NCBI RefSeq assembly: GCF_001418015.1
Contig: NZ_LIQG01000015.1
Coordinates: forward strand, 185,458 to 249,457
Length of the DNA: 64,000 nt
Reading direction: 5' to 3'
From: Lacinutrix mariniflava
GTDB lineage: Bacteria > Bacteroidota > Bacteroidia > Flavobacteriales > Flavobacteriaceae
Both the position numbers and the translations under genes were made by a program. Below are positions 1 through 64,000 of this stretch, one piece after another. Position 1 is the stretch's first letter; the number at the start of each line of letters is the position of its first letter. A model generated the notes under the pieces. It was not told the DNA's origin, did no database searches, and saw nothing but the letters and a program-made list of their open reading frames with translations.

Positions 1-110
1 AAAGGTATAAGGCATCGCTGAGACTAATAGTTCTGTTTCTATTTGTTTTCTATATTAAATTAAAAATATAAAGCTTCTATTTTAGTTGTTATTACAATTT
101 TGATATCCAA

Positions 111-134
111 CGTCACACTGAGCTTGTCGAAGTG
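111..134. repeat. REP-like dispersed hairpin
   Basis: The stretch CACTGAGCTTGTCGAAGTG has complementary ends (CACT/AGTG). It resembles short intergenic elements of the 'GAGCTTGTCGAAG' type that I know to be scattered in many flavobacterial genomes. It lies just before the adenine deaminase start. Dispersed status is inferred; only this copy of this exact type is seen here. Confidence 0.35.
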
Positions 135-149
135 TTTTAAAAAGTATTT

Positions 150-1775
150 ATGAAAACAATTCAAGGAAACATAGTAGACATACAAAACAAATTTATCTAC
201 AAAGGTGAAGTAAGTATTGAAGCAGGAAAAATTATTTCTATTGTAGAAAAAGACAATGATGTAAATCATTATATATTACCAGGTTTTATAGATGCGCATA
301 TACACATAGAAAGTTCTATGTTAGTGCCAAGTGAGTTTGCTAAATTGGCTGTAAGACATGGCACAGTGTCTACAGTTAGCGATCCACATGAAATAGCAAA
401 TGTACTGGGAGTGAAAGGTGTAGAGTTCATGATTGAAAACGGAAAACAAACACCGTTTAAATTCAATTTTGGAGCACCTTCGTGTGTGCCTGCTACTAGT
501 TTTGAATCGGCAGGAGCTGTTATAGATTCTGATGACATTAAAACATTAATGGCTAATCCGGATATTAAATATCTTGCCGAAATGATGAATTACCCAGGTG
601 TACTTTTCGATGACGAAGAAGTGCTTAAGAAAATTGCTTGGGCTAAACATTATAACAAACCAGTAGATGGTCATGCGCCAGGTTTAAGAGGAGACGATAT
701 TACAAAATACATTGCTGCGGGAATTTCTACAGATCATGAATGTTTTACTTATGATGAAGCTTTAGAAAAACTGCAAAAAGGCATGAAAGTTATTATTCGC
801 GAAGGTAGTGCCGCTAAGAATTTTAATGCTTTAATAGATTTACTGCCTGAACATTTTGAAAACATGATGTTTTGTAGTGACGATAAACATCCGGACGATT
901 TACTAGTAGGTCACATCAATCAAGTTTGTGCTAGAGCTGTAGCAAAAGATATTGATATCTTTAAAGTGCTTCAAGCAGCTTGTATTAATCCAATTAAGCA
1001 TTACAATTTAGATGTTGGAACGCTTAAAGTTGGTGATGCCGCAGATTGTATTATAGTAGAAGACCTAAAAGATTTTAAAACGCTTCAAACGTATATAAAT
1101 GGTGAGTTGGTTTACGACTATGGAAAAGTAAATATTAAAGATGTAGCTTTCGAAAACCTTAATAATTTTAATTGTGATAAAAAAGAAGTTTCAGATTTTA
1201 GATTTGAATCTTCAGCAAAAAAAATTCGCGTTATAGAATGTAATGATGGTGAGTTGGTAACTAACGAGATTATTGCAGATAGTTTTATAGAAAACGGAAA
1301 TCTAGTCTCTAACACAGAAAGCGATGTTTTAAAAATTACGGTTGTTAATCGTTATAATAATGCAAAACCTGCTATTGCCTTCATAAAAAACTTCGGATTA
1401 AAAGAAGGTGCAATCGCCAGTTCTGTTGGTCATGATTCTCATAATATTATTGCAGTTGGAGTAGATGATGCTTCACTTTGTAAAGCAGTTAATGCTATTA
1501 TTGATGCAGAAGGTGGTATTTGTGCCGTTAATTCTTCCGAAGAAAAAACTGTAGCATTACCAGTTGCTGGAATTATGAGTGATAAAAATGGTGAAACTAT
1601 TGGTAAGCAATATCAAGAATTAGATAAAATGGCAAAAACTATGGGTTGTACCTTACACGCGCCTTATATGTCGTTATCTTTTATGGCTTTGTTGGTTATT
1701 CCTGCATTAAAGCTAAGTGATAAAGGATTATTTAGTGGAGCTGTTTTTGAGTTTGTTGGGTTGGAATTGAATTAA
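150..1775 (+). CDS. ade: Adenine deaminase
   Basis: Hydrolyses adenine to hypoxanthine and ammonia in purine salvage (EC 3.5.4.2), a cytoplasmic metal-dependent amidohydrolase. At 541 aa it has the usual length of the prokaryotic Ade family. Visible family motifs are the amidohydrolase metal motif [14 protein letters not shown] near residues 44-57 (H50 and H52), SDPHEIANV near 77-85, a GHAPG motif near 174-178 and TDHE near 194-197, followed by the Ade-specific C-terminal domain with VGHDSHN. The ATG at 150 fits the conserved N-terminus. It stands alone, with a separate downstream gene about 100 nt away. Confidence 0.95.
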
Positions 1776-1873
1776 ATTACTCGGAACACTTGTAACATAA
1801 TCTATAAAAACAGTACTTATATATTGCAATAATTTTATTGTAACTTTATAACTTACTCCTAACTTAACGTATT

Positions 1874-4800
1874 ATGACAAAAAATCTACTATTATTTATC
1901 GTAACTCTTTTTAGTATACAATTTGTGAGTGGACAAATATCATTTCATGAAAGTGTTATAGATTCTACAAAATATAATATTAGTAAAGCATATGCTGGTG
2001 ACTTTGATGGAGATGGAGATCAAGACTTAGTTTATGAGTCTAATCCTTTTAGTTGGTCTAAAAACACAAATAGCGCAGGAACAATGGGTGTTATAAATGT
2101 AATAGATGCTAATGTTAGTACAAATAAATTAAAGATAGGAGATTTAGATAATGATGGAGATTTAGATTTAGTTATTTTAGGATACAATTCTATTACAAAT
2201 ACGTCTGTATTGGGTTGGTATGAAAACACAGATGGACTAGGCAATTTTGGAACCATTCAAACAATTGCTACTAATAATTATAATGATTTAGATATTAATG
2301 ATTTTGATGGAGATTCTAAATTGGATATTATTATTTCTTCAAAGTTCGATGGAAAAATAGCATGGTACAAAAATCTTGGATCTGGAGCATTTGGAACCGA
2401 GCAATTAATAACCAATGCTTCCACATCATCTACAACTCTATTGTTAAGTATAACTACAGGAGATATTGATAATGATAACGATATAGATATTGTTTACGCA
2501 CCTTATGGAAGTCCAGATGGAGCAATTTATTGGATAGAAAACACAGATGGTAATGGCGCTTTTACTACTACAAACTTATTATTTGATGTCTTTGGAGGTA
2601 TGTATGATATTAACTTGGTAGATTTTAATCAAGATGGCGTTTTAGATTTATATGGAAGCAAATCATCAGATAATATTTACTTTAAAAATGATGGTTCTGG
2701 TATATTTACATGGGAATTCTCTTTTAATTCTTCTTACGAAAATAGTAGTTTAGGTAAAGCAATAGATATAGATGGAGATTCCGATATGGATATGCTATAT
2801 TTTGTAGATAATTTTGATACGTTTTCAAACTACAATAATGATGGTGCAATTATTTGGTTCGAAAACACCGATGGACTAGGTACATTTAGTACAGAGCAAA
2901 TAATTAGGCAGGTAAATTTTACAAGTAACGATGTAATAAACAATGCCATAGCTTATTTAAAATTTAATGCAGCAGATTTAAATGGAGATGGATACCAAGA
3001 CCTCGTATGTTCTGGAGTAGATGGCTATGAAGTAAGCTGGTTTCAAAATGAAAATAATAGTGAAATTTTTGGAAACTCTAAATCTATAATAAATGATATA
3101 AAAGGAATAAATAACATACAATCTGCAGACATAGATTCCGATGGAGATGAAGATGTTGTTTTTGTTTCTGGTTTAAATGACACATTGGGTTGGTATGAAA
3201 ATTTGGATGGAAATGGAGCATTTGGACCGCAACAAATAATTTCTGTACAAGGAAATAAATTTAACACTTTAAATATTGTAGATGTTGATAGTAATGGAAG
3301 TTTAGACATTATTATTAATTCTACTCTAGATGATAAAATTTGGATTTATAAAAATACAGACGGTTTAGGTAATTATATTTTGCATCAATCTATTGTAAAC
3401 AGTTCGGAAAGTGCTAGAAACATGAATGTTTTTGATGTGGATAATGACGGTCATATAGATATTGTTATGCTAGAGAATTTTGGAGACAAAATGGTGTGGT
3501 TTAAAAATACAGATGGACAAGGTAATTATGGAACAGAACAAATTATTACAGAAGCTATTGATGATTTAGACGATTATATTTTTTCAGATTTGGATAATGA
3601 TGGCGATTTAGATATTGTAATAAACACGCCATTTTCGTGGTTAGAAAATTTAGGAAGTAGTGGTAGTTTTAGCGCTCCTCAAAATATACAAACTTCAGAA
3701 ACTATAAGAAGATTAAAAACATTTGATATAGATTCGGATGGTGATAATGATATTCTGGTTTATTTTAATTACGAGTTAGGTTGGTTCGAAAATACAGATG
3801 CTCAAGGAGATTTTGGAAGCTATCATCTTATTGATGATACTTTTTCAACTTTCGAATTATTAATTGATATTGATAATGATGGCGATTTAGATGTAGTTAA
3901 TCAAAATTATTCAAGTACTCCAGATGATAGAGAAGTTAATTTGTATAGAAATCATCAAGGCAATTTTTATGGACCAATTGATATAGGTGAAAATAATAGA
4001 GTTAGCGCTCTAGTTGCAAGTAATTTAGATGGTAACGATAAGAATGATATTATCTATTCAATTTCAGAATCTAATAATAAATTTGGAAAAATTGGTTGGT
4101 ATAGAAATTTAGGTATTTTAGAAAATCAAATATCTGGTTCTGTTACTTACGACTTTAATAATGATGGATGTGATACAAATGGTATTTCAGTAAATAACGC
4201 ATTAGTGGCTGTTGTTGGAAATGGTTTTTCTTTTGCTACTTTTTCTCAACCTGATGGGACTTTTCAATTAGATGTAAGCCAAGGAGAATTATATACTTAT
4301 CTTGCTCCTAATGTAAGTTTTACGGCAACACCAGATTATTTTATTTCTGATTTTACAACTAGTGGAGAGGTCTATGATACTGCTCATTTTTGTCTTATAG
4401 CTGCAACTTCAATTAGCGATTTAAACATTTCAGTCTATCCTACACAAAACGACCCAAGACCAGGTTTCGATACCTCATATCAAATAGTATATAGTAACAT
4501 AGGAACAACACAATTAAGTGGAAATGTTACTTTCGAGTTTGACGATGCGAAACTAAACTTCTTAAGCGCGAGCGAAGCTATATCGTCTCAAACAGCAAAC
4601 ACACTAACTTTTAATTTTACAGACATAAATCCTTTTGAGACTAAAACCATAGATTTAGAATTTAATGTATTTGCACCACCAATAACTAATATAGATGATG
4701 TTTTAGTTTCAACTGTGACTGTAAATCCAGTTACAGGAGATAACACGCCAGACGATAATGTATTCACATTAAACCAAACAGTAATTGGCTCATACGATCC

Positions 4801-5461
4801 AAACGATATTAGAGTTTTAGAAGGTAATCAAATCTTACTAGAAGATGCAGACAAATACTTGCATTACATTATTCGTTTTCAAAACACAGGAACAGCAAGT
4901 GCCATTAATGTAAATGTAGAAAATGTGTTAGATTCTAAGTTAGATTGGACAACCATGCAGTTGGAAAGTTTAAGCCACACAGGTAGAGTAGAGATTACAG
5001 ATGGTAGTATGGCTAAGTTTATATTCGATAACATTAACCTAGCAGATAGCACAAGCGACGAGCCTAATTCTCATGGTTTTATAGCTTATAAAATTAAACC
5101 AAAAGATAATGTAGTAGTTGGTGATATTTTTAATAATACAGCAGATATTTTCTTCGATTTCAATCCTGCTATTGTTACCAATACTGTGAGTACAGAAATA
5201 GTTGCTAGTCTATCTGTGGAAGCGTTTGAAACTTCTACTATTTCAATATTTCCAAATCCTGCAAACAATACTCTAAACATAGAAGGAAAAACAATTTTAG
5301 AATCTGTTACTATTTACGATATAAACGGAAGACCATTAAAAACAGTAAACTTTACAAGTGAAAAAGGGAATCTAGATATTAGTAGTTTATCTCAAGGCAT
5401 GTATTTCTTGAAGATTAAATCGGGAAATAACACAGAATCAATAAAGTTTATAAAAAAGTAA
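1874..5461 (+). CDS. Secreted FG-GAP/VCBS repeat protein with T9SS C-terminal signal
   Basis: A 1195-aa exported protein. Residues 1-21 form a signal peptide ending SGQ. Up to about residue 750 there are many repeats with the calcium-binding-like core DxDxDGDxD followed by GWYENTDGxGxFG, the FG-GAP/VCBS pattern that builds a beta-propeller. A middle region is followed near 975-1090 by a conserved block (SYDPNDI, YIIRFQNTGT, HGFIAYKIKPK) common in flavobacterial secreted proteins (DUF7619-like). The last 80 residues (FPNPANNTLNI, YDINGR, GMYFLKI) are a type A T9SS sorting domain, so the protein is probably exported by the type IX system and anchored or released at the cell surface. Ligand unknown. 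A strong terminator follows. Confidence 0.9.
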   Translation: MTKNLLLFIVTLFSIQFVSGQISFHESVIDSTKYNISKAYAGDFDGDGDQDLVYESNPFSWSKNTNSAGTMGVINVIDANVSTNKLKIGDLDNDGDLDLVILGYNSITNTSVLGWYENTDGLGNFGTIQTIATNNYNDLDINDFDGDSKLDIIISSKFDGKIAWYKNLGSGAFGTEQLITNASTSSTTLLLSITTGDIDNDNDIDIVYAPYGSPDGAIYWIENTDGNGAFTTTNLLFDVFGGMYDINLVDFNQDGVLDLYGSKSSDNIYFKNDGSGIFTWEFSFNSSYENSSLGKAIDIDGDSDMDMLYFVDNFDTFSNYNNDGAIIWFENTDGLGTFSTEQIIRQVNFTSNDVINNAIAYLKFNAADLNGDGYQDLVCSGVDGYEVSWFQNENNSEIFGNSKSIINDIKGINNIQSADIDSDGDEDVVFVSGLNDTLGWYENLDGNGAFGPQQIISVQGNKFNTLNIVDVDSNGSLDIIINSTLDDKIWIYKNTDGLGNYILHQSIVNSSESARNMNVFDVDNDGHIDIVMLENFGDKMVWFKNTDGQGNYGTEQIITEAIDDLDDYIFSDLDNDGDLDIVINTPFSWLENLGSSGSFSAPQNIQTSETIRRLKTFDIDSDGDNDILVYFNYELGWFENTDAQGDFGSYHLIDDTFSTFELLIDIDNDGDLDVVNQNYSSTPDDREVNLYRNHQGNFYGPIDIGENNRVSALVASNLDGNDKNDIIYSISESNNKFGKIGWYRNLGILENQISGSVTYDFNNDGCDTNGISVNNALVAVVGNGFSFATFSQPDGTFQLDVSQGELYTYLAPNVSFTATPDYFISDFTTSGEVYDTAHFCLIAATSISDLNISVYPTQNDPRPGFDTSYQIVYSNIGTTQLSGNVTFEFDDAKLNFLSASEAISSQTANTLTFNFTDINPFETKTIDLEFNVFAPPITNIDDVLVSTVTVNPVTGDNTPDDNVFTLNQTVIGSYDPNDIRVLEGNQILLEDADKYLHYIIRFQNTGTASAINVNVENVLDSKLDWTTMQLESLSHTGRVEITDGSMAKFIFDNINLADSTSDEPNSHGFIAYKIKPKDNVVVGDIFNNTADIFFDFNPAIVTNTVSTEIVASLSVEAFETSTISIFPNPANNTLNIEGKTILESVTIYDINGRPLKTVNFTSEKGNLDISSLSQGMYFLKIKSGNNTESIKFIKK

Positions 5462-5487
5462 TTTTTACTACATAAATCTAAAATCTA

Positions 5488-5519
5488 AACCTTTCAGCTA
5501 TAAAACTGAAAGGTTTTTT
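5488..5519 (+). terminator. Rho-independent terminator
   Basis: A 10-bp perfect stem AACCTTTCAG/CTGAAAGGTT with an 8-nt loop is followed by a T run, 26 nt after the T9SS gene stop. Confidence 0.9.
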
Positions 5520-5525
5520 GTTACT

Positions 5526-5533
5526 TATCTTTG
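5526..5533 (+). promoter_or_regulatory. Putative -7 promoter box
   Basis: TATCTTTG matches the Bacteroidetes -7 consensus TAnnTTTG exactly and sits between the preceding terminator and the hydrolase start 44 nt downstream. No clear TTG is seen at the -33 distance. Confidence 0.4.
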
Positions 5534-5576
5534 AACAAAAATGTCAACATTAAAAGCCTTTTAAAACAGTAACTAA

Positions 5577-6536
5577 ATGCCAATTCTACACACAACATAC
5601 AAACCTAAATTTATATTTAGAAACGGACATTTATCCACCATATATTCTGGATTATTACGAAAAGTAGAAGGTGTCACTCAAAAACGAGAACGTATCACAT
5701 TACCAGACAACGATTTTCTAGATTTAGATTGGAGTTATGCACCTAATAAAACCAACAAATTATTAATTATTTTACATGGATTAGAAGGCAATGCACAGCG
5801 CCATTACATGTTAGGTTCTGCTAAAATTGCTAATGCTAACACTATGGATGCGGTTTGTGTAAATTTTAGAGGTTGTAGTGGAGAGGTAAACACAAGTTTT
5901 CAATCGTATCATTCTGGTAAAACAGATGATTTAGCTTCGGTTATAAAACATATTACAGATCATTTTAACTACGACACCATTTTTCTAAACGGCTTCAGCC
6001 TTGGCGGAAATGTTATTTTAAAGTATTTAGGAGAGAACAAAGACATTCCGAAGGAAATAAAAGGAGCAGTAACGGTTTCTGTTCCTGTGTATTTAAAAGG
6101 TTCCTTAGAGCAATTAATGTCTACCGAAAACTATTTGTATTCTAAGAAGTTTTTAAAAAACTTAAGAGATAAATTAAAAGGTAAACAGCAATTATTTCCA
6201 GATCAAATTAAAGATAAAAATTTAAAATCTGTAAAAACGCTAAAAGATTTTGATGACGTTTATACCTCTAAAGCGCATGGTTTTATTGATGCTTACGATT
6301 ATTATGAAAAATCAAGTAGTCTTCAGTTTTTAGAACGAATAAAAATACCAACCTTATTAATTAATGCAGAAAACGATTCTTTTTTATCAAAAGAATGTTA
6401 TCCATTAGAAGCAGCAAAACAGAGTGCTTATTTGCATTTAGAAGTACCTAAATATGGTGGTCATGTTGGTTTTTATGATTCAGAAAATATATATTATTCA
6501 GAAAAAAGAACGATTGAGTTTCTTAGTAAATTATGA
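5577..6536 (+). CDS. YheT-family alpha/beta hydrolase
   Basis: A 319-aa cytoplasmic alpha/beta hydrolase of the YheT/ABHD1-3 type (COG0429). The N-terminal FRNGHLSTIYSGLLRK resembles the family's 'NGHLQTI' motif. The oxyanion region LHGLEGN is near residues 67-72, VNFRGCSG near 95-102, and the nucleophile elbow GFSLGGN is at 139-145 with Ser141. An NAENDSF stretch and GGHVGF near the C-terminus supply the likely Asp and His of the triad. The physiological substrate of bacterial YheT is not established; a lipid or ester role is inferred. It is preceded by a terminator and its own promoter-like box, so is probably monocistronic. Confidence 0.88.
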   Translation: MPILHTTYKPKFIFRNGHLSTIYSGLLRKVEGVTQKRERITLPDNDFLDLDWSYAPNKTNKLLIILHGLEGNAQRHYMLGSAKIANANTMDAVCVNFRGCSGEVNTSFQSYHSGKTDDLASVIKHITDHFNYDTIFLNGFSLGGNVILKYLGENKDIPKEIKGAVTVSVPVYLKGSLEQLMSTENYLYSKKFLKNLRDKLKGKQQLFPDQIKDKNLKSVKTLKDFDDVYTSKAHGFIDAYDYYEKSSSLQFLERIKIPTLLINAENDSFLSKECYPLEAAKQSAYLHLEVPKYGGHVGFYDSENIYYSEKRTIEFLSKL

Positions 6537-6626
6537 GGTTTTAAGCATTTAGATTTTTAACTTTATTAAGTTTAGGGTTTAATAATCCACTTATTTTCCT
6601 ACATTTAGTTTCTAAACCAACCATTT

Positions 6627-8165
6627 ATGCTTAAAAAAGTATTTGCTAGTGCTGTCTTTGGAGTCGAAGCTTCCACAATAACCGTAGAAGTTAACGTTAA
6701 TTCCGGAATAGGATATCATCTTGTAGGACTTCCAGATAATGCTATAAAAGAAAGTAATTATCGTATTGCTGCGGCATTACAAAACAATGGTTACAAAATT
6801 CCTGGTAAAAAAATCACTATAAATATGGCTCCTGCCGATTTGCGCAAAGAAGGCTCTGCCTACGATTTAACATTGGCAATGGGAATTTTAACGGCGTCAA
6901 AACAAATTCAGGCCGATAATTTAGAGGACTATCTAATTATGGGAGAATTATCTCTCGATGGGAGTTTACAACCTATTAAAGGCGCTTTACCAATTGCTAT
7001 AAAAGCAAAAGAAGAAGGTTTTAAAGGTTTTATTCTTCCTATTCAAAATGCAAAAGAAGCCGCGATAGTTAGTGATTTAGAGGTTTTTGGTATTGATAAT
7101 ATTAAACAAATAATTAATTTTTTCGATAAAGGAGAAGCTTTAGAGCAAACAATAATTAATACAAGAGAAGAATTTTATAAAAATCTTGATTATCCAGATT
7201 TCGATTTTGCAGATGTAAAAGGACAAGAAGGCATAAAACGCTGTATGGAAATTGCAGCGGCAGGTGGACATAATATCATTTTGGTTGGACCTCCAGGCGC
7301 AGGAAAAACTATGTTAGCAAAACGTTTACCAAGTATTTTACCACCAATGTCGCTTAAAGAAGCTTTGGAAACTACAAAAATACACTCGGTTGTTGGTAGG
7401 GTAAAAGCAAATTCAGGTTTAATGGCTCAAAGACCGTTTAGGAGTCCGCATCATACGATTTCGAACGTTGCACTTGTAGGCGGAGGTAGTTATCCACAGC
7501 CAGGTGAAATTTCTCTATGTCATAATGGTGTTTTGTTTTTAGATGAACTTCCCGAATTTAAGCGAGAAGTTTTAGAAGTTATGAGACAACCTTTAGAAGA
7601 TAGAGAAGTCACTATTTCTAGAGCTAAATTTACGGTAACTTATCCATCATCTTTTATGTTGGTTGCTAGTATGAATCCTAGCCCTAGTGGTTACTTTAAC
7701 GATCCAGATTCTCCAATAACATCTAGTCCTGCGGAAATGCAACGCTATTTAAGTAAAATTTCTGGACCTTTATTAGATAGAATAGATATACATATAGAAG
7801 TAACTCCTGTGCCTTTCGATAAGCTTTCAGACGAACGAAAAGGAGAAGCCTCAGTAGATATAAGAAAACGTGTTACTAAAGCACGAGAGAAACAAACAGA
7901 ACGTTTTGAGGATTCCGAAACGGTACATTATAACGCGCAAATGCATGTAAAACAAATTCGAGCACATTGCAAGTTAGATGAAGCTTCAAAAACATTATTA
8001 AAAACGGCTATGGAACGTTTAAATCTTTCGGCAAGAGCATACGATAGAATCTTAAAAGTATCTAGAACCATTGCCGATTTAGAAGGCTCACAAGATATAA
8101 ACGGCAGCCATTTAAGCGAGGCTATTCAATATAGAAGCCTAGATAGAGAAGGTTGGCTTGGTTAA
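6627..8165 (+). CDS. YifB/ComM family Mg-chelatase-like AAA ATPase
   Basis: A 512-aa protein with the standard three parts: an N-terminal ChlI-like Lon-S5-fold domain (GLPDNAIKES near 35-43, GELSLDG near 106-112), a Mg-chelatase AAA+ domain with Walker A GPPGAGKT at 221-228 and Walker B VLFLDELPEF, and a C-terminal ComM domain (LNLSARAYDRILKVSRTIADL). In competent bacteria ComM is a branch-migration helicase that extends recombination tracts during transformation; that role here is by homology only. It is full length, starts at ATG 6627, and has no operon partner. Confidence 0.92.
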   Translation: MLKKVFASAVFGVEASTITVEVNVNSGIGYHLVGLPDNAIKESNYRIAAALQNNGYKIPGKKITINMAPADLRKEGSAYDLTLAMGILTASKQIQADNLEDYLIMGELSLDGSLQPIKGALPIAIKAKEEGFKGFILPIQNAKEAAIVSDLEVFGIDNIKQIINFFDKGEALEQTIINTREEFYKNLDYPDFDFADVKGQEGIKRCMEIAAAGGHNIILVGPPGAGKTMLAKRLPSILPPMSLKEALETTKIHSVVGRVKANSGLMAQRPFRSPHHTISNVALVGGGSYPQPGEISLCHNGVLFLDELPEFKREVLEVMRQPLEDREVTISRAKFTVTYPSSFMLVASMNPSPSGYFNDPDSPITSSPAEMQRYLSKISGPLLDRIDIHIEVTPVPFDKLSDERKGEASVDIRKRVTKAREKQTERFEDSETVHYNAQMHVKQIRAHCKLDEASKTLLKTAMERLNLSARAYDRILKVSRTIADLEGSQDINGSHLSEAIQYRSLDREGWLG

Positions 8166-8390
8166 TTTTCAATCACATATTAACGTTAATTCTAATAAGA
8201 GAACAGTAGTTTGCTATGAGTTTCTACGTGATTTTATTCTAAATTTATTATTCAATAATAAATGAATTAAGTAATGATAGGACAGCATGCTTTCGCTTCA
8301 AGAGGCGCAAAAAAAATAAAAACAATTTCAATAAAATAAAAGTAAAGATTTTTTTAATAATAAACGCTATTAACTAATTAAACAAAAACG
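8166..8390. other. Intergenic region with a 19-bp palindrome
   Basis: 225 nt without a gene. It contains a perfect AT-only palindrome TTTATTATT-C-AATAATAAA at 8244-8262, roughly 130 nt before the first gene of the 7-TM cluster. It could be a terminator stem for yifB or an operator. No TAnnTTTG box is visible. Confidence 0.4.
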
Positions 8391-8753
8391 ATGTCTATAC
8401 CAAAAGGAATAATTTCAGCTTTAGAAGCTAAAGAATTAAATGATAATTGGACAAGCTTAAGGGCTAGAGAGAATGAAGCAGCAGCAGGAAAACCAGATAA
8501 TCGATCGTCTTGGTATTCGTTAGATGACATGCAAAATTTTTTAACCCAGATAAAAGAGAATCACCCAAATGTAAATGGTGTACGCTTTTATTTAGGAGTT
8601 GAAACAACCGAAAAAGATGTAAAAGGATTAACAACTATTTTTATGGTGCCTACGGAGAGTGATGGAGATGGAAATAATAAAGACATTCCTAATGCCAAAG
8701 GAATGGATAGAGGTGATGATGGAAATCCACCAAATGCCGTTTATCCGCAATAA
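8391..8753 (+). CDS. Small PDNRSSW-motif protein, first copy
   Basis: A 120-aa protein I do not recognise from any named family. It has no signal peptide or membrane segment. Its core PDNRSSWYSLDDMQNFL, then NGVRFYLGVE and TIFMVPT, is clearly paralogous to residues about 66-135 of the protein at 9645-10166 (PDNRSSWWSLKDMRNYL, DGVRVYLGAY, TMFMVPT). The C-terminus is Gly/Asp/Asn/Pro rich and ends NAVYPQ, parallel to EANFPQ in the paralogue. It lies 14 nt before a 7-TM gene, the same arrangement as its paralogue, so the two gene types probably function together. Function unknown. Confidence 0.75.
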   Translation: MSIPKGIISALEAKELNDNWTSLRARENEAAAGKPDNRSSWYSLDDMQNFLTQIKENHPNVNGVRFYLGVETTEKDVKGLTTIFMVPTESDGDGNNKDIPNAKGMDRGDDGNPPNAVYPQ

Positions 8754-8767
8754 AACATTTTATACTA

Positions 8768-9490
8768 TTGAACTCTTTTTTAGAATCAAATTATCGTGTT
8801 ATTTATAAAGGTGTAGAAATTTTTGCAGCTCTTGTTGGCCTTGTGCTTTTAAAAAAGTACAGAAAAGACAAACATGCAAAATATTTTATTTACTTTTTAT
8901 TATATGTTTTAATAATAGAAACTGTTGGAAGTTATCCCGTATATCTCCGAAAGTATGAATCTTTAAATTGGATTGAAGAGGCTCTTAAAAATACTATATT
9001 TGAAAGTAACTACTGGTGGTATACTCTTTTTTGGACAATTGGAAGTACTGCTTTTTTTGGTTTTTATTATTATAATATTGTAATTACTAAAAGAATACAG
9101 TCTTGTGTTAAATGGATATCGCTATTCTGTTTTTTCTTATCAATTTTATTATTTGTAGTATATAATGACATTTTTAAATCTAACTATATAATTGTCTTAG
9201 ACATAATTAATTTTTTCTTAATACTTTTTCTGGTCTTTATATATTTAATGGAATTACTATATTCTGAAAAGGTTTTAATTTTTTATAAATCGTTGCCATT
9301 TTATGTAAGTGTAGGAATATTTTCTTTTTGGATTGTTACTACGCCTGTCGGTTTTTTTGAAGAATATTATAATACATCAGATCAGGGATTTATCTTTTTA
9401 AAGTTGGCTATTAAAATATGTGCAATAACATTTACTTATCTCATTTTTGCATTTGGGCTAATAGTGTCTAATCCAGAAAAAAGAACATAA
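8768..9490 (+). CDS. 7-TM protein, cluster paralogue 1
   Basis: A 240-aa integral membrane protein of unknown function with about seven hydrophobic segments, one of four homologous copies between 8.8 and 12.4 kb. Shared landmarks are a first helix with FAALVGLVLL, YFIYFLLYVLIIETVGSYP in helix 2, NYWWYTLFW before helix 3, SEKVLIFYKSLPFY between helices 5 and 6, TTPVGFFEEYYNTSD after helix 6 and FAFGLIVSNPE at the end of helix 7. The start used is TTG at 8768; no ATG fits the aligned N-terminus. The gene follows the small PDNRSSW gene by 14 nt and is likely cotranscribed with it. Confidence 0.75.
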   Translation: MNSFLESNYRVIYKGVEIFAALVGLVLLKKYRKDKHAKYFIYFLLYVLIIETVGSYPVYLRKYESLNWIEEALKNTIFESNYWWYTLFWTIGSTAFFGFYYYNIVITKRIQSCVKWISLFCFFLSILLFVVYNDIFKSNYIIVLDIINFFLILFLVFIYLMELLYSEKVLIFYKSLPFYVSVGIFSFWIVTTPVGFFEEYYNTSDQGFIFLKLAIKICAITFTYLIFAFGLIVSNPEKRT

Positions 9491-9591
9491 TTGTTTTTTT
9501 TTCATTACTTTTAAGTGCTATTAATCTTAAAATTAAAATCTATGATACAGTTTTTGGTATTTGTACAACTTATTTAAATACTAAATAGTGT

Positions 9592-9612
9592 GTAGTAAAA
9601 TCACTTTACTAC
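9592..9612. repeat. Inverted repeat before second PDNRSSW gene
   Basis: GTAGTAAA and TTTACTAC form a perfect 8-bp inverted repeat with a 5-nt spacer, 33 nt before the start at 9645. There is no T run, so an operator or 5' UTR hairpin is more likely than a terminator. Nothing else stands out in the 154-nt gap. Confidence 0.45.
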
Positions 9613-9644
9613 TTCCCTTACTAATTTTAAACTAAAATAAAAAA

Positions 9645-10166
9645 ATGAAAAACTTACTTAGCCTAATATTAGGCTTAATACTTGGTGCATTAATAATGTA
9701 TTTTTATTGCTGTAAAACCGAAGATTTTGGAACGCCTATGGTTGTTGTAAAGCCTTCTGGTGTAATCTCTCCAAAGGATGCTAAAACCTTAGATAAAGCT
9801 TTCGACGACAGGCACGAATTAATTACAAAAAATATTGTAATTCGTCCAGATAATCGCTCATCTTGGTGGTCATTAAAAGACATGCGTAATTATTTAAACT
9901 ATGCAGAACAGCAAAGTAAAGAATTAGGGTATACAATGGATGGTGTAAGAGTCTATTTAGGTGCTTATCCAGATAAAAAAGTAGATTCTACAATAGTTGT
10001 AGGCTACACTACAATGTTTATGGTGCCAACTTCAAGCGGAGTAGAGCAAGTACACCAAAAAGGAGGATCTGCATTAAGAGCGGGAGACGGAGGAGATGTT
10101 CCTGGAGGAAACCCATTGAATGATAGTAATAATGGATATCCTCCTGAGGCTAACTTTCCACAATAA
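9645..10166 (+). CDS. Membrane-anchored PDNRSSW-motif protein, second copy
   Basis: A 173-aa protein with one N-terminal hydrophobic segment (residues about 4-22, LLSLILGLILGALIMYFYCC) that probably anchors it with the rest outside the cytoplasm; the two cysteines are not in a good lipobox. Residues about 66-135 match the 120-aa protein at 8391 (PDNRSSWWSLKDMRNYL, DGVRVYLGAYPDKK, TTMFMVPT), and the tail is again Gly/Asn/Pro rich, ending EANFPQ. No known family recognised. It is followed after 11 nt by a 7-TM gene. The anchored and unanchored copies may act in different compartments, or the first copy may be exported another way. Confidence 0.75.
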   Translation: MKNLLSLILGLILGALIMYFYCCKTEDFGTPMVVVKPSGVISPKDAKTLDKAFDDRHELITKNIVIRPDNRSSWWSLKDMRNYLNYAEQQSKELGYTMDGVRVYLGAYPDKKVDSTIVVGYTTMFMVPTSSGVEQVHQKGGSALRAGDGGDVPGGNPLNDSNNGYPPEANFPQ

Positions 10167-10177
10167 ATAATATTACA

Positions 10178-10900
10178 TTGAAAGATTTTTTACTTGAAAA
10201 CAGGTTTTTAATTATAAACTCTTTCGAGGTTATGGCAGCAGCTATTGGGCTTATATTATTAAAATTTTATAAGCCTAAAGCTGAAAAATATTTTATATAT
10301 TTTTTAATTTATGTTATTTTTATTGAAGTGATTGGTTACTATCCAACGCTTTTTTATGAAATAGAATCCTTAAATTTTCTACGAGAATTTTTAAGAGGAA
10401 CTTATTTTTCTAGAAATTATTGGTGGTATACTATATTTTGGAAGTTTGGAGCGGTAATATTCTATGCCTTCTACTTTAATAAAATATTAGAAATTGCAAT
10501 GCATAGAAAGATACTTAAATATAGTACGTTTTTGTTCTTGATTATAGGTGTTTCTAGTATCGTAATTTCTTGGCCTTCGGTTTTTAAATCGAGCTTAGCA
10601 TTAGTGAATATAATAGGTGGCTTAATTATTTTAGAATGTGCATTTCTGTTTTTTATTGAGATGCTTAACAACGAAAAAATATTAAATTTTCATAAATCAC
10701 TTTCTTTTTATATCAGTTTAGCAATTTTAATTTTTTGGTTAATTAAAACACCTCTTGTTTTTTATGAAGTATATTTTCAATATAACGATTCTAACTATAT
10801 AGAAATAAGGAGTTTAATTAATATATTTGTTAATGTCTTTATGTATTCAACTTTTGCAATAGGTCTAATAGTTTCAAAACCAAAGTTAAGCTCAAAATAA
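10178..10900 (+). CDS. 7-TM protein, cluster paralogue 2
   Basis: A 240-aa membrane protein homologous along its length to the proteins at 8768, 10920 and 11684. It has about seven hydrophobic segments, with the shared features YFIYFLIYVIFIEVIGYYP, NYWWYTIFWKFG, NNEKILNFHKSLSFYIS, TPLVFYEVYF and TFAIGLIVSKPK. It starts at a TTG (10178), 11 nt after the PDNRSSW gene. The family lacks any recognisable catalytic motif; conserved aromatic residues at helix ends suggest a receptor, scaffold or sensor. That role is inference from the kinase at the end of the cluster. Confidence 0.75.
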   Translation: MKDFLLENRFLIINSFEVMAAAIGLILLKFYKPKAEKYFIYFLIYVIFIEVIGYYPTLFYEIESLNFLREFLRGTYFSRNYWWYTIFWKFGAVIFYAFYFNKILEIAMHRKILKYSTFLFLIIGVSSIVISWPSVFKSSLALVNIIGGLIILECAFLFFIEMLNNEKILNFHKSLSFYISLAILIFWLIKTPLVFYEVYFQYNDSNYIEIRSLINIFVNVFMYSTFAIGLIVSKPKLSSK

Positions 10901-10919
10901 TGTCGTCTAACTTAAAATA

Positions 10920-11651
10920 ATGAAAGCGTTTTTAATCGAGTATTATTCTATAATTACAAAGCTTTTTGAGTTAATGGCGGCTATAACAGGTTTGATTTGT
11001 TATAGAAAATTTAAAAATACAAATGTAAAATACTTTATCTTTTTTTTAATTTACATTTTATTTGTAGAAAACATAGGTAATTATCCGGTGTATGTAGAGA
11101 ATAATGAATCCTTTAAATGGTTGTCTATTTATTTTGAAGATACAGTTTTTGAAGAAAACTATTGGTGGTTTCAAATATTTTGGACGGTTGCATCAACCTT
11201 ATTTTTTCTTTTTTTCTTTAGAAAAAACTTAAATAATTTTTACGTAAAGCAGGTGGTAAAGTATGGCATGTATAGTTATATAATTGTTAGTACTTTAATT
11301 ATTTCTTTACAATGGGAAATTTTAAAAAACACTTATTTTCAATCCATAGATGTTATTAGTTTTTTCATAATATTATTTATAGTGTCAGCATATTTTATAC
11401 AAATTCTTAAGTCTGAAAAAGTATTACTGTTCTATCATCATTTTCCTTTTTATGTCGCTTGTGGTATTTTAGTATTTTCAATATTAACAACTCCATTAAC
11501 GTTTTTTGAAGGTTATTTTAATACTTCAGATTGGAACTATATTATTCTTAAATGGCAAGTATTTCTATTTGCTAATATTTTTATGTACTCTGTATTCTCC
11601 ATTGGGTTAATAGTTTGCAAACCAGAAAAGAATAGTTCGTTAGAAAATTAA
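10920..11651 (+). CDS. 7-TM protein, cluster paralogue 3
   Basis: A 243-aa membrane protein and the only one of the four paralogues that starts with ATG. About seven hydrophobic segments are visible, with FELMAAITGLICY in helix 1, YFIFFLIYILFVENIGNYPVY in helix 2, ENYWWFQIFW before helix 3, SEKVLLFYHHFPFYVACGI between helices 5 and 6, TTPLTFFEGYFNTSDWNYI and FANIFMYSVFSIGLIVCKPE in helix 7. It sits 19 nt after paralogue 2 and is probably in the same operon. Confidence 0.75.
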   Translation: MKAFLIEYYSIITKLFELMAAITGLICYRKFKNTNVKYFIFFLIYILFVENIGNYPVYVENNESFKWLSIYFEDTVFEENYWWFQIFWTVASTLFFLFFFRKNLNNFYVKQVVKYGMYSYIIVSTLIISLQWEILKNTYFQSIDVISFFIILFIVSAYFIQILKSEKVLLFYHHFPFYVACGILVFSILTTPLTFFEGYFNTSDWNYIILKWQVFLFANIFMYSVFSIGLIVCKPEKNSSLEN

Positions 11652-11683
11652 GACGTATTTTACATTTCTAATAATTTATAGAA

Positions 11684-12391
11684 TTGCTAGAATTTATCAC
11701 AAAATATTTTAATTTTATAACCTATGCTTTCGAGCTTTTGGCCATGTTGATAGGTGTATTTTATTTTAGAAAATATAAAAATACTTCGACTCGAATTTTT
11801 ATATTTTTTTTAATCTACATAGTCTTTGTCGATTTTATAGGTGCGACCTATTTTTACGATTTTAATTTCCCGTTAACAACATACTTAGGTAATTTAGGCT
11901 TTAAGAGTGTAGCTTGGTATAATTTGTTTTGGTTATTTGGTAGTGTGCTGTTTCTTATGTATTATATCTATCATGTGTTACAAAATCGTATTAATAAGAA
12001 TAAGGTCGTGGTGTTAGTTATAATATTTAGTGTATTAATATTAGGTCACTTATTTATGCATCCTCTTATTTTTTTTAGAGAAAATCATTCTTTCTATCAA
12101 CTATCTGGCGCATTTACTTTGCTAATTGCGTGTTCAATATATTTTATAGAGTTAATTAATTCAGAAGCTATTAATAATGCTTTTAAAACATATAGTTTTT
12201 ATGCATTAAGTGGTGTCATTCTTTGGTGGATTATTATCACACCTATTTTATTTTTTGACGCCTATAACACAGTCTCAGATTGGGATTTCGTTAATTTAAA
12301 ACGACGCATTTTTGTTTTTGCCAATATCTTTATGTATTCTTGTTTTGCTATTGGACTCATCGTTTCTAAACCACATTTTAAAAATGACTAA
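11684..12391 (+). CDS. 7-TM protein, cluster paralogue 4
   Basis: A 235-aa protein, the most divergent of the four paralogues but with the same pattern of about seven membrane segments: FELLAMLIGVFYFRKY, IFIFFLIYIVFVDFIGA, WYNLFWLFGSVLF, a conserved TPILFFDAYNTVSDWDF loop and FANIFMYSCFAIGLIVSKPH at the C-terminus. It lacks the double Trp of NYWW, having AWYNLFW instead. The start is TTG at 11684. Its last 8 nt overlap the start of the histidine kinase gene, so translation of the two is probably coupled, which is the best local evidence that the 7-TM proteins and the kinase work together. Confidence 0.75.
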   Translation: MLEFITKYFNFITYAFELLAMLIGVFYFRKYKNTSTRIFIFFLIYIVFVDFIGATYFYDFNFPLTTYLGNLGFKSVAWYNLFWLFGSVLFLMYYIYHVLQNRINKNKVVVLVIIFSVLILGHLFMHPLIFFRENHSFYQLSGAFTLLIACSIYFIELINSEAINNAFKTYSFYALSGVILWWIIITPILFFDAYNTVSDWDFVNLKRRIFVFANIFMYSCFAIGLIVSKPHFKND

Positions 12392-13208
12392 CCTTCTTAT
12401 AATTTTATTTCAAGGACAAAAAACATCTACAGCTGCAGAACGTTATTTGCTAATCTATATGATAGGCGTTTTAGTAATAGTTACAACATTAGTAATATTA
12501 TTTTTTATAGTTTTTCAGAAAAGAAAAAACAAACTTTTGTTGGATAGAATTAAGCAAAAACAAGCTTTTGAAGTAGAACTTTCTAATGCGCAGACAGAAA
12601 TACAAGAGCAAACTTTAAAGAATATTGGGTGGGAGTTACATGATAATGTTGGACAGTTACTGGCTGCTGCAAGTATGCAAATGAACATACTAAAAACCCA
12701 AATTGGTGAAGATGTTAAAGAAAATTTTACAGAGGCAGCAAGCACAGTAAAACAGAGTTTAAAAGAAGTGAGGATGTTGTCTCGTTCTCTAAATAATGAA
12801 GTAGTTTTAAATATTGGATTTGAGCAATCTATAGAAAATGAGCTCAATAGATTAAAAAAATTAAAATTTGCTACTGCCGAACTGAATGTTAAAGGAGAAA
12901 TTATTCCTTTTAAAAATGCCAAACATGAAATTATTATTTTTAGAATTTTGCAGGAATTCTTTTCGAACACAGTAAAATATTCTGAGGCTAAAAATCTATC
13001 AGTTAAATTGAACTATTTAGAAGATAAGCTCATTATTGTGGCAAGCGACGATGGAAAAGGTTTCGATATCGAAACTGTGCAAAAAGGTTCAGGCTTATTA
13101 AACATGAAAAGTCGTGCAAAACTAATTAATACCGAATATAGTCTTAATTCCAAGGTTGGTAAAGGTGTAACATTGGAGCTAAAGTATCCATATAAACACG
13201 AAGAATAA
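12384..13208 (+). CDS. Membrane-anchored sensor histidine kinase (HisKA_3/NarX-like)
   Basis: A 274-aa kinase when read from ATG 12384, which overlaps the previous stop by 8 nt; an in-frame ATG at 12312 would add 24 residues lying inside the upstream gene and is less likely. Residues about 20-45 form one membrane helix, followed by a coiled linker, the HisKA_3 dimerisation helix with phospho-acceptor His86 in WELHDNVGQLL, and an HATPase_c domain (FFSNTVKYS N-box, DDGKGFD G1-box, GSGLLNMKSRAKL, VGKGVTLEL). There is no periplasmic sensor domain, so the neighbouring 7-TM proteins are candidates to supply it. No LuxR-type response regulator lies next to it; the following gene is convergent aldehyde dehydrogenase. 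Confidence 0.88.
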   Translation: MTNLLIILFQGQKTSTAAERYLLIYMIGVLVIVTTLVILFFIVFQKRKNKLLLDRIKQKQAFEVELSNAQTEIQEQTLKNIGWELHDNVGQLLAAASMQMNILKTQIGEDVKENFTEAASTVKQSLKEVRMLSRSLNNEVVLNIGFEQSIENELNRLKKLKFATAELNVKGEIIPFKNAKHEIIIFRILQEFFSNTVKYSEAKNLSVKLNYLEDKLIIVASDDGKGFDIETVQKGSGLLNMKSRAKLINTEYSLNSKVGKGVTLELKYPYKHEE

Positions 13209-13222
13209 TAAAATATAGTCTT

Positions 13223-14593
13223 CTATAACCATTTTAAAATCTTTCTTATTTTCTTAAGTTTTCCAGTATAAGGTGCATAGCGAACAGGTAGATCTAGCCA
13301 ATTTGCTTTTTTTACTATTGCTTTTTGGTGTGAGAAAGTGTCGAATGATAGTTTTCCATGATAAGCACCAATTCCACTATTTCCAGTACCTCCAAAAGGT
13401 AATCTGTGGTTTGCAAAATGAATTACAGTATCATTAATACAACCGCCGCCAAAAGAATATTTTTCAATTACTTTTTTAGCTTTCGCTGAATTTGTACTAA
13501 ATACATAAAGCGATAACGGTTTTTCGTATTTAGAAATTATGGCATCAATTTCAGTATCATTTGTATAGGAAATAACAGGAAGAATGGGACCAAAAATCTC
13601 ATCTTTCATGACTTCGCTATCAAGACTAGGTTCGTCTATAAGAGTAGGAGAGATGTATAAAGTGTTAGCTTCTGTTTGTCCTCCAATGATACAATTTTCA
13701 TTGTCTAGCATACGGACTAAGCGCTTAAAATTCTTTTCGTTTACAATTCTACAAAAGTCTTTAGATGCTATTGGTGCACTAGAGTAAGCCTTTTCAATTT
13801 CAATTTTCATGGCTTCGTAAAAAGCATCTTTTTTACTATTGTGAATTACTATATAATCTGGAGCAATACAGGTTTGTCCAGCATTTAAAAACTTACCCCA
13901 AACAATGCGTCTAGCAGTTAATTTTATATTTGCCGTTTCGTCTATAATACATGGGTTTTTACCACCTAATTCTAAAGTAAGTGGTGTAAGGAATTCAGCA
14001 GCAGCCTTAGCTACAATCTTTCCAACAGGTACACTTCCGGTAAAGAAAATATAATTCCAACGTTGTTCTAGTAATTTTGTAGAAATATCTACACCACCTT
14101 CTACAACATATACATGTTCTGGCTTAAAAACAGTTTCTATAATATTTTTTAATAAAGCTGAAGTATTTGGTGTTAATTCGCTCGGTTTCAAAATAACGGT
14201 ATTGCCTGCAGCAATAGCAGCAACCATTGGAGCAATTGCTAATTGATACGGATAATTCCAAGGTGCTATAATTAGGGTTTGTCCGTAAGGTTCAGAATAT
14301 AATCTATCTGTAGAAGGGAAGTTTAAAAGGGCAGGAAGTACGCGTTTTGGTTTTGCCCATTTGCTAACGTTCTTAATCATTAAATCTAAATCTGAAAGTA
14401 CGACGGTAGTTTCAGTTAAAACGCTTTCAAAAGCTGGCTTTTTAAAGTCTTTAGCCAAGGCTTCTATAATCTGGTTTTCACGCGTTATAAGTTCAGTTTT
14501 TAAGTTTTTTAAAACTTGTTTTCTGAATGGAACACTTTTGGTTTCTCCAGTTTTATAATAGTCTTTTTGAGATTGTAGTAAGTCAGGGATCAT
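13223..14593 (-). CDS. Aldehyde dehydrogenase, class 3 type
   Basis: A 456-aa NAD(P)-dependent aldehyde dehydrogenase without the N-terminal extension of class 1/2 enzymes. Visible motifs are PWNYP near 111-115, FTGS near 184-187, the general base Glu208 in LELGGKNP, the catalytic Cys242 in NAGQTCIAPDY, and the C-terminal HRLPFGGTGNSGIGAYHGKLSFDTFSH block split over residues near 392-418. Class 3 enzymes oxidise medium-chain, fatty or aromatic aldehydes to acids; the actual substrate is not shown. The hydrophobic C-terminal end (KKIRKILKWL) may touch the membrane. It converges with the histidine kinase, 14 nt apart. Confidence 0.92.
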   Translation of the reverse strand: MIPDLLQSQKDYYKTGETKSVPFRKQVLKNLKTELITRENQIIEALAKDFKKPAFESVLTETTVVLSDLDLMIKNVSKWAKPKRVLPALLNFPSTDRLYSEPYGQTLIIAPWNYPYQLAIAPMVAAIAAGNTVILKPSELTPNTSALLKNIIETVFKPEHVYVVEGGVDISTKLLEQRWNYIFFTGSVPVGKIVAKAAAEFLTPLTLELGGKNPCIIDETANIKLTARRIVWGKFLNAGQTCIAPDYIVIHNSKKDAFYEAMKIEIEKAYSSAPIASKDFCRIVNEKNFKRLVRMLDNENCIIGGQTEANTLYISPTLIDEPSLDSEVMKDEIFGPILPVISYTNDTEIDAIISKYEKPLSLYVFSTNSAKAKKVIEKYSFGGGCINDTVIHFANHRLPFGGTGNSGIGAYHGKLSFDTFSHQKAIVKKANWLDLPVRYAPYTGKLKKIRKILKWL

Positions 14594-14670
14594 AGAAATA
14601 GATTAGAAAAGTAAAGTTACAAAACTTAATTAATAATCGTAAGCCCTTAAAAACAACACCTAAAAATATT

Positions 14671-15369
14671 TTATTTTTGGCAAGCGTCCCAAATAGGATC
14701 TTTAGGTAAAGGTGCTGTAATATCTAGTTCGATATTAGAAACAGGATGAATAAACTTAATGTTTCTAGCATGTAAACTAATACTTGCATCTTTATTGCTA
14801 CGATCGAAACCATATTTTAAATCACCTTTAATAGGAGAACCAATACTAGAAAGTTGTACTCGAATTTGATGGTGTCTACCAGTTTCAAGATTTACTTCAA
14901 GTAAGAAATAATTATCTAAAGTCTTTATTGTTTTATAATGTAGAATAGCTTTTTTACTCTCTGGAACTTCTTTAATATGTGCTCGAGATTTATTGTTTTT
15001 AGGGTTCTTTTTAAGCCAGTGGATTAACGTGTTTGCTTCTTTTTCAGGCTTGTTTTTTACTAAAGCCCAATAGGTTTTAGAGATGTCTTTAGAAACAAAT
15101 AGTTTGTTTAAACGTGGCAATGCTTTACTGGTTTTGGCAAATATAACCAAGCCTGTAGTTGGCCTGTCTAGTCTGTGTACAGTACCTAAATAAACCTTTC
15201 CTGGCTTATTATATTTTTCTCCTATGTATTCTTTTACAACATCGCTTAGTGGTTTGTCTCCGGTTTTATCACCTTGTACAATATCTCCTGCGCGTTTATT
15301 TACAACGATGATGTGGTTATCTTCGTAGATAACTTGTAGATTATCTTTTGTTGAAATTATTTTAGACAT
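14671..15369 (-). CDS. RluA-family RNA pseudouridine synthase
   Basis: A 232-aa single-domain RluA-type pseudouridine synthase. The catalytic motif HRLDRPTTGL is at 65-74 with Asp68, preceded by the fold-typical IYEDNHIIVVNKRAGD near 14-29 and followed by LETGRHHQIRVQLSSIGSPIKGDLKYG. It has no N-terminal S4 domain. Whether the target is rRNA or tRNA cannot be decided from sequence. Last gene of a minus-strand group with panB and the small membrane protein (3 nt between stop and start). Confidence 0.9.
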   Translation of the reverse strand: MSKIISTKDNLQVIYEDNHIIVVNKRAGDIVQGDKTGDKPLSDVVKEYIGEKYNKPGKVYLGTVHRLDRPTTGLVIFAKTSKALPRLNKLFVSKDISKTYWALVKNKPEKEANTLIHWLKKNPKNNKSRAHIKEVPESKKAILHYKTIKTLDNYFLLEVNLETGRHHQIRVQLSSIGSPIKGDLKYGFDRSNKDASISLHARNIKFIHPVSNIELDITAPLPKDPIWDACQK

Positions 15370-15372
15370 TAC

Positions 15373-15642
15373 TTAATATTTGAATAATAATACTAAAAAA
15401 AGTATTCCTAAATTTCCATATAAGCCCAACTTCTTATGTAAATCATTTAACTCCTTTTTTTTGTAAGATATAATCCCAAATGTTAATCCTAATAATAAAA
15501 ATAAAGAAGAGGTGATTGCACAAATCATTATTTGTAAAGAATGAGTATTAAACATTGTAGAATTAATAACAAGAAAAGCTACTATAATATTTAGAATTAT
15601 AGTGTATATAAAAAACTTATAAGCCCATTTTTTATAAATCAT
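15373..15642 (-). CDS. Small membrane protein, unknown function
   Basis: An 89-aa protein with three hydrophobic segments (about residues 8-27, 36-58 and 72-88). No motif recognised. It lies between panB and rluA with gaps of only 5 and 3 nt, so it is translated from the same transcript. The spacing and full open frame between two conserved genes are the main support for it being real. Confidence 0.6.
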   Translation of the reverse strand: MIYKKWAYKFFIYTIILNIIVAFLVINSTMFNTHSLQIMICAITSSLFLLLGLTFGIISYKKKELNDLHKKLGLYGNLGILFLVLLFKY

Positions 15643-15647
15643 AAAAA

Positions 15648-16466
15648 TTAATACTGTTCAGTATCATTTGGGAAATCTCCACTCTTAATATCTGCACCAT
15701 ACTGTGTAAATGCATTAGTCATTTCTTCATATAAATTCATGTAACGTCTTAAAAAACGTGGATTGAATTCGTGAGTCATACCAATCATATCGTGTGTCAC
15801 TAAAACTTGACCATCGACACCATTTCCAGCTCCAATTCCAATTACAGGAATAGACACACTCTCTGCAACTTCTTGCGCTAATTTCGCCGGAATTTTTTCA
15901 AGAACAATACCAAAACATCCAGCACGTTCAAGCATTAATGCATCTTCTTTAAGCTGTATAGCTTCTTCTTCCTCTTTAGCACGAACAGTATAAGTACCAA
16001 ATTTATATATAGATTGTGGTGTTAAACCTAGATGTCCCATTACAGGAATACCAGCATGTAAAATACGCTTTATAGAGTCTTTTACCTCTTTACCACCTTC
16101 CATTTTTACAGCATGTCCACCAGATTCTTTCATTATTCTAATAGCAGAACGTAAAGCTTCTTTTGGATCACTTTGGTAACTACCAAAAGGTAAATCTACA
16201 ACTACTAAAGCTCTGTGAATAGCACGTACTACTGAAGATGCATGATAAATCATTTGATCTAGAGTAATAGGCAGAGTCGTTTCGTGTCCAGCCATGACAT
16301 TACTAGCAGAATCTCCTACTAGAATAACATCTATACCTGCGCCATCAACAATTTTTGCCATGGTATAATCGTATGCAGTAAGCATAGAGATTTTCTCTCC
16401 ACGTTTTTTCATATCAACTAATGATTTTACAGTGACTCTTTTATATTCTTTTTTTGCTACAGACAT
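15648..16466 (-). CDS. panB: 3-methyl-2-oxobutanoate hydroxymethyltransferase
   Basis: First committed enzyme of pantothenate/CoA synthesis (EC 2.1.2.11): it transfers a hydroxymethyl group from 5,10-methylene-THF to 2-oxoisovalerate. At 272 aa it has the normal length, with [32 protein letters not shown], the VKMEGG stretch near the substrate site, GHLGLTPQS and PVIGIGAG. The ATG at 16466 is well placed. It is the first gene of a panB-membrane protein-rluA transcript. panC and panD are not in the window. Confidence 0.95.
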
Positions 16467-16611
16467 TTAATTTATATTAAGATAGATTGTAAAAATACTA
16501 AAATTACTTACTCGATTGTTCGATCTTTTAATTAATTCGATTTGTTTGGTTAATTAGATTACGCGATTATCTCTATTTTTTTTGAATCAGTTAGAGTATA
16601 ACAATCCAATT

Positions 16612-18036
16612 CTAGCAATCTGCCATATTAACACTAACAGCTAAACCACCTTCGCTAGTTTCTTTGTACTTATTATTCATATCCTTAGCTGTTTCCCACA
16701 TGGTTTGAACAACTTTATCTAAAGGTACTTTTGCGTTTTTAGGATCTGTATCTAATGCTAATTCGGCAGCATTAATAGCTTTAATTGCTCCCATTGCATT
16801 ACGTTCTATACAAGGTATTTGTACCAAACCACCAATAGGATCGCAGGTTAAACCAAGGTGATGCTCCATTGCAATCTCGGCAGCAATCATTACTTGTTCT
16901 GGCGAGCCACCAAGTAACTCTGTTAAAGCAGCTGCAGCCATTGCAGAGCTTACGCCAATTTCGGCCTGACATCCTCCCATTGCAGCAGAGATAGTGGCAC
17001 CTTTTTTAAAGATACTGCCTATTTCTCCGGCAACTAATAAAAATTGCTTAATATGCTTAAAATCTGCTTCATGATTTTCTATTACCATGTAATACATTAA
17101 AACTGATGGGATAACACCAGCGCTACCATTAGTAGGAGCAGTTACTACGCGACCAAGCGATGCATTTACTTCGTTTACAGATAATGCAAAGCAACTTACC
17201 CATTTTAATATTTGTCTAAATTTAACCTCACTTTGCCTAATACTGTTTAGCCAATCTAACGAAGTGACATAAGGCATTTCAATATTCAAATTTTTATGAA
17301 TATCAAAAGCACGACGTCTTACATTTAAACCTCCAGGTAAAGTACCTTCGGTATGACAGCCCGTAAACATACAATCTAACATGGTCTGCCAAATACGTTT
17401 TAACTCGAAATCTATAGTTTTATCGTCTCTAAGGGAGCGTTCATTTTCTAAAACAATTTCAGAAATCATTTTATTTTCACTTTTACAATAAGCTAATAGC
17501 TCAGTCGCTTTATCTACCGGAAAAGGAAATTCACTTTTAAGTTCTTGGTTTTCTGCATCAACAGTGCGTTCTTCCTTTATAACAAAACCACCACCAATAG
17601 AGTAGAAGGTAGATTGATGTATTTCTGTATTCATGTTAAATGCAGTAAATGTTATTGCATTAGAATGAAAAGGAAGGAATACACGATTGAATATGATTTC
17701 AGAATTACGATCGAAATCAATTATTTTTTCATTTCCTAAAACAATTTTTTCTGTGTTTGTTATAGAGGCTATAATAATATCGATAGTTTCGGTAGGAATA
17801 TATTCTGGATCACTACCGCTTAAACCTAACATAACAGCCAAATCTGTAGCGTGCCCTTTTCCTGTTAAGGATAACGAGCCATATAAATCTACTTGAATTC
17901 TGGTAATATTATTAAAAACCTTGTCTTCTTTTAATTCGTGTAACCATCTTTCGGCTGCACGCCAAGGTCCTAAAGTGTGAGAACTCGATGGTCCAACACC
18001 AATTTTAAGCATATCGAAAACCGAAATACATTCCAT
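16612..18036 (-). CDS. sdaA: L-serine ammonia-lyase, iron-sulfur dependent
   Basis: A 474-aa single-chain enzyme that deaminates L-serine to pyruvate (EC 4.3.1.17). The N-terminal beta domain begins [27 protein letters not shown], split as in SdaA of gamma-proteobacteria, and the catalytic alpha domain has [33 protein letters not shown] near the middle and [21 protein letters not shown], whose cysteines are candidate [4Fe-4S] ligands with that of FTGCHTEG. It is full length and monocistronic, with a TAnnTTTG box upstream. Confidence 0.94.
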
Positions 18037-18060
18037 AATTACTATATCGTTTTAGTGCTA

Positions 18061-18068
18061 CAAATATA
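18061..18068 (-). promoter_or_regulatory. Putative -7 promoter box of sdaA
   Basis: On the minus strand the sequence reads TATATTTG, an exact TAnnTTTG match, 24 nt before the sdaA start codon. A matching -33 TTG is not obvious. Confidence 0.45.
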
Positions 18069-18090
18069 GCTTTTTGTTTATGTATAGAGC

Positions 18091-18129
18091 ATAAAAAAAC
18101 AGCTCTGATTTAATTAATCAAAGCTGTTT
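18091..18129 (-). terminator. Terminator of the lipoprotein gene
   Basis: AAACAGCT/AGCTGTTT stems (extended inward by TGATT/AATCA after a one-base bulge on each side) are followed on the minus strand by seven Ts. It lies about 25 nt after the stop of the 18153-18653 gene; the plus-strand T content (TTTG) makes it weaker in the other direction. Confidence 0.85.
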
Positions 18130-18152
18130 GTATTTATGTTTTTTTTACTAAT

Positions 18153-18653
18153 TTATCTTTTAGTAAACGTTTTAATGTCATAAAGTGACATAACAGTTTC
18201 CAGTTCTAAATTAGCGTAGTCAATACGGCCTACATTATCTGCAGGAACAACTACTACTCTAAAGACTTGATTTTGGGTATATGAATTGTCTAAAAGTGAA
18301 AAATCTGTTGTGCCTTCCAGAAAAAATCTAACGTCTGTTTGCGTAAAGTCGTAGTTATAAACTAAAGTACCATCATTAAACTGAACCGTTTGTGGTGTAA
18401 GCCTCCAGATATCTTGCCCGTTTACAGTTTCCCATAATAGATAGACTAAAGTAACATCGGTAGGAAAGACATCGAATCCATAAGCTTCAGTATATTCATA
18501 ATTGTTAGCTGTATTAAAATCAATTTCTATTTCAAAAGCAGACGAGGCTATAATGGCGCCATCTTGACCATCTCGACCATCAAGACCTTGAGGACCTTCA
18601 CAAGACATTAAAAATATAGCAAATAACGAAATAATAGATAATATACGTTTCAT
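18153..18653 (-). CDS. Lipoprotein with short collagen-like segment
   Basis: A 166-aa secreted lipoprotein. Residues 1-18 are a lipoprotein signal ending in the lipobox LMSC, so Cys18 is the likely lipidated residue. Directly after it come about four Gly-X-Y triplets (GPQGLDGRDGQDG), a pattern I have seen in Bacteroidetes proteins called 'collagen-like' lipoproteins. The remaining 130 residues are predicted beta-rich, with no motif I recognise. It has its own terminator and lies divergently from dnaK with 201 nt between them. Role unknown; cell-surface or periplasmic location is inferred from the lipobox. Confidence 0.75.
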   Translation of the reverse strand: MKRILSIISLFAIFLMSCEGPQGLDGRDGQDGAIIASSAFEIEIDFNTANNYEYTEAYGFDVFPTDVTLVYLLWETVNGQDIWRLTPQTVQFNDGTLVYNYDFTQTDVRFFLEGTTDFSLLDNSYTQNQVFRVVVVPADNVGRIDYANLELETVMSLYDIKTFTKR

Positions 18654-18743
18654 ATGTAAATAGTTTAAGATTGTTTTTCTTTAAGTGTATCAAAACTAAT
18701 ACCAAAGTAACGTCAAATAGAAATAATTTCTAAATATAAAATA

Positions 18744-18756
18744 TGACATCATGTCA
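18744..18756. promoter_or_regulatory. Palindrome upstream of dnaK
   Basis: TGACAT-C-ATGTCA is a perfect 6+1+6 palindrome about 100 nt before the dnaK start and 90 nt before the divergent lipoprotein start. It could bind a regulator of either gene. A weak -7-like TGCATTTG lies at about 18789-18796. No CIRCE element was found. Confidence 0.4.
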
Positions 18757-18854
18757 CATTTTTTCTAATGGCATAATCATTGTCTTTATGCATTTGTAAA
18801 TAATTAATAAAATTTATTTCGCATTAAGCGGAAAAACATAAAACAAATAAAGAT

Positions 18855-20756
18855 ATGAGTAAGATTATTGGAATCGATTTAGGAACTACCAACTCTTGCG
18901 TTTCTGTAATGGAAGGTAACGAGCCAGTAGTTATCCCTAACGCAGAAGGTAAAAGAACAACGCCATCTGTAATTGCCTTTGTAGAAGGTGGAGAAATTAA
19001 AGTTGGAGATCCAGCAAAAAGACAAGCAGTAACTAACCCAACAAAAACAGTTTATTCTATTAAACGTTTTATGGGTAACAAGTATACTGAGTCTAAAAAA
19101 GAAGCAGAACGTGTACCTTACAAAGTAGTAAAAGGAGATAATGATACACCACGTGTTGATATTGATGGTCGTTTATATACGCCACAAGAATTATCTGCAA
19201 TGGTATTACAGAAAATGAAAAAAACAGCTGAAGATTACCTAGGTACTTCAGTAACAGAAGCAGTAATTACTGTACCAGCATATTTTAACGATGCACAACG
19301 TCAAGCTACAAAAGAAGCTGGTGAAATTGCAGGTTTAAAAGTACGTCGTATTATCAACGAGCCAACAGCAGCAGCTTTAGCTTATGGTATGGACAAAAAA
19401 GGAGTTGATCAAAAAATCGTTGTTTTCGATTTTGGTGGTGGAACGCATGATGTATCTATCCTTGAATTAGGAGATGGTGTATTCGAAGTTTTATCTACAG
19501 ATGGTGATACGCACTTAGGTGGTGATGACGTAGATCAAAAACTTATTGATTGGTTAGCAGACGAGTTTAACGCTGAAGAGTCTATGGACTTACGTAAAGA
19601 TCCAATGTCTTTACAACGTTTAAAAGAAGCTGCAGAAAAAGCTAAGATTGAGTTATCTGCTTCAGAGCAAACAGAAATTAACTTACCTTATATTACAGCA
19701 ACTGCATCTGGACCAAAACACTTAGTACGTACATTAACACGTTCTAAATTCGAGCAGTTAATTGACGATTTAGTAAAAAGAACAATAGAGCCTTGTGCAA
19801 CAGCTTTAAAAGCAGCAGGATTATCTAAAAGTGATATCGACCAAGTAATTTTAGTTGGTGGATCTACACGTATCCCAGCAGTACAACAAGCAGTAGAAAA
19901 GTTCTTTGGAAAAGCACCTTCTAAAGGCGTAAACCCTGATGAAGTTGTTTCTTTAGGAGCAGCAATTCAAGGTGGAGTTTTATCTGGAGATGTTAAAGAT
20001 GTTTTACTTTTAGATGTAACACCTTTATCATTAGGTATCGAAACAATGGGTAACGTAATGACGAAACTTATTGAAGCAAATACTACTATTCCTACAAAAA
20101 AATCTCAAGTATTCTCTACAGCAGCAGACAACCAACCTTCAGTGGAAATCCACGTATTACAAGGTGAAAGAGCTATGGCTGCAGATAACAAAACAATTGG
20201 ACGTTTTCACTTAAGCGATATTCCACCAGCACAAAGAGGAGTGCCTCAAATTGAAGTAACTTTCGATATCGATGCCAACGGAATTATTAAAGTTTCTGCA
20301 ACAGATAAAGCAACTAACAAGACACAAGATATCCGTATCGAAGCGTCTTCTGGTTTAACTGAAGAAGAAATTAAAGCAATGAGAGCTGATGCTGAAGCAA
20401 ATGCAGAAGCAGATGCTAAAGCAGCAGAAAACGCTAAGAAATTAAACGAAGCGGATTCTATGATTTTCCAAACTGAAAATCAACTAAAAGAATTTGGTGA
20501 CAAAATATCTGATGATAAAAAAGCACCAATTGAAGAAGCTTTAGCAGAATTAAAAGTAGCATACGAAACTAGAGATGTGGCAGTTATTGAGCCAGCTTTA
20601 GACAAACTTAACGAAGTTTGGAAAGTAGCTAGTGAAGAAATGTACAAAGCACAAGCAGATGCTCAAGGTGGAGCAGCTGGACCAGAAGCAGGAGCAGAGC
20701 AGCCAGCTGATGAGAATAGCGATGTAGAAGATGTAGATTTCGAAGAAGTTAAATAA
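18855..20756 (+). CDS. dnaK: Chaperone DnaK (Hsp70)
   Basis: The 633-aa main Hsp70. The nucleotide-binding domain starts [17 protein letters not shown] and includes [17 protein letters not shown], the phosphate-2 loop FGGGTHDVS and the adenosine motif [10 protein letters not shown]; the substrate-binding domain begins near residue 390 ([11 protein letters not shown]) and the C-terminal lid ends in the acidic tail [13 protein letters not shown]. Position 4 of the usual GGGTxDVS loop is typical. dnaJ and grpE are not adjacent; the gene is flanked by intergenic DNA and a terminator, so dnaK is transcribed alone. Confidence 0.98.
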
Positions 20757-20832
20757 GCAGAGAACCAATTTTGTAAAGCAAAATTGTGTGAATCGCTTAT
20801 GCTCAGCTTGACTGAGTATCTTTTTTAAAATT

Positions 20833-20862
20833 GTCATTCTTAGCGAAAGCGAAGAATCTCAC
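20833..20862. repeat. REP-like element after dnaK
   Basis: The sequence GTCATTCTTAGCGAAAGC followed by GAAGAATCTCAC folds as ATTCTT/AAGAAT around a GC-GAAA-GC tip. It has the 'GTCATTC..GCGAA.GC..GAATCTCAC' shape of intergenic repeats frequent in flavobacteria. Just before it (about 20800-20818) is a second small hairpin CTCAG-CTTGA-CTGAG. Both lie between the dnaK stop and its terminator. Confidence 0.5.
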
Positions 20863-20869
20863 AATATTA

Positions 20870-20902
20870 AAAACGCAACCATTAATTTGGTTGCGTTTTT
20901 TT
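20870..20902 (+). terminator. Rho-independent terminator of dnaK
   Basis: A perfect 10-bp stem AAACGCAACC/GGTTGCGTTT with an 8-nt AT loop is followed by a T run. Confidence 0.92.
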
Positions 20903-20922
20903 ATGTTTCATATTAAAAAAGA

Positions 20923-20957
20923 ATTATGCATGCATAATAAATTATTGATTATATTTG
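20923..20957 (+). promoter_or_regulatory. Promoter with 16-bp palindromic operator
   Basis: ATTATGCATGCATAAT (20923-20938) is a perfect 16-bp palindrome. The exact -7 box TATATTTG follows at 20950-20957, 22 nt before the nitronate monooxygenase start. The palindrome would cover the -33 region, as expected for a repressor or an overlapping activator site. The regulator is unknown. Confidence 0.5.
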
Positions 20958-20978
20958 TTATAAACTAATAAAGACATC

Positions 20979-21926
20979 ATGCAAACTAAATTAACTCAAC
21001 TTCTAAATATTAAGCACCCAATAATTCAAGCACCAATGTTTTTGGTATCTAACGTTGCAATGGTTACAGAAGCTATGAAAGGTGGAATTGCAGGTTGTAT
21101 TCCTGCACTTAATTATAGAACACTCGATGAGTTAAGAGCGGTCTTAAAGGAACTTAAAGCTAATAAAGTTGAAGGAGGATCTTTTGGTTTTAATTTAATT
21201 GTAAATAAATCTAACTTAAAATATAAAGGTCAGTTAGAAGTGATTTGCGAAGAAGGATGCGATTTTATAATCACTTCTTTAGGAAGCCCGGAAGAAACCA
21301 TTAAGCAGGCACACAAAGCAGGAATAAAAGTTTTTTGTGATGTTACCGATTTACGTTTTGCTAAAAAAGTAGAGCAATTAGGTGCAGACGCTGCGATTGC
21401 AGTAAATAGCGAAGCTGGTGGGCACAGAGGAAACTTATCTCCAGAAGAATTAACAAACCAATTAAGTAAAGCGCTAAGCATTCCTGTAATTTCTGCAGGA
21501 GGTGTAGGTTGTAAAGCAGATATTGATAGAATGATAAGCTACGGAGCAGAAGGTGTTAGCGTTGGAAGTCCGTTTATAGCATCTATAGAAGCAGGAGTTA
21601 CAGAAGAATATAAGCAGGCTTGTGTAGATTATGGTGCTAAAGATATTATTATGACGCAACGTATTTCTGGTACACCTTGTACAGTAATTAATACGCCTTA
21701 TGTTCAGAAAATTGGAACTAAAGAATCTTGGATTGAATCTTTTTTAAACAAAAGCAAAACCTTAAAAAAATGGGTGAAGATGGTTCGTTTTTCTATTGGT
21801 ATGAAAGCTACAGAAAATGCAGCTAAAAAGGCAACTTATAAAACAGTTTGGGTTGCAGGACCAAGTATAGAGTACACAAAAGCCATTTTGCCTGTAAAGG
21901 ATATCATTGTTAAATTAGTGAGTTAA
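20979..21926 (+). CDS. Nitronate monooxygenase (2-nitropropane dioxygenase family)
   Basis: A 315-aa FMN-dependent TIM-barrel enzyme that oxidises alkyl nitronates such as propionate-3-nitronate to aldehydes or oxo acids and nitrite. Visible motifs are the N-terminal HPIIQAPMFLVS, GFNLIV, the active-site region NSEAGGHRG with its His, and the phosphate-binding SAGGVGCKADIDRMISYGAEGVSVGSPFIAS near 170-200. It is preceded by a palindrome and -7 box and has no operon partner. Some members of this fold have other FMN-linked reactions, so the substrate is not certain. Confidence 0.88.
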   Translation: MQTKLTQLLNIKHPIIQAPMFLVSNVAMVTEAMKGGIAGCIPALNYRTLDELRAVLKELKANKVEGGSFGFNLIVNKSNLKYKGQLEVICEEGCDFIITSLGSPEETIKQAHKAGIKVFCDVTDLRFAKKVEQLGADAAIAVNSEAGGHRGNLSPEELTNQLSKALSIPVISAGGVGCKADIDRMISYGAEGVSVGSPFIASIEAGVTEEYKQACVDYGAKDIIMTQRISGTPCTVINTPYVQKIGTKESWIESFLNKSKTLKKWVKMVRFSIGMKATENAAKKATYKTVWVAGPSIEYTKAILPVKDIIVKLVS

Positions 21927-22017
21927 AAATATTTTGTTTCAAACTTTTATAACATGAAAATGCATTGAATAATTAATAAATTTTAATTACTTTGTAATTG
22001 TAAGTGCTATATAGTTA

Positions 22018-23301
22018 ATGAAAACATTTGGTAAACTTTTTATATTTATTGTTATAGCTTTTATTGGGGCGTTATATTGGTCTTTGTCTAGTACTAATGA
22101 AAATTTCAAAAAAGCAGAATTACTAAACATTGATAATATTTCGTCTTTTAATTTTAAGGCTATAGACTCTGTGGTTTTAGCTGCAAGTACATTATATAAA
22201 GCAGACGATATTAAATTACTAATGCAAGGAGAGCAATATCGGAAAGCATGGGAAACCCCAATAAAAGTGCCAGTAATTTTTTTAGACTCCTTACAAGGAG
22301 GGATGGAGGTTTTAAAAAAGGGTGGTGGAAAGCAAACCCATTCTTTAAAATTGGAATCTGAAAAAGGAATAAAATATACACTTAGAAGTATAAATAAAGA
22401 CCCACGAGCATTAATTCCAGATTTAGCTAAAACATTAGGTTTAGAAAATATTGTTATCGATGGTATTAGCGCACAGCATCCTTATGGTGCTATTTTGGTT
22501 TCCGAACTCGCAAAAGCCGCTAGTATTTACACTACACATCCAAAAATTGTATTTATTCCAAAGCAAAAAATACTAGAGAACTACAATGCACAATTTGGTA
22601 ATAGGTTGTATTTATTAGAGTATGAAACAGACAGCCATGTAAATTGGACAAATAATAAAAATGCAATTGAAATTATTGAGACGGACGATTTACAAAAATT
22701 AAAACTTAATCAAGAAAATACTGTTGTAATCGATAAATCTGCACTTATACGTTTGCGTTTATTCGATTTCCTTATAGGCGATTGGGATAGGCATGCCAAG
22801 CAATACGGTTGGGTAATAGAGAAACAAGACCATAATTATAGAGCCATTCCATTGGCAGGTGATCGGGATAATGCTTTTTTTAAAACCGAAGGTATAATTC
22901 CTACTATTTTATCTAATAAAAATATGGTTCCAGAATTGCAGTCTTTTGAAAAAGAGATTGATTTCATGCCAGGTTTGGTATATCCTTTCGATCGTTATTT
23001 CTTATATAATACTTCCGAAAAGGTATTTATTGCTGAAGCTGAAAAACTTCAAAAATCTTTAACCAATAAGGTAATATACGATGCTTTAAACGCATGGCCC
23101 AAGGAAATACAAGCGTTAGACGGTAAAGAAATTATCGAGAAAATGATATCTCGAAGAATAGATTTAGTTGCTTATGCCAAAGAATTTAAAAAGGTTATAG
23201 ATAAAAAAGGAGTAGTAAAAGATCCGCTCAAGGGCTCCGGAAAACTTAACTTGCCATTAGAACTGTTGGAATGTTTTGATTGTACAAAAAAAGTGAACTA
23301 A
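22018..23301 (+). CDS. Membrane-anchored protein with GDWDRH kinase-like motif
   Basis: A 427-aa protein with one N-terminal signal or anchor segment (residues about 5-24), so most of it is probably outside the cytoplasm. I do not know a named family, but residues 250-287 (DFLIGDWDRHAKQYGW, then YRAIPLAGDRDNAF) have the order of a catalytic loop and a metal-binding Asp as in the FAM20/HipA/PI4K branch of kinase-like folds: D257-R-H for the loop and D282 or D284 for the metal. A possible N-lobe lies near 119-130 (KYTLRSINKDPR). Similar 'GDWDRH' segments occur in Bacteroidetes surface proteins. Kinase activity is inference only. Confidence 0.65.
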   Translation: MKTFGKLFIFIVIAFIGALYWSLSSTNENFKKAELLNIDNISSFNFKAIDSVVLAASTLYKADDIKLLMQGEQYRKAWETPIKVPVIFLDSLQGGMEVLKKGGGKQTHSLKLESEKGIKYTLRSINKDPRALIPDLAKTLGLENIVIDGISAQHPYGAILVSELAKAASIYTTHPKIVFIPKQKILENYNAQFGNRLYLLEYETDSHVNWTNNKNAIEIIETDDLQKLKLNQENTVVIDKSALIRLRLFDFLIGDWDRHAKQYGWVIEKQDHNYRAIPLAGDRDNAFFKTEGIIPTILSNKNMVPELQSFEKEIDFMPGLVYPFDRYFLYNTSEKVFIAEAEKLQKSLTNKVIYDALNAWPKEIQALDGKEIIEKMISRRIDLVAYAKEFKKVIDKKGVVKDPLKGSGKLNLPLELLECFDCTKKVN

Positions 23302-23623
23302 CCAAACTTCTAATCGTTACGCATCTATTTCTTAGATATTAAAACGCTTTTACTTATTAATTTTGAATGAAGAGTAGCAATATTGTTGTTTAATGTTTTA
23401 TAGTATATGACAAAGAATAAATTAGTGATAATTTGATCTTTTTATTACGATTTGAAATTATTTTTCCTAAAATAAATAGTCAAATTACGTTTTTCACATA
23501 ATATGAAACATTGTGTATCATTATATAATGATATTGAAATTTGGGTACTTATATTTACAATTAAATAGAGTGGATAATTAAAAATTATATGTTGAGATTT
23601 TGAGATATAATTAAAAGAAAATT
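23302..23623. other. Intergenic region
   Basis: 322 nt, very AT-rich and without a convincing gene. Its last 110 nt hold the operator-like palindrome and weak -7 box described in the next entry. There is no terminator of good quality after the preceding gene. Confidence 0.5.
23517..23557 (+). promoter_or_regulatory. Candidate operator and -7 box of the peroxiredoxin-like gene
   Basis: ATCATTATATAATGAT (23517-23532) is a perfect 16-bp palindrome, followed at 23550-23557 by TATATTTA (7 of 8 to TAnnTTTG). The AT-only arms loosely recall Fur/PerR-type boxes, which would suit a peroxide-related gene, but the match is not exact. Confidence 0.35.
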
Positions 23624-24277
23624 ATGGAAACCTTAAAAGAACAAACGGACGCTAAAATTGCAGCTGGAAGAAAAGCTAAACCAGACTTTATGAAAGGTGT
23701 CGATGATATTATTGCAAAAGCAAAAGCTTTCGAAAAAGGAGATGATGCTATCAAAATTGGGCATAAAGCTCCAAGTTTCAAGTTGCCTAATCCTGAAGGA
23801 AAATTAGTATCGCTAGATACTTTACTAGAAAAAGGACCAGTTGTTATTACATTTTATCGTGGTGATTGGTGTCCATATTGTAACTTACAACTTAGAGCGT
23901 TGCAAGCTAAATTAAGTGAAATTCATGAATTGGGTGCGACATTAGTTGCCATTAGCCCACAAGTACCAGATGGGTCTTTGTCTAAAAGTGAGATTAATGA
24001 AATGGAATTTATAGTATTGTCAGATCAGGATGCAAAAGTTGCTTCGCAATACGGTGTGGCTTGGGAAGTACCTGAGTTTTTGATGGAACATATGCGAGTA
24101 GATCGAAATCTTGATTTAGATAAAATTAACAATGGTAACGGTGCTATATTACCTATTCCGGCTACGTTTATTTTGGGACGTGACGGACTGGTTAAATGGA
24201 ATTATGTTAATGTTGATTATAGAACGCGCTCAGAGCCAGATGAGATTATTGAGGCCTTGAAAAAACTAACTTTATAA
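23624..24277 (+). CDS. Peroxiredoxin-like thioredoxin-fold protein
   Basis: A 217-aa AhpC/TSA-type protein. Residues 44-60 carry the family entry motif (GHKAPSFKLPNPEG), and the active-site loop FYRGDWCPYCN at 78-87 has Cys83 and Cys86 as a CxxC pair, instead of the single peroxidatic Cys in PxxxTxxC of classic peroxiredoxins. VLSDQDAKVASQYGVAW and the later FILGRDGLVKW follow the fold. It probably reduces peroxides or disulfides, with exact substrate unknown; the first 40 residues are an extra helical stretch with no signal peptide. A terminator follows. Confidence 0.85.
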   Translation: METLKEQTDAKIAAGRKAKPDFMKGVDDIIAKAKAFEKGDDAIKIGHKAPSFKLPNPEGKLVSLDTLLEKGPVVITFYRGDWCPYCNLQLRALQAKLSEIHELGATLVAISPQVPDGSLSKSEINEMEFIVLSDQDAKVASQYGVAWEVPEFLMEHMRVDRNLDLDKINNGNGAILPIPATFILGRDGLVKWNYVNVDYRTRSEPDEIIEALKKLTL

Positions 24278-24330
24278 AGCTTTACTGTCTTTATAAAGTA
24301 ATTCAATTTAAACAGTTCTCAAAAAAATAA

Positions 24331-24359
24331 AGTCCTTGAAATTTTCAAGGGCTTTTTTG
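24331..24359 (+). terminator. Rho-independent terminator
   Basis: CCTTGAAA/TTTTCAAGG form a near-perfect stem extended by AGT/GCT, followed by six Ts, about 55 nt after the peroxiredoxin-like stop. Confidence 0.8.
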
Positions 24360-24377
24360 TTAAATAATATCAAGACA

Positions 24378-24408
24378 TTGTAAGTTCATTTATTAAGTAT
24401 TATCCTTG
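24378..24408 (+). promoter_or_regulatory. Candidate promoter of the riboswitch transcript
   Basis: TTG (24378-24380), 20 nt of spacer and TATCCTTG (7 of 8 to TAnnTTTG) at 24401-24408 lie directly before the riboswitch aptamer. The spacing is right for a Bacteroidetes promoter, but the -7 box has one mismatch. Confidence 0.35.
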
Positions 24409-24592
24409 TATTGTAAAAGGTCGTTTATACGTTAAAAGGAATTGTGTTAAAATCACAAGCTGTCGCGCAACTGTAATTAATAATCTAAATTATTATAAGC
24501 CAGATTACTTGCCTTTACTAATTAATAATAATGCTTTCGCGATTTGAAGCCTGTTAATAGTTTTTAAGAATGTAGTTATTCTTCACTATTAG
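24409..24592 (+). promoter_or_regulatory. Cobalamin riboswitch
   Basis: The aptamer shows AAAAGGAAT, then GCTGTCGCGCAACTGTAA at 24459-24476, the hallmark of the B12 riboswitch core (consensus GCTGTCCCGCAACTGTAA), and the B12 box GCCAGATTACTTGCC at 24499-24513. The loop sequence TCGCG at 24463-24467 is exactly complementary to CGCGA at 24538-24542, which sits in the loop of a GCTT/AAGC hairpin, as expected for the L5-L13 kissing interaction. A further hairpin (TAATAG...CTATTA around AAGAAT/ATTCTT) spans about 24555-24592 with no T run, so control is more likely translational. The downstream gene is a PAS protein, not a usual B12 target. Confidence 0.88.
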
Positions 24593-24626
24593 TGTTTCAT
24601 TTAAAAAGCAATTAAAATTGAAACCA

Positions 24627-25142
24627 ATGTCAAAAATAATACTTCGTGGACCATTACAATGCTGGGATATCTATTCTGTGTTTCTTCAAAAGCAATCCGA
24701 GGATTTTAAAAGAAACTCAGACATAGCTGCGTTAAAAGAGTTTCAAGATAAATACAATTGGTCTTTTAATATAGAAGAACAATTAAATAAAGTAAATTTC
24801 GATGCTATAGTTTTAACTAATAGTAATCAAAAAATAGAATGGGTTAATGTTGGTTTTAAAGAGATGACGGGCTATCCCGTAAATTTCACCAAAGGTAAAT
24901 CTCCAAATTTTTTACAAGGCGAAAAGACTTCAGAAGAAACCTTAAATAGAATAAGAGAAAATATTAAAAATCAATTACCATTTAAGGAAACCATAATAAA
25001 CTATAAAAAAAGCGGTGAAATGTATCGCTGTGAAATAGAGGTGTTTCCATTAAAAAATAAAGAAGGGAAATTGTCTCATTTACTAGCTTTAGAAAAAGAA
25101 GTTTATATAAAAAGTAATAATAGTTCTGTATTAGAATACTAA
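24627..25142 (+). CDS. LOV-like PAS domain protein lacking the photoactive cysteine
   Basis: A 171-aa cytoplasmic single-PAS protein. An N-terminal helical part (residues 1-50) is followed by a PAS core: FDAIVLTNSNQKIEWVN, GFKEMTGYP, GKSPNFLQG, then FKETIINYKKSGEMYRCEIEVFPLKN and SHLLALEKEV. In LOV photoreceptors the corresponding loop is GRNCRFLQG; here the Cys position is Pro (GKSPNFLQG), so no cysteinyl-FMN adduct could form there. It has no output domain. I chose ATG 24627 over the in-frame TTG at 24618. It is placed directly after the cobalamin riboswitch and 131 nt before ribB, whose product leads to FMN. A redox or FMN-binding sensor role is inferred. Confidence 0.75.
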   Translation: MSKIILRGPLQCWDIYSVFLQKQSEDFKRNSDIAALKEFQDKYNWSFNIEEQLNKVNFDAIVLTNSNQKIEWVNVGFKEMTGYPVNFTKGKSPNFLQGEKTSEETLNRIRENIKNQLPFKETIINYKKSGEMYRCEIEVFPLKNKEGKLSHLLALEKEVYIKSNNSSVLEY

Positions 25143-25201
25143 AGCAATTAATACTTAGTTTTCTGTTAAGCTGACTATAAAATTTAAAAACATCACATTT
25201 A

Positions 25202-25245
25202 TTGACCTACGTCAAACAAATTGATTTAAGAGACCATTAGTTTTG
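25202..25245 (+). promoter_or_regulatory. Crp/Fnr-type box and promoter of the ribB operon
   Basis: TTGAC-CTAC-GTCAA (25202-25215) is a perfect inverted repeat of the Crp/Fnr-family type (TTGAN6TCAA). An exact -7 box TAGTTTTG lies at 25238-25245. With a start site about 6 nt after it, the box is centred close to -42, the usual class II activator position. The operon itself encodes a Crp/Fnr-family protein, a natural candidate for the binder. Confidence 0.6.
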
Positions 25246-25273
25246 TGTTTTCAAATAACAATAAAAACGAATA

Positions 25274-25936
25274 ATGGTACTTACAGAATTAAATACACTA
25301 ACACTTTTTGGTAACGATAGCCAGGAACGTGTAGAAAAAGCATTAAAACACCTTCAAAATGGAAGTGGAGTTATTTTAATGGACGATGAAAATAGAGAAA
25401 ACGAGGGCGATTTAATATTCTCCGCACATAATATGACCAATAGTAACATGGCACTCATGATTAGAAAATGTAGTGGTATTGTTTGTCTTTGTTTAACCAA
25501 TGAAAAAGCAGATTCACTTAATTTGCCATACATGGTAAAAGAAAATACGAGTAGTTTTCAAACGCCTTTTACTATTTCTATAGAAGCAAAGGAAGGAGTG
25601 ACTACGGGAGTCTCAGCAAAAGACAGATTGAAAACAATACAAGTAGCCAGCAACGAAAATGCGGTAAGTAGCGACTTGGCAAAACCAGGGCATATATTTC
25701 CTTTAAGAGCTAAAAACAACGGTGTACTTGAAAGAGATGGGCATACAGAAGGAAGCGTAGATTTAATGAAATTAGCAGGCTTAAAACCAGAAGCTGTACT
25801 CTGCGAATTAATGAACGACGACGGTACAATGGCGCAAATGGATAGTATTATAGAATTTACAGAAGAACATAATTTAATGGCACTATCAATACAAGATATT
25901 ATACATTACCGTAAATTTGTAAGAGACTATAAATAA
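25274..25936 (+). CDS. ribB: 3,4-dihydroxy-2-butanone-4-phosphate synthase
   Basis: Converts ribulose 5-phosphate into the four-carbon unit of riboflavin (EC 4.1.99.12). The 220-aa protein has the DHBP synthase motifs [10 protein letters not shown] at 37-46, [16 protein letters not shown] and [16 protein letters not shown]. It ends after the DHBP synthase domain and lacks a GTP cyclohydrolase II domain, whereas many flavobacteria use a fused RibBA of nearly twice this length. This suggests an extra, specially regulated copy, but the rest of the genome is not visible. It sits downstream of a Crp/Fnr-like box, and its stop directly abuts the start of the Crp-family gene. Confidence 0.93.
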
Positions 25937-26518
25937 ATGGAGCACTATATTGAACTCACAAATTTCATAAAAAAGAATATTGATATTGAGGATGAAGACT
26001 TAAAAGTGGTCTTGTCTTATTTTAAACCCATTAAAAAAAGTAAAAATGAAATTTTACTTTCAAATGGAAAGAACAGTCAGGTTAGTTATTTCGTTAAAAA
26101 AGGGTGTCTAAGAATTTTTTATATAGATGAAGAGGGCAAGGATATTACACGTTATATAGCATTCGAAAATCAGTTTGCGACAGAACTTGTTAGCTTTATA
26201 ACCAACGAACCAGCACAAGAAAATATTCAAGTTATAGAAAAGAGTGAGTTGTTATATATAACTCATGATGACTTTAGAACCCTCATAAAAACGATTCCTA
26301 AATGGAAAGATTTTTATAACATTTATTTAGAAAAAGCCTACGTTAATAGTTCTAAAAGATTAATATCATTTACAACTCTCGATGCATCCGAAAGGTATCA
26401 GCAGTTGTTTAAAATAAACCCTAATATTGTTAGACGCCTACCAAACAAAATAGTTGCTTCTTATATTAATATTTCTCAAGAAACTTTAAGTAGAATAAAA
26501 TCTAAGTTGCAACAGTAA
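25937..26518 (+). CDS. Crp/Fnr family transcriptional regulator
   Basis: A 193-aa regulator with an N-terminal cyclic-nucleotide-binding-like beta barrel (about residues 20-110, YFVKKGCLRIFYIDEEGKD) and a short C-terminal helix-turn-helix (about 160-190, RLPNKIVASYINISQETLSRIKSKL). It lacks the full glycine and Arg set of cAMP-binding Crp and the N-terminal Cys cluster of Fnr, so the effector is unknown. It starts on the base after the ribB stop. It probably binds the TTGAC-N4-GTCAA site upstream of its own operon, which is inference. Confidence 0.9.
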   Translation: MEHYIELTNFIKKNIDIEDEDLKVVLSYFKPIKKSKNEILLSNGKNSQVSYFVKKGCLRIFYIDEEGKDITRYIAFENQFATELVSFITNEPAQENIQVIEKSELLYITHDDFRTLIKTIPKWKDFYNIYLEKAYVNSSKRLISFTTLDASERYQQLFKINPNIVRRLPNKIVASYINISQETLSRIKSKLQQ

Positions 26519-26552
26519 AATAAAATACACAATAAAATTAAAATTATAAAGT

Positions 26553-26957
26553 ATGAAAAAGGTATTATTCCTGGGGCTATTCTTATTACAATTTATAGGA
26601 TACTCACAAGCGATTGATGCAAAACCAAGTTCAGAAAAACCTAGTGACAAATTATTACTAACAATCTTTCTTAAACATGATCAAAGCATGAATTTAAATG
26701 AGATTGAAAAAATAAGAACAGATCAAGGTTTTTATGAAAACTTCCTACCAGAAGGTGTGGCTGTAGTTAATTGGTTTGTGGTTATGGGAATTGGTCAAAT
26801 GGTCATTTTAGAACTTCCTGCTTCAAAATTATCAGCTGTAAACTTAGCAATTGAAAGAACCGCATGGAAGGCTTTTAAAACCGAAATTTATCCAACGTAT
26901 AATTTATATCCTATTATAGAAAATAAGCTTAAAAATAAATCGAAAGTGAGTTACTAG
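26553..26957 (+). CDS. Exported small protein, unknown function
   Basis: A 134-aa protein with a signal peptide (residues 1-20, ending YSQA). The mature part has alternating strands and helices (LLLTIFLKHDQ, MVILELPASKLSAVNLAIERTAW) that fit a ferredoxin-like, ABM or YCII-like fold, but I recognise no family with confidence. It lies 34 nt after the Crp-family gene and is probably the third gene of the ribB operon. Possible role in a periplasmic small-molecule or redox step is speculation. Confidence 0.65.
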   Translation: MKKVLFLGLFLLQFIGYSQAIDAKPSSEKPSDKLLLTIFLKHDQSMNLNEIEKIRTDQGFYENFLPEGVAVVNWFVVMGIGQMVILELPASKLSAVNLAIERTAWKAFKTEIYPTYNLYPIIENKLKNKSKVSY

Positions 26958-27256
26958 AATAGCTGCTACATTTAATTTTTATTAGGAAAATTTTCTCATA
27001 CGAATCCATATCATTTATATTGATACATATGCACAAAGTGTAATAAGACTAACTCGTTTTAATGTTGAGACAGCTATGCTTTTTTAGGAAAAGGAAAATT
27101 AAATTCAACTTGATTTTAATATAAAAAGTACTAAAACCGAATACTTGACTTTGTCAAAAAAATAGTCGAACTTCGTTTAACGTATGATATAAAACATTGA
27201 AACGATTTTATATCAACGAAATATTGTGCCTCATTACCAGAAACCGCTAACCAATA
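26958..27256. other. Intergenic region with a split TTGAC/GTCAA repeat
   Basis: No gene is seen in these 299 nt. At 27145-27157 there is TTGAC-TTT-GTCAA, the same arms as the ribB operator but with a 3-nt spacer. It could be a degenerate Crp/Fnr-type site or a LytTR target. Confidence 0.35.
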
Positions 27257-27354
27257 ATGAAACTCTTTAGAAAAATTAGACAAAACTTACTTCTTGGAGT
27301 AAAATTGAAAAATATATTAAACCTATTTTTGAAGAAATTATTTTTCACGTTTGA
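27257..27354 (+). pseudogene. Remnant of a DUF6090-type gene N-terminus
   Basis: ATG at 27257 opens MKLFRKIRQNLL, the characteristic start of the flavobacterial DUF6090 family (FFRKIRQNLLxExK..KY.KYAIGEI). After codon 12 the homology continues in the -1 frame from 27292 as SWSKIEKYIKPIFEEIIFHV before a stop at 27352-27354; the following transmembrane and soluble parts are missing. The zero frame runs on without similarity to 27391 and overlaps the next gene. It is therefore a frameshifted, truncated relic. Confidence 0.6.
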
Positions 27355-27380
27355 ATCTTACAAAAAAGAGTTACTAACTG

Positions 27381-28214
27381 ATGACTATTAAACAACCTAC
27401 CAAGAATGCATTAAAAACAGTATCGCTTAAATTTAATCATAGTTCTCTTTGGAGTTGGGTTCAGAAATTAATTGTTTTTATAATTTTCTCTTTAGTTGTA
27501 AATCATTTATCAACTCCTGAGAGTTTTCCAGATGGTAAATCGTATAGATTTCCAATAGAAGGTTTTCTATCCACTATTGCTTTGTGTATTCTTATTGGAA
27601 TCATAGCAGAGCTTAATTTTAAATTTTACAAGAAAAAGTATTTCTCTAAAAAAGTAGAAATCGCCTCTATCTCATGGTATATGGTTACTACTCTTGGGTA
27701 TATTACCGTCATGTATATTCCGTTAGGTATTGTCTTAAATATAATTGCTGGTGGAGAAACAGAATTCTATTATTTATTAATTGGATTGCTAATTACCTTG
27801 TTGTTAAGTTTTATTCTCATAGGACTAGCATATTCCCTAGACATCTACAATTTATATAAGCTATCTATAAAAGGTTATGAAATTACTATTGAAAGTGGTG
27901 CGAAAATAACCAAGCTTACCTACGAAAAAATTGCATGTTTCTATAGCGAAAACAAAATTGTATATACTGTTCAAAATGATGGCACCACAATCACCACAGA
28001 TTTTACATTGAATGAACTCGAAGAAAAAATAAACGACCAATTGTTTTTTAGAGCCAATCGTCAAATTATCATTCATAAAGATGCGGTAGACCATGTTGAA
28101 AAGATTGAAAATGGCAAATTACGAATTAGGTTAAAAACTTCTATTGAAAATGATACGATTGCCAAAATCAACATCAGTCGTTATAAACGAAAAGAATTTA
28201 TGGATTGGTTTTAA
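27381..28214 (+). CDS. Membrane-bound LytTR-family regulator
   Basis: A 277-aa protein with about four membrane helices in residues 27-160 and a C-terminal LytTR DNA-binding domain (about 168-277: ITKLTYEKIACFYSENKIVYTV, FFRANRQIIIHKDAVDHVEKI, INISRYKRKEFMDWF). Membrane LytTR proteins of this layout are usually not phosphorylated and often control the adjacent membrane genes. The next gene, 128 nt downstream, encodes a CPBP-family membrane protease, a plausible target or partner. The sensed signal is unknown. Confidence 0.87.
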   Translation: MTIKQPTKNALKTVSLKFNHSSLWSWVQKLIVFIIFSLVVNHLSTPESFPDGKSYRFPIEGFLSTIALCILIGIIAELNFKFYKKKYFSKKVEIASISWYMVTTLGYITVMYIPLGIVLNIIAGGETEFYYLLIGLLITLLLSFILIGLAYSLDIYNLYKLSIKGYEITIESGAKITKLTYEKIACFYSENKIVYTVQNDGTTITTDFTLNELEEKINDQLFFRANRQIIIHKDAVDHVEKIENGKLRIRLKTSIENDTIAKINISRYKRKEFMDWF

Positions 28215-28342
28215 TAAGAAATTGAAAAAACTAACGACTATTCAGGTATTAATTTGGGACTATTCAGTAAAAGAATGAGTATTTAAAGGGTTTTTCAGAA
28301 GTTTTGTTCATTATTTTGCTTTGAATTTAAAATCAAATAACA

Positions 28343-29005
28343 ATGAACAAAATTACATTACGAAATACATTAATACCATTATTTACCCTAGCATTTATTT
28401 GTTTCATGTACTTTGGGCCAATCACTAGAACACCTTTTGAAAATATAATTATCTCTATTATCATTATTATAGCTAATTTTATAGAGTACAAAGGAAAACC
28501 ATTTTCAGTGCTTGGTTTTAAACGTGAAAAATTCAATGTAAAAAATCTCCTTGTACATGCTCCATTAGTTGCACTAGGCCTCTTTATTTTTTATGTTTTT
28601 GCAGTCGTTCCTGGAATCGAGATACTAACAGGAGTTACTATTGATTATTCAAGCATGAGCCAATTGAAAGGAAACCTTGGAAACACAATCATCTGGTTAT
28701 TAATAGTGTGGGTTACTGCTGGATTTGGAGAAGAAATTATTTTTAGAGGTTATCTTATGCGACAGTTCGTAAAATTCTTTGGAGACAGTAAAATCAGTCT
28801 TGCTATAAATATTCTAATAATTTGTGGTTTTTTCGGTTACATGCACATGCAGCAAGGAATTACTGGGCAACTAGTCGTAGTAATTACCGGAGCACTCTTA
28901 TCTATAGTATTCTACATTCGCAAATATGATTTGTGGTTTTTGATTATGATACATGGTTTTTTTAACACACTAGGTATTTTGAGTTTTTACTTTGGTTTGG
29001 CTTAA
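28343..29005 (+). CDS. CPBP family intramembrane metalloprotease
   Basis: A 220-aa protein with about six membrane helices and the CPBP/Abi (Rce1-like) motifs: FGEEIIFRGYLM near residues 130-141 (EExxxR), YMHMQ with a conserved His near 170, and HGFFNTLG near 207-214 with the His and Asn ligand pair. It may process a membrane substrate or be part of bacteriocin self-immunity; no bacteriocin gene is visible. It lies downstream of the LytTR regulator and before the IS region. Confidence 0.87.
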   Translation: MNKITLRNTLIPLFTLAFICFMYFGPITRTPFENIIISIIIIIANFIEYKGKPFSVLGFKREKFNVKNLLVHAPLVALGLFIFYVFAVVPGIEILTGVTIDYSSMSQLKGNLGNTIIWLLIVWVTAGFGEEIIFRGYLMRQFVKFFGDSKISLAINILIICGFFGYMHMQQGITGQLVVVITGALLSIVFYIRKYDLWFLIMIHGFFNTLGILSFYFGLA

Positions 29006-29091
29006 CGATAACTAGAAGTACCGATAAGATTTTTACTTAATCAATGTAAGTATTGTTAAAAAAAATAAGTTGCTTAAAATAACGAAAGCAC

Positions 29092-29218
29092 AACACCGTA
29101 TATAATTTATTGCTGGCTTATCGCCTACTTACGAAAGTCCTCGCGGACTTATTGGTCGGTAATTATTTGCTAAATTAGGTGCGTTAAACCACGCAACAAA
29201 CCATATACAAAAACGTTA
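29092..29218. repeat. MITE-like intergenic element
   Basis: A noncoding block of about 127 nt with related inverted ends: GTATATAATTTATTGC near the left and, as reverse complement of the right end, GTATATGGTTTGTTGCG. The centre carries a perfect hairpin AAGTCC-TCGC-GGACTT (29135-29150). Blocks with 'AACACCGTATA..ATTGCT' and 'GGTGCGTTAAAC..AACGTTA' segments are familiar from other flavobacterial intergenic regions. The IS begins only 10 nt after it. Confidence 0.55.
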
Positions 29219-29267
29219 AACGAAACGCTGACCCGTCCTGAAATAAGGCTACATAATTTTAAACATT

Positions 29268-29639
29268 ATGTATAGAAATGACAAAGTAATTAGACGTTAC
29301 AGTGAACCTTTTAAATTAAAAATTTTAGCCGAACTTACAATCGGTAAACACACAAAGAGTGAACTTTGCAAACTCTACTCTATTGCACCTACAACAGTAA
29401 ATGTGTGGATTAAAAAGTACAATCGTAAAGATTTAATGAATACCAGAGTAAAAGTGGAAACAAAAGACGAAATATCTAGAATTAAAGCACTTCAAAAAGA
29501 GGTTGAGCAACTTAAAAAACTACTACTTAAAAAGGATCTCGATGCTATGGTACAGGATTGTTATCTTGAAGTAGCTGCTGAAGATCTTGGCTATAAATCA
29601 GTTAATGAACTAAAAAAAAAGCTAAGTATAAAGCCTTAA
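29268..29639 (+). CDS. IS3-family transposase OrfA
   Basis: A 123-aa DNA-binding subunit with an N-terminal helix-turn-helix (SEPFKLKILAELTIGKH, SELCKLYSIAPTTVNVWIKKY) and a C-terminal leucine-zipper-like coiled coil (ISRIKALQKEVEQLKKLLLK). Near its end is a run of nine As at 29612-29620. A -1 slip there moves ribosomes into an open frame (read as KAKYKALSKAKK...) that continues without a stop into OrfB, giving an OrfAB fusion transposase, as is known for IS3 elements. Confidence 0.92.
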   Translation: MYRNDKVIRRYSEPFKLKILAELTIGKHTKSELCKLYSIAPTTVNVWIKKYNRKDLMNTRVKVETKDEISRIKALQKEVEQLKKLLLKKDLDAMVQDCYLEVAAEDLGYKSVNELKKKLSIKP

Positions 29640-29674
29640 GTAAAGCCAAAAAGATATCTAAGGGATTTGCTTCT

Positions 29675-30490
29675 TTGACAACTATAACCCATTGTTTTGG
29701 ACTTAAACGCAATGCTTATTACAAGCATAAAAAAAGAGCTGATAAGCGTTTAAACCTAGAACTTCAGATTATTAATATCGTTAGAAAAAGACGCAAATCC
29801 CTTCCTAGAGAAGGCGTGAGAAAACTTGTAAAATCATTAAATGCAGATTTTAATAAAGCCAATATTAAAGTTGCTAGAGATACTTTATTTAATGTGCTTA
29901 GAAAACATCAAATGCTGACACTTAGAAGGAAAACCAGTGCTAGAACTACGAACTCTTATCATCGTTTTTATAAATATAATAACATCATAAAAGACTTAGA
30001 AGTTACTAGAGCTAACCAAGTTTGGGTATCTGATATCACATACATTAGAACCATAAAAGGTTTTTGCTACCTAGCTTTAATAACAGATATGCATTCCAGG
30101 AAAATAGTTGGTTATGATATTAGTGATAGCTTGGAACTTAAAGGATGTGTGAGAGCGCTAAACAAGGCCATTTATCAAGCTAAAAGCATTAAACAACTTA
30201 TTCATCATTCGGACAGAGGAATACAGTATTGTAGCAATGTATACACACAAATACTCAAAAGAAAAAAGATAGATATTAGTATGACCGAAGAAAATCATTG
30301 TTACGAAAATGCAATGGCAGAACGTGTAAATGGAATTTTAAAAGATGAATTTTATTTAGACCAGACCTTTGATAACGTGAGTCACGCTAAGAGAGCTGCA
30401 AAAAATGCAATTAATTTATACAATGAAGTAAGATTACATTTATCTTTAGATTATAAAACACCTAATATGGTATATAAATTATCAGCTTAA
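29675..30490 (+). CDS. IS3-family transposase OrfB (DDE integrase)
   Basis: The catalytic subunit, 271 aa if read from TTG 29675, but more likely made as the tail of a frameshifted OrfAB protein, since its frame is open back to the A9 run. It has an HTH_21-like N-terminal part and an rve integrase core with the DDE residues in VWVSDITYI, HHSDRGIQY and the MAERVNGILKDE motif. The order, spacing and motifs are complete, so no inactivation is visible. Confidence 0.92.
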   Translation: MTTITHCFGLKRNAYYKHKKRADKRLNLELQIINIVRKRRKSLPREGVRKLVKSLNADFNKANIKVARDTLFNVLRKHQMLTLRRKTSARTTNSYHRFYKYNNIIKDLEVTRANQVWVSDITYIRTIKGFCYLALITDMHSRKIVGYDISDSLELKGCVRALNKAIYQAKSIKQLIHHSDRGIQYCSNVYTQILKRKKIDISMTEENHCYENAMAERVNGILKDEFYLDQTFDNVSHAKRAAKNAINLYNEVRLHLSLDYKTPNMVYKLSA

Positions 30491-30550
30491 TTCAATTTTA
30501 ACCTGTAGCCATATTTCAGGACAAGACACGCCCTAAATCCAACCAATCCA

Positions 30551-31183
30551 TCATACCAAGCCATTAATAATATCCACATTAACCACGTGTTTACCTTCAA
30601 AAGGAATAATACTCACATCGTTTCCAAACAATTCACGGGCACGTTCAGTTTCATGAGCAATACGTTCTGCATCTAAATATTCATCTTCAGTCCCATAAAC
30701 CAAAGAGACCTTTGCTTTTAATAGTTTAAAATCTTCGGCAACTAATTCTTTTGGTAAACCACCAGAATGCAATATAAGTTGAGAACATGGTAACTGTCTA
30801 TTTTTAAGATAACGAGTTGCAACGCTAACACCTTGAGAATAGGCTAAAACAATAATATTTTTGTCTTCAGGAATTTGTTCTTCGGCTAAAATAGAATCAA
30901 AATAATTGACAATGTTTTGAGTTTCAGTTTGTGTGTTTTCTTTAGTTAACCAGCAGGCACCAACATGTTTAAAACCATCTTGATAATACAAACTAGGCGC
31001 TTGAGGAGAAATAATGTAATTTTCTTCGGCATTTAAGCCTTTAAAATATCTAATAAAATATTTGCTTAAATAACCCAAACCATGGCATACAAACCATACA
31101 TTCTTGGTTTTATCTGTTAAAGTGTTTAAAGTAGAATAAGGTTTGTTAGTAGTATAAAATATTTCCTTTTGGGTAGATTGCAT
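30551..31183 (-). CDS. Alpha/beta hydrolase (esterase-like)
   Basis: A 210-aa serine hydrolase of the carboxylesterase/phospholipase-like type. It has VCHGLGYLSKYF near residues 33-44, the nucleophile elbow LAYSQGVS near 113-120, GTEDEYLDAERI near 170 with the likely Asp, and GKHVV near 198 with the His. Substrate unknown. It is divergent from the menaquinone genes, so a MenH-like role can be considered, but the length and motifs fit a general esterase better. The IS inserted 20 nt after its stop. Confidence 0.8.
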   Translation of the reverse strand: MQSTQKEIFYTTNKPYSTLNTLTDKTKNVWFVCHGLGYLSKYFIRYFKGLNAEENYIISPQAPSLYYQDGFKHVGACWLTKENTQTETQNIVNYFDSILAEEQIPEDKNIIVLAYSQGVSVATRYLKNRQLPCSQLILHSGGLPKELVAEDFKLLKAKVSLVYGTEDEYLDAERIAHETERARELFGNDVSIIPFEGKHVVNVDIINGLV

Positions 31184-31206
31184 TCTTGCTATGTTTCGTA
31201 TTTTTG
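31178..31206 (+). promoter_or_regulatory. Promoter of the thioesterase-menF-menD genes
   Basis: TTG at 31178-31180, an 18-nt spacer and the exact -7 box TATTTTTG at 31199-31206 form a good Bacteroidetes promoter 25 nt before the thioesterase start. It overlaps the start of the divergent hydrolase gene. Confidence 0.6.
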
Positions 31207-31230
31207 AGGTTATAAAAATACAGTAAATAG

Positions 31231-31656
31231 ATGAATATTTCTAAAACAGAAATGCTAGCAAAAGCAAACGCTTCTAGTAAAGATACTTTAATGGAAACTT
31301 TAAACATTGAAATGGTCGATTTTGGCGACAATTTTCTTGTAGCCAGAATGCCAGTAACACCAAGAGTACACCAACCAGATGGCGTATTACATGGTGGAGC
31401 AACGGCAGCATTAGCCGAAAGTGTTGGTAGTTTTGCGTCGCATATATTTACAGACACAGAGAATATGTTTGTACGCGGTTTAGAGATTACAGCAAACCAT
31501 TTAAAGAGCGTAAAAGACGGTTATGTTTATGCAAAAGCGACTTTTTTACACAAAGGAAGGACTACACAATTATTAGATATTAGAGTAACAGACGAAGCCG
31601 ATAATTTAGTTTCTATTTGTAGATTGTCTACAATCTCGTTACCAAAAAAGAAGTAA
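31231..31656 (+). CDS. PaaI-type hotdog thioesterase, probable DHNA-CoA thioesterase
   Basis: A 141-aa hotdog-fold acyl-CoA thioesterase. The active-site segment PDGVLHGGATAALAESVGS near residues 50-68 fits the PaaI/YdiI class, with Glu and His/Gly positions preserved. The gene is 3 nt before isochorismate synthase, then menD follows, so 1,4-dihydroxy-2-naphthoyl-CoA (DHNA-CoA) is the likely substrate, the MenI step of menaquinone synthesis. The family call is firm; the MenI role is inferred from context. Confidence 0.85.
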   Translation: MNISKTEMLAKANASSKDTLMETLNIEMVDFGDNFLVARMPVTPRVHQPDGVLHGGATAALAESVGSFASHIFTDTENMFVRGLEITANHLKSVKDGYVYAKATFLHKGRTTQLLDIRVTDEADNLVSICRLSTISLPKKK

Positions 31657-31659
31657 TAA

Positions 31660-32790
31660 ATGCAATCATCAGATTTTTTCGAGAGTACCCAAAATCATTT
31701 TGACGATGCTTTACCATTTGTATTGTATTCTAAACCCAATACTTCGGTTGTTAAAGGCGTGTTTCAAGAAAATGATATAGTGTATACTTCTGAAAATTTA
31801 ACTGAAAGCGGATTCGTTTTTTCTCCTTTCGATTCAGACAAGCAAACAGTATTAATTCCTACCGAGCAATCCGATAGTTTAGAAACAAGTTTTAGTGTTA
31901 CTGAAGACAATCGAGAAGCTGAAGATAAATTGAAGTCAAACGAAAGTGAAGCCGATTTAAACCACGCGAAAACGTTTCATATCGCTTTAGTTTCAAAAGC
32001 TATAAAAACGATAAAAGAGAACACTTTTAAGAAAGTAGTAATTTCACGAAAGGAAGAAGTGGCACTTTTAGAAAGTAATCCCATTCAGCTTTTTAAACGC
32101 TTATTATCACAATACAAAACAGCATTTGTGTATTGCTGGTATCACCCAAAAATAGGGTTGTGGCTTGGTGCAACACCAGAAACATTATTAAGCGTCACCG
32201 GAAACAGGTTTACAACAATGGCTTTGGCAGGTACTCAGGAATTTAAAGGAGATGCCAACCCAAAATGGGAAGCCAAAGAAACTGAAGAACAACAATTGGT
32301 TACAGATTTTTTAGTCGAAAGTTTAGAAGCTTCAGTCACTAATTTAAGTGTGGCAAAAGTAGAAACTATAAAAGCAGGTAATTTACTGCATTTAAAAACT
32401 AGAGTTTCGGGGCTATTGACTTCAAATTTAAAAGAAGTTGTAACTGTTTTACATCCAACGCCTGCGGTTTGTGGCTTACCAAAAGTAACTGCTAAGCAAT
32501 TTATTTTAAACAACGAAAACTATAATCGTGAGTTTTACTCAGGTTATTTAGGCGAACTAAACATCAAAGAAAAAACCACTCGAAACACAAACCGTAGAAA
32601 CGTAGAAAATAATGCGTACAGTGCCGTAAAAACGATTTCTAATTTATATGTAAACCTACGATGCATGCAATTAACGGATGTAAAAGCTAGTATTTATGTT
32701 GGTGGCGGTATTACAAAAGACTCGATTGCTGAAAATGAATGGCAAGAAACGGTGAATAAAACACAAACCATGAAAAAGGTGTTGTTTTAA
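31660..32790 (+). CDS. menF: Isochorismate synthase
   Basis: A 376-aa chorismate-binding enzyme that converts chorismate to isochorismate, the entry step of menaquinone synthesis. The MenF/EntC/TrpE catalytic fold is seen in FKKVVISRKEEV, the CWYHPKIGLWLGATPETLLS segment split around residues 163-183, MALAGTQEF, HPTPAVCGLPK, and the terminal YVGGGITKDSIAENEWQET block. It sits 3 nt after the thioesterase and 39 nt before menD. EntC-type siderophore use is possible but unlikely with menD adjacent. Confidence 0.92.
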   Translation: MQSSDFFESTQNHFDDALPFVLYSKPNTSVVKGVFQENDIVYTSENLTESGFVFSPFDSDKQTVLIPTEQSDSLETSFSVTEDNREAEDKLKSNESEADLNHAKTFHIALVSKAIKTIKENTFKKVVISRKEEVALLESNPIQLFKRLLSQYKTAFVYCWYHPKIGLWLGATPETLLSVTGNRFTTMALAGTQEFKGDANPKWEAKETEEQQLVTDFLVESLEASVTNLSVAKVETIKAGNLLHLKTRVSGLLTSNLKEVVTVLHPTPAVCGLPKVTAKQFILNNENYNREFYSGYLGELNIKEKTTRNTNRRNVENNAYSAVKTISNLYVNLRCMQLTDVKASIYVGGGITKDSIAENEWQETVNKTQTMKKVLF

Positions 32791-32829
32791 TTCGGATTAA
32801 AAGTGTGATTTTGTATTTTTACACCACAG

Positions 32830-34548
32830 ATGAAGCACCCAAAAATACCACTCGCTCAAACCGTTGTTCAGCTTTGTAAAGCTAAAAATATACAACACAT
32901 AGTATTATCTCCAGGTAGTAGAAATGCGCCATTAACAATAGGTTTTACTCACGATCCCTTTTTTAAATGTTATAGTATTGTAGACGAGCGCTGTGCTGCG
33001 TTTTTTGCTATGGGAATTGCACAGCAAATTCAAGAGCCAGTAGCTGTTGTTTGTACTTCGGGCAGTGCACTTTTAAATTATTATCCTGCTGTTGCAGAAG
33101 CTTTTTATAGTAACATTCCTTTAGTAGTTTTAAGTGCAGATAGACCAAAACATTTAATTGGTATTGGCGACGGACAAACTATAAATCAAGAAGATGTTTA
33201 TAAGAATCACATTTTGTATTCTGCTAATTTAAAGCAAGATATAGATGAAGTAAATAAACTTGAAGGAAGTGAAAAAGCAAAGTGTTTAGATTTACAAAAG
33301 AGTGTACAAGATTTTAATGAAGAAGAAATAAATAAGGCAATTAACGTATCGGTTTTAGAAAAAGGACCAGTACATATAAATATTCCGTTTAACGAACCTT
33401 TGTATGATAGGGTCGATGAACTAGTTGTGAACCCAAAAGTCATTCCGCTTGCGGAAAAAGATATTGAAAATATAGATTTAAGTATTTTTGTTAAGCAATG
33501 GAATAAAGCAAAACGAAAATTAGTTTTAGTTGGTGTAAACCAACCCAACAGTGTAGAACAAGAATATTTAGATAAATTAGCGCAAGACGAAAGTGTTTTA
33601 GTACTTACCGAAACAACGTCTAATATACATCATGAGCGTTTTATTCCAGGAATAGATAAGCTAATAGCTGCTTTAAATACTGAGGAATTAGAGCTTTTAA
33701 AACCAGAGGTTCTTTTAACTTTTGGCGGACTTGTGGTTTCTAAAAAGATTAAAAAATTCTTAAGAGATTGTAACTTAAAACAACATTGGCACGTTGGAGA
33801 ATACCATGCAAACAATACTTTTTTTGCTTTAAACAAAGTGTTTAAAATGCCTGTTAATGCATTTTTTTCTCAGTTTTTACCGCAAACGAACATTGTAGAA
33901 AGTGAATACAATAGTTTTTGGCTAACTGCTTTTAATAGTAGAAGAGAAAAGCATGAAATTTATTTAAAAACCATTCCTTTTTGCGATTTTAAAGCTTTTG
34001 AAATTGTATTAAAAGCCGTACCAAGCGATTGTCAATTACAAGTAGGGAACAGTTCTGCTATTCGATACACGCAACTTTTCGATGTAAAGAGATCTATAGA
34101 AGTTTTTTGTAATAGAGGAACTAGTGGAATCGATGGAAGCACAAGTACAGCTATTGGTGCTGCATTAGCTTCTAAATTACGAACGACATTTATTACAGGA
34201 GATTTAAGTTTTTTATACGATAGTAATGCCTTTTGGAATAATTATATACCCAACAACTTTAGAGTAATAGTTGTTAATAATGGAGGAGGAGGTATTTTTA
34301 GAATTTTACCGGGTCATAAAAACACATCAAATTATGACACTTATTTTGAGACCAAGCATAATTTAACAGCAAAACAATACTGTAAGATGTATGGTTTTAA
34401 ATATAATACGGCTTCAAGTGAATTAGAATTAGATTCGGTTTTAAGCCATTTTTATAAGGAAGAAAGTCAACCTAAATTACTAGAAATCTTTACTCCAAAC
34501 GATTTGAATGATGAGGCGCTTTTAAAGTATTTTAAAGCAATTAAGTAA
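32830..34548 (+). CDS. menD: SEPHCHC synthase
   Basis: A 572-aa ThDP-dependent enzyme (EC 2.2.1.9) that joins isochorismate and 2-oxoglutarate to give 2-succinyl-5-enolpyruvyl-6-hydroxy-3-cyclohexene-1-carboxylate. The N-terminal PYR domain has LSPGSRNAPL, DERCAAFFAMG with the catalytic Glu, and CTSGSALLNYYPAVAEA; the C-terminal PP domain has the ThDP motif GDLSFLYDSNAFWNN and IVVNNGGGGIF. Full length; third gene of the first menaquinone block. Confidence 0.96.
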   Translation: MKHPKIPLAQTVVQLCKAKNIQHIVLSPGSRNAPLTIGFTHDPFFKCYSIVDERCAAFFAMGIAQQIQEPVAVVCTSGSALLNYYPAVAEAFYSNIPLVVLSADRPKHLIGIGDGQTINQEDVYKNHILYSANLKQDIDEVNKLEGSEKAKCLDLQKSVQDFNEEEINKAINVSVLEKGPVHINIPFNEPLYDRVDELVVNPKVIPLAEKDIENIDLSIFVKQWNKAKRKLVLVGVNQPNSVEQEYLDKLAQDESVLVLTETTSNIHHERFIPGIDKLIAALNTEELELLKPEVLLTFGGLVVSKKIKKFLRDCNLKQHWHVGEYHANNTFFALNKVFKMPVNAFFSQFLPQTNIVESEYNSFWLTAFNSRREKHEIYLKTIPFCDFKAFEIVLKAVPSDCQLQVGNSSAIRYTQLFDVKRSIEVFCNRGTSGIDGSTSTAIGAALASKLRTTFITGDLSFLYDSNAFWNNYIPNNFRVIVVNNGGGGIFRILPGHKNTSNYDTYFETKHNLTAKQYCKMYGFKYNTASSELELDSVLSHFYKEESQPKLLEIFTPNDLNDEALLKYFKAIK

Positions 34549-34667
34549 TTAATCGATATATTTTTCCGTTTATCGATATTGATGAAGGAATTTGTTAAAT
34601 GAATAATTTTATTGGTTTAAAAAAATTGTATATTTAAGGAGAATAAAAACAACTTAAAACTATAATT

Positions 34668-35009
34668 ATGAGTAAAAGAGATGATCTAATTGCAAAATAC
34701 GCGGCAGATTTAAAAGATAAAATTGGTGAAACTCCAGATATGGATTTTTTAACTAAAGTAACAATTGGTTGTGGACCGTCTATTTACAATAAGGATGCTG
34801 CAACGGTTTCGGGTTCAGATGATAAAGAATTAGCTACAGTTAAAAATAATTTTTTAATTAAAAAATTAGGTTTAGAAGATAGTGCAGATTTAGATAAAGC
34901 AATCGCTTCTGTAATGGAAAAATATGGTAAGTCTAACAGAAATAAATATAGAGCAGTTGTTTATTATTTATTAGCTAGACACTTTAAAAAAGAATCTGTT
35001 TATAAATAG
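34668..35009 (+). CDS. DUF2853 family protein
   Basis: A 113-aa small soluble protein matching what I know of the DUF2853 family in length and in the motifs MSKRDDLIAKYAADLK near the start, FLTKVTIGCGPSIYNKDAATVSGSD in the middle and YRAVVYYLLARHF near the end. No function is known for the family. It stands alone, with a strong terminator 24 nt after its stop. Confidence 0.85.
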   Translation: MSKRDDLIAKYAADLKDKIGETPDMDFLTKVTIGCGPSIYNKDAATVSGSDDKELATVKNNFLIKKLGLEDSADLDKAIASVMEKYGKSNRNKYRAVVYYLLARHFKKESVYK

Positions 35010-35032
35010 AATAGTTTTAAACTATAAATAGT

Positions 35033-35068
35033 AAAAGCGCTACAACATCAAGTTGTAGCGCTTTTTTT
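35033..35068 (+). terminator. Rho-independent terminator
   Basis: A perfect 14-bp stem AAAAGCGCTACAAC/GTTGTAGCGCTTTT with a 5-nt loop followed by a T run; the strongest terminator of the window. Confidence 0.95.
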
Positions 35069-35186
35069 GTATTATGCGTTTATTTTAAAATCTATATAAT
35101 AGTGTCCTTTTTATTTAGAATTTATATTTAGATTTTAAAAATGCTTTCAAAATGAAAAAAACATCATTTTTGAGTATTAATATTAG

Positions 35187-35194
35187 TATTTTTG
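35187..35194 (+). promoter_or_regulatory. Putative -7 box close to the cvfB-like start
   Basis: TATTTTTG matches TAnnTTTG and ends only 4 nt before the ATG at 35199. If it is the real promoter, the transcript would begin at about the start codon and be leaderless. Confidence 0.4.
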
Positions 35195-35198
35195 CAGC

Positions 35199-36029
35199 AT
35201 GATAAATATAGGAAAATTTAATACTTTAGAAATACTAAGAGAAACCGAACCAGGTATGTTTCTTGGAGATACAGATGGTAACGAGGTTTTATTGCCAAAC
35301 CGTTATGTTGAGGACGTTTTTAAAGTTGGAGATGATGTAGAAGTATTTATATACTTAGATAACGATGAACGTTTAGTGGCAGTTACAGACGAGCCGCATA
35401 TTACAGTAGACGATTTTGCAGTTTTACGTTGTAATGCAGTAAACGATTATGGTGCTTTTCTCGATTGGGGAATGGTAAAAGAATTATTTTGTCCGTTTAA
35501 AGAACAGGCCTTTCCAATGAAAAAAGGAGGTTGGTATTTAGTACATTGTTATTTAGATGAAAAGAGTGAAAGACTTGTAGCAACAAGTAAAACAAATAGG
35601 TTTTTAGATAATGAAGAACTAACAGTTGCTGAGTTCGAGGAAGTGGAACTAATAGTGTCGCATCCAAGTGATTTTGGGATGAATGTTATTGTAAACAAGC
35701 AACATACAGGACTAATTTATAAAGACAGTATCTTTCAAGAATTAAGTATTGGAGATCGTTTAAAAGGGATTGTTAAAAAAATAAGACCAGGAAATAAATT
35801 AGATATAGCTCTAGGGCAAGTTGGTTTTAGAAACATAGAACCTAATGCTAAAAAGATTCTAGAAATTTTAGGAGATAATTCAGGTTTTTTACCACTTTAC
35901 GATAAATCTTCTCCAGAAGCAATTAAAGAAACTTTAGAAATGAGTAAGAAAAACTTTAAAAAAGCGATTGGTACACTTTATAAGCAGAAACAAATTACTA
36001 TCGAAAAGGATGGTATTCGTTTAGTGTAA
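35199..36029 (+). CDS. CvfB-family S1-domain RNA-binding protein
   Basis: A 276-aa protein of the CvfB/YitL type: three S1-like beta barrels (about residues 1-65, 70-135 and 140-210; PGMFLGDTDGNEVLLP, NDYGAFLDWG, FGMNVIVNKQHTGLIYKD) followed by a winged-helix C-terminal domain (about 225-276, EMSKKNFKKAIGTLYKQKQITIEKDGI). It binds RNA in studied relatives and influences gene expression post-transcriptionally; targets here are unknown. It is monocistronic between two terminator-like structures. Confidence 0.87.
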   Translation: MINIGKFNTLEILRETEPGMFLGDTDGNEVLLPNRYVEDVFKVGDDVEVFIYLDNDERLVAVTDEPHITVDDFAVLRCNAVNDYGAFLDWGMVKELFCPFKEQAFPMKKGGWYLVHCYLDEKSERLVATSKTNRFLDNEELTVAEFEEVELIVSHPSDFGMNVIVNKQHTGLIYKDSIFQELSIGDRLKGIVKKIRPGNKLDIALGQVGFRNIEPNAKKILEILGDNSGFLPLYDKSSPEAIKETLEMSKKNFKKAIGTLYKQKQITIEKDGIRLV

Positions 36030-36059
36030 TCCTACAGTTTTAAGTTTTAGTAAAAAAAT

Positions 36060-36096
36060 AAAGCTACTATTCTACCTAAGTAGACGTAGTAGCTTT
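36060..36096. terminator. Nested hairpin, likely minus-strand terminator
   Basis: AAAGCTACT/AGTAGCTTT enclose a second stem CTAC-CTAA-GTAG. On the minus strand it is followed by ATTTTTTT, so it suits the gene ending at 36308; on the plus strand the T run is short. The remaining part of the 278-nt gap holds another inverted repeat ATACAAAC/GTTTGTAT at 36265-36288. Confidence 0.6.
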
Positions 36097-36307
36097 CAAC
36101 TAACTTGATATTTAAGGGGCATTTATTAGTTATTAAAATATTTTTATATCAATTTATATTTTTAATTAGGTTAAATAATTTAATAGAATAGCACGTATTT
36201 AGTAAGGTTGTCTATAATCTACAACACAGCTATAATCAGCAAAAAAACAACTAGCCGTCTTCTTATACAAACTAACAAAGGTTTGTATCATATTTAATTA
36301 AGACGTT

Positions 36308-36733
36308 TTATGCGCTAATTGTAAACATATTTTGAGCTTTTTCTTTTGCCCAATTTGCAGCGTCTGCTAGATTATTTGCAATATAAAATGGTTTCTTCAA
36401 GAAATGTTGTTCAATTTTTACGTTCATTTCATCAAAATGATTATTATATACTATAGAACTAAATGACACTGCGTTTTCTAATTGATTACTATAGTGTACT
36501 AAGTCTAATGGTGAAACCGAGTATTGGTTTATTCTATTTGTAACATGACCAAAAGGTCTATTCTTAAAAAATGATTTTGTAATTTTTATAAGAGTCTTAG
36601 TATTTGATGTGTCTAAATGGACACCTTCTTTTACTTCCGCAACTATTAAATTTTTGAAAAAATAAAAATCGCCAATAGTGAGGTGATGGGTTTCTAGAAC
36701 GTCTTGGTAGAGTGGTGAGTCAACTGTTCTCAT
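36308..36733 (-). CDS. SpoIIAA-like (STAS-fold) protein
   Basis: A 141-aa soluble protein. The pattern of strands and helices (YFFKNLIVAEVKEGVHLD, IKITKSFFKNRPFGHVTNRINQYSVSPLDL split over 48-77, ENAVSFSSIVYNN, FFLKKPFYIANNLADAANWAKEK near the end) resembles flavobacterial 'SpoIIAA-like/STAS-SEC14' proteins I have seen. No phosphorylatable Ser in the antisigma antagonist position can be picked with certainty. No partner kinase gene is next to it. Function unknown. Confidence 0.6.
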   Translation of the reverse strand: MRTVDSPLYQDVLETHHLTIGDFYFFKNLIVAEVKEGVHLDTSNTKTLIKITKSFFKNRPFGHVTNRINQYSVSPLDLVHYSNQLENAVSFSSIVYNNHFDEMNVKIEQHFLKKPFYIANNLADAANWAKEKAQNMFTISA

Positions 36734-36766
36734 TTTTAGGGTTTTATAGATTAATTAATAACGAGA

Positions 36767-36774
36767 CAAAGATA
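36767..36774 (-). promoter_or_regulatory. Putative -7 promoter box (minus strand)
   Basis: Reads TATCTTTG on the minus strand, an exact TAnnTTTG match 33 nt before the SpoIIAA-like start. The remainder of the 294-nt gap up to menB shows no further clear feature besides a weak TATTTTTA at about 37000. Confidence 0.45.
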
Positions 36775-37027
36775 TTGGCCACCTCCTAATTTGTCTTTAT
36801 TTATTAACTAATAAACAGGAGTAAGGATTAAGTGTTGTATTTATCTGTTAAAAAACATTACTAAGTAGGTTAATACTTACGTGATGTAATTTGTTACTGC
36901 TATTATGTCATTTATCTCATTAAATTAAAAAAACAGAATGCTATTAATAGTTAAAAGAATAATTAAATAATCAGGACTACAATAATCAAAATTATGTATT
37001 TTTAAATTCTGAAAAATAAATGATAAT

Positions 37028-37867
37028 ATGAGCGAGATAAAATGGGTTAAAGTCAAAGATTATGAAGATATTACCTATAATAAATGTAACGGCGTTGCAA
37101 GAATAGCCTTTAATAGACCAGATGTTAGAAATGCATTTAGACCAAAAACAACAAAAGAACTTTATGATGCTTTTTACGATGCACAGGAAGATGTTAATAT
37201 TGGAGTAGTATTATTATCTGCTGAAGGTCCATCTTCCAAGGATGGAATTTATTCTTTTTGTTCTGGAGGAGATCAGAAAGCCCGTGGTAAGCAAGGCTAT
37301 GTTGGAGAAGATGGTTACCATAGATTAAATATTTTAGAAGTACAACGTCTTATTCGTTTTATGCCTAAAGCAGTTATAGCGGTTGTTCCGGGTTGGGCAG
37401 TTGGTGGAGGACATAGTTTGCACGTGGTTTGCGATTTAACTTTAGCGAGTAAAGAACATGCCATTTTTAAGCAGACCGATGCAGATGTTACAAGTTTTGA
37501 TGGAGGTTATGGTTCTGCATATTTAGCAAAAATGGTAGGACAGAAAAAAGCAAGAGAAATTTTCTTTTTAGGGCGCAATTATTCTGCTCAAGAAGCATAC
37601 GAAATGGGAATGGTAAATGCCGTAATTCCACACGACGAATTAGAAAATACAGCCTACCAATGGGCTCAAGAAATATTAGAAAAATCACCAACATCTATTA
37701 AGATGCTTAAATTTGCTATGAACTTAACAGACGACGGAATGGTTGGACAGCAAGTTTTTGCTGGTGAAGCAACCCGTTTAGCTTATATGACAGATGAAGC
37801 AAAAGAAGGACGAGATGCTTTTTTAGAAAAAAGAAAACCTAATTTCCCTAAGCAATGGATTCCATAA
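37028..37867 (+). CDS. menB: 1,4-dihydroxy-2-naphthoyl-CoA synthase
   Basis: A 279-aa crotonase-fold enzyme that closes the second ring of menaquinone (EC 4.1.3.36). MenB features are FNRPDVRNAFRPKT near 29-42, FCSGGDQKARG with the oxyanion glycines, VPGWAVGGGHSLHVVCDLTLAS near 119-140, and TSFDGGYGSAYLA near 156-168; the C-terminal KRKPNFPKQW is diagnostic of the family. It is the first of five genes spaced by 3 to 11 nt that form the second menaquinone block. Confidence 0.96.
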   Translation: MSEIKWVKVKDYEDITYNKCNGVARIAFNRPDVRNAFRPKTTKELYDAFYDAQEDVNIGVVLLSAEGPSSKDGIYSFCSGGDQKARGKQGYVGEDGYHRLNILEVQRLIRFMPKAVIAVVPGWAVGGGHSLHVVCDLTLASKEHAIFKQTDADVTSFDGGYGSAYLAKMVGQKKAREIFFLGRNYSAQEAYEMGMVNAVIPHDELENTAYQWAQEILEKSPTSIKMLKFAMNLTDDGMVGQQVFAGEATRLAYMTDEAKEGRDAFLEKRKPNFPKQWIP

Positions 37868-37877
37868 AATTATATTA

Positions 37878-38780
37878 ATGAAAAACATTTCTATTTGGTT
37901 ATCCGCTATTAGATTGCGAACATTACCACTGTCTATCGCAGGAATAATTGTTGCTGGATCTTTAGCAGAGTATAATGGTGTTTTCGATTGGCTGATATTT
38001 ATTTTAGCAATTGCGGCAACTATTAGCTATCAAGTGTTATCCAACTTGGCTAACGATTATGGTGATTCTGAAAAAGGTACAGATAACGATGACAGAATTG
38101 GTCCTGAACGTGCCATACAAAGTGGTGCTATATCTCCAGACCAAATGTTTCATGCCATTAGAATAAATATTTTAATAAGTATTGGCCTCACCGTTAGTTT
38201 AATATATTCTGCTTTTGGGTATAAACATTTATTATTAGCCCTTTTATTTTTTGGTATTGCAGCTTTTGCTGTAAGATCTGCAATAAAATATACTATGGGT
38301 AGTGAAGCCTTTGGTTACAGAGGTCTTGGTGATATTTATGTGTTTTTATTTTTTGGAATTATAAGTGTTGTAGGTTGTTATGTTCTATTTGCAAAAGAAT
38401 TCGATCATGTAACCATATTACCAGCAATAGCATTAGGCCTTTTAAGTGCAGGTGTTTTAAATCTCAATAATATGAGAGATATAGAAAGTGATTTAAAAAG
38501 TAATAAAATAACAACAGCCGTAAAACTAGGTAAAGTTAAAGCAAAAAGATATCATAATTTTTTAGTTTTGGGAGCTATTATAGCATCGTTTTTATTCGGT
38601 ATTTTATATTACGTTTCACCATTTAATTTAATCTTTTTTCTAGCTTATATTCCTTTAATATTACATTTAAAACGCGTTAATGCAATTACTGTTTTAACAG
38701 ATTTTGATCCAGAATTAAAAAAATTAGCACTGTCTACGGTGTTGTTAGCCTTACTTTTAGGTATTGGTCACATATTATAA
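37878..38780 (+). CDS. menA: 1,4-dihydroxy-2-naphthoate polyprenyltransferase
   Basis: A 300-aa UbiA-superfamily membrane prenyltransferase with about eight or nine helices. It attaches the polyprenyl chain to DHNA. The prenyl-diphosphate binding motif NLANDYGDSEKGTDNDDR is near residues 56-73, and the second Asp-rich motif NNMRDIESDLKSNKIT near 197-212. It lies 10 nt after menB and 11 nt before menC. Confidence 0.95.
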   Translation: MKNISIWLSAIRLRTLPLSIAGIIVAGSLAEYNGVFDWLIFILAIAATISYQVLSNLANDYGDSEKGTDNDDRIGPERAIQSGAISPDQMFHAIRINILISIGLTVSLIYSAFGYKHLLLALLFFGIAAFAVRSAIKYTMGSEAFGYRGLGDIYVFLFFGIISVVGCYVLFAKEFDHVTILPAIALGLLSAGVLNLNNMRDIESDLKSNKITTAVKLGKVKAKRYHNFLVLGAIIASFLFGILYYVSPFNLIFFLAYIPLILHLKRVNAITVLTDFDPELKKLALSTVLLALLLGIGHIL

Positions 38781-38791
38781 ACACTTATTAA

Positions 38792-39823
38792 GTGAAAGCT
38801 ACTTATCATAAATACATTCTTAATTTTAAACAACCAAGTGGTACGTCTCGAGGTGTTTTGAAAACCAAAGAAACATGGTTTATTATTTTATCTTCTGAAG
38901 GTAAAAAAGGTATTGGAGAATGTGGTATTCTTAGAGGTTTATCTATAGACGATAGACCAGATTACGAACAACAACTTAAATACACTTGCGATAATATAAA
39001 AAAGGGCTTAGACTGGCTTTTAATGGCAAATATCGAATTTCCAAGTATTCAGATGGGTTTAGAAATGGCTTTTTTGTCTCTAGAATCTGAAGATGAGTTT
39101 AATTTATTCCCTTCAAAATTTACAAAAGGCAAAGACGCTATTCCTATCAATGGTTTAATTTGGATGGGAACCGAAGCCTTTATGAAACAACAAATTCAAG
39201 ATAAAATTGAAGCAGGTTTTAAATGCATCAAGCTTAAAATTGGAGCAATAGATTTTAATACTGAACTGGAATTACTAAAAGGTATACGAAAGCATTTCAG
39301 CGAAAGCGATATAGAATTACGTGTAGATGCTAATGGCGCATTTAGTCCAGAGGATGCTTTAGAGAAATTGAAACGACTTAGCGATTTTAAATTACATTCT
39401 ATAGAGCAGCCAATTAAGCAAAATCAATTAGAAGCTATGGCAAATCTATGCAAAAAAACACCGTTGCCAATTGCCTTGGACGAGGAATTGATAGGTGTAT
39501 TTACAACGCATGAAAAGGAAAAGGTACTTGAGATTATTAAACCACAATACATTATTTTAAAACCAAGTTTTATTGGTGGCTTTCAAGGCAGTAACAGTTG
39601 GATTACTCTAGCTGAAAAACAGAATATAGGTTGGTGGATTACAAGTGCATTAGAAAGCAACGTTGGGCTTAGTGCCATTGCGCAATACACGTATTTAAAA
39701 AAGAGTACAATGCCTCAAGGATTGGGTACTGGAAGTTTGTTTACAAACAACTTTCAATCTCCTTTAGAAGTAAAAAATGGTACATTGCATTACAATAATA
39801 GTAATTGGAAATTTAATTTATAG
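38792..39823 (+). CDS. menC: o-succinylbenzoate synthase
   Basis: A 343-aa enolase-superfamily enzyme that dehydrates SHCHC to o-succinylbenzoate. Visible residues are the acid/base Lys in CIKLKIGA near 145-152, metal ligands in RVDANGAF, SIEQP and ALDEEL, and the second Lys in ILKPSFIGG. It starts with GTG at 38792 and is packed between menA and a CPBP protease gene (3 nt). The order menB-A-C-E differs from proteobacteria, but all are close homologues of known menaquinone enzymes. Confidence 0.93.
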   Translation: MKATYHKYILNFKQPSGTSRGVLKTKETWFIILSSEGKKGIGECGILRGLSIDDRPDYEQQLKYTCDNIKKGLDWLLMANIEFPSIQMGLEMAFLSLESEDEFNLFPSKFTKGKDAIPINGLIWMGTEAFMKQQIQDKIEAGFKCIKLKIGAIDFNTELELLKGIRKHFSESDIELRVDANGAFSPEDALEKLKRLSDFKLHSIEQPIKQNQLEAMANLCKKTPLPIALDEELIGVFTTHEKEKVLEIIKPQYIILKPSFIGGFQGSNSWITLAEKQNIGWWITSALESNVGLSAIAQYTYLKKSTMPQGLGTGSLFTNNFQSPLEVKNGTLHYNNSNWKFNL

Positions 39824-39826
39824 AAG

Positions 39827-40783
39827 ATGGATTTTATACAACAAGCATTTAAGGTTAAACACGAATTTTGGAGATACCTTATTGGTTCTGTAATAGTAAT
39901 TATTGGTGCCGTTATTGGGCAAATTCCTTTTACTGTTGCGGCACTTTTAAAGGCTGTAGAAAAAGGAGGTTCGATTTTTTCGATGACTGAGCAAGAATTA
40001 ATGACTGCTTTAGAACCTAATCTAAACCTGTTTTTAATGTTATTATCTTTCGCTTTTGCTTTATCGGCCCTATTTCTAGTCGTTAAATATTTGCATAAAC
40101 AGTCTATAAGAGAAGTAACTACAGCAAGAAAAAAAATAGATTGGAAACGTATTTGGTTTGCTTTTATTTTTTGGGGAATAATCTCCTCAAGTATGGTATT
40201 ATTGGACTATTATTTTTCTCCGGAGAGTTATGTTTGGAATTTTAAATTAAAAAGGTTTTTAATTCTAGCTGTTATTGCAATCGTTCTTTTACCTATACAA
40301 ACAAGTACTGAAGAATATATTTTTAGAGGTTATTTAATGCAAGGTTTTGGTACATTGGCGAAAAACCGATGGTTTCCGTTACTTATGACATCTTTTATTT
40401 TTGGAGGTATGCACTTTTTTAACCCAGAAGTAGATAAACTAGGAACTTTGGTAATGGTATATTACATTGGTACGGGTCTGTTTTTAGGTATTATAACGCT
40501 TATGGATGATGGTATGGAATTGGCCTTAGGTTTTCATGCGGCAAACAATTTATTTGGTGCGTTGTTAGTTTCTGCAGATTGGACAGTTTTACAAACTCAC
40601 TCTCTTTTTAAAGATGTTTCTGAACCAGGTGTTGGATTTGTAGATATTGTTTTACCTGTATTTGTAATTTTTCCTATTATCATTTTCATTTTTGCTAAAG
40701 TGTATAAATGGACTAACTGGAAAGAAAAACTTTTTGGGAAGGTGGTAGAACCACTAGAGGAGAACTATAAAATTATAGAATAA
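39827..40783 (+). CDS. CPBP family intramembrane metalloprotease inside the menaquinone operon
   Basis: A 318-aa membrane protein with about eight helices and the CPBP motifs STEEYIFRGYLMQGF near residues 163-177 (EExxxR), FGGMHFFNPE with the first His near 200, and HAANNLFGALL with the His and Asn pair near 237-247. It lies 3 nt after menC and 3 nt before menE, clearly in the same transcript. It has no known role in menaquinone synthesis. A role in turnover of membrane enzymes or lipid-like substrates is speculation. Confidence 0.88.
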   Translation: MDFIQQAFKVKHEFWRYLIGSVIVIIGAVIGQIPFTVAALLKAVEKGGSIFSMTEQELMTALEPNLNLFLMLLSFAFALSALFLVVKYLHKQSIREVTTARKKIDWKRIWFAFIFWGIISSSMVLLDYYFSPESYVWNFKLKRFLILAVIAIVLLPIQTSTEEYIFRGYLMQGFGTLAKNRWFPLLMTSFIFGGMHFFNPEVDKLGTLVMVYYIGTGLFLGIITLMDDGMELALGFHAANNLFGALLVSADWTVLQTHSLFKDVSEPGVGFVDIVLPVFVIFPIIIFIFAKVYKWTNWKEKLFGKVVEPLEENYKIIE

Positions 40784-40786
40784 TAC

Positions 40787-41848
40787 ATGCCAATTTTCGA
40801 TAGTATTCATGAGGATTTTAAGTATAATGGAGTCCATTATAGTTTTATTGCTCTAAAAGAGTTTGCTTTAAAATTAATTAAAAGTGAGCAGTCTTACAAT
40901 AAAGATATTGGCGATTTCTTGCTATTATGGTTAGATAACTCGAATACAATAGAGCTTAAAACATCTGGATCTACTGGTGTTCCAAAGCTAGTTATAATTA
41001 AAAAACAAGCAATGGTAAATAGTGCTATTGCAACGGGAGAATACTTTAAATTACAACCAAGTAGTAAAGCTCTTTTATGCTTGCCAGCTCATTATATAGC
41101 TGGAAAAATGATGCTGATTCGTGCTCTAGTTTTAGGGCTTGAAATTGACAGTATCGAACCAAAGTCTGACCTTAAAATAGATTTAGAAAAACATTACCAT
41201 TTTACTGCAATGGTGCCTCTACAACTTGAAAAAAATTTAGATAAATTAAAATCGATTAAAACGGTTATTGTTGGAGGAGCAAAAGTATCGTCTGCATTGA
41301 ATTCTAAATTACAAGAATTAGAAACTAATATTTTTGAAACCTATGGTATGACGGAGACTGTATCTCATATTGCTGTAAGACAATTAAATAATTCATATAA
41401 AATTAATAGTTTCAAAACCTTGCCTAATATAGTAATTACGCAAGACGATAGAGACTGTTTAATTGTTAATGCTCCATTTGTTTCAGATACTATAATAATT
41501 ACAAATGATGTGGTTAAGCTTCAGTCTAAAACAGAATTTGAGTGGATAGGTAGAGCAGATTCTATTATTAATTCTGGAGGTATAAAAGTGTTTCCTGAGC
41601 AAGTGGAAAACGTTTTAAGTAGTGCTATAAGCGCTCGTTTTTTTATAGCTTCAGAAGAAGATAAAATACTTGGAGAACGTGTTATTATAGTTATTGAAGG
41701 AAAAGAAAATAATATAGATGTTTCACTATTTAATACGTTAAACGCATATTCTAGACCTAAAGTTGTATATTATGCAGACGCGTTTGTTTTAACGGACTCC
41801 GGTAAAATTAAACGTAAAGAGACGCTAAGTGTAGCAAAAATAACATAA
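40787..41848 (+). CDS. menE: o-succinylbenzoate-CoA ligase, short form
   Basis: A 353-aa acyl-adenylating enzyme, shorter than usual MenE (about 450-480 aa), as is common in Bacteroidetes. The P-loop-like LKTSGSTGVPK is near residues 63-73, IVGGAKVSS near 161-169, and the ETYGMTETVSHIAVRQ motif near 182-197 is intact. The small C-terminal domain ends DSGKIKRKE with the catalytic Lys. It activates o-succinylbenzoate for MenB. Last gene of the block. Confidence 0.92.
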   Translation: MPIFDSIHEDFKYNGVHYSFIALKEFALKLIKSEQSYNKDIGDFLLLWLDNSNTIELKTSGSTGVPKLVIIKKQAMVNSAIATGEYFKLQPSSKALLCLPAHYIAGKMMLIRALVLGLEIDSIEPKSDLKIDLEKHYHFTAMVPLQLEKNLDKLKSIKTVIVGGAKVSSALNSKLQELETNIFETYGMTETVSHIAVRQLNNSYKINSFKTLPNIVITQDDRDCLIVNAPFVSDTIIITNDVVKLQSKTEFEWIGRADSIINSGGIKVFPEQVENVLSSAISARFFIASEEDKILGERVIIVIEGKENNIDVSLFNTLNAYSRPKVVYYADAFVLTDSGKIKRKETLSVAKIT

Positions 41849-41918
41849 AGTATTTTATTTGTTTAAAATAATGTTTTGCATGTTGAGAAGATGCGTTTCC
41901 TCATTATAGATTTATATT

Positions 41919-41942
41919 AATCCAAAAATCCAAAAATCCAAA
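41919..41942. repeat. Short tandem repeat (AATCCAAA)x3
   Basis: Three exact head-to-tail copies of AATCCAAA end 10 nt before the ATG of the next gene, in its 5' untranslated region. Copy number could vary by slippage. Confidence 0.7.
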
Positions 41943-41952
41943 AACCGAAATT

Positions 41953-43590
41953 ATGAAATCAATTTTACAATTATTTTTGATTATTTGTATGGCTTCGCAA
42001 AGTTTTGCTCAGAATCCAGTATCTCAAGAAAAGGAAATTATTAATGGTATTGTATTAGACGAAGATGGAAATCCGTTTCCAGGCGTAACTGTAAATATAC
42101 AAGGGACAGAAAATGGAGCACAAACAAATTTATATGGAAATTATTCTATAAATGTTTCTATTGGAGAAACACTTACTTTTTCTTTTAGTGGTTATAAGAG
42201 CGAAGAATTAAAAATATTAAATAGTAATCCGATAAATTTGTCTTTAAAAATCTCAAATTTAATTCAAGAGCAAGTTGTAACAACAGCAATGGGCATTGAA
42301 ACAAAAAGAAATGAAATAACTTATGCTTATAAAGAAATAGATAATAAATTACTTAATCAGGGAAATAATTTTAATGCGATAAATGCGCTCGAAGGTAAAG
42401 TTAGTGGATTAATTGTAGATAGGAAAAAAAACACGATATCGTTAAGAGGTGCTAGATCTATGCGAGGTAATAATAATGCATTAATTGTTATAGATGGATC
42501 GATTTCTACTTATGGTCTATTAGAGTCTTTAGATCCAAATTCTATTAAATCTATTAATGTTTTAAAGGGACAAGGAGGAGCAGTGCTTTATGGTAGTCAA
42601 GGCTCTAATGGTGTCGTTGTTGTAACTACTCAAAGGTATAGAAATACTGCTGTAAATACGACCTTTAAAAAGTCTATAACTAAACCTGTAGCTTATAAAG
42701 GACGCTTAAAAGTAGTAACGAAAAAAAGTAAACCAGCTTACCTTAAAGCTTTAGAAGATGAGTCTTCTGTAGAAAAAGCTTTTGAATTATTTAATACACA
42801 AAAAGAAAAATATAAAGATTTTAGTTCTTATTATATAGATGTTTATTCTTTTTTTAATGAAACAGGCAATAAATCAATTGGTAAAGAAGTATTAAATGAT
42901 GTTGTTTTTTCAAAAATGGATGATTACCAAACTTTAAAAGGATTGGCTATGAAATTACAAGTTGATAAAGATTACGATTTAGCAAATTCAATTTATAAGA
43001 GACTATTAATTTTAAGACCAAATGATGCACAGTCTTTTATTGATTTAGCCCAAGCTTATATTGATAGTGGTAAAAAACAAAAAGCTTTCGACTTATTAAC
43101 TAATTTATTAGAGTTAACAAAAGATACTTCAAAAATTAATGGAATAGTTAAAAACGAAATAAATGGGATGCTGCAAACTATGGAAGATATTGATGACTCT
43201 AAATTAGAAGCGTACAATAAATTAAATACAACTTTTGATTTAAGAGTGTTAGCAAGTTGGAATCGTGAAATCAATACTATTAGCATGCAAGTTATAGATC
43301 CTTCTTTAGAGGTGGTGTCAAGGAATAATTCTAGTACACGCTTGGGAGGTGAGTTAGTTAGTGTTAATGACGTTTTTGGACCAGAAGAATATACTATTAG
43401 GAATGCTGCTAAAGGAGATTATTATATTGGTTTTGAATACGAGGGCGATAGTAATTTAAAAGATGCAGCTGCATTTGTAAAGCTAATTATTTACAAAAAC
43501 TTTGGGAAATTAAACCAAACTAAAGAGGTTAAAGTTATAAAATTAAATAACCCTAAGGATAAAAATATCGTAGCAAAAATAAGTATGTAA
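41953..43590 (+). CDS. Secreted barrel-less SusC-plug/TPR/DUF2135-like protein
   Basis: A 545-aa exported protein (signal peptide 1-19, ending SFA). Domains in order: CarboxypepD_reg-like Ig fold (about 30-108, INGIVLDEDGNPFPGVTVNIQGT), the SusC-type linker VVTTAMGIETKRNEI, a TonB receptor plug (about 125-225, NALEGKVSGLIV, LIVIDGS, VLKGQGGAVLYGSQGSNGVVVVTT), TPR-like repeats (about 265-410, YDLANSIYKRLLILRPNDAQ), and a C-terminal domain (about 435-545) with GPEEYTIRNAAKGDYYI, resembling DUF2135. There is no beta-barrel. It is paralogous to the C-terminal half of the next protein, but its DUF2135-like part has lost the acidic residues DTDID found there. Function unknown. Confidence 0.82.
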   Translation: MKSILQLFLIICMASQSFAQNPVSQEKEIINGIVLDEDGNPFPGVTVNIQGTENGAQTNLYGNYSINVSIGETLTFSFSGYKSEELKILNSNPINLSLKISNLIQEQVVTTAMGIETKRNEITYAYKEIDNKLLNQGNNFNAINALEGKVSGLIVDRKKNTISLRGARSMRGNNNALIVIDGSISTYGLLESLDPNSIKSINVLKGQGGAVLYGSQGSNGVVVVTTQRYRNTAVNTTFKKSITKPVAYKGRLKVVTKKSKPAYLKALEDESSVEKAFELFNTQKEKYKDFSSYYIDVYSFFNETGNKSIGKEVLNDVVFSKMDDYQTLKGLAMKLQVDKDYDLANSIYKRLLILRPNDAQSFIDLAQAYIDSGKKQKAFDLLTNLLELTKDTSKINGIVKNEINGMLQTMEDIDDSKLEAYNKLNTTFDLRVLASWNREINTISMQVIDPSLEVVSRNNSSTRLGGELVSVNDVFGPEEYTIRNAAKGDYYIGFEYEGDSNLKDAAAFVKLIIYKNFGKLNQTKEVKVIKLNNPKDKNIVAKISM

Positions 43591-43608
43591 AAGAAAAGAA
43601 TTTTAAAA

Positions 43609-43641
43609 AAGAGAAACACGAAAGTGTTTCTCTTGTTTTTT
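43609..43641 (+). terminator. Rho-independent terminator
   Basis: A perfect 11-bp stem AAGAGAAACAC/GTGTTTCTCTT with a GAAA tetraloop followed by GTTTTTT. Confidence 0.93.
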
Positions 43642-43650
43642 GCGCTATAC

Positions 43651-43712
43651 TTAAAAGTAGCTTTCACTCATTAAAAGTACCTGTTCACTCATTCTATATT
43701 TTATAATATAGA
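43651..43712 (+). promoter_or_regulatory. Direct repeats plus palindrome upstream of the VIT-vWA gene
   Basis: Two tandem 20-21-nt units, TTAAAAGTAGCTTTCACTCA and TTAAAAGTACCTGTTCACTCA read in part (43651-43670 and 43671-43691), are followed at once by an 8-bp inverted repeat TCTATATT-TTAT-AATATAGA (43693-43712). This is 41-103 nt before the ATG at 43754. Tandem direct repeats of about two DNA turns are typical binding sites of response regulators. The actual binder is unknown. Confidence 0.5.
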
Positions 43713-43753
43713 CTTTGGTTATAGTTTTACATTAAACTTAAAAACCAAAGATT

Positions 43754-46700
43754 ATGAAAAACATTTTAAAAATACTCTTTATGTTTTTTGCGATAGTACA
43801 AATACAAGCGCAAGACATGCCATCTATTAAAGTTGGTGAAGACAAATTAGGAATTACTTCTCTAGATATAAAGGTAGAAGTCGTTGGAAATATAGCGACC
43901 ACAACATACGATATGCTTTTTTACAACCCTACTAATACAGTGTTAGAAGGCGAATTAAATTTTCCGTTAGGCGAAGGTCAAGATGTATCAAGATTAGCAT
44001 TAGATGTAAATGGAAAACTTAGAGAAGCCGTAGTCGTAGAAAAGGAGCAAGGTAGGGTTGCTTTCGAAGCTGTGGTAAGACGAGGTGTAGATCCAATATT
44101 ACTAGAAAAAGGAACTGGTAATAATTACAAGGCACGTATTTATCCAATTTTTGCTAAAAAGCATAAACGTATTGTTCTAGCACATGAACAAGAACTGATT
44201 TTGAGTGAAGATGCACACTATTTTCAGTTGCCTTTAGGTTTTAAAAAGGACTTAGATCATTTTAGTTTTACTATGAATGTTTTTGATCAGAAATTACAAC
44301 CATCTTTAGATAAAGGTAGTCTTGAGGATTTTAAATTTAGTACGGTAAATAAAAATTATTATGCAAAATTTGAAAAAGAAAACTACACACCAAGTAAGGC
44401 TTTAACTATAAAAATACCACAAGAGATTAATAATAAAATGATTGTTTCAGAAGACTACTTCTATATCTATAAGAAACTGAATGCAGAAAAAAGATTACGT
44501 AAAAAATCGAAAACGATAACCTTATTTTGGGATGTTTCTCTATCTATGGAAAATAGAGATTTGGAAAAAGAGATTTCTTTTTTAAACAATTATATAAAAC
44601 ATTTAAAAAATGTAAATGTGAAACTAATAAGCTTTAGTAACACAATTATTAAAGATAAGATGTTTAAAATTGAAGATGGAAATTGGGAAGATTTAAAGAT
44701 GGAACTTGCTAATTCTATTTATGACGGTGGTACATCTTACGATAAGTTATTTAAAGTTGTTGATACTGATGAAGTGCTTTTGTTTTCAGATGGAATGAGA
44801 AATTTGAGTGCACTTTCCGTGAAAACAAAGCAACCTTTTTTTGTTGTAAATAGTATTATTAAAGCGAATCACGCAAAATTAAATACTATAGCAGAAGCTT
44901 CAAATGGAAAATATATCAACTTAAAAAACACAAGTGTTAATGATGCTGTAAATGAGATAATATACCAGTCGTTTAAATTTTTGGGTGCTTCAACCAATAA
45001 TAAAAATATAGAGTTTTATCCAAATCAACCAACTACGGTTTCAAACGATTTCTCTATTACAGGCAAAGGTTTTAAGGTAAATGATGTAATTACTCTAAAT
45101 TTTGGATATGGAAAAGAAACAACTTTAAAAGAGCAAATTACCATAACAAACGATGTAGAGAATAAACTAGTTCAACGTATATGGGCTCAGCAAAAACTAA
45201 ACAAGTTACAACGAAAAAATGAAGAGAATAAAGTAGAGATTATTACGCATAGTAAAAAGTATAATGTAATAAGTAATTACACGTCCTTAATTGTATTAGA
45301 AACAGTCTGGGATTATGTAAGGTATAAAATTACACCTCCACAAGAGTTGTTAGCAGAATACAATACTATTATGAATAATAATAATAATAACAAGAAAATT
45401 GTTTCTGGAATCAATGTAGAAAATAAAGAAGAGGATTTAGAAGAAGCAGTAGTTACAGAGATTGTTGCTCCTGCTAATATTAATGGAAATATTTCTGGAA
45501 CTATTACAGACCAAGATGGATTGCCGCTGCCGGGAGTAAATGTTCTTGTAAAAGGAACGTCAAATGGAACGACTACAGATTTTGATGGTAATTATACTAT
45601 TCAAGCAGCAACAGGAAATACATTAGTGTTTTCTTACGTTGGAAACACTTCAGAAGTTGATGTTACTAATGCATCTAATATTAGCTTTACAATGTCTGAA
45701 GGAGCTTTGGATGAAGTTGTAATTACGGCATTTGGAATTAAAAAGAAGAGAGACGAAGTTACCAATTCATACCAAGTAGTTAAAACTGAAGAATTAACTA
45801 AAGCTAACAATCCCGATGCTGTTAAAAGCTTGGCTGGAAAAGTAAGCGGATTACAAATTACTCAAACCACCAATGGAGTAGATGCGAAAACAAGAATTGT
45901 ATTGCGAGGAAACCGCTCAATCTCAGGAAATAATCAAGCGTTAATTGTTATTGATGGTGCAATATCTAGTTCAGAGATATTAAGTGCTTTAGACCCTAAT
46001 CAAATTCGAACGATAAATATTATAAAAGGAGCTAGTGGTTCTACTCTTTATGGATCTCAAGGTGGTAATGGAGTTATTGTAGTTAGTACTACTCCAGAAT
46101 TGAGATTTAGTTCTGATAGTACATCAAATAATTCTAGAATTAAAAAAGACACTTATAGAGGGAAGCTTAAAATTAAAAACGAAATTAATAATGCAGAATA
46201 TATAAAAGAACTATCTAAAGCTAAAAATGTAGAGCAAGCTTATAAAATATATCTAAAACAAAGAAAAGATTATAGTCGTTTTCCTGCTTATTATATTGAT
46301 GTTTACGATTTCTTTTCTCAATATAAAGACAAAACTTATAGTTTGAGAATCTTAACAAATATAGCAGAGATAGATTTCGATAATTACGAGCTATTACGAG
46401 TATTTGCTTATAAGTTAGAAACCATAAATAATTATAAATTAGCGAGCTATATTTTTAATCAAGTTTTAAAGCTAAGACCAGAAGATTCACAATCTTATAG
46501 AGATTTAGCTTTATCATATCAAGAAATAGGTGAGGAGCAAAAGGCTTTCGATTTATTAAATAAAATTGTAAGCGGAGCTGTCTATGAAAAAGAAGGAAGA
46601 AGAAAGTTTCAAGGTATGCAAACCATCACAAAAAATGAAATTAATAAACTAATTCAAAAGTCATCTAAAGTAAATGACGAATTGCTTGAGAGTTACAATA

Positions 46701-47077
46701 AAATTGAAACAAACTTTGATGTTAGAGTGGTTATAGATTGGAATCATAATGATACGGATATCGATTTACATATTATAGATCCAAATCTCGAAGAGTGTTC
46801 GTATGAAAATGTAAAAACAAAAATGGGAGGAGAGATGTCAAAAGACATGACTCAAGGTTTCGGACCAGAAGAATATACTATTAGGAATGCTAAAAAGGGA
46901 GCTTATTTTGTTAAAGTAAATTACTTTGGAGATCGATACCAAAAGGTAGAAAATCCAACGTTTATGAAAGTGACTTTATTTAGAAATTTTGGTAAACCTA
47001 ACGAATCCAAAGAAATTAAAGTAGTACGATTATCGAAGTCTAAAGAAAACCAAATAGTAGCTAAAATAGAGATTTAA
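43754..47077 (+). CDS. Secreted VIT-vWA-plug-TPR-DUF2135 multidomain protein
   Basis: A 1107-aa exported protein (signal peptide 1-20, ending QAQ). Order: VIT domain (about 22-150, YNPTNTVLEGELNFPLGEG, YKARIYPI), vWA domain with MIDAS Asp260-x-Ser262-x-Ser264 in LFWDVSLSM and DGGTSYD and LFSDG later, a linker, a CarboxypepD_reg-like domain (about 575-660), the SusC-type linker VVITAFGIKKKRDEV, a TonB plug (about 675-785), TPR-like repeats (about 840-950) and a C-terminal DUF2135-like domain (about 985-1107) with NDTDIDLHIIDPN and GPEEYTIRNAKKGAYFV. No outer membrane barrel or T9SS signal is seen. VIT-vWA proteins are exported adhesion or assembly modules in known cases; this combination I do not recognise. 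Confidence 0.87.
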   Translation: MKNILKILFMFFAIVQIQAQDMPSIKVGEDKLGITSLDIKVEVVGNIATTTYDMLFYNPTNTVLEGELNFPLGEGQDVSRLALDVNGKLREAVVVEKEQGRVAFEAVVRRGVDPILLEKGTGNNYKARIYPIFAKKHKRIVLAHEQELILSEDAHYFQLPLGFKKDLDHFSFTMNVFDQKLQPSLDKGSLEDFKFSTVNKNYYAKFEKENYTPSKALTIKIPQEINNKMIVSEDYFYIYKKLNAEKRLRKKSKTITLFWDVSLSMENRDLEKEISFLNNYIKHLKNVNVKLISFSNTIIKDKMFKIEDGNWEDLKMELANSIYDGGTSYDKLFKVVDTDEVLLFSDGMRNLSALSVKTKQPFFVVNSIIKANHAKLNTIAEASNGKYINLKNTSVNDAVNEIIYQSFKFLGASTNNKNIEFYPNQPTTVSNDFSITGKGFKVNDVITLNFGYGKETTLKEQITITNDVENKLVQRIWAQQKLNKLQRKNEENKVEIITHSKKYNVISNYTSLIVLETVWDYVRYKITPPQELLAEYNTIMNNNNNNKKIVSGINVENKEEDLEEAVVTEIVAPANINGNISGTITDQDGLPLPGVNVLVKGTSNGTTTDFDGNYTIQAATGNTLVFSYVGNTSEVDVTNASNISFTMSEGALDEVVITAFGIKKKRDEVTNSYQVVKTEELTKANNPDAVKSLAGKVSGLQITQTTNGVDAKTRIVLRGNRSISGNNQALIVIDGAISSSEILSALDPNQIRTINIIKGASGSTLYGSQGGNGVIVVSTTPELRFSSDSTSNNSRIKKDTYRGKLKIKNEINNAEYIKELSKAKNVEQAYKIYLKQRKDYSRFPAYYIDVYDFFSQYKDKTYSLRILTNIAEIDFDNYELLRVFAYKLETINNYKLASYIFNQVLKLRPEDSQSYRDLALSYQEIGEEQKAFDLLNKIVSGAVYEKEGRRKFQGMQTITKNEINKLIQKSSKVNDELLESYNKIETNFDVRVVIDWNHNDTDIDLHIIDPNLEECSYENVKTKMGGEMSKDMTQGFGPEEYTIRNAKKGAYFVKVNYFGDRYQKVENPTFMKVTLFRNFGKPNESKEIKVVRLSKSKENQIVAKIEI

Positions 47078-47098
47078 ATCTATAGACTAATTTAGTAA

Positions 47099-47128
47099 AA
47101 AAGGAACACAATTGTGTTCCTTTTTTTT
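47099..47128 (+). terminator. Rho-independent terminator
   Basis: The palindrome GGAACACAATTGTGTTCC flanked by As and followed by eight Ts, about 25 nt after the VIT-vWA gene. The A run before it makes it potentially active in both directions, which suits the convergent gene ending at 47298. Confidence 0.9.
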
Positions 47129-47297
47129 ATTTAACGAAAATCAGCAATACATTTAGTGTACGTTGCTTCTGTAATTTGAATTAAGTACGATGATTAAGTG
47201 AATATTGCACACTATTCTAAGGCAATCACATAGTAGGTTATATTATCTATCAATACAGAACAGTAAAGTTTAATTGATAAAATAGAATGACATGCTT

Positions 47298-48176
47298 TTA
47301 GTCTTGATGTAAAAATCCAATTCTAACATTTTTGTTTTTTAAAATGTCTTTAGCTTTTTTATGCTGTTCCATAAAGGTTTCATAGTTAGTACCTTTGCAA
47401 ATACCGTAAGAATAATGATATTTCAATAATTCCATATCGAAATTAGATACTGTTGAATTTTCATTAAAGCAACCCGAAAAATAATTAATACACTCCAATT
47501 CGTTGTTAAATGTAAAATTTCCAAGGCTTTGGAAGAAAAGCTTCTTCATTGCTATTAACTTGGTTTTTTCATTAAAATTTACACTAGTAATAATTTTAAT
47601 TGTTGTTTTGTATATTTGGTTTTTGCCATTCCAATACATGTAATATTCTGATTCTTTATTGTTTACCATTCGCGATTCATATTCAAAATCACCAGAATTG
47701 TAAATGATATAGTTAGAATCTTCAACATGTTTAACGACATTAATATTTAACGAATCAATTTTGTTTACTAATGAATTGGCGAAAACCATAAAATCTTTTT
47801 TAGTTTTCTTTGGAATGGATTTTGAAAAAAATATGGAAACATCATCTTTCCAATATTTCATTACTGTTTTGTTTTTTAGACTATCGTTACTATATGTAAA
47901 AGCAACCTTGGTGTAAGCATCTAAAAAAGTAGAATCTTTATATTTATAAGGTACTCTAATGCCTTTTGGCTTATAATTTTCTATTACTACAAGTGTATCG
48001 TTATCTCTATAAACAAAATTTAAACTGTCTTTTTGGGTTAATGGTTTCTTAAATTTTTGTTTGTAATATTTTAAAGGTATTAAAGCTCTTGAATGGCTGT
48101 GATTCTTAATGTTCTCTTCTTGAGCAAAAGAATTTACCACAAAAAAAAGGCTAAGGATAGTAATTAATGTTTTCAT
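47298..48176 (-). CDS. Secreted protein, possibly DUF2927-like
   Basis: A 292-aa exported protein (signal peptide 1-18, ending SFA). The C-terminal half, with KKLFFQSLGNF, a cysteine-containing loop, and NFDMELLKYHYSYGICKGTNYE, recalls the DUF2927 pattern in which a helix with LxQxLG is followed by LTxxDxxLLxxLYxPxL. The putative zinc-type His/Glu residues of that family are not visible here, so it may be a degenerate member. It is paralogous to the disrupted gene upstream and overlaps its stop by 4 nt (ATGA). Function unknown. Confidence 0.65.
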   Translation of the reverse strand: MKTLITILSLFFVVNSFAQEENIKNHSHSRALIPLKYYKQKFKKPLTQKDSLNFVYRDNDTLVVIENYKPKGIRVPYKYKDSTFLDAYTKVAFTYSNDSLKNKTVMKYWKDDVSIFFSKSIPKKTKKDFMVFANSLVNKIDSLNINVVKHVEDSNYIIYNSGDFEYESRMVNNKESEYYMYWNGKNQIYKTTIKIITSVNFNEKTKLIAMKKLFFQSLGNFTFNNELECINYFSGCFNENSTVSNFDMELLKYHYSYGICKGTNYETFMEQHKKAKDILKNKNVRIGFLHQD

Positions 48177-49014
48177 TTAATTATTTTTTTTCTAAGAATA
48201 ATAAGTGAATCAAAGATTTCCGAATCTACTTTAAAATCGTACAAATGTTGATAGTGATACTTCAGCATCATAATATCATAATCTGTAATGTACTTGGTTT
48301 CAAGAATAGGTTTATTGTATAAAATCGATTCTTTTGGAGCATATTTAGATTCAAAAAAGTTACCCAAAGATCTAAAAAAACCTTTTTTAAGTTTTATTAA
48401 AAAAAGATCATCATTAATTATCGATCTACTTATTTTAAAATGGCATGAAAGTAATTTATGATCATTATTAGCATAGAACTTATAAGTCATTTCACTAAAA
48501 GTGATGTCTTTAATTTCTGCCTCACTTAATTCTAATTTTTCTTCATAAGGATAAGAGCTAACTTCATTGTCCATAACATCAATAAAATAATTAGCCTTTT
48601 CAAAGTCATTGGTAAAGGCAAAGCTCAAATTATTGATTTTAGGAATGTCTTTAATAAATTTAATAAATTCTGATTTAACGTTTTTTGGTAAATCAGAATC
48701 TATAAATATAACAAGTGGTCCAATGATTTGTGTAATATTGCGATTTTTGTAATGTCTAAACGCATGCCATTTATAGCGTTTAACTAAATTTTTATTATCT
48801 AACAGAGAAAAACCTTTCAGAAAACTTAATTGAGAAGAATCTATCTTTACTAATGTTGTATCCAAAGTAATAGTCTGCTTCTCAGGAAATTTTAAATTTA
48901 CTGATCTGTCTGTTTTAGTTATTCTGAAAGACTTCTTTAGCTTAATGTTTTTTCATTTTGAGAAAAAACACTAATCGAAATAATACAAAAAAATACAATT
49001 ATAATGGCTCTCAT
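48173..49014 (-). pseudogene. Frameshifted paralogue of the 292-aa secreted protein
   Basis: ATG at 49014 encodes a good signal peptide (MRAIIIVFFCIISISVFSQ) and then NEKTLS before a TAA at 48939-48937. The other part reads open in another phase from about 48952 down to 48173 (ending LRKKIIK), and contains the body (GPLVIFIDSDLPKNV, GFFRSLGNFF, DYDIMMLKYHYQHLY) homologous to the neighbour. The switch point is a run of six As on the minus strand (48953-48948); a seventh A would give one open frame of about 280 codons with a signal peptide. Reading the gene as starting at TTG 48865 would lose the signal peptide. It may be a pseudogene, a phase-variable allele or a sequencing error. Confidence 0.75.
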
Positions 49015-49017
49015 ATT

Positions 49018-50646
49018 TTAAACCTGTAAAACGCCCATATTAAACTTCTTCTCAATAGGTGCATGATTTGCAGCTTCAATACCCATAGAAATCCATGTTC
49101 TCGTATCTAAAGGATCTATAATAGCATCTGTCCATAAACGTGAAGCAGCATAATAAGGCGATACTTGGTTATCGTATCTGTTCTTTATTTTAGAGAATAA
49201 TTCTTCTTCTTTCTCAGGAGTTATTTTTTCTCCTTTTTTCAATAAGGAAGCCTTTTCTATTTGTAATAATACTTTAGCAGCAGAATTCCCACTCATAACA
49301 GCTAATTCAGCACTTGGCCAAGCCACAATTAATCTAGGGTCGTAAGCTTTACCACACATAGCATAGTTTCCTGCACCATAACTATTTCCAATAATAATAG
49401 TAAATTTTGGAACTACAGAGTTACTTACAGCATTCACCATTTTGGCACCATCTTTAATAATACCACCATGCTCACTTTTACTACCAACCATAAAACCAGT
49501 AACATCTTGTAAGAATACTAAAGGTATTTTTTTCTGATTACAATTAGCAATAAAACGGGTTGCTTTATCTGCGCTATCATTATAAATTACACCACCAAAT
49601 TGCATCTCACCGCTTTTGGTTTTCACCAACTTTCTTTGGTTAGCTACGATACCAACAGCCCAACCATCTATTCTCGCGTAAGCAGTTATAATTGTTTTAC
49701 CATAACCTTCTTTATATTCGTCGTATTCTCCATCATCTACCAAACGAGAAATAATATCAAGCATATTATATTGGTCTGCTCTCGATTTTGGTAGTATACC
49801 GTAGATATCTTCAGGATTAAGTTTTGGTTTTATCGCTTCAACACGATTAAAACCAGCTTTATCATAATCACCAATTTTATCTATTATACGTTTTATTTTG
49901 TCTAAAGCATCTTTATCGTCTTTAGCTTTATAATCTGTAACGCCAGAAACTTCACAATGTGTAGTTGCACCACCAAGCGTTTCATTATCAATATTTTCTC
50001 CAATAGCAGCTTTAACGAGGTAACTTCCGGCTAGAAAAATACTTCCAGTTTTATCTACAATTAAAGCTTCGTCACTCATAATTGGTAGATAAGCACCACC
50101 AGCAACACAGCTTCCCATAACGGCAGCAATTTGAGTAATTCCCATACTACTCATTACAGCATTGTTTCTAAAAATACGTCCAAAGTGTTCTTTGTCAGGA
50201 AATATCTCATCTTGTAAGGGTAAATAAACACCAGCACTATCTACTAAGTAAATAATAGGTAATCTGTTTTCTATTGCAATTTCTTGAGCACGTAAGTTCT
50301 TTTTTCCAGTAATAGGAAACCAAGCTCCTGCTTTTACAGTTGCATCATTAGCAACAACAATGCATTGTTTACCACTAACATAGCCTATTTTTATAACAAC
50401 ACCACCAGAAGGGCATCCGCCATGTTCTTCGTACATACCATCACCAACAAAAGCACCAATTTCAATACTTTTTCTTTTTTTATCTAATAGGTAATCAATA
50501 CGTTCTCTGGCAGTTAACTTGCCTTTTTCGTGTTGTTTATCTATTCGTTTTTGTCCTCCGCCTAATTTTACTTGTGCAAAGCGTGAACGTAAATCTGATA
50601 AAAGTAATTTATTGTAATCTTCGTTTTTATTGAAGTTGATATCCAT
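49018..50646 (-). CDS. Acyl-CoA carboxylase, carboxyltransferase (beta) subunit
   Basis: A 542-aa biotin-dependent carboxyltransferase of the PCC/MCC beta type with two crotonase-like halves: KLTARERIDYLLD near the N-terminus, GGCPSGGVV, GSCVAGGAYLPIMSDE, FLAGSYLVKAAIGE with TTHCEVSGV, and in the second half QDVTGFMVGSKSEHGGIIKDGAKMV and IGNSYGAGNYAMCGKAYDPR. The methylcrotonyl-CoA carboxylase beta chain is the best guess from length and motifs; propionyl-CoA cannot be excluded. I chose ATG 50646 because the longer frame from 50700 adds 18 non-conserved residues. The biotin-carrying alpha subunit is not in the window. Confidence 0.9.
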   Translation of the reverse strand: MDINFNKNEDYNKLLLSDLRSRFAQVKLGGGQKRIDKQHEKGKLTARERIDYLLDKKRKSIEIGAFVGDGMYEEHGGCPSGGVVIKIGYVSGKQCIVVANDATVKAGAWFPITGKKNLRAQEIAIENRLPIIYLVDSAGVYLPLQDEIFPDKEHFGRIFRNNAVMSSMGITQIAAVMGSCVAGGAYLPIMSDEALIVDKTGSIFLAGSYLVKAAIGENIDNETLGGATTHCEVSGVTDYKAKDDKDALDKIKRIIDKIGDYDKAGFNRVEAIKPKLNPEDIYGILPKSRADQYNMLDIISRLVDDGEYDEYKEGYGKTIITAYARIDGWAVGIVANQRKLVKTKSGEMQFGGVIYNDSADKATRFIANCNQKKIPLVFLQDVTGFMVGSKSEHGGIIKDGAKMVNAVSNSVVPKFTIIIGNSYGAGNYAMCGKAYDPRLIVAWPSAELAVMSGNSAAKVLLQIEKASLLKKGEKITPEKEEELFSKIKNRYDNQVSPYYAASRLWTDAIIDPLDTRTWISMGIEAANHAPIEKKFNMGVLQV

Positions 50647-50804
50647 TAAGTATATTTTTAAGCTAAAATACAAAAATGGTTGAAACCATTTATAGTTCAC
50701 TATAATATCTTGTATTTAGGTTTGATTTTTTTTTAAAGACATCGTGTTTTATACATTATTAAAGCAAAAAACATTCTAGTTAAGGATTAAGTCATTAAGT
50801 TTTT

Positions 50805-50812
50805 TATATTTG
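50805..50812 (+). promoter_or_regulatory. Putative -7 promoter box of the AAA/ABC cluster
   Basis: TATATTTG, an exact TAnnTTTG match, lies 18 nt before the start of the CbbX-like ATPase gene. No TTG is seen at the expected -33 distance. Confidence 0.45.
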
Positions 50813-50830
50813 AATTATTAAAGTTAATTT

Positions 50831-52321
50831 ATGAAAAACGAAACGAAGCCTTTAGCTTTAACTATTTCTACAGAGTATATAGATTTGCTAAAGATAGAAA
50901 GTGATAAAATACTTATTAATTGCAAGCAGTTAAATGGTAATAAAGCATTTTTAAGTTCTTTTAATACCATTTTAAATTCAGATTCTCATAATATTAGCTA
51001 TAAGGCAGAACACGTTTTATTACATGATTTATTAATTGTTTTTAATGAATTAACTGCTACTTATAAAACTTTAACTGAAGTTCCTGCGAAAGTAAAATTT
51101 ATTTTAATTTATTTTTATGAAAGACTTCAAGGTAAAGATTTAAGTAAATCTTTCGATATAAAAATGATTAACAAATTGGTGCAATCGCCTCAACTTGATA
51201 AAAATGTAAAACTTATTCAGAAAACTGCTTTTTTTCATCCTATAAAAGAGATGGAAAATGAGTTTATATTGCCATCTGTTTTAACTAAAATAAAAGAAGA
51301 TAATTTATTAAGCATTACTTCTTTTTTAAACCGCATTGCAGCTTTAATGCTAAATGCAGACGATAAAATTACAAATGAAGAAGGTATTGTACTTAAAACT
51401 GTTTCAGATAAAATTAATAATCCTAAAATTATAGTTGATAAAGCAATTTATAGTCAAGTTCCAGAGAACGACACGCTAGAAATTGTAATGGCAGAACTTA
51501 ATGAATTAATTGGCTTAAAAGAAGTTAAAAAAAGTATAGAGGATCTCACTAATTTTTTAAAGGTTCAAAAATTACGAGAATTAAAAGGGCTTAAAACATC
51601 CAATAATTCTTTACATGCTGTTTTTATGGGACCACCAGGAACAGGTAAAACTACCGTTGCAAGAATGCTTGGCCGTATTTATAAACATTTAGGTTATTTA
51701 GAAAGTGGTCACCTTATAGAAACAGATCGAGCAGGTTTGGTGGCTGGTTATGTTGGGCAAACGGCTATTAAAACCGAAGAAATTATTCAATCTGCCTTAG
51801 GTGGAGTCTTATTTATTGATGAAGCTTATTCGCTTACTTCTGGAGGTTTAAATGATTTTGGAGGAGAAGCTATAGAAATTTTATTAAAGCGAATGGAAGA
51901 CCAACGTAGCAATTTAGTTGTTATTGTAGCTGGTTATCCGGATGAAATGGAAACTTTTATACAATCTAATCCTGGATTACAATCTAGGTTTAACCGTTAT
52001 TTTAAATATAATCATTTTAGTGTTGATGGGCTTTTAAAGATTTTTAAATTATATGTAAAAAAAGCTGATTTTAATCTTACCGCTAATGCTGAAGAAAAGT
52101 TACTAGAAATTTTAGAAAGAGTACACAAAAAAATACATAAAGGGTTTGGTAACGCTAGGACAATGCGTAATTTATTTGAAAAAATAATTGAGAGACAAGC
52201 AAATAGAATTGTTTCAATTGTGCCTATTACAGAAGAAATATTGATTACTTTAAAAGAAGAAGATATTCCCGAAATACTAAAAACAGTAAAAGAAATCACC
52301 ATTTTTGGGGAAGAAAATTAG
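50831..52321 (+). CDS. CbbX/SpoVK-like AAA ATPase with TerB-like N-terminal region
   Basis: A 496-aa cytoplasmic ATPase. Residues 1-210 are helical; a stretch near 167-195 (LNRIAALMLNADDKITNEEGIVLKTV) has the DGxxxxxE-like look of a TerB metal-binding domain. The AAA+ domain runs from about 220 to the end: ELIGLKEVKKSI, Walker A GPPGTGKT at 267-274, VGQTAIKT pore-loop region, Walker B GVLFIDEA at 325-332, SRFNRYF and a C-terminal lid (GFGNARTMRNLFEKIIERQANRI) as in CbbX and SpoVK. No RuBisCO is present, so activase function is ruled out here. It begins a seven-gene same-strand set with an ABC transporter. Confidence 0.87.
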   Translation: MKNETKPLALTISTEYIDLLKIESDKILINCKQLNGNKAFLSSFNTILNSDSHNISYKAEHVLLHDLLIVFNELTATYKTLTEVPAKVKFILIYFYERLQGKDLSKSFDIKMINKLVQSPQLDKNVKLIQKTAFFHPIKEMENEFILPSVLTKIKEDNLLSITSFLNRIAALMLNADDKITNEEGIVLKTVSDKINNPKIIVDKAIYSQVPENDTLEIVMAELNELIGLKEVKKSIEDLTNFLKVQKLRELKGLKTSNNSLHAVFMGPPGTGKTTVARMLGRIYKHLGYLESGHLIETDRAGLVAGYVGQTAIKTEEIIQSALGGVLFIDEAYSLTSGGLNDFGGEAIEILLKRMEDQRSNLVVIVAGYPDEMETFIQSNPGLQSRFNRYFKYNHFSVDGLLKIFKLYVKKADFNLTANAEEKLLEILERVHKKIHKGFGNARTMRNLFEKIIERQANRIVSIVPITEEILITLKEEDIPEILKTVKEITIFGEEN

Positions 52322-52378
52322 TAAATAGTGTAACACTTAACATTTATTTAAGACATATAAATTAAACAAACTCAAACA

Positions 52379-52879
52379 ATGACAATACAGGATTTAATAG
52401 ATTGGTTTAATGGGAATCATTATATAACATTAGGCTATTTTGCTATTATTATACTTTTAACAGTAATTGTGGTGTCAATTATTAATACCAATAATGCTAA
52501 AGCATTAAAATATGTAATGAGTGCAATAGTTTATGCTGTTACCATTCCAGGTGTTCTAGCGGTAATTCTTGTATTATATGCGTTGCTAATGCAAAGATCT
52601 AACATTTTAAATGTAGGAATTGTAACCTATTTTGTTCCTATTGTTGCCATGGTTATAACCTTAATGATTTTAAATAAAAAGGTGTTGATGCGTAATATTC
52701 CTGGTTTCGATAAATTGTCTAGTTTAATATTAATGATTGGAATTGCATTCGGAATCATATTTATACTACAAAAAACATATTTTGGAGTATTATTTATAGG
52801 TGGTTTCACACAGTTAATAATGGTTTTTGCTGTAGTTTTAATCATCCTTAAGGTTGCTTGGTCTCGATTCACTAAGTAA
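52379..52879 (+). CDS. Five-helix membrane protein
   Basis: A 166-aa integral membrane protein with about five hydrophobic segments (near residues 17-40, 41-66, 74-98, 104-128 and 137-160) and almost no polar loops. No family recognised. It lies 57 nt after the AAA ATPase and 89 nt before the first coiled-coil gene in a run of seven same-strand genes, so it is probably a structural part of the same system. Confidence 0.7.
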   Translation: MTIQDLIDWFNGNHYITLGYFAIIILLTVIVVSIINTNNAKALKYVMSAIVYAVTIPGVLAVILVLYALLMQRSNILNVGIVTYFVPIVAMVITLMILNKKVLMRNIPGFDKLSSLILMIGIAFGIIFILQKTYFGVLFIGGFTQLIMVFAVVLIILKVAWSRFTK

Positions 52880-52968
52880 GACAAATCATTAATACAGTTA
52901 ATAGTTATAATAATTTATTTAAATTTACGTGCGTTATTAGTAAATAAAAGAGATCAAATATATTTTAA

Positions 52969-53667
52969 ATGAGTAAAGAAAAATTTAGTTGGAAAGGACT
53001 ATTCTTAAATGAAGAAGGAAACGAGAATAAAACTCCAGAAAGAGAAATGCCTAAAAGTAATGCTTCGTCAAATACTTTTCCAGAGTCAAAAAGCACGGTA
53101 GCTTCTTCAGCATCAAGGTTTCCAGAGTCTACAGCAAATGCAGTTGTTGGAGTTAATGATGCAGTGCTTCAAAAAATTATAGAAATGTATGAGTCTGGTT
53201 TCGAATCTTTAAATAAACCAGGATACGATTTTTATGAGTTTTTTAAAGCTATAAAAGCCGTAGGAAGTAATGATCCTTCTATTTATAAAATGGCTTTAAC
53301 TATGGCATCTAGTGTAGATGAAAGCGTTTCTAAAGCTTCATTATTAAAGCAAGCCGATTTTTATATAGAAGAAATAGAAAAAGTACATAAAAAATATAAA
53401 ATACAAGGCGCTGCAAAAAAAGATCAAATATTAGGAAGCCAAAAAGCAGAAAAAAGCACTTTGACTACTGAGATTTCGTCTTTAGAAAAACAGTTAATGG
53501 AAATTCAGCATCAAATAAGTACTAAGAAAAATCAATTGCAAGCCATCACTTCAAATAGTAGTGATGTTATCGATATAGACCAAAAAATCATGGCAAATGA
53601 TACAGCCAAATCAAAAATATTAGAAACAATACTTCAGGTTGTAGATGGTATTAAAAACAACTTATAA
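52969..53667 (+). CDS. Coiled-coil cytoplasmic protein of the AAA/ABC cluster
   Basis: A 232-aa soluble protein. An N-terminal low-complexity region rich in Ser, Asn and Pro (about 15-60, two copies of a FPES motif) precedes a helical domain (about 66-145) and a coiled coil (about 150-205, KSTLTTEISSLEKQLMEIQHQISTKKNQL). No catalytic motif or family recognised. The gene for the membrane coiled-coil protein starts 4 nt after its stop, so the two are likely made together and may interact through their coiled coils. Confidence 0.72.
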   Translation: MSKEKFSWKGLFLNEEGNENKTPEREMPKSNASSNTFPESKSTVASSASRFPESTANAVVGVNDAVLQKIIEMYESGFESLNKPGYDFYEFFKAIKAVGSNDPSIYKMALTMASSVDESVSKASLLKQADFYIEEIEKVHKKYKIQGAAKKDQILGSQKAEKSTLTTEISSLEKQLMEIQHQISTKKNQLQAITSNSSDVIDIDQKIMANDTAKSKILETILQVVDGIKNNL

Positions 53668-53671
53668 ATAG

Positions 53672-54793
53672 ATGGATTTAAAAGAATCAAAAAAACATGT
53701 ACTCGATTTACCTATTCTAAAACATTTTGATGATGAGAAAGGTGAAATTTCATTAAATCCTAACAAGTGGAGAAATGGAGAAAAAGGACTTAATTCATTA
53801 CTTAAAATAGCATTATTTGCTGGGTTAGGTTATGCAGCTTGGGTTTATGTATTACCACCTTTATTTACTGCTTTAGGACAAATTATAGCACTTGCAGGTG
53901 TTGCGGTATTTCTTGTCTTTTTTATACTAATGTTACCTGTAATTTTTAAAGGACTAAAACGTTTAACTAGATTTTTACATAAATCATTAATAAAACATGA
54001 TCCTTTTGGAGAATTAGAAGAGCAAAAGCAAAAAATGTTTAAAAACAGAAAAGTTTTTAAAGATGCAAAGGCTAAAATAAAAGCCTTAAAAAATAATATG
54101 GAATCAGAATCTTATAAAGCAGAAAAAGAAGCTAAAGATTTTCAAGACCAAGTATTAGCGTTACAAAAGCATGCTCAAAAAATTAAAGATAAAATGGAAG
54201 CTATAGTTGCCGAAAAAGGTAGCGCTGGTAGAGATACAGACGACTATGTAGAACTGCACAGTATGTTAGCCAAAAAATTATCGCAATCACAACGTATTAC
54301 GCACCAATTAACACAAAGCAAAAGTTTTATCCAGAAATATGGAAGTAGAGCGGTGGTAATGGGTAAACTAGATAGAAAATTAACATTAGCAGGTACTGCA
54401 ATAGATATTAAAATATCAGATTTTGAAGTTACCATAAGTATGTTAGAAAAGGAATATCAGTTTGCCAAAACAGCTAAGGCAGCAACAGATGGTGCTAAAT
54501 CTGCAATGCATTTTACAAAGGATTGGGAGTTAGAATATGCTTTAGATGTTATTACAGAAACTATTGCTATTGATATTGCAAAAACACAAGAAAACTTATC
54601 AGACATAGATATGTTAACCTCTAAGTATGATGTTGATAGTGATGAGCTGTATGCTCAGTTAGATACGCTTGCAGATAAAATTAAAACAGGTAAAGATCTA
54701 ATACCAGAATCAAAAAAATACACTAATCCAAGTTACAAGCTTACTCAAGAGGATAAACAAGCAAGTGGTGGTTTTGGTAACATGTTCGAATAA
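53672..54793 (+). CDS. Membrane-anchored coiled-coil protein of the AAA/ABC cluster
   Basis: A 373-aa protein. Residues 1-40 are soluble, about 44-100 hold two membrane helices (LLKIALFAGLGYAAWVYVLPP, ALAGVAVFLVFFILMLPVIF), and the rest is a long helical region with coiled coils (about 115-190 and 225-320, RKVFKDAKAKIKALKNNMES). The C-terminal tail ends GFGNMFE. The long cytoplasmic helices recall PspA-like or other membrane-remodelling proteins, but there is no clear homology. Tightly linked to the previous gene and 22 nt before the SBP-OmpA gene. Confidence 0.72.
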   Translation: MDLKESKKHVLDLPILKHFDDEKGEISLNPNKWRNGEKGLNSLLKIALFAGLGYAAWVYVLPPLFTALGQIIALAGVAVFLVFFILMLPVIFKGLKRLTRFLHKSLIKHDPFGELEEQKQKMFKNRKVFKDAKAKIKALKNNMESESYKAEKEAKDFQDQVLALQKHAQKIKDKMEAIVAEKGSAGRDTDDYVELHSMLAKKLSQSQRITHQLTQSKSFIQKYGSRAVVMGKLDRKLTLAGTAIDIKISDFEVTISMLEKEYQFAKTAKAATDGAKSAMHFTKDWELEYALDVITETIAIDIAKTQENLSDIDMLTSKYDVDSDELYAQLDTLADKIKTGKDLIPESKKYTNPSYKLTQEDKQASGGFGNMFE

Positions 54794-54815
54794 TTATTAA
54801 AATAGAAAAATAAAA

Positions 54816-56630
54816 ATGGGAAAAATTTTACGCACTTCAAAACTTACAACATTATCAGAGTTGATAATTGTAATTATATTATTAGGAGGTATACTAGGAG
54901 CCGTTTATTACTTTGCGCCAGGACTTAGGGTAGGTGAGGCTAAGCAACTAGAAGAATTAAATATTGATAAAAATGAAGTTAACAATGTAATAACTTCAGA
55001 TAAATTAGGATTACCATCTACCTCACTTTCAAGTGAAGTAAAAAACAATCCAAAAGTAAGAATTGCAGCATATGCTTGGAATGCGCAATCTGGTATTATT
55101 GTATCTAATGGAGGTCCTAAAACCACTAAAGGATCATTAATGGAACAAAATGGTGTTAATTTAGAAATTATTCGTCAAGATTGGCTTTCTGAATTAAGAA
55201 ACATGCAAATGAAATTTATTGAAGAATTTGATAGAGGAGAAGAATTTCCTGATTCAGATAAAAGTGCATTTGCTATTATGATGATGGGTGATGGTGCTCC
55301 TTTTTATATTAGTACTATGCAACAGGCTTTAGACGATAAATTTGGTAAAGATAAATACCATGTACAGGTTGTTGGTGCAGTTGGTCTTAGTTATGGTGAA
55401 GATAAATTAATAGGACCACCAAGTTGGAAAGTAGATCCTAAAAGTATGAAAGGTGCTCTAATTTCTACCGTATTAGGTGATGGTGATTGGGTAACTGCTT
55501 TAAACTATGCTTTTGCAAATGGGTTAAAAGTAAATCCAGATTCAAATACGTATGATCCAGATGCAGTTAATTTTTATCCTTCTCAGGATGATGATTATAT
55601 AAAATCAGCCGAAGAGTTAATTAAATCTCAAAAAGCAGGTTGGACAGTGCCTTTAAAAGAAGTTAAAAATGGTAAACTTACAGGTAAGATTATCAATAAG
55701 AAAATAGATGGTTGTGCAACTTGGACTCCAGGTGATAAAATGGTTTTTGATGAGTTAAGTGGATTTACAGATATTATTTCAACCAAAGAATTTAACAATC
55801 AAATGGCGACAACAGTTATTGCTGTTAAAGAATGGTCTATTAAGCACCCGAAAATTGTTAGTAACATATTAAAATCTGCATTAACGGCATCAAACCAAAT
55901 GAAACAGTATGATGATTGGAGTGTAAGAGCTTCAGAGGCTGTAGCAGAAACTTACGACCTAGAGAACGCTAAATATTGGTATGATATGTTTAAAGGTCAA
56001 ACAGGAACAAAAAATGGTATAGATTATAACATGGGAGGTTCTAGAGTCTTTAATTATGCAGATGTAATGCAGTATTATGGTATTTCTGATGGAACAAACC
56101 GTTATAAAGCAGTTTATAACCAAGTATCTTCTTACTTAAGCGAATTAAATCCGTTTGGTTTTAACGAATCTGTTAAAAGAATTGTGCCTTATGATGAAGC
56201 TGTAAATTTATACTTTTTAAAGAATATAAATGATATTGATGCAGGTTCTGCTTATAAAGCAGATTACTCAAAAACAGCAGATAAAGTAGTTGCTTCTGGA
56301 GAGTGGAATATTAATTTTGATACCGGTAGTGCTAATGTTTCAAGCTCATCTGCAAGTACATTAGAAAATATTTATAATTTACTAATACAAGCTGAGGATA
56401 CTAAATTAAAATTAGAAGGACATACAGATAATACAGGTTCTTCTGAAGCTAATTACGATTTATCTCAACGTCGTGCACAAGCAATAGTTACTTTCTTAAG
56501 AGGAAAAGGAATTCCTCAGTCTAGATTTCAAAGTGTAATTGGTAAAGGTGAAGATTCTCCAATATCAAGTAACAGTACTAACACTGGTAGAGCTAAAAAT
56601 AGACGTGTAGTAATTGCGCTATTAAAGTAA
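54816..56630 (+). CDS. Membrane-anchored substrate-binding protein fused to an OmpA domain
   Basis: A 604-aa protein. Residues about 15-35 form a signal-anchor helix. Residues about 55-480 look like a periplasmic substrate-binding domain of the NMT1/SsuA type (IAAYAWNAQSGIIVSNGG, then EIIRQDWLSELRN, VIAVKEWSIKHPKIVSNILKSAL). The last 115 residues are an OmpA-like peptidoglycan-binding domain (INFDTGSANVSSSS, KLKLEGHTDNTGSSEANYDLSQRRAQ read in parts, GRAKNRRVVIAL) with the conserved Asp and Arg. An SBP tethered to the inner membrane and to peptidoglycan is unusual. The adjacent NitT/TauT-type permease and ATPase genes are its expected partners. Ligand unknown. Confidence 0.85.
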   Translation: MGKILRTSKLTTLSELIIVIILLGGILGAVYYFAPGLRVGEAKQLEELNIDKNEVNNVITSDKLGLPSTSLSSEVKNNPKVRIAAYAWNAQSGIIVSNGGPKTTKGSLMEQNGVNLEIIRQDWLSELRNMQMKFIEEFDRGEEFPDSDKSAFAIMMMGDGAPFYISTMQQALDDKFGKDKYHVQVVGAVGLSYGEDKLIGPPSWKVDPKSMKGALISTVLGDGDWVTALNYAFANGLKVNPDSNTYDPDAVNFYPSQDDDYIKSAEELIKSQKAGWTVPLKEVKNGKLTGKIINKKIDGCATWTPGDKMVFDELSGFTDIISTKEFNNQMATTVIAVKEWSIKHPKIVSNILKSALTASNQMKQYDDWSVRASEAVAETYDLENAKYWYDMFKGQTGTKNGIDYNMGGSRVFNYADVMQYYGISDGTNRYKAVYNQVSSYLSELNPFGFNESVKRIVPYDEAVNLYFLKNINDIDAGSAYKADYSKTADKVVASGEWNINFDTGSANVSSSSASTLENIYNLLIQAEDTKLKLEGHTDNTGSSEANYDLSQRRAQAIVTFLRGKGIPQSRFQSVIGKGEDSPISSNSTNTGRAKNRRVVIALLK

Positions 56631-56723
56631 TCATAATATAAAAGAGAGGATGTGTAGCAGAAATTAAAGTTTTTGTTACACAGCTTTCTTTAATTTAACT
56701 ATTCTTACAAAAACAAAAAGCTT

Positions 56724-57494
56724 GTGAAATTATTATTTAAACCTTTCGAAAAAGTTAGTAAAAACACGCGACTTCTTATTGTATTGTTTTGGGTAGTATT
56801 AGTTGTTACTTTCTGGTTTATATCCAGTATGGGAGAAAGACATTTATTTCCATCGCCTCAACAGGTTTTTACTGGTTTTTCAGAACTTTATAATGAAGGT
56901 CTAGTCGTTCATGTTGCTAGTTCTTTATTTTTATGCCTAAAAGCCATAATAATAGCGGTGATTATTTCTCTAATATTTGCTTATTTATCCACTATACCAG
57001 TTATTAAGCCATTAGCAAATACATTAAGTAAACTAAGATATTTACCATTAACAGGAATTACGTTTTACTTAACTATTTTAATTAATGACGCTAGAACAAT
57101 GCAAGTTTGGGTGTTGGTTGTTTTTATGAGTACGTATCTTACCACATCATTATTGAGTATGGTAAGCGCTATACCTCAAGAAGAATTCGATCATGCACGC
57201 TCTTTACAATGTAAACGTTGGGAAGTCCTTTGGGAGGTTGTTATAAAAGGTAGAGTAGACCATGTAATAGAAGTTATTAGACAGAATTTAGCTATTGTCT
57301 GGATGATGTTGGTAACAGTAGAATCTATTCTTGTTGCTGCAGGTGGTTTAGGTTTTTTAATAAAAAACTCAGATAAATTCATGAACCATGGTAGAATTAT
57401 TGCGCTGCAAATTGTAATACTCTTTGTTGGTTTATCGATTGACTTTATATTAAATTATTTAAGAAAAACATTCTTTAGATATTCTAAAATTTAA
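56724..57494 (+). CDS. ABC transporter permease (NitT/TauT type)
   Basis: A 256-aa inner membrane permease with about six helices. The cytoplasmic EAA-type loop EEFDHARSLQCKRWEVLWEVVI lies near residues 152-173 and the following segment (VTVESILVAAGGLGFLIKNS) fits the BPD_transp_1/SsuC family. It starts at GTG 56724 (no ATG fits the N-terminus). The ATPase gene follows after 4 nt. It should form the membrane channel for the ligand of the SBP-OmpA protein. Confidence 0.87.
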   Translation: MKLLFKPFEKVSKNTRLLIVLFWVVLVVTFWFISSMGERHLFPSPQQVFTGFSELYNEGLVVHVASSLFLCLKAIIIAVIISLIFAYLSTIPVIKPLANTLSKLRYLPLTGITFYLTILINDARTMQVWVLVVFMSTYLTTSLLSMVSAIPQEEFDHARSLQCKRWEVLWEVVIKGRVDHVIEVIRQNLAIVWMMLVTVESILVAAGGLGFLIKNSDKFMNHGRIIALQIVILFVGLSIDFILNYLRKTFFRYSKI

Positions 57495-57498
57495 TTAA

Positions 57499-58326
57499 AT
57501 GACATACAGTACAGAAAACACTTTATTATATGTAGAGGATTTGAGCGTATCTTATGGAGATAAGACCGTTATAAAAGATATCAACTTTGTTGAAAAAGAT
57601 GTCATAAGAACTGGTAATGTTACAGGGCAAGTTATTGCTTTTGTTGGACGTTCCGGACGTGGTAAATCGACATTATTTAGAGCTTTAACTGGTTTGGTAA
57701 AACCAAGTTCAGGAAAAGTTTTAATAGCAGATACAACCACAGGTATTGATAACGATGCAAAAGTTGTAAATGAAGGAGATATTGGTTTTGTAGATCAAAA
57801 ATATACTTTGTTTAGAAATAAAACAGTCTCTCAAGCACTCATGTTTGCTTTGCGTAATAAAGAAATTACAAAGGAGGAAAAAGAAGTTAAAATAAAAGAA
57901 TATTTACACCAATGGGGACTTGAAAAGGTTAAAGATCAATATCCTAATGAGTTGTCTGGTGGTCAGCGTCAGCGAACTGCGATTATAGAACAAATATTCT
58001 GTTCAGGTCATTATATGGTTTTAGACGAGCCTTTTTCAGGTTTAGATGTAGGTAACATACAGGATGTAAAAGATGCTTTTAACTTAATGACTGCTAGTCA
58101 TGAATTTAATACTATCATTTACTCAACACACGATATAGAATTGGCAGTTGAACTAGCAGATAGTATTTATGTTATAGGATATCCTAGTATAGAAGGCAAA
58201 TTAGCCGATTATGGTACAATTGTTAAGCATATAGATATGAAAGAAATTGGACTGGCTTGGAAAGATTTTGGATTAGATCATATGGAGGTTGTAAAACAAA
58301 TAAAAGCAGCTATGCTTAGTTCTTAA
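57499..58326 (+). CDS. ABC transporter ATP-binding protein
   Basis: A 275-aa ABC ATPase with Walker A GRSGRGKST near residues 50-58, Q-loop FVDQKYTLFRNKTV, signature LSGGQRQR near 152-159, Walker B YMVLDEPFSGLD near 173-184 and the switch His in YSTHD. It has a C-terminal extension of about 50 residues. Together with the permease and the SBP-OmpA protein it makes an importer-like set. Last gene of the cluster; a terminator follows. Confidence 0.9.
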   Translation: MTYSTENTLLYVEDLSVSYGDKTVIKDINFVEKDVIRTGNVTGQVIAFVGRSGRGKSTLFRALTGLVKPSSGKVLIADTTTGIDNDAKVVNEGDIGFVDQKYTLFRNKTVSQALMFALRNKEITKEEKEVKIKEYLHQWGLEKVKDQYPNELSGGQRQRTAIIEQIFCSGHYMVLDEPFSGLDVGNIQDVKDAFNLMTASHEFNTIIYSTHDIELAVELADSIYVIGYPSIEGKLADYGTIVKHIDMKEIGLAWKDFGLDHMEVVKQIKAAMLSS

Positions 58327-58351
58327 AAGAAAACGTATAAATTTTATAAAG

Positions 58352-58376
58352 AAACTCCTGAGAAGGAGTTTTTTTG
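58352..58376 (+). terminator. Rho-independent terminator
   Basis: A perfect 8-bp stem AAACTCCT/AGGAGTTT with a GAGA loop followed by Ts, 26 nt after the ABC ATPase gene. Confidence 0.85.
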
Positions 58377-58524
58377 TTTTAGGCTATACTATGACTTCTA
58401 CTTCTTAAAATCTATTAACTAAATTAGGTAGAAAGAGCTTATTTAATGGTACTTTTTTTGTGAAGTGCCTAACTGTTTTTGTTTTAATGGAAAATAATAA
58501 TATTTTTATAAATACACATACATT

Positions 58525-58556
58525 ATATTCCATGGAGAATATTTTTTTTATATTTG
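58525..58556 (+). promoter_or_regulatory. Promoter with inverted repeat upstream of the FMN reductase-marR pair
   Basis: ATATTC-CATGGA-GAATAT (58525-58542) is a perfect 6-bp inverted repeat with a 6-nt spacer, followed by an exact -7 box TATATTTG at 58549-58556, 20 nt before the first start codon. The layout suits autoregulation by the MarR protein encoded in the operon. Confidence 0.5.
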
Positions 58557-58576
58557 ATATACTCTAAATTATTATT

Positions 58577-59107
58577 ATGAAAAACATTTTAGCATTCGCA
58601 GGTAGTAACAGTAAAACCTCAATAAATAAACAATTAGCAACTTTTGCAGGTGCTTCAATTGAAGGCGCTAATTTAACTATTTTAGATCTTAACGATTTCA
58701 ATTTACCACTTTACGGTATTGATTTAGAAAACGAAAAAGGGATTCCGAAGGATGCAGAAACTTTTTTAGATTATATTAAAAGTTCAGATGGTATAATTTT
58801 ATCTCTAGCAGAGCATAACGGAGCCTACGCAACCGTTTTTAAAAACCTATTAGATTGGTTATCTCGTATCGATGGTAAATTATGGAATGATAAACCAATG
58901 CTTTTAATGGCAACTTCGCCAGGAGGAAGAGGAGGACAATCAGTTTTAGAAATAGCAAAAGAGAGATTTCCTAGGCATAATGCTAATATTGTATCTACTT
59001 TCTCTTTACCGTCATTTAATGATAATTTTTCAGAAGAAGGTATTAAAGACGAGACGTTAAATAAAGCATTAAATCAAGCAATCAAAACTTTCAAAGACAA
59101 TATATAA
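58577..59107 (+). CDS. NAD(P)H-dependent FMN reductase family protein
   Basis: A 176-aa flavodoxin-like oxidoreductase (FMN_red/ChrR-type). GSNSKTSINKQLA near residues 9-21 binds FMN phosphate, and LLMATSPGGRGGQSVLE near 112-128 is the second flavin loop. Such enzymes reduce quinones, azo compounds, chromate or flavin itself. Its stop overlaps by one base the ATG of the marR gene, so they form an operon with the promoter just upstream. A role in response to electrophiles or quinones is inferred. Confidence 0.87.
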   Translation: MKNILAFAGSNSKTSINKQLATFAGASIEGANLTILDLNDFNLPLYGIDLENEKGIPKDAETFLDYIKSSDGIILSLAEHNGAYATVFKNLLDWLSRIDGKLWNDKPMLLMATSPGGRGGQSVLEIAKERFPRHNANIVSTFSLPSFNDNFSEEGIKDETLNKALNQAIKTFKDNI

Positions 59108-59544
59108 TGGGAGATATTTCAAAAGAAATAGAATCTACTTTTCCATCTAACGATTTAAAAGCATATATAAATATATTGTTTACAGCAAGTTGGATTAATG
59201 GTAATCAATTAGAATTTTTTAAACCTTATAATATTTCGCCGCAGCAATACAATATTTTAAGAATTTTAAGAGGAGCAAATGAACCTATTAGTGTTCAAAC
59301 CGTTAAAAATAGGATGGTACAGCGTTCTCCTAACGTTACTAGATTAATGGATAAGTTGTGCGCGAAACAATTAATTGGTAGAATACCGAGTAAAGACGAT
59401 AGAAGAGTAGTAAACATTGTTATAACAGAAAACGGTTTGAAATTATTATCTAAAATTGATGATAAGTGGGATCCAAAATTACTTAAAAATTTAAGTGAAG
59501 AGGAAGCCGAGCAGTTAAGCGAATTGTTAGATAAAATTAGATAA
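59107..59544 (+). CDS. MarR family transcriptional regulator
   Basis: A 145-aa winged-helix regulator with the MarR layout: dimerisation helices, ISPQQYNILRILRGA near residues 45-59, recognition-helix region RSPNVTRLMDKLCAKQLIGR near 77-96, and the wing SKDDRRVVNIVIT. It shares its first base with the end of the FMN reductase stop. It probably represses its own operon and perhaps the nearby pirin and MFS genes; the likely operator lies at 58525. Confidence 0.9.
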   Translation: MGDISKEIESTFPSNDLKAYINILFTASWINGNQLEFFKPYNISPQQYNILRILRGANEPISVQTVKNRMVQRSPNVTRLMDKLCAKQLIGRIPSKDDRRVVNIVITENGLKLLSKIDDKWDPKLLKNLSEEEAEQLSELLDKIR

Positions 59545-59603
59545 TTTAAAATTATTAGAGATTAGGTAAATGCCTTTTCTTAGATTATTAATATATAAGT
59601 AAA

Positions 59604-60326
59604 ATGAAGACAATAGTACACAAAGCAGATGCTCGAGGTTTCGCAGATTACGGTTGGTTGCAAGCAAATCACTCTTTTAGTTTTGCTAATTTTCATAATC
59701 CAAATAAAATGCAATTTGGAGCTTTAAGAGTTTTAAATGATGATACCATAGCTCCTAAAATGGGCTTTAGTACTCATGCTCATGATAATATGGAGATTAT
59801 TACCATTCCATTAAAGGGAGAGTTAAAACATAAAGACTCTATGGCTAATTCATGGTTAACTGTAAAGGAAAACGAAGTTCAAGTAATGTCCGCTGGTTCA
59901 GGATTAGAACATTCTGAAATTAATGGTTCTTTAGAAGCACATTTAAGCTTGTTTCAAATATGGATTATACCAAACAAAGAAAATGTTTCTCCTAGATACG
60001 ATCAGAAAAATTTTGAAATCGAGGGTAGAAAAAATAAACTACAAATATTAGTGTCTTCTATAGATGAAGATTTCGACGGAAGTTTAAAAATTCATCAAGA
60101 TGCTATAATTTCTAGAATAGATTTAAGTAAAGATGAAAACTTCATATATAATATTAAAAGTAGCACTCATGGTGTTTATGTCATGAATATTGATGGAGAA
60201 GTGGAAATAAACTCAGAAAATTTAAAGATACGAGATGCCATCGGAGTGTCAGAAGTCGAAAGTTTTGAAATAAAATCTAAAGAAGATTCCAAAATACTGT
60301 TTATTGAAGTTCCTATGCATTTGTAA
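59604..60326 (+). CDS. Pirin family protein
   Basis: A 240-aa bicupin with pirin hallmarks. The metal ligands His58 and His60 in THAHDN and His103 and Glu105 in LEHSEIN correspond to the known pirin Fe site. Bacterial pirins such as YhhW cleave quercetin in vitro; the real substrate is unknown. It lies 59 nt after marR on the same strand and may belong to the same stress-related unit. Confidence 0.9.
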   Translation: MKTIVHKADARGFADYGWLQANHSFSFANFHNPNKMQFGALRVLNDDTIAPKMGFSTHAHDNMEIITIPLKGELKHKDSMANSWLTVKENEVQVMSAGSGLEHSEINGSLEAHLSLFQIWIIPNKENVSPRYDQKNFEIEGRKNKLQILVSSIDEDFDGSLKIHQDAIISRIDLSKDENFIYNIKSSTHGVYVMNIDGEVEINSENLKIRDAIGVSEVESFEIKSKEDSKILFIEVPMHL

Positions 60327-60347
60327 TAAAATAGGGCAAAAGTAATT

Positions 60348-61511
60348 TTAAGAAGGTGTTTTTATCCTGCGTTTTCTAATAAAAATAAGAGTAACCGCAA
60401 TCAATACACCAATTCCTGCCATAGCTGCTCCAACCCAATCTGCAGAAGTATAGCCAAGTCCCATTGCAATTGGTATGCCTGCAAAATATGCACCACTGGC
60501 ATTTCCTATATTAAAAGCACTTTGATTAAGTGAAGAACCTAAGGTTTCAGATCCTTTTGAAGCCTTAATTATTAGTAATTGTATAGGAGTTGATATGGAA
60601 AACGATACAAGGCCAATAATAAAAGTCATTACTAAAATAAATATTTTATTAGATGCTAAATAAGTATTTAAAACTAGGCATAATGCCATGGTAGAAAGTA
60701 CTAGTGTAACAGCGTAAAGCGGTGAGTATTTTTCAACTAATTTTGCACCTAAAAAATTACCAATAACCATTCCTAAACCAGCGAGAACCATAGCATAAGT
60801 AACCATGCTACTTGGGTGTCCTGCAACGTCTGTAATTAAAGGAGCGATGTAACTATACCATGCAAAAAAGCCACCAGTTCCTATGGTTGTTAGCAAAATA
60901 ATTAACCAAAGTTCTGCTCGTTTAAAGATTTTAAATTCGCTTAAAAAACTGGTTTCTGATGACTTTTTTATTTGTGGCATCCAAAATTTGACGCTTAAAA
61001 CCGCTAATACGCCAACAGCACCAACCATTAAAAAAGAAATGCTCCAATTAAAATTTTTACCTAAATAAGTCCCTAGTGGAACGCCTAGAAGATTAGCAAA
61101 CGTTAAACCACTAAACATAATAGCAATGCCTTGTGCTTCTTTTCCTTGTTTAGAAAGTTTTCCTGCCACAACAGCACCAATACCAAAAAAAGCACCATGT
61201 GGTAAACCAGATAAAAATCTTAGAATAATAAAAGAATTATAACCAGTTGCAAAGGCAGATAAAGTATTAAAAACGGTAAACCATAACATTAACCATAAAA
61301 GCACTTTATGAACTGGAAACTTACTTCCAAAACCAGTTAAAGTTGGTGCTCCTACAACAACTCCTAAGGCATAGGCAGATATAAAATGCCCAGCTACAGG
61401 TATGCTAACATTAAACGCATTAGCAACATCTGGTAATATTCCCATAATTACAAACTCAGTAAGACCAATTCCAAATCCTCCAATAGCTAGAGACAGTAAA
61501 GCTTTATTCAT
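60348..61511 (-). CDS. MFS transporter, DHA1/AraJ-like
   Basis: A 387-aa exporter with 12 predicted helices. It opens MNKALLSLAIGGFGIGLTEFVIMG, the conserved start of AraJ/YdhP-like DHA1 transporters, and the LPHGAFFGIGAVVAG motif lies near residue 95. I prefer ATG 61511; the frame is open to ATG 61544 but that would add 11 residues that overlap the promoter box. It converges with the pirin gene at 21 nt. Substrate unknown; arabinose or drug export are the family's usual labels. Confidence 0.9.
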   Translation of the reverse strand: MNKALLSLAIGGFGIGLTEFVIMGILPDVANAFNVSIPVAGHFISAYALGVVVGAPTLTGFGSKFPVHKVLLWLMLWFTVFNTLSAFATGYNSFIILRFLSGLPHGAFFGIGAVVAGKLSKQGKEAQGIAIMFSGLTFANLLGVPLGTYLGKNFNWSISFLMVGAVGVLAVLSVKFWMPQIKKSSETSFLSEFKIFKRAELWLIILLTTIGTGGFFAWYSYIAPLITDVAGHPSSMVTYAMVLAGLGMVIGNFLGAKLVEKYSPLYAVTLVLSTMALCLVLNTYLASNKIFILVMTFIIGLVSFSISTPIQLLIIKASKGSETLGSSLNQSAFNIGNASGAYFAGIPIAMGLGYTSADWVGAAMAGIGVLIAVTLIFIRKRRIKTPS

Positions 61512-61548
61512 TAAATACGCGTTTGATATGTGATAATAATACAAACCG

Positions 61549-61556
61549 CAAAAATA
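61549..61556 (-). promoter_or_regulatory. Putative -7 box of the MFS gene
   Basis: On the minus strand this reads TATTTTTG, an exact TAnnTTTG match, 37 nt before ATG 61511. A TTTG lies 15 nt further upstream. It supports the shorter start of the MFS protein. The rest of the 305-nt gap shows no other feature besides a near-match GATATTTG about 25 nt before the CAL67264 gene. Confidence 0.45.
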
Positions 61557-61816
61557 GGGCTACACAGTAATCAAAGACAATTAATAATATTAATAAAAAG
61601 TTAATTAAGAAGATATAGATAAAAGGTAGTATTTGTTATTAAATTCATAAAATGAATAGTTAAAGCTCACTTAAACAAAGAATACTTAAAGGTGTTCTCT
61701 AAATTATTCTGTAATACTATGTTTAAAAGACTACTTATAAAAAACACCATAATATAAGAGGTTTATTTTTCTAAAATTAACGATATTTGTAATTCCCTTT
61801 AAAAAAGACGATAATT

Positions 61817-61999
61817 ATGGCAATGAACAAAAATACTGTGCTGGCTTGGGCTACCACAATAATGATAATAGTAGGTTTAGGATTAATAGCAATGGGCGCT
61901 TTTAAGTACGAAGAAGTTGCTGGTTGGGGCTTTGCAGCTGTTGGTGTAGGCTTTTTTGCTATTGCATGGGTTTTTAATGCTTTAAAAGGAAGAGTTTAA
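61817..61999 (+). CDS. CAL67264 family small membrane protein
   Basis: A 60-aa protein with two hydrophobic helices (about residues 8-28 and 33-54). The sequence WATTIMIIVGLGLIAMGAF and GWGFAAVGVGFFAIAWVFN is what I know from the short flavobacterial membrane protein family named after CAL67264. No function is known. It is well expressed-looking in codon use but otherwise without partners; its stop lies in the first copy of a local duplication. Confidence 0.82.
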   Translation: MAMNKNTVLAWATTIMIIVGLGLIAMGAFKYEEVAGWGFAAVGVGFFAIAWVFNALKGRV

Positions 62000-62139
62000 A
62001 GCCAGGCAACGGGTGATTTTACTAAATAAAAATAAATAACTTGCGAAGCAATTATTTTAATTTAATCAAATCGTAAAACTCTAAAGGAAAGGAAGAGTTT
62101 AAAGCCAGGTAACGGGTGATTTTATTTAATCAAATCGTA
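61988..62139. repeat. Local direct duplication after the CAL67264 gene
   Basis: The segment GGAAGAGTTTAAAGCCAGG(C/T)AACGGGTGATTTTA, read in part, occurs at 61989-62022, where it includes the last codons and stop of the small gene, and again at 62091-62124. TTTAATCAAATCGTA also occurs twice (62061-62075 and 62125-62139). The second copy lies in noncoding DNA, so it is a partial duplication of the gene end plus flank. The rest of the 282-nt gap before ettA is AT-rich with no clear feature. Confidence 0.8.
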
Positions 62140-62281
62140 GAATTACAGTTTAAAGGAAGGATTTTAAAGTATATAGTATGTTTTTTATAAACACTAAACT
62201 ATAAATAATTCTTAGAGCTTTATGAGTAAAACTTTTACTCAAAAAAAATATTATAAACATAATCAATACATATAAAATTAG

Positions 62282-63973
62282 ATGGCTGACGATAAAAAAA
62301 TTATATTTTCAATGGCTGGCGTTACAAAAACGTTCAAGTCAGCAAACACACCGGTATTAAAAAATATTTATTTAAGTTTCTATTATGGAGCTAAAATTGG
62401 AATTTTAGGTTTAAATGGTTCTGGTAAATCGACCTTATTAAAAATTATTGCTGGAATAGATAAAAACTTTCAAGGAGATTTAACTTCAGATACAGAATTT
62501 ACAACAGGTTACTTAGAGCAAGAGCCTCAATTAGATCCAGAGAAAACGGTTTTAGAAGTGGTAAAAGAAGGTGCAGCAGCAACAGTTGCAATACTTGAAG
62601 AATACCATAAAATTAACGATATGTTTGGTTTAGAAGAAGTCTATTCTGATGCAGACAAGATGGATAAATTAATGGCACGTCAAGCCGTTTTACAAGATGA
62701 AATTGATGCGGCCGATGCTTGGGAATTAGATACTAAATTAGAAATTGCTATGGATGCGTTACGTACTCCAGAAGGCGATAAGAAAATTGGTGTACTTTCA
62801 GGTGGAGAAAAGCGTAGAGTAGCATTATGTCGTTTATTATTGCAAGAACCAGATGTATTATTATTAGATGAACCTACCAATCACTTAGATGCAGAATCTG
62901 TACATTGGTTAGAGATGCACTTAGCACAATATAAAGGAACTGTAATAGCAGTAACACACGATAGATATTTCTTAGATAATATTGCAGGTTGGATTTTAGA
63001 ATTAGATAGAGGTGTAGGTATTCCATGGGAAGGAAATTATTCTTCTTGGTTAGACCAAAAATCAACACGTATGGCTCAAGAATCTAAAACAGCATCTAAA
63101 CGTCAAAAGACATTAGAACGTGAGTTAGAATGGGTTAGACAAGGAGCAAAAGGTAGACAAACAAAGCAGAAAGCACGTTTAAAGAATTACGATAAATTAA
63201 TGAGTCAAGATCAAAAACAACTTGACGAAAAGCTAGAAATATACATTCCAAATGGTCCACGTTTAGGAACAAATGTAATTGAAGCTTCGGGTGTAAGCAA
63301 AGCCTTTGGAGACAAATTGCTTTACGAAGATTTAAATTTCAACTTGCCACAAGCGGGAATAGTAGGTGTTGTAGGACCAAACGGTGCTGGTAAAACCACT
63401 ATTTTTAGAATGATAATGGGTGAAGAGAAACCAGATAAAGGTGAGTTTAAAGTTGGAGAAACTGCTAAAATCGCTTACGTAGATCAAGCACACAGTAATA
63501 TAGATTTAGAAAAAACCATTTGGCAAAACTTTAGCGATGAGCAAGAGTTAATAATGATGGGCGGAAAAGAAGTAAATTCAAGAGCGTATTTAAGTCGTTT
63601 TAATTTCTCTGGAAGCGAGCAAAACAAAAAAGTAAGCATGTTGTCTGGTGGTGAGCGTAACCGTTTACACTTAGCAATGACTCTAAAAGAAGAAGGTAAT
63701 GTTTTACTTTTAGATGAGCCTACTAACGATTTAGATGTAAATACATTAAGAGCCTTAGAAGAAGGTTTAGAAAACTTTGCAGGTTGTGCAGTAGTTATTT
63801 CTCACGATAGATGGTTTTTAGATAGAATTTGTACGCACATCTTGGCTTTCGAAGGAAATTCAGAAGTATACTTCTTTGAAGGTGGTTATTCTGAATACGA
63901 AGAGAATAAGAAAAAACGCCTTGGTGGAGATTTAATGCCAAAACGTATTAAGTATAAAAAACTAGTTAGATAG
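62282..63973 (+). CDS. ettA: Energy-dependent translational throttle protein EttA
   Basis: A 563-aa ABC-F ATPase that acts at the ribosomal E site and couples translation to ATP level. Two ABC domains are seen: Walker A GLNGSGKST, signature LSGGEKRR and DEPTNHLDA in the first half, and GPNGAGKTT, LSGGERNR and DEPTNDLD in the second. The interdomain P-site-tRNA-interaction linker (about 245-310, KRQKTLERELEWVRQGAKGRQ) and the arm region near residues 95-140 are as expected of EttA rather than Uup. Full length, ending 27 nt before the window edge. Confidence 0.95.
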   Translation: MADDKKIIFSMAGVTKTFKSANTPVLKNIYLSFYYGAKIGILGLNGSGKSTLLKIIAGIDKNFQGDLTSDTEFTTGYLEQEPQLDPEKTVLEVVKEGAAATVAILEEYHKINDMFGLEEVYSDADKMDKLMARQAVLQDEIDAADAWELDTKLEIAMDALRTPEGDKKIGVLSGGEKRRVALCRLLLQEPDVLLLDEPTNHLDAESVHWLEMHLAQYKGTVIAVTHDRYFLDNIAGWILELDRGVGIPWEGNYSSWLDQKSTRMAQESKTASKRQKTLERELEWVRQGAKGRQTKQKARLKNYDKLMSQDQKQLDEKLEIYIPNGPRLGTNVIEASGVSKAFGDKLLYEDLNFNLPQAGIVGVVGPNGAGKTTIFRMIMGEEKPDKGEFKVGETAKIAYVDQAHSNIDLEKTIWQNFSDEQELIMMGGKEVNSRAYLSRFNFSGSEQNKKVSMLSGGERNRLHLAMTLKEEGNVLLLDEPTNDLDVNTLRALEEGLENFAGCAVVISHDRWFLDRICTHILAFEGNSEVYFFEGGYSEYEENKKKRLGGDLMPKRIKYKKLVR

Positions 63974-64000
63974 TAAGTTAACTATATAGCATAAAAAGAA

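Follow-up and report, generated by a model that had tools for sequence, protein, structure and literature searches.

A seven-gene block for a predicted wall-tethered importer in Lacinutrix mariniflava, with a five-gene core that recurs in bacteria and giant phages

Do the seven genes at 50831..58326 form a single system, and what would such a system do? In the window, the 64,000-nucleotide stretch of Lacinutrix mariniflava DNA analysed here, the original prediction placed at this site a one-strand set of genes between a promoter box and a terminator. The ORF check recovered all seven predicted ORFs, every one on the plus strand. A candidate -7 promoter box, TATATTTG (50805..50812, plus strand), was identified by reading and fits the Bacteroidota -7 consensus TAnnTTTG, but no clear -33 box was found. 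Downstream of the last gene, a stem-loop with a T run, AAACTCCT-GAGA-AGGAGTTT (58352..58375, plus strand), was read by eye as the expected intrinsic terminator; it was not listed by the consensus scan. The genes flanking the block lie about 0.1 kb apart (104-140 bp) in eight of the nine same-genus genomes tested and 7.9 kb apart (7,876 bp) here, indicating that the seven genes are one unit, lying between these neighbours and present or absent as a block in the genus. Both flanking genes were missing from the ninth genome (G006).

The first gene (50831..52321) was taken in the original prediction for a CbbX-like AAA ATPase with a TerB-like stretch. The AAA and AAA_lid_6 (SpoVK/CbbX/EccA-like) domains were confirmed, and the N-terminal region of about 215 amino acids is without family. 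Scores against the NCBIfam equivalogs CbbX, SpoVK and EccA were 297.8, 240.2 and 229.7 bits, all below the respective cut-offs of 422.95, 459.25 and 466.65 bits, and identity with any of the three proper was rejected. The protein shares with this class the AAA core and AAA_lid_6, and differs from it in N-terminus and gene neighbours. The TerB assignment found no support: the 18 Pfam families listed for the protein at E<=10 do not include TerB, and neither do the matches listed (25 of 56 families) for 13 aligned AAA homologues; Flavobacterium-type homologues have not retained the stretch. A connection to Ter proteins and tellurite is likewise unsupported and was set aside.

Genes 2, 3 and 4 encode a multi-TM protein, TM5 (52379..52879), a soluble coiled coil, CC1 (52969..53667), and CC2 (53672..54793), which has N-terminal TM helices and a long helical hairpin; none of the three reached a family cut-off in Pfam/NCBIfam profile searches. 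The predicted NitT/TauT-like permease (56724..57494) and ABC ATPase (57499..58326) were both borne out, with matches over the cut-off to PF00528 (BPD_transp_1; 30.8 bits) and PF00005 (ABC_tran; 93 bits). The ATPase carries Walker A GRSGRGKST, LSGGQRQR, VLDEP and STHD. Since the permease and ATPase families are very large, these scores alone are no proof of one system. Gene 5 (54816..56630) encodes the binding protein, SBP, read as an N-terminal hydrophobic anchor, binding-protein lobes and a C-terminal OmpA domain (about 499-601). The predicted fusion was confirmed by Pfam for the OmpA domain, but the binding-protein part gave no Pfam match of its own, including NMT1-type; NMT1-type lobes joined to OmpA were detected in the homologous SBPs of phage G (gp249), Lak and LR756501. 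The NitT/TauT character of the window SBP is thus suggested by its homologues. OmpA residues are kept across phages and bacteria in the alignment. The structure model of SBP was poor, with a pLDDT of 42. The unit resembles NitT/TauT importers in its permease (TauC/SsuC-like) and ATPase types and in the NMT1-type lobes of the phage homologues, whereas the OmpA domain on SBP and the two coiled-coil proteins set it apart.

Comparison among bacteria resolved the unit into a five-gene core (CC1, CC2, SBP, permease and ABC ATPase) and two accessories (AAA and TM5). The core was found at 63 bacterial genome loci; AAA was called as an ORF at 61 of these, and TM5 was present at 17. Seen in dozens of genomes and viruses, the set is more than a chance assembly. 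The ABC genes do part from the AAA gene, which is present in the operon of the window but missing from four divergent genomes of the same class that carry the core (L180-L183) and absent beside the core at viral loci. Control by the AAA protein, as originally suggested, therefore cannot be a general feature. From the ABC genes CC1 and CC2 do not part, except in genome G227, where CC2 lies beside TM5 and no transporter was found within 19 kb. An ordinary NitT/TauT importer whose neighbours are there by chance would agree with the abundance of such importers and with the coming and going of AAA and gene 2, but CC1 and CC2 adjoin SBP-PERM-ATP not only in bacteria but also in huge phages and in remote megaphages, and we hold this explanation to be highly improbable. 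The Flavobacterium copies occupy mostly one fixed site, next to genes which, from their sequence, we take to be ATP-synthase genes. Among plasmids no CC2 match was found, and of the 59 records from the search with gp249 none reached 80% coverage.

CC2 is probably a transmembrane relative of PspA/IM30, because its relatives match PF04012 and the window CC2 is linked to the family via those intermediates. The match to PF04012 was over the cut-off for the MT835556 protein, a CC2 relative, and just under it for CC2 of L181-L183; by profile comparison, window-type CC2 matched the L180-L183 profile at 95.8-97.7%. No direct PspA match was obtained for the window CC2. Direct profile comparison gave 8.2 vs 4.8 for the reversed control, and another direct comparison gave 34.5%; direct homology, being weak, was set aside, and the route via intermediates alone works. 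CC2 resembles PspA/IM30/VIPP1 (PF04012) and ESCRT-III/Vps4 in its predicted helical hairpin at the membrane and in being accompanied, in a subset of its family, by an AAA protein; unlike them, it has N-terminal TM helices, and the AAA protein is of another class. In hmmsearch with the PspA profile, some CC1 proteins outranked every window-type CC2; CC1 as PspA itself was rejected, with a probability of 1 or less. By sequence comparison CC1 is homologous to proteins of Lak-A1 and LR756501, and profile comparison detected no link of phage G CC1 and CC2, or of Lak CC2, to the respective family. The CC2 structure model was also poor (pLDDT 62.5). A Foldseek search with this model found nothing at E<=0.001; chains of VIPP1 appeared at E 0.2-0.7, amid many coiled coils.

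The probable kinship of CC2 with PspA would also suit a PSP-like sensor and repair device for envelope stress. SBP would then report a periplasmic signal or the distance between wall and membrane, the ABC proteins would serve mainly signalling or energy supply, CC2 and CC1 would polymerise and seal leaks, and import would be secondary. In line with this, PF04012 found no match of its own in the window's genome, and such operons are tied to membrane remodelling in the available part of Ravi et al. (2024; PMC11237479). Against it, the SBP lobes are strongly conserved in most comparisons, as fits ligand binding, and permease and ATPase are kept complete with the core; we judge such a device to be unlikely. 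The best reading remains the one first proposed, a transport machine fixed to the wall.

The statement that no named system has this make-up holds for the name; the general composition has been published, unnamed and in one sentence, by Ravi et al. (2024; PMC11237479), which partly tells against the original prediction. As far as the available part of that paper describes them, its PspA/Snf7-AAA-ABC-SBP/OmpA operons combine an AAA protein, ABC ATPase, permease, solute-/peptidoglycan-binding protein and coiled-coil membrane protein, and the ABC ATPase with permease, the SBP-OmpA protein and the AAA+ ATPase were all found in the window. Their AAA protein is described as having two AAA copies, the first inactive in some clades, whereas the window protein is of CbbX class with one AAA domain. 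That part of the paper makes no mention of CC1 or gene 2, and the divergent CC2, the phage carriage and the AAA-free forms are further differences from the operons as described there. For that one-sentence operon, the present comparison adds a defined core and a branch in phages, and it offers a natural contrast between forms that have the AAA motor and forms that lack it.

Carriage of the core by phages was not visible from the window sequence alone and emerged from the wider comparison. The core is carried by 58 IMG/VR loci, with the SBP ORF in 56, accompanied by PERM in 54, CC2 in 53, ATP in 52 and CC1 in 51. It is also present in phages LR756500 (462 kb) and LR756501 (735 kb), in Lak phages (540-552 kb) and, rearranged, in Bacillus phage G; the order CC1-CC2-SBP-PERM-ATP is kept in LR756501 and Lak-A1. 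Three other giant phages examined lack the core, and viral-contig scans with CC2 and with the SBP of the 735-kb phage confirmed nothing. No report of giant phages with this module was found in the available parts of the literature, PMC7162821, PMC7824862 and PMC8346664 included. The SBP lobes were the best-conserved part in seven of nine window-phage comparisons, which suggests that phage and bacterial SBPs probably share a ligand; in L151, L154, L180 and L183, other parts were better conserved than the lobes. Guesses at the ligand from neighbouring genes, namely NAMPT and a phosphoribosyltransferase (L113), APS kinase/nucleotidyltransferase (L085) and class II aldolase (Lak-A1 and LR756500), were abandoned as too scattered across loci. 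In trees the bacterial rows fall among viruses. However, a single clade of the 35 non-mega viruses survived the AU test (p 0.625), the tree constrained in this way being better by 6.4 log units, and the proposal that the bacterial module came from phages was given up.

A phage module that alters the host surface against other phages, and that bacteria retained as protection, would account for a block found in one species and absent from its genus mates. The available part of Al-Shayeb et al. likewise suggests that huge phages, through their membrane and surface proteins, may alter how susceptible a host is to other phages. However, PADLOC gave for the seven proteins domain-level matches only (IetA/TRIP13-like AAA, MotB-/ZorB-like OmpA, and mad3/mad8 ABC stretches), and the mostly fixed Flavobacterium site is unlike a defence island. 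We consider such superinfection exclusion improbable, and on the PADLOC matches a known anti-phage defence system was rejected.

We favour, with slightly better than even confidence, a predicted ATP-driven importer with a wall- and membrane-fixed SBP and a PspA-like scaffold, whose core recurs in numerous phages, among which several are giants. SBP would span from the inner membrane, through its N-terminal anchor, to the peptidoglycan, through its OmpA domain, catch one small solute of NitT/TauT class and pass it to the permease and ATPase. CC2 and CC1 would form an assembly on the cytoplasmic side that preserves the integrity of the surrounding membrane. In giant phages, the core may supply the infected cell with nutrient and keep its membrane sealed while the phage replicates. 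If huge phages carry, as a conserved module, an entire ABC importer together with the membrane proteins that belong to it, then besides the replication and translation of the host such phages would also take over how it imports nutrients and maintains its envelope. Since the module occurs in culturable bacteria and in the isolated phage G, both the ligand and the PspA-like protein are accessible to laboratory study.

In AAA-bearing bacteria, the CbbX-like protein may disassemble the coiled-coil scaffold, as Vps4 does on ESCRT-III; the other bacteria and most phages seen have no AAA protein next to the core. A broader scenario, which we put forward as possible but doubtful, is that several of the largest known phages, whether their hosts are Gram-negative or Gram-positive, make a wall-anchored importer of their own, set on a PspA-like scaffold, to feed and seal the dying host, and that Bacteroidota exchanged the five-gene machine with phages and added the CbbX-like AAA protein to recycle the scaffold, a bacterial counterpart of ESCRT-III/Vps4. 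No CbbX-like AAA gene was found beside the viral core copies. The stronger statement that no phage has an AAA protein of CbbX class was dropped, because phage G encodes one, gp596, located 262 kb from the module.

All seven open reading frames of the block were recovered on the + strand at 50831..58326 of the window, as originally predicted. Pfam and NCBIfam searches identified an AAA ATPase of the CbbX/SpoVK/EccA class (AAA), a C-terminal OmpA domain on gene 5 (SBP, a binding protein-OmpA fusion), a BPD_transp_1 permease (PERM) and an ABC ATPase (ATP), and no family above cut-off for genes 2-4 (TM5, soluble coiled coil CC1 and membrane coiled coil CC2). At E<=1e-10, the AAA protein had two CbbX sequences and EccA1 as its neighbours in the PDB; the TerB-like stretch proposed for it found no support in the Pfam families of the window protein and its homologues. 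A stem-loop with a T run lies 3' of the last gene, in agreement with the predicted terminator, and the TATATTTG box 5' of the first gene is a candidate promoter box, as judged from the consensus.

The block is flanked by a carboxyltransferase subunit gene and an FMN-reductase-like gene, both named from sequence. In a comparison of nine same-genus genomes, with G010-G012 left out, both flank genes were present in eight and neither in G006; the matches are spaced by 104-140 bp in those eight, whereas the spacing is 7,876 bp in the window's genome. The best match of SBP in 12 same-genus genomes never rose above the strength of an OmpA domain. The seven genes are gained or lost together, as a single unit. 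Junction alignments gave no obvious target-site repeat and did not fix the block borders.

On genome contigs, an SBP of 70-92% identity was detected at 63 loci of Aquimarina, Cellulophaga, Flavobacterium, Fulvivirga, Marivirga, Pedobacter, Aequorivita and other genera. By ORF clustering of these loci, including three short contigs (L047, L052 and L055), SBP was assigned in 63, PERM and ATP in 62 each, AAA, CC1 and CC2 in 61 each, and TM5 in 17. The core genes CC1-CC2-SBP-PERM-ATP are collinear except in L051, where extra genes are inserted; this locus is titled Limnohabitans, yet both block and neighbours are of Flavobacterium type, probably through a binning error. The AAA gene stands upstream in the Aquimarina/Cellulophaga type and downstream in the Flavobacterium type; in Aquimarina-type loci L002, L003, L005, L006 and L008, an opposite-strand gene of about 730-980 aa separates it from CC1.

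Among 395 genomes of the phylum, CC2 was found in five, including the window's own, and full-length SBP-OmpA, with three candidates scored per genome, in eight (own, three Flavobacterium-type and four divergent). Divergent loci L180 and L183 carry all five core genes; the ORF caller used left the ATPase of L181 and the permease of L182 unlabelled. Neither AAA nor TM5 lies within 19.5 kb in these four loci, and AAA_lid_6 was absent from all four genomes. In genome G227, CC2 and TM5 are side by side with no transporter nearby (L184:8332-10061), and thus may act as a pair. Of the seven-gene set first proposed, the AAA gene proved separable from the core (L180-L183 and viral loci), and CC1 and CC2 stayed with the ABC genes, except for CC2 of G227.

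The core is also carried by phages. By tblastn of a phage collection, CC2 and SBP of the window matched the giant phage record LR756500 (462 kb) at 52% and 65.5%, and its five core genes are consecutive, as in the window. IMG/VR gave nine loci and then 58, those nine among them; some of the 58 are nearly identical to one another, and L159 (429 kb) does not differ from LR756500 in the columns used for the trees. An SBP ORF was obtained in 56 of the 58, accompanied by PERM in 54, CC2 in 53, ATP in 52 and CC1 in 51. A CbbX-like AAA gene was beside none of these 56 modules; an AAA of other kind was present in four, one with PF00004. AAA_lid_6 was not found in nine whole viral records, nor in the giant phage records LR756501, Lak-A1 and LR756511. 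Bacillus phage G does encode an AAA ATPase with AAA_lid_6, gp596 (L199:2032-3270), which belongs to the same class as the AAA protein of the window and lies some 262 kb away from that phage's module. As a sign of phage nature, terminase (PF03237) was detected in 3/8 viral records (353, 362 and 462 kb) and 5/20 others (206-369 kb), and not in the 429-kb record; a phrog_2 search gave 0/10. Many of the records are fragments.

Several minor features accompany the viral modules. A small secreted barrel-like ORF of about 140-165 aa, absent from the window and with no Pfam match, fills the SBP-permease gap in 22/56 loci (L113:9859-10287, L168:9893-10366 and equivalents). A small membrane protein family occurs in 17/37 non-redundant loci, 3' of the ATPase gene in the loci inspected (L167:12924-13370 and equivalents). 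NAMPT-like and phosphoribosyltransferase genes directly follow one module (L113:12192-16708), and a class II aldolase-type protein is encoded near the module in LR756500 and Lak-A1 (L079:7447-8586, L170:5696-6832). The ATPase gene of a 353-kb phage appears split into a 192-aa and a 94-aa ORF (L087:13248-14065), through either a real break or a sequencing error. Records CAKLQF/CAKLQH (Acinetobacter phage MD-2021a), with taurine and sulfonate transport annotations, resemble bacterial chromosome contigs, not phage.

LR756501 (735 kb), reached through a weak match, has five adjoining genes of the same kinds in the same order. Its SBP and permease both match Lak phages and phage G, the SBP matching 15 Lak records (540-552 kb) and gp249. 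Lak-A1, the one Lak record examined, has CC1-CC2-SBP-PERM-ATP with small genes interspersed, and phage G another order, with gp243 as permease, gp245 as ATPase, gp246-247 as coiled coils and gp249-250 as two SBP-OmpA proteins. LR756511 (595 kb) carries a variant in which a VWA gene accompanies the permease, the ATPase and two matches to the SBP profile (L193:2610-11172). The permease family matched 5/8 giant records, with Lak below cut-off; the five were known or suspected carriers beforehand, and none of three further records included as controls (642, 636 and 484 kb) gave a match. The module is therefore in several giants, not all.

When family profiles were compared with single megaphage proteins, matches were 98.1-99.2% for SBP (with Lak and LR756501, the match spans the second half of the protein and its OmpA domain), 97.2-97.9 for permease and 99.8-99.9 for ATPase. 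CC1 gave 96.6 with Lak, 98.0 with LR756501 and 0.4 with phage G, and CC2 92.4 with LR756501, 2.9 with Lak and 0.3 with phage G; Lak CC2 and phage G CC1 and CC2 are assigned to the module from position and architecture. NMT1-type lobes are present in gp249 and in the SBPs of Lak and LR756501.

CC2 is probably kin to PspA. Window-type CC2 had no PspA-type Pfam match, and its profile scored 8.2 against PspA versus 4.8 against reversed PspA; three pooled megaphage CC2s gave 77 versus 8. PF04012 matched CC2 of L181 (9.8e-7), L182 (4.2e-8) and L183 (3.5e-7), all below cut-off, and, above it, the protein in the CC2 place of phage fragment MT835556 (7.8e-11). A CC2 profile of L180-L183 matched window and viral CC2 at 95.8-97.7 and PspA at 88, with reversed controls at 0.6-1.0. 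By hmmsearch with a PspA profile, only L181-L183 were found well, and some CC1s ranked above window-type CC2s. The CC2 structure model (pLDDT 62.5) has N-terminal helices followed by a long hairpin and shorter helices; Foldseek gave no significant match to it.

PspA/Snf7-AAA-ABC-SBP/OmpA operons are already published in outline, without a name (Ravi et al. 2024, PMC11237479), which partly refutes the view that no system of this make-up is known. The searchable literature did not report the five-gene core as a unit, its carriage by huge phages, forms that lack the AAA gene or the empty site. Gene content, order, recurrence, domain types and block presence/absence are established. The core proteins would import a solute, with SBP anchored at both ends, the coiled-coil proteins forming a scaffold and AAA acting on it; the module may benefit the phage. 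A less likely alternative is a device for envelope stress, with transport in a secondary role.

Binding proteins usually change fast. When the window was compared with nine viral sets (eight for CC1), identities were 53-77% for the SBP lobes (residues 80-480), 49-66% for OmpA, 51-70% for permease, 54-65% for ATPase, 30-53% for CC2 and 31-44% for CC1. The lobes were the best-conserved part in 7/9 viral sets, L151 and L154 being exceptions, and were not top-ranked in bacterial L180 or L183. Because the lobes are conserved in a protein class that usually varies, phage and bacterial SBPs likely share a ligand. Exchange of the module between phages and bacteria, in either direction, is likely. In trees, the 21 AAA-bearing bacterial rows fall among viral lineages and group (support 100) with two contigs of 160 kb whose content is phage-like; a single clade of all 35 non-mega viruses was not rejected by the AU test.
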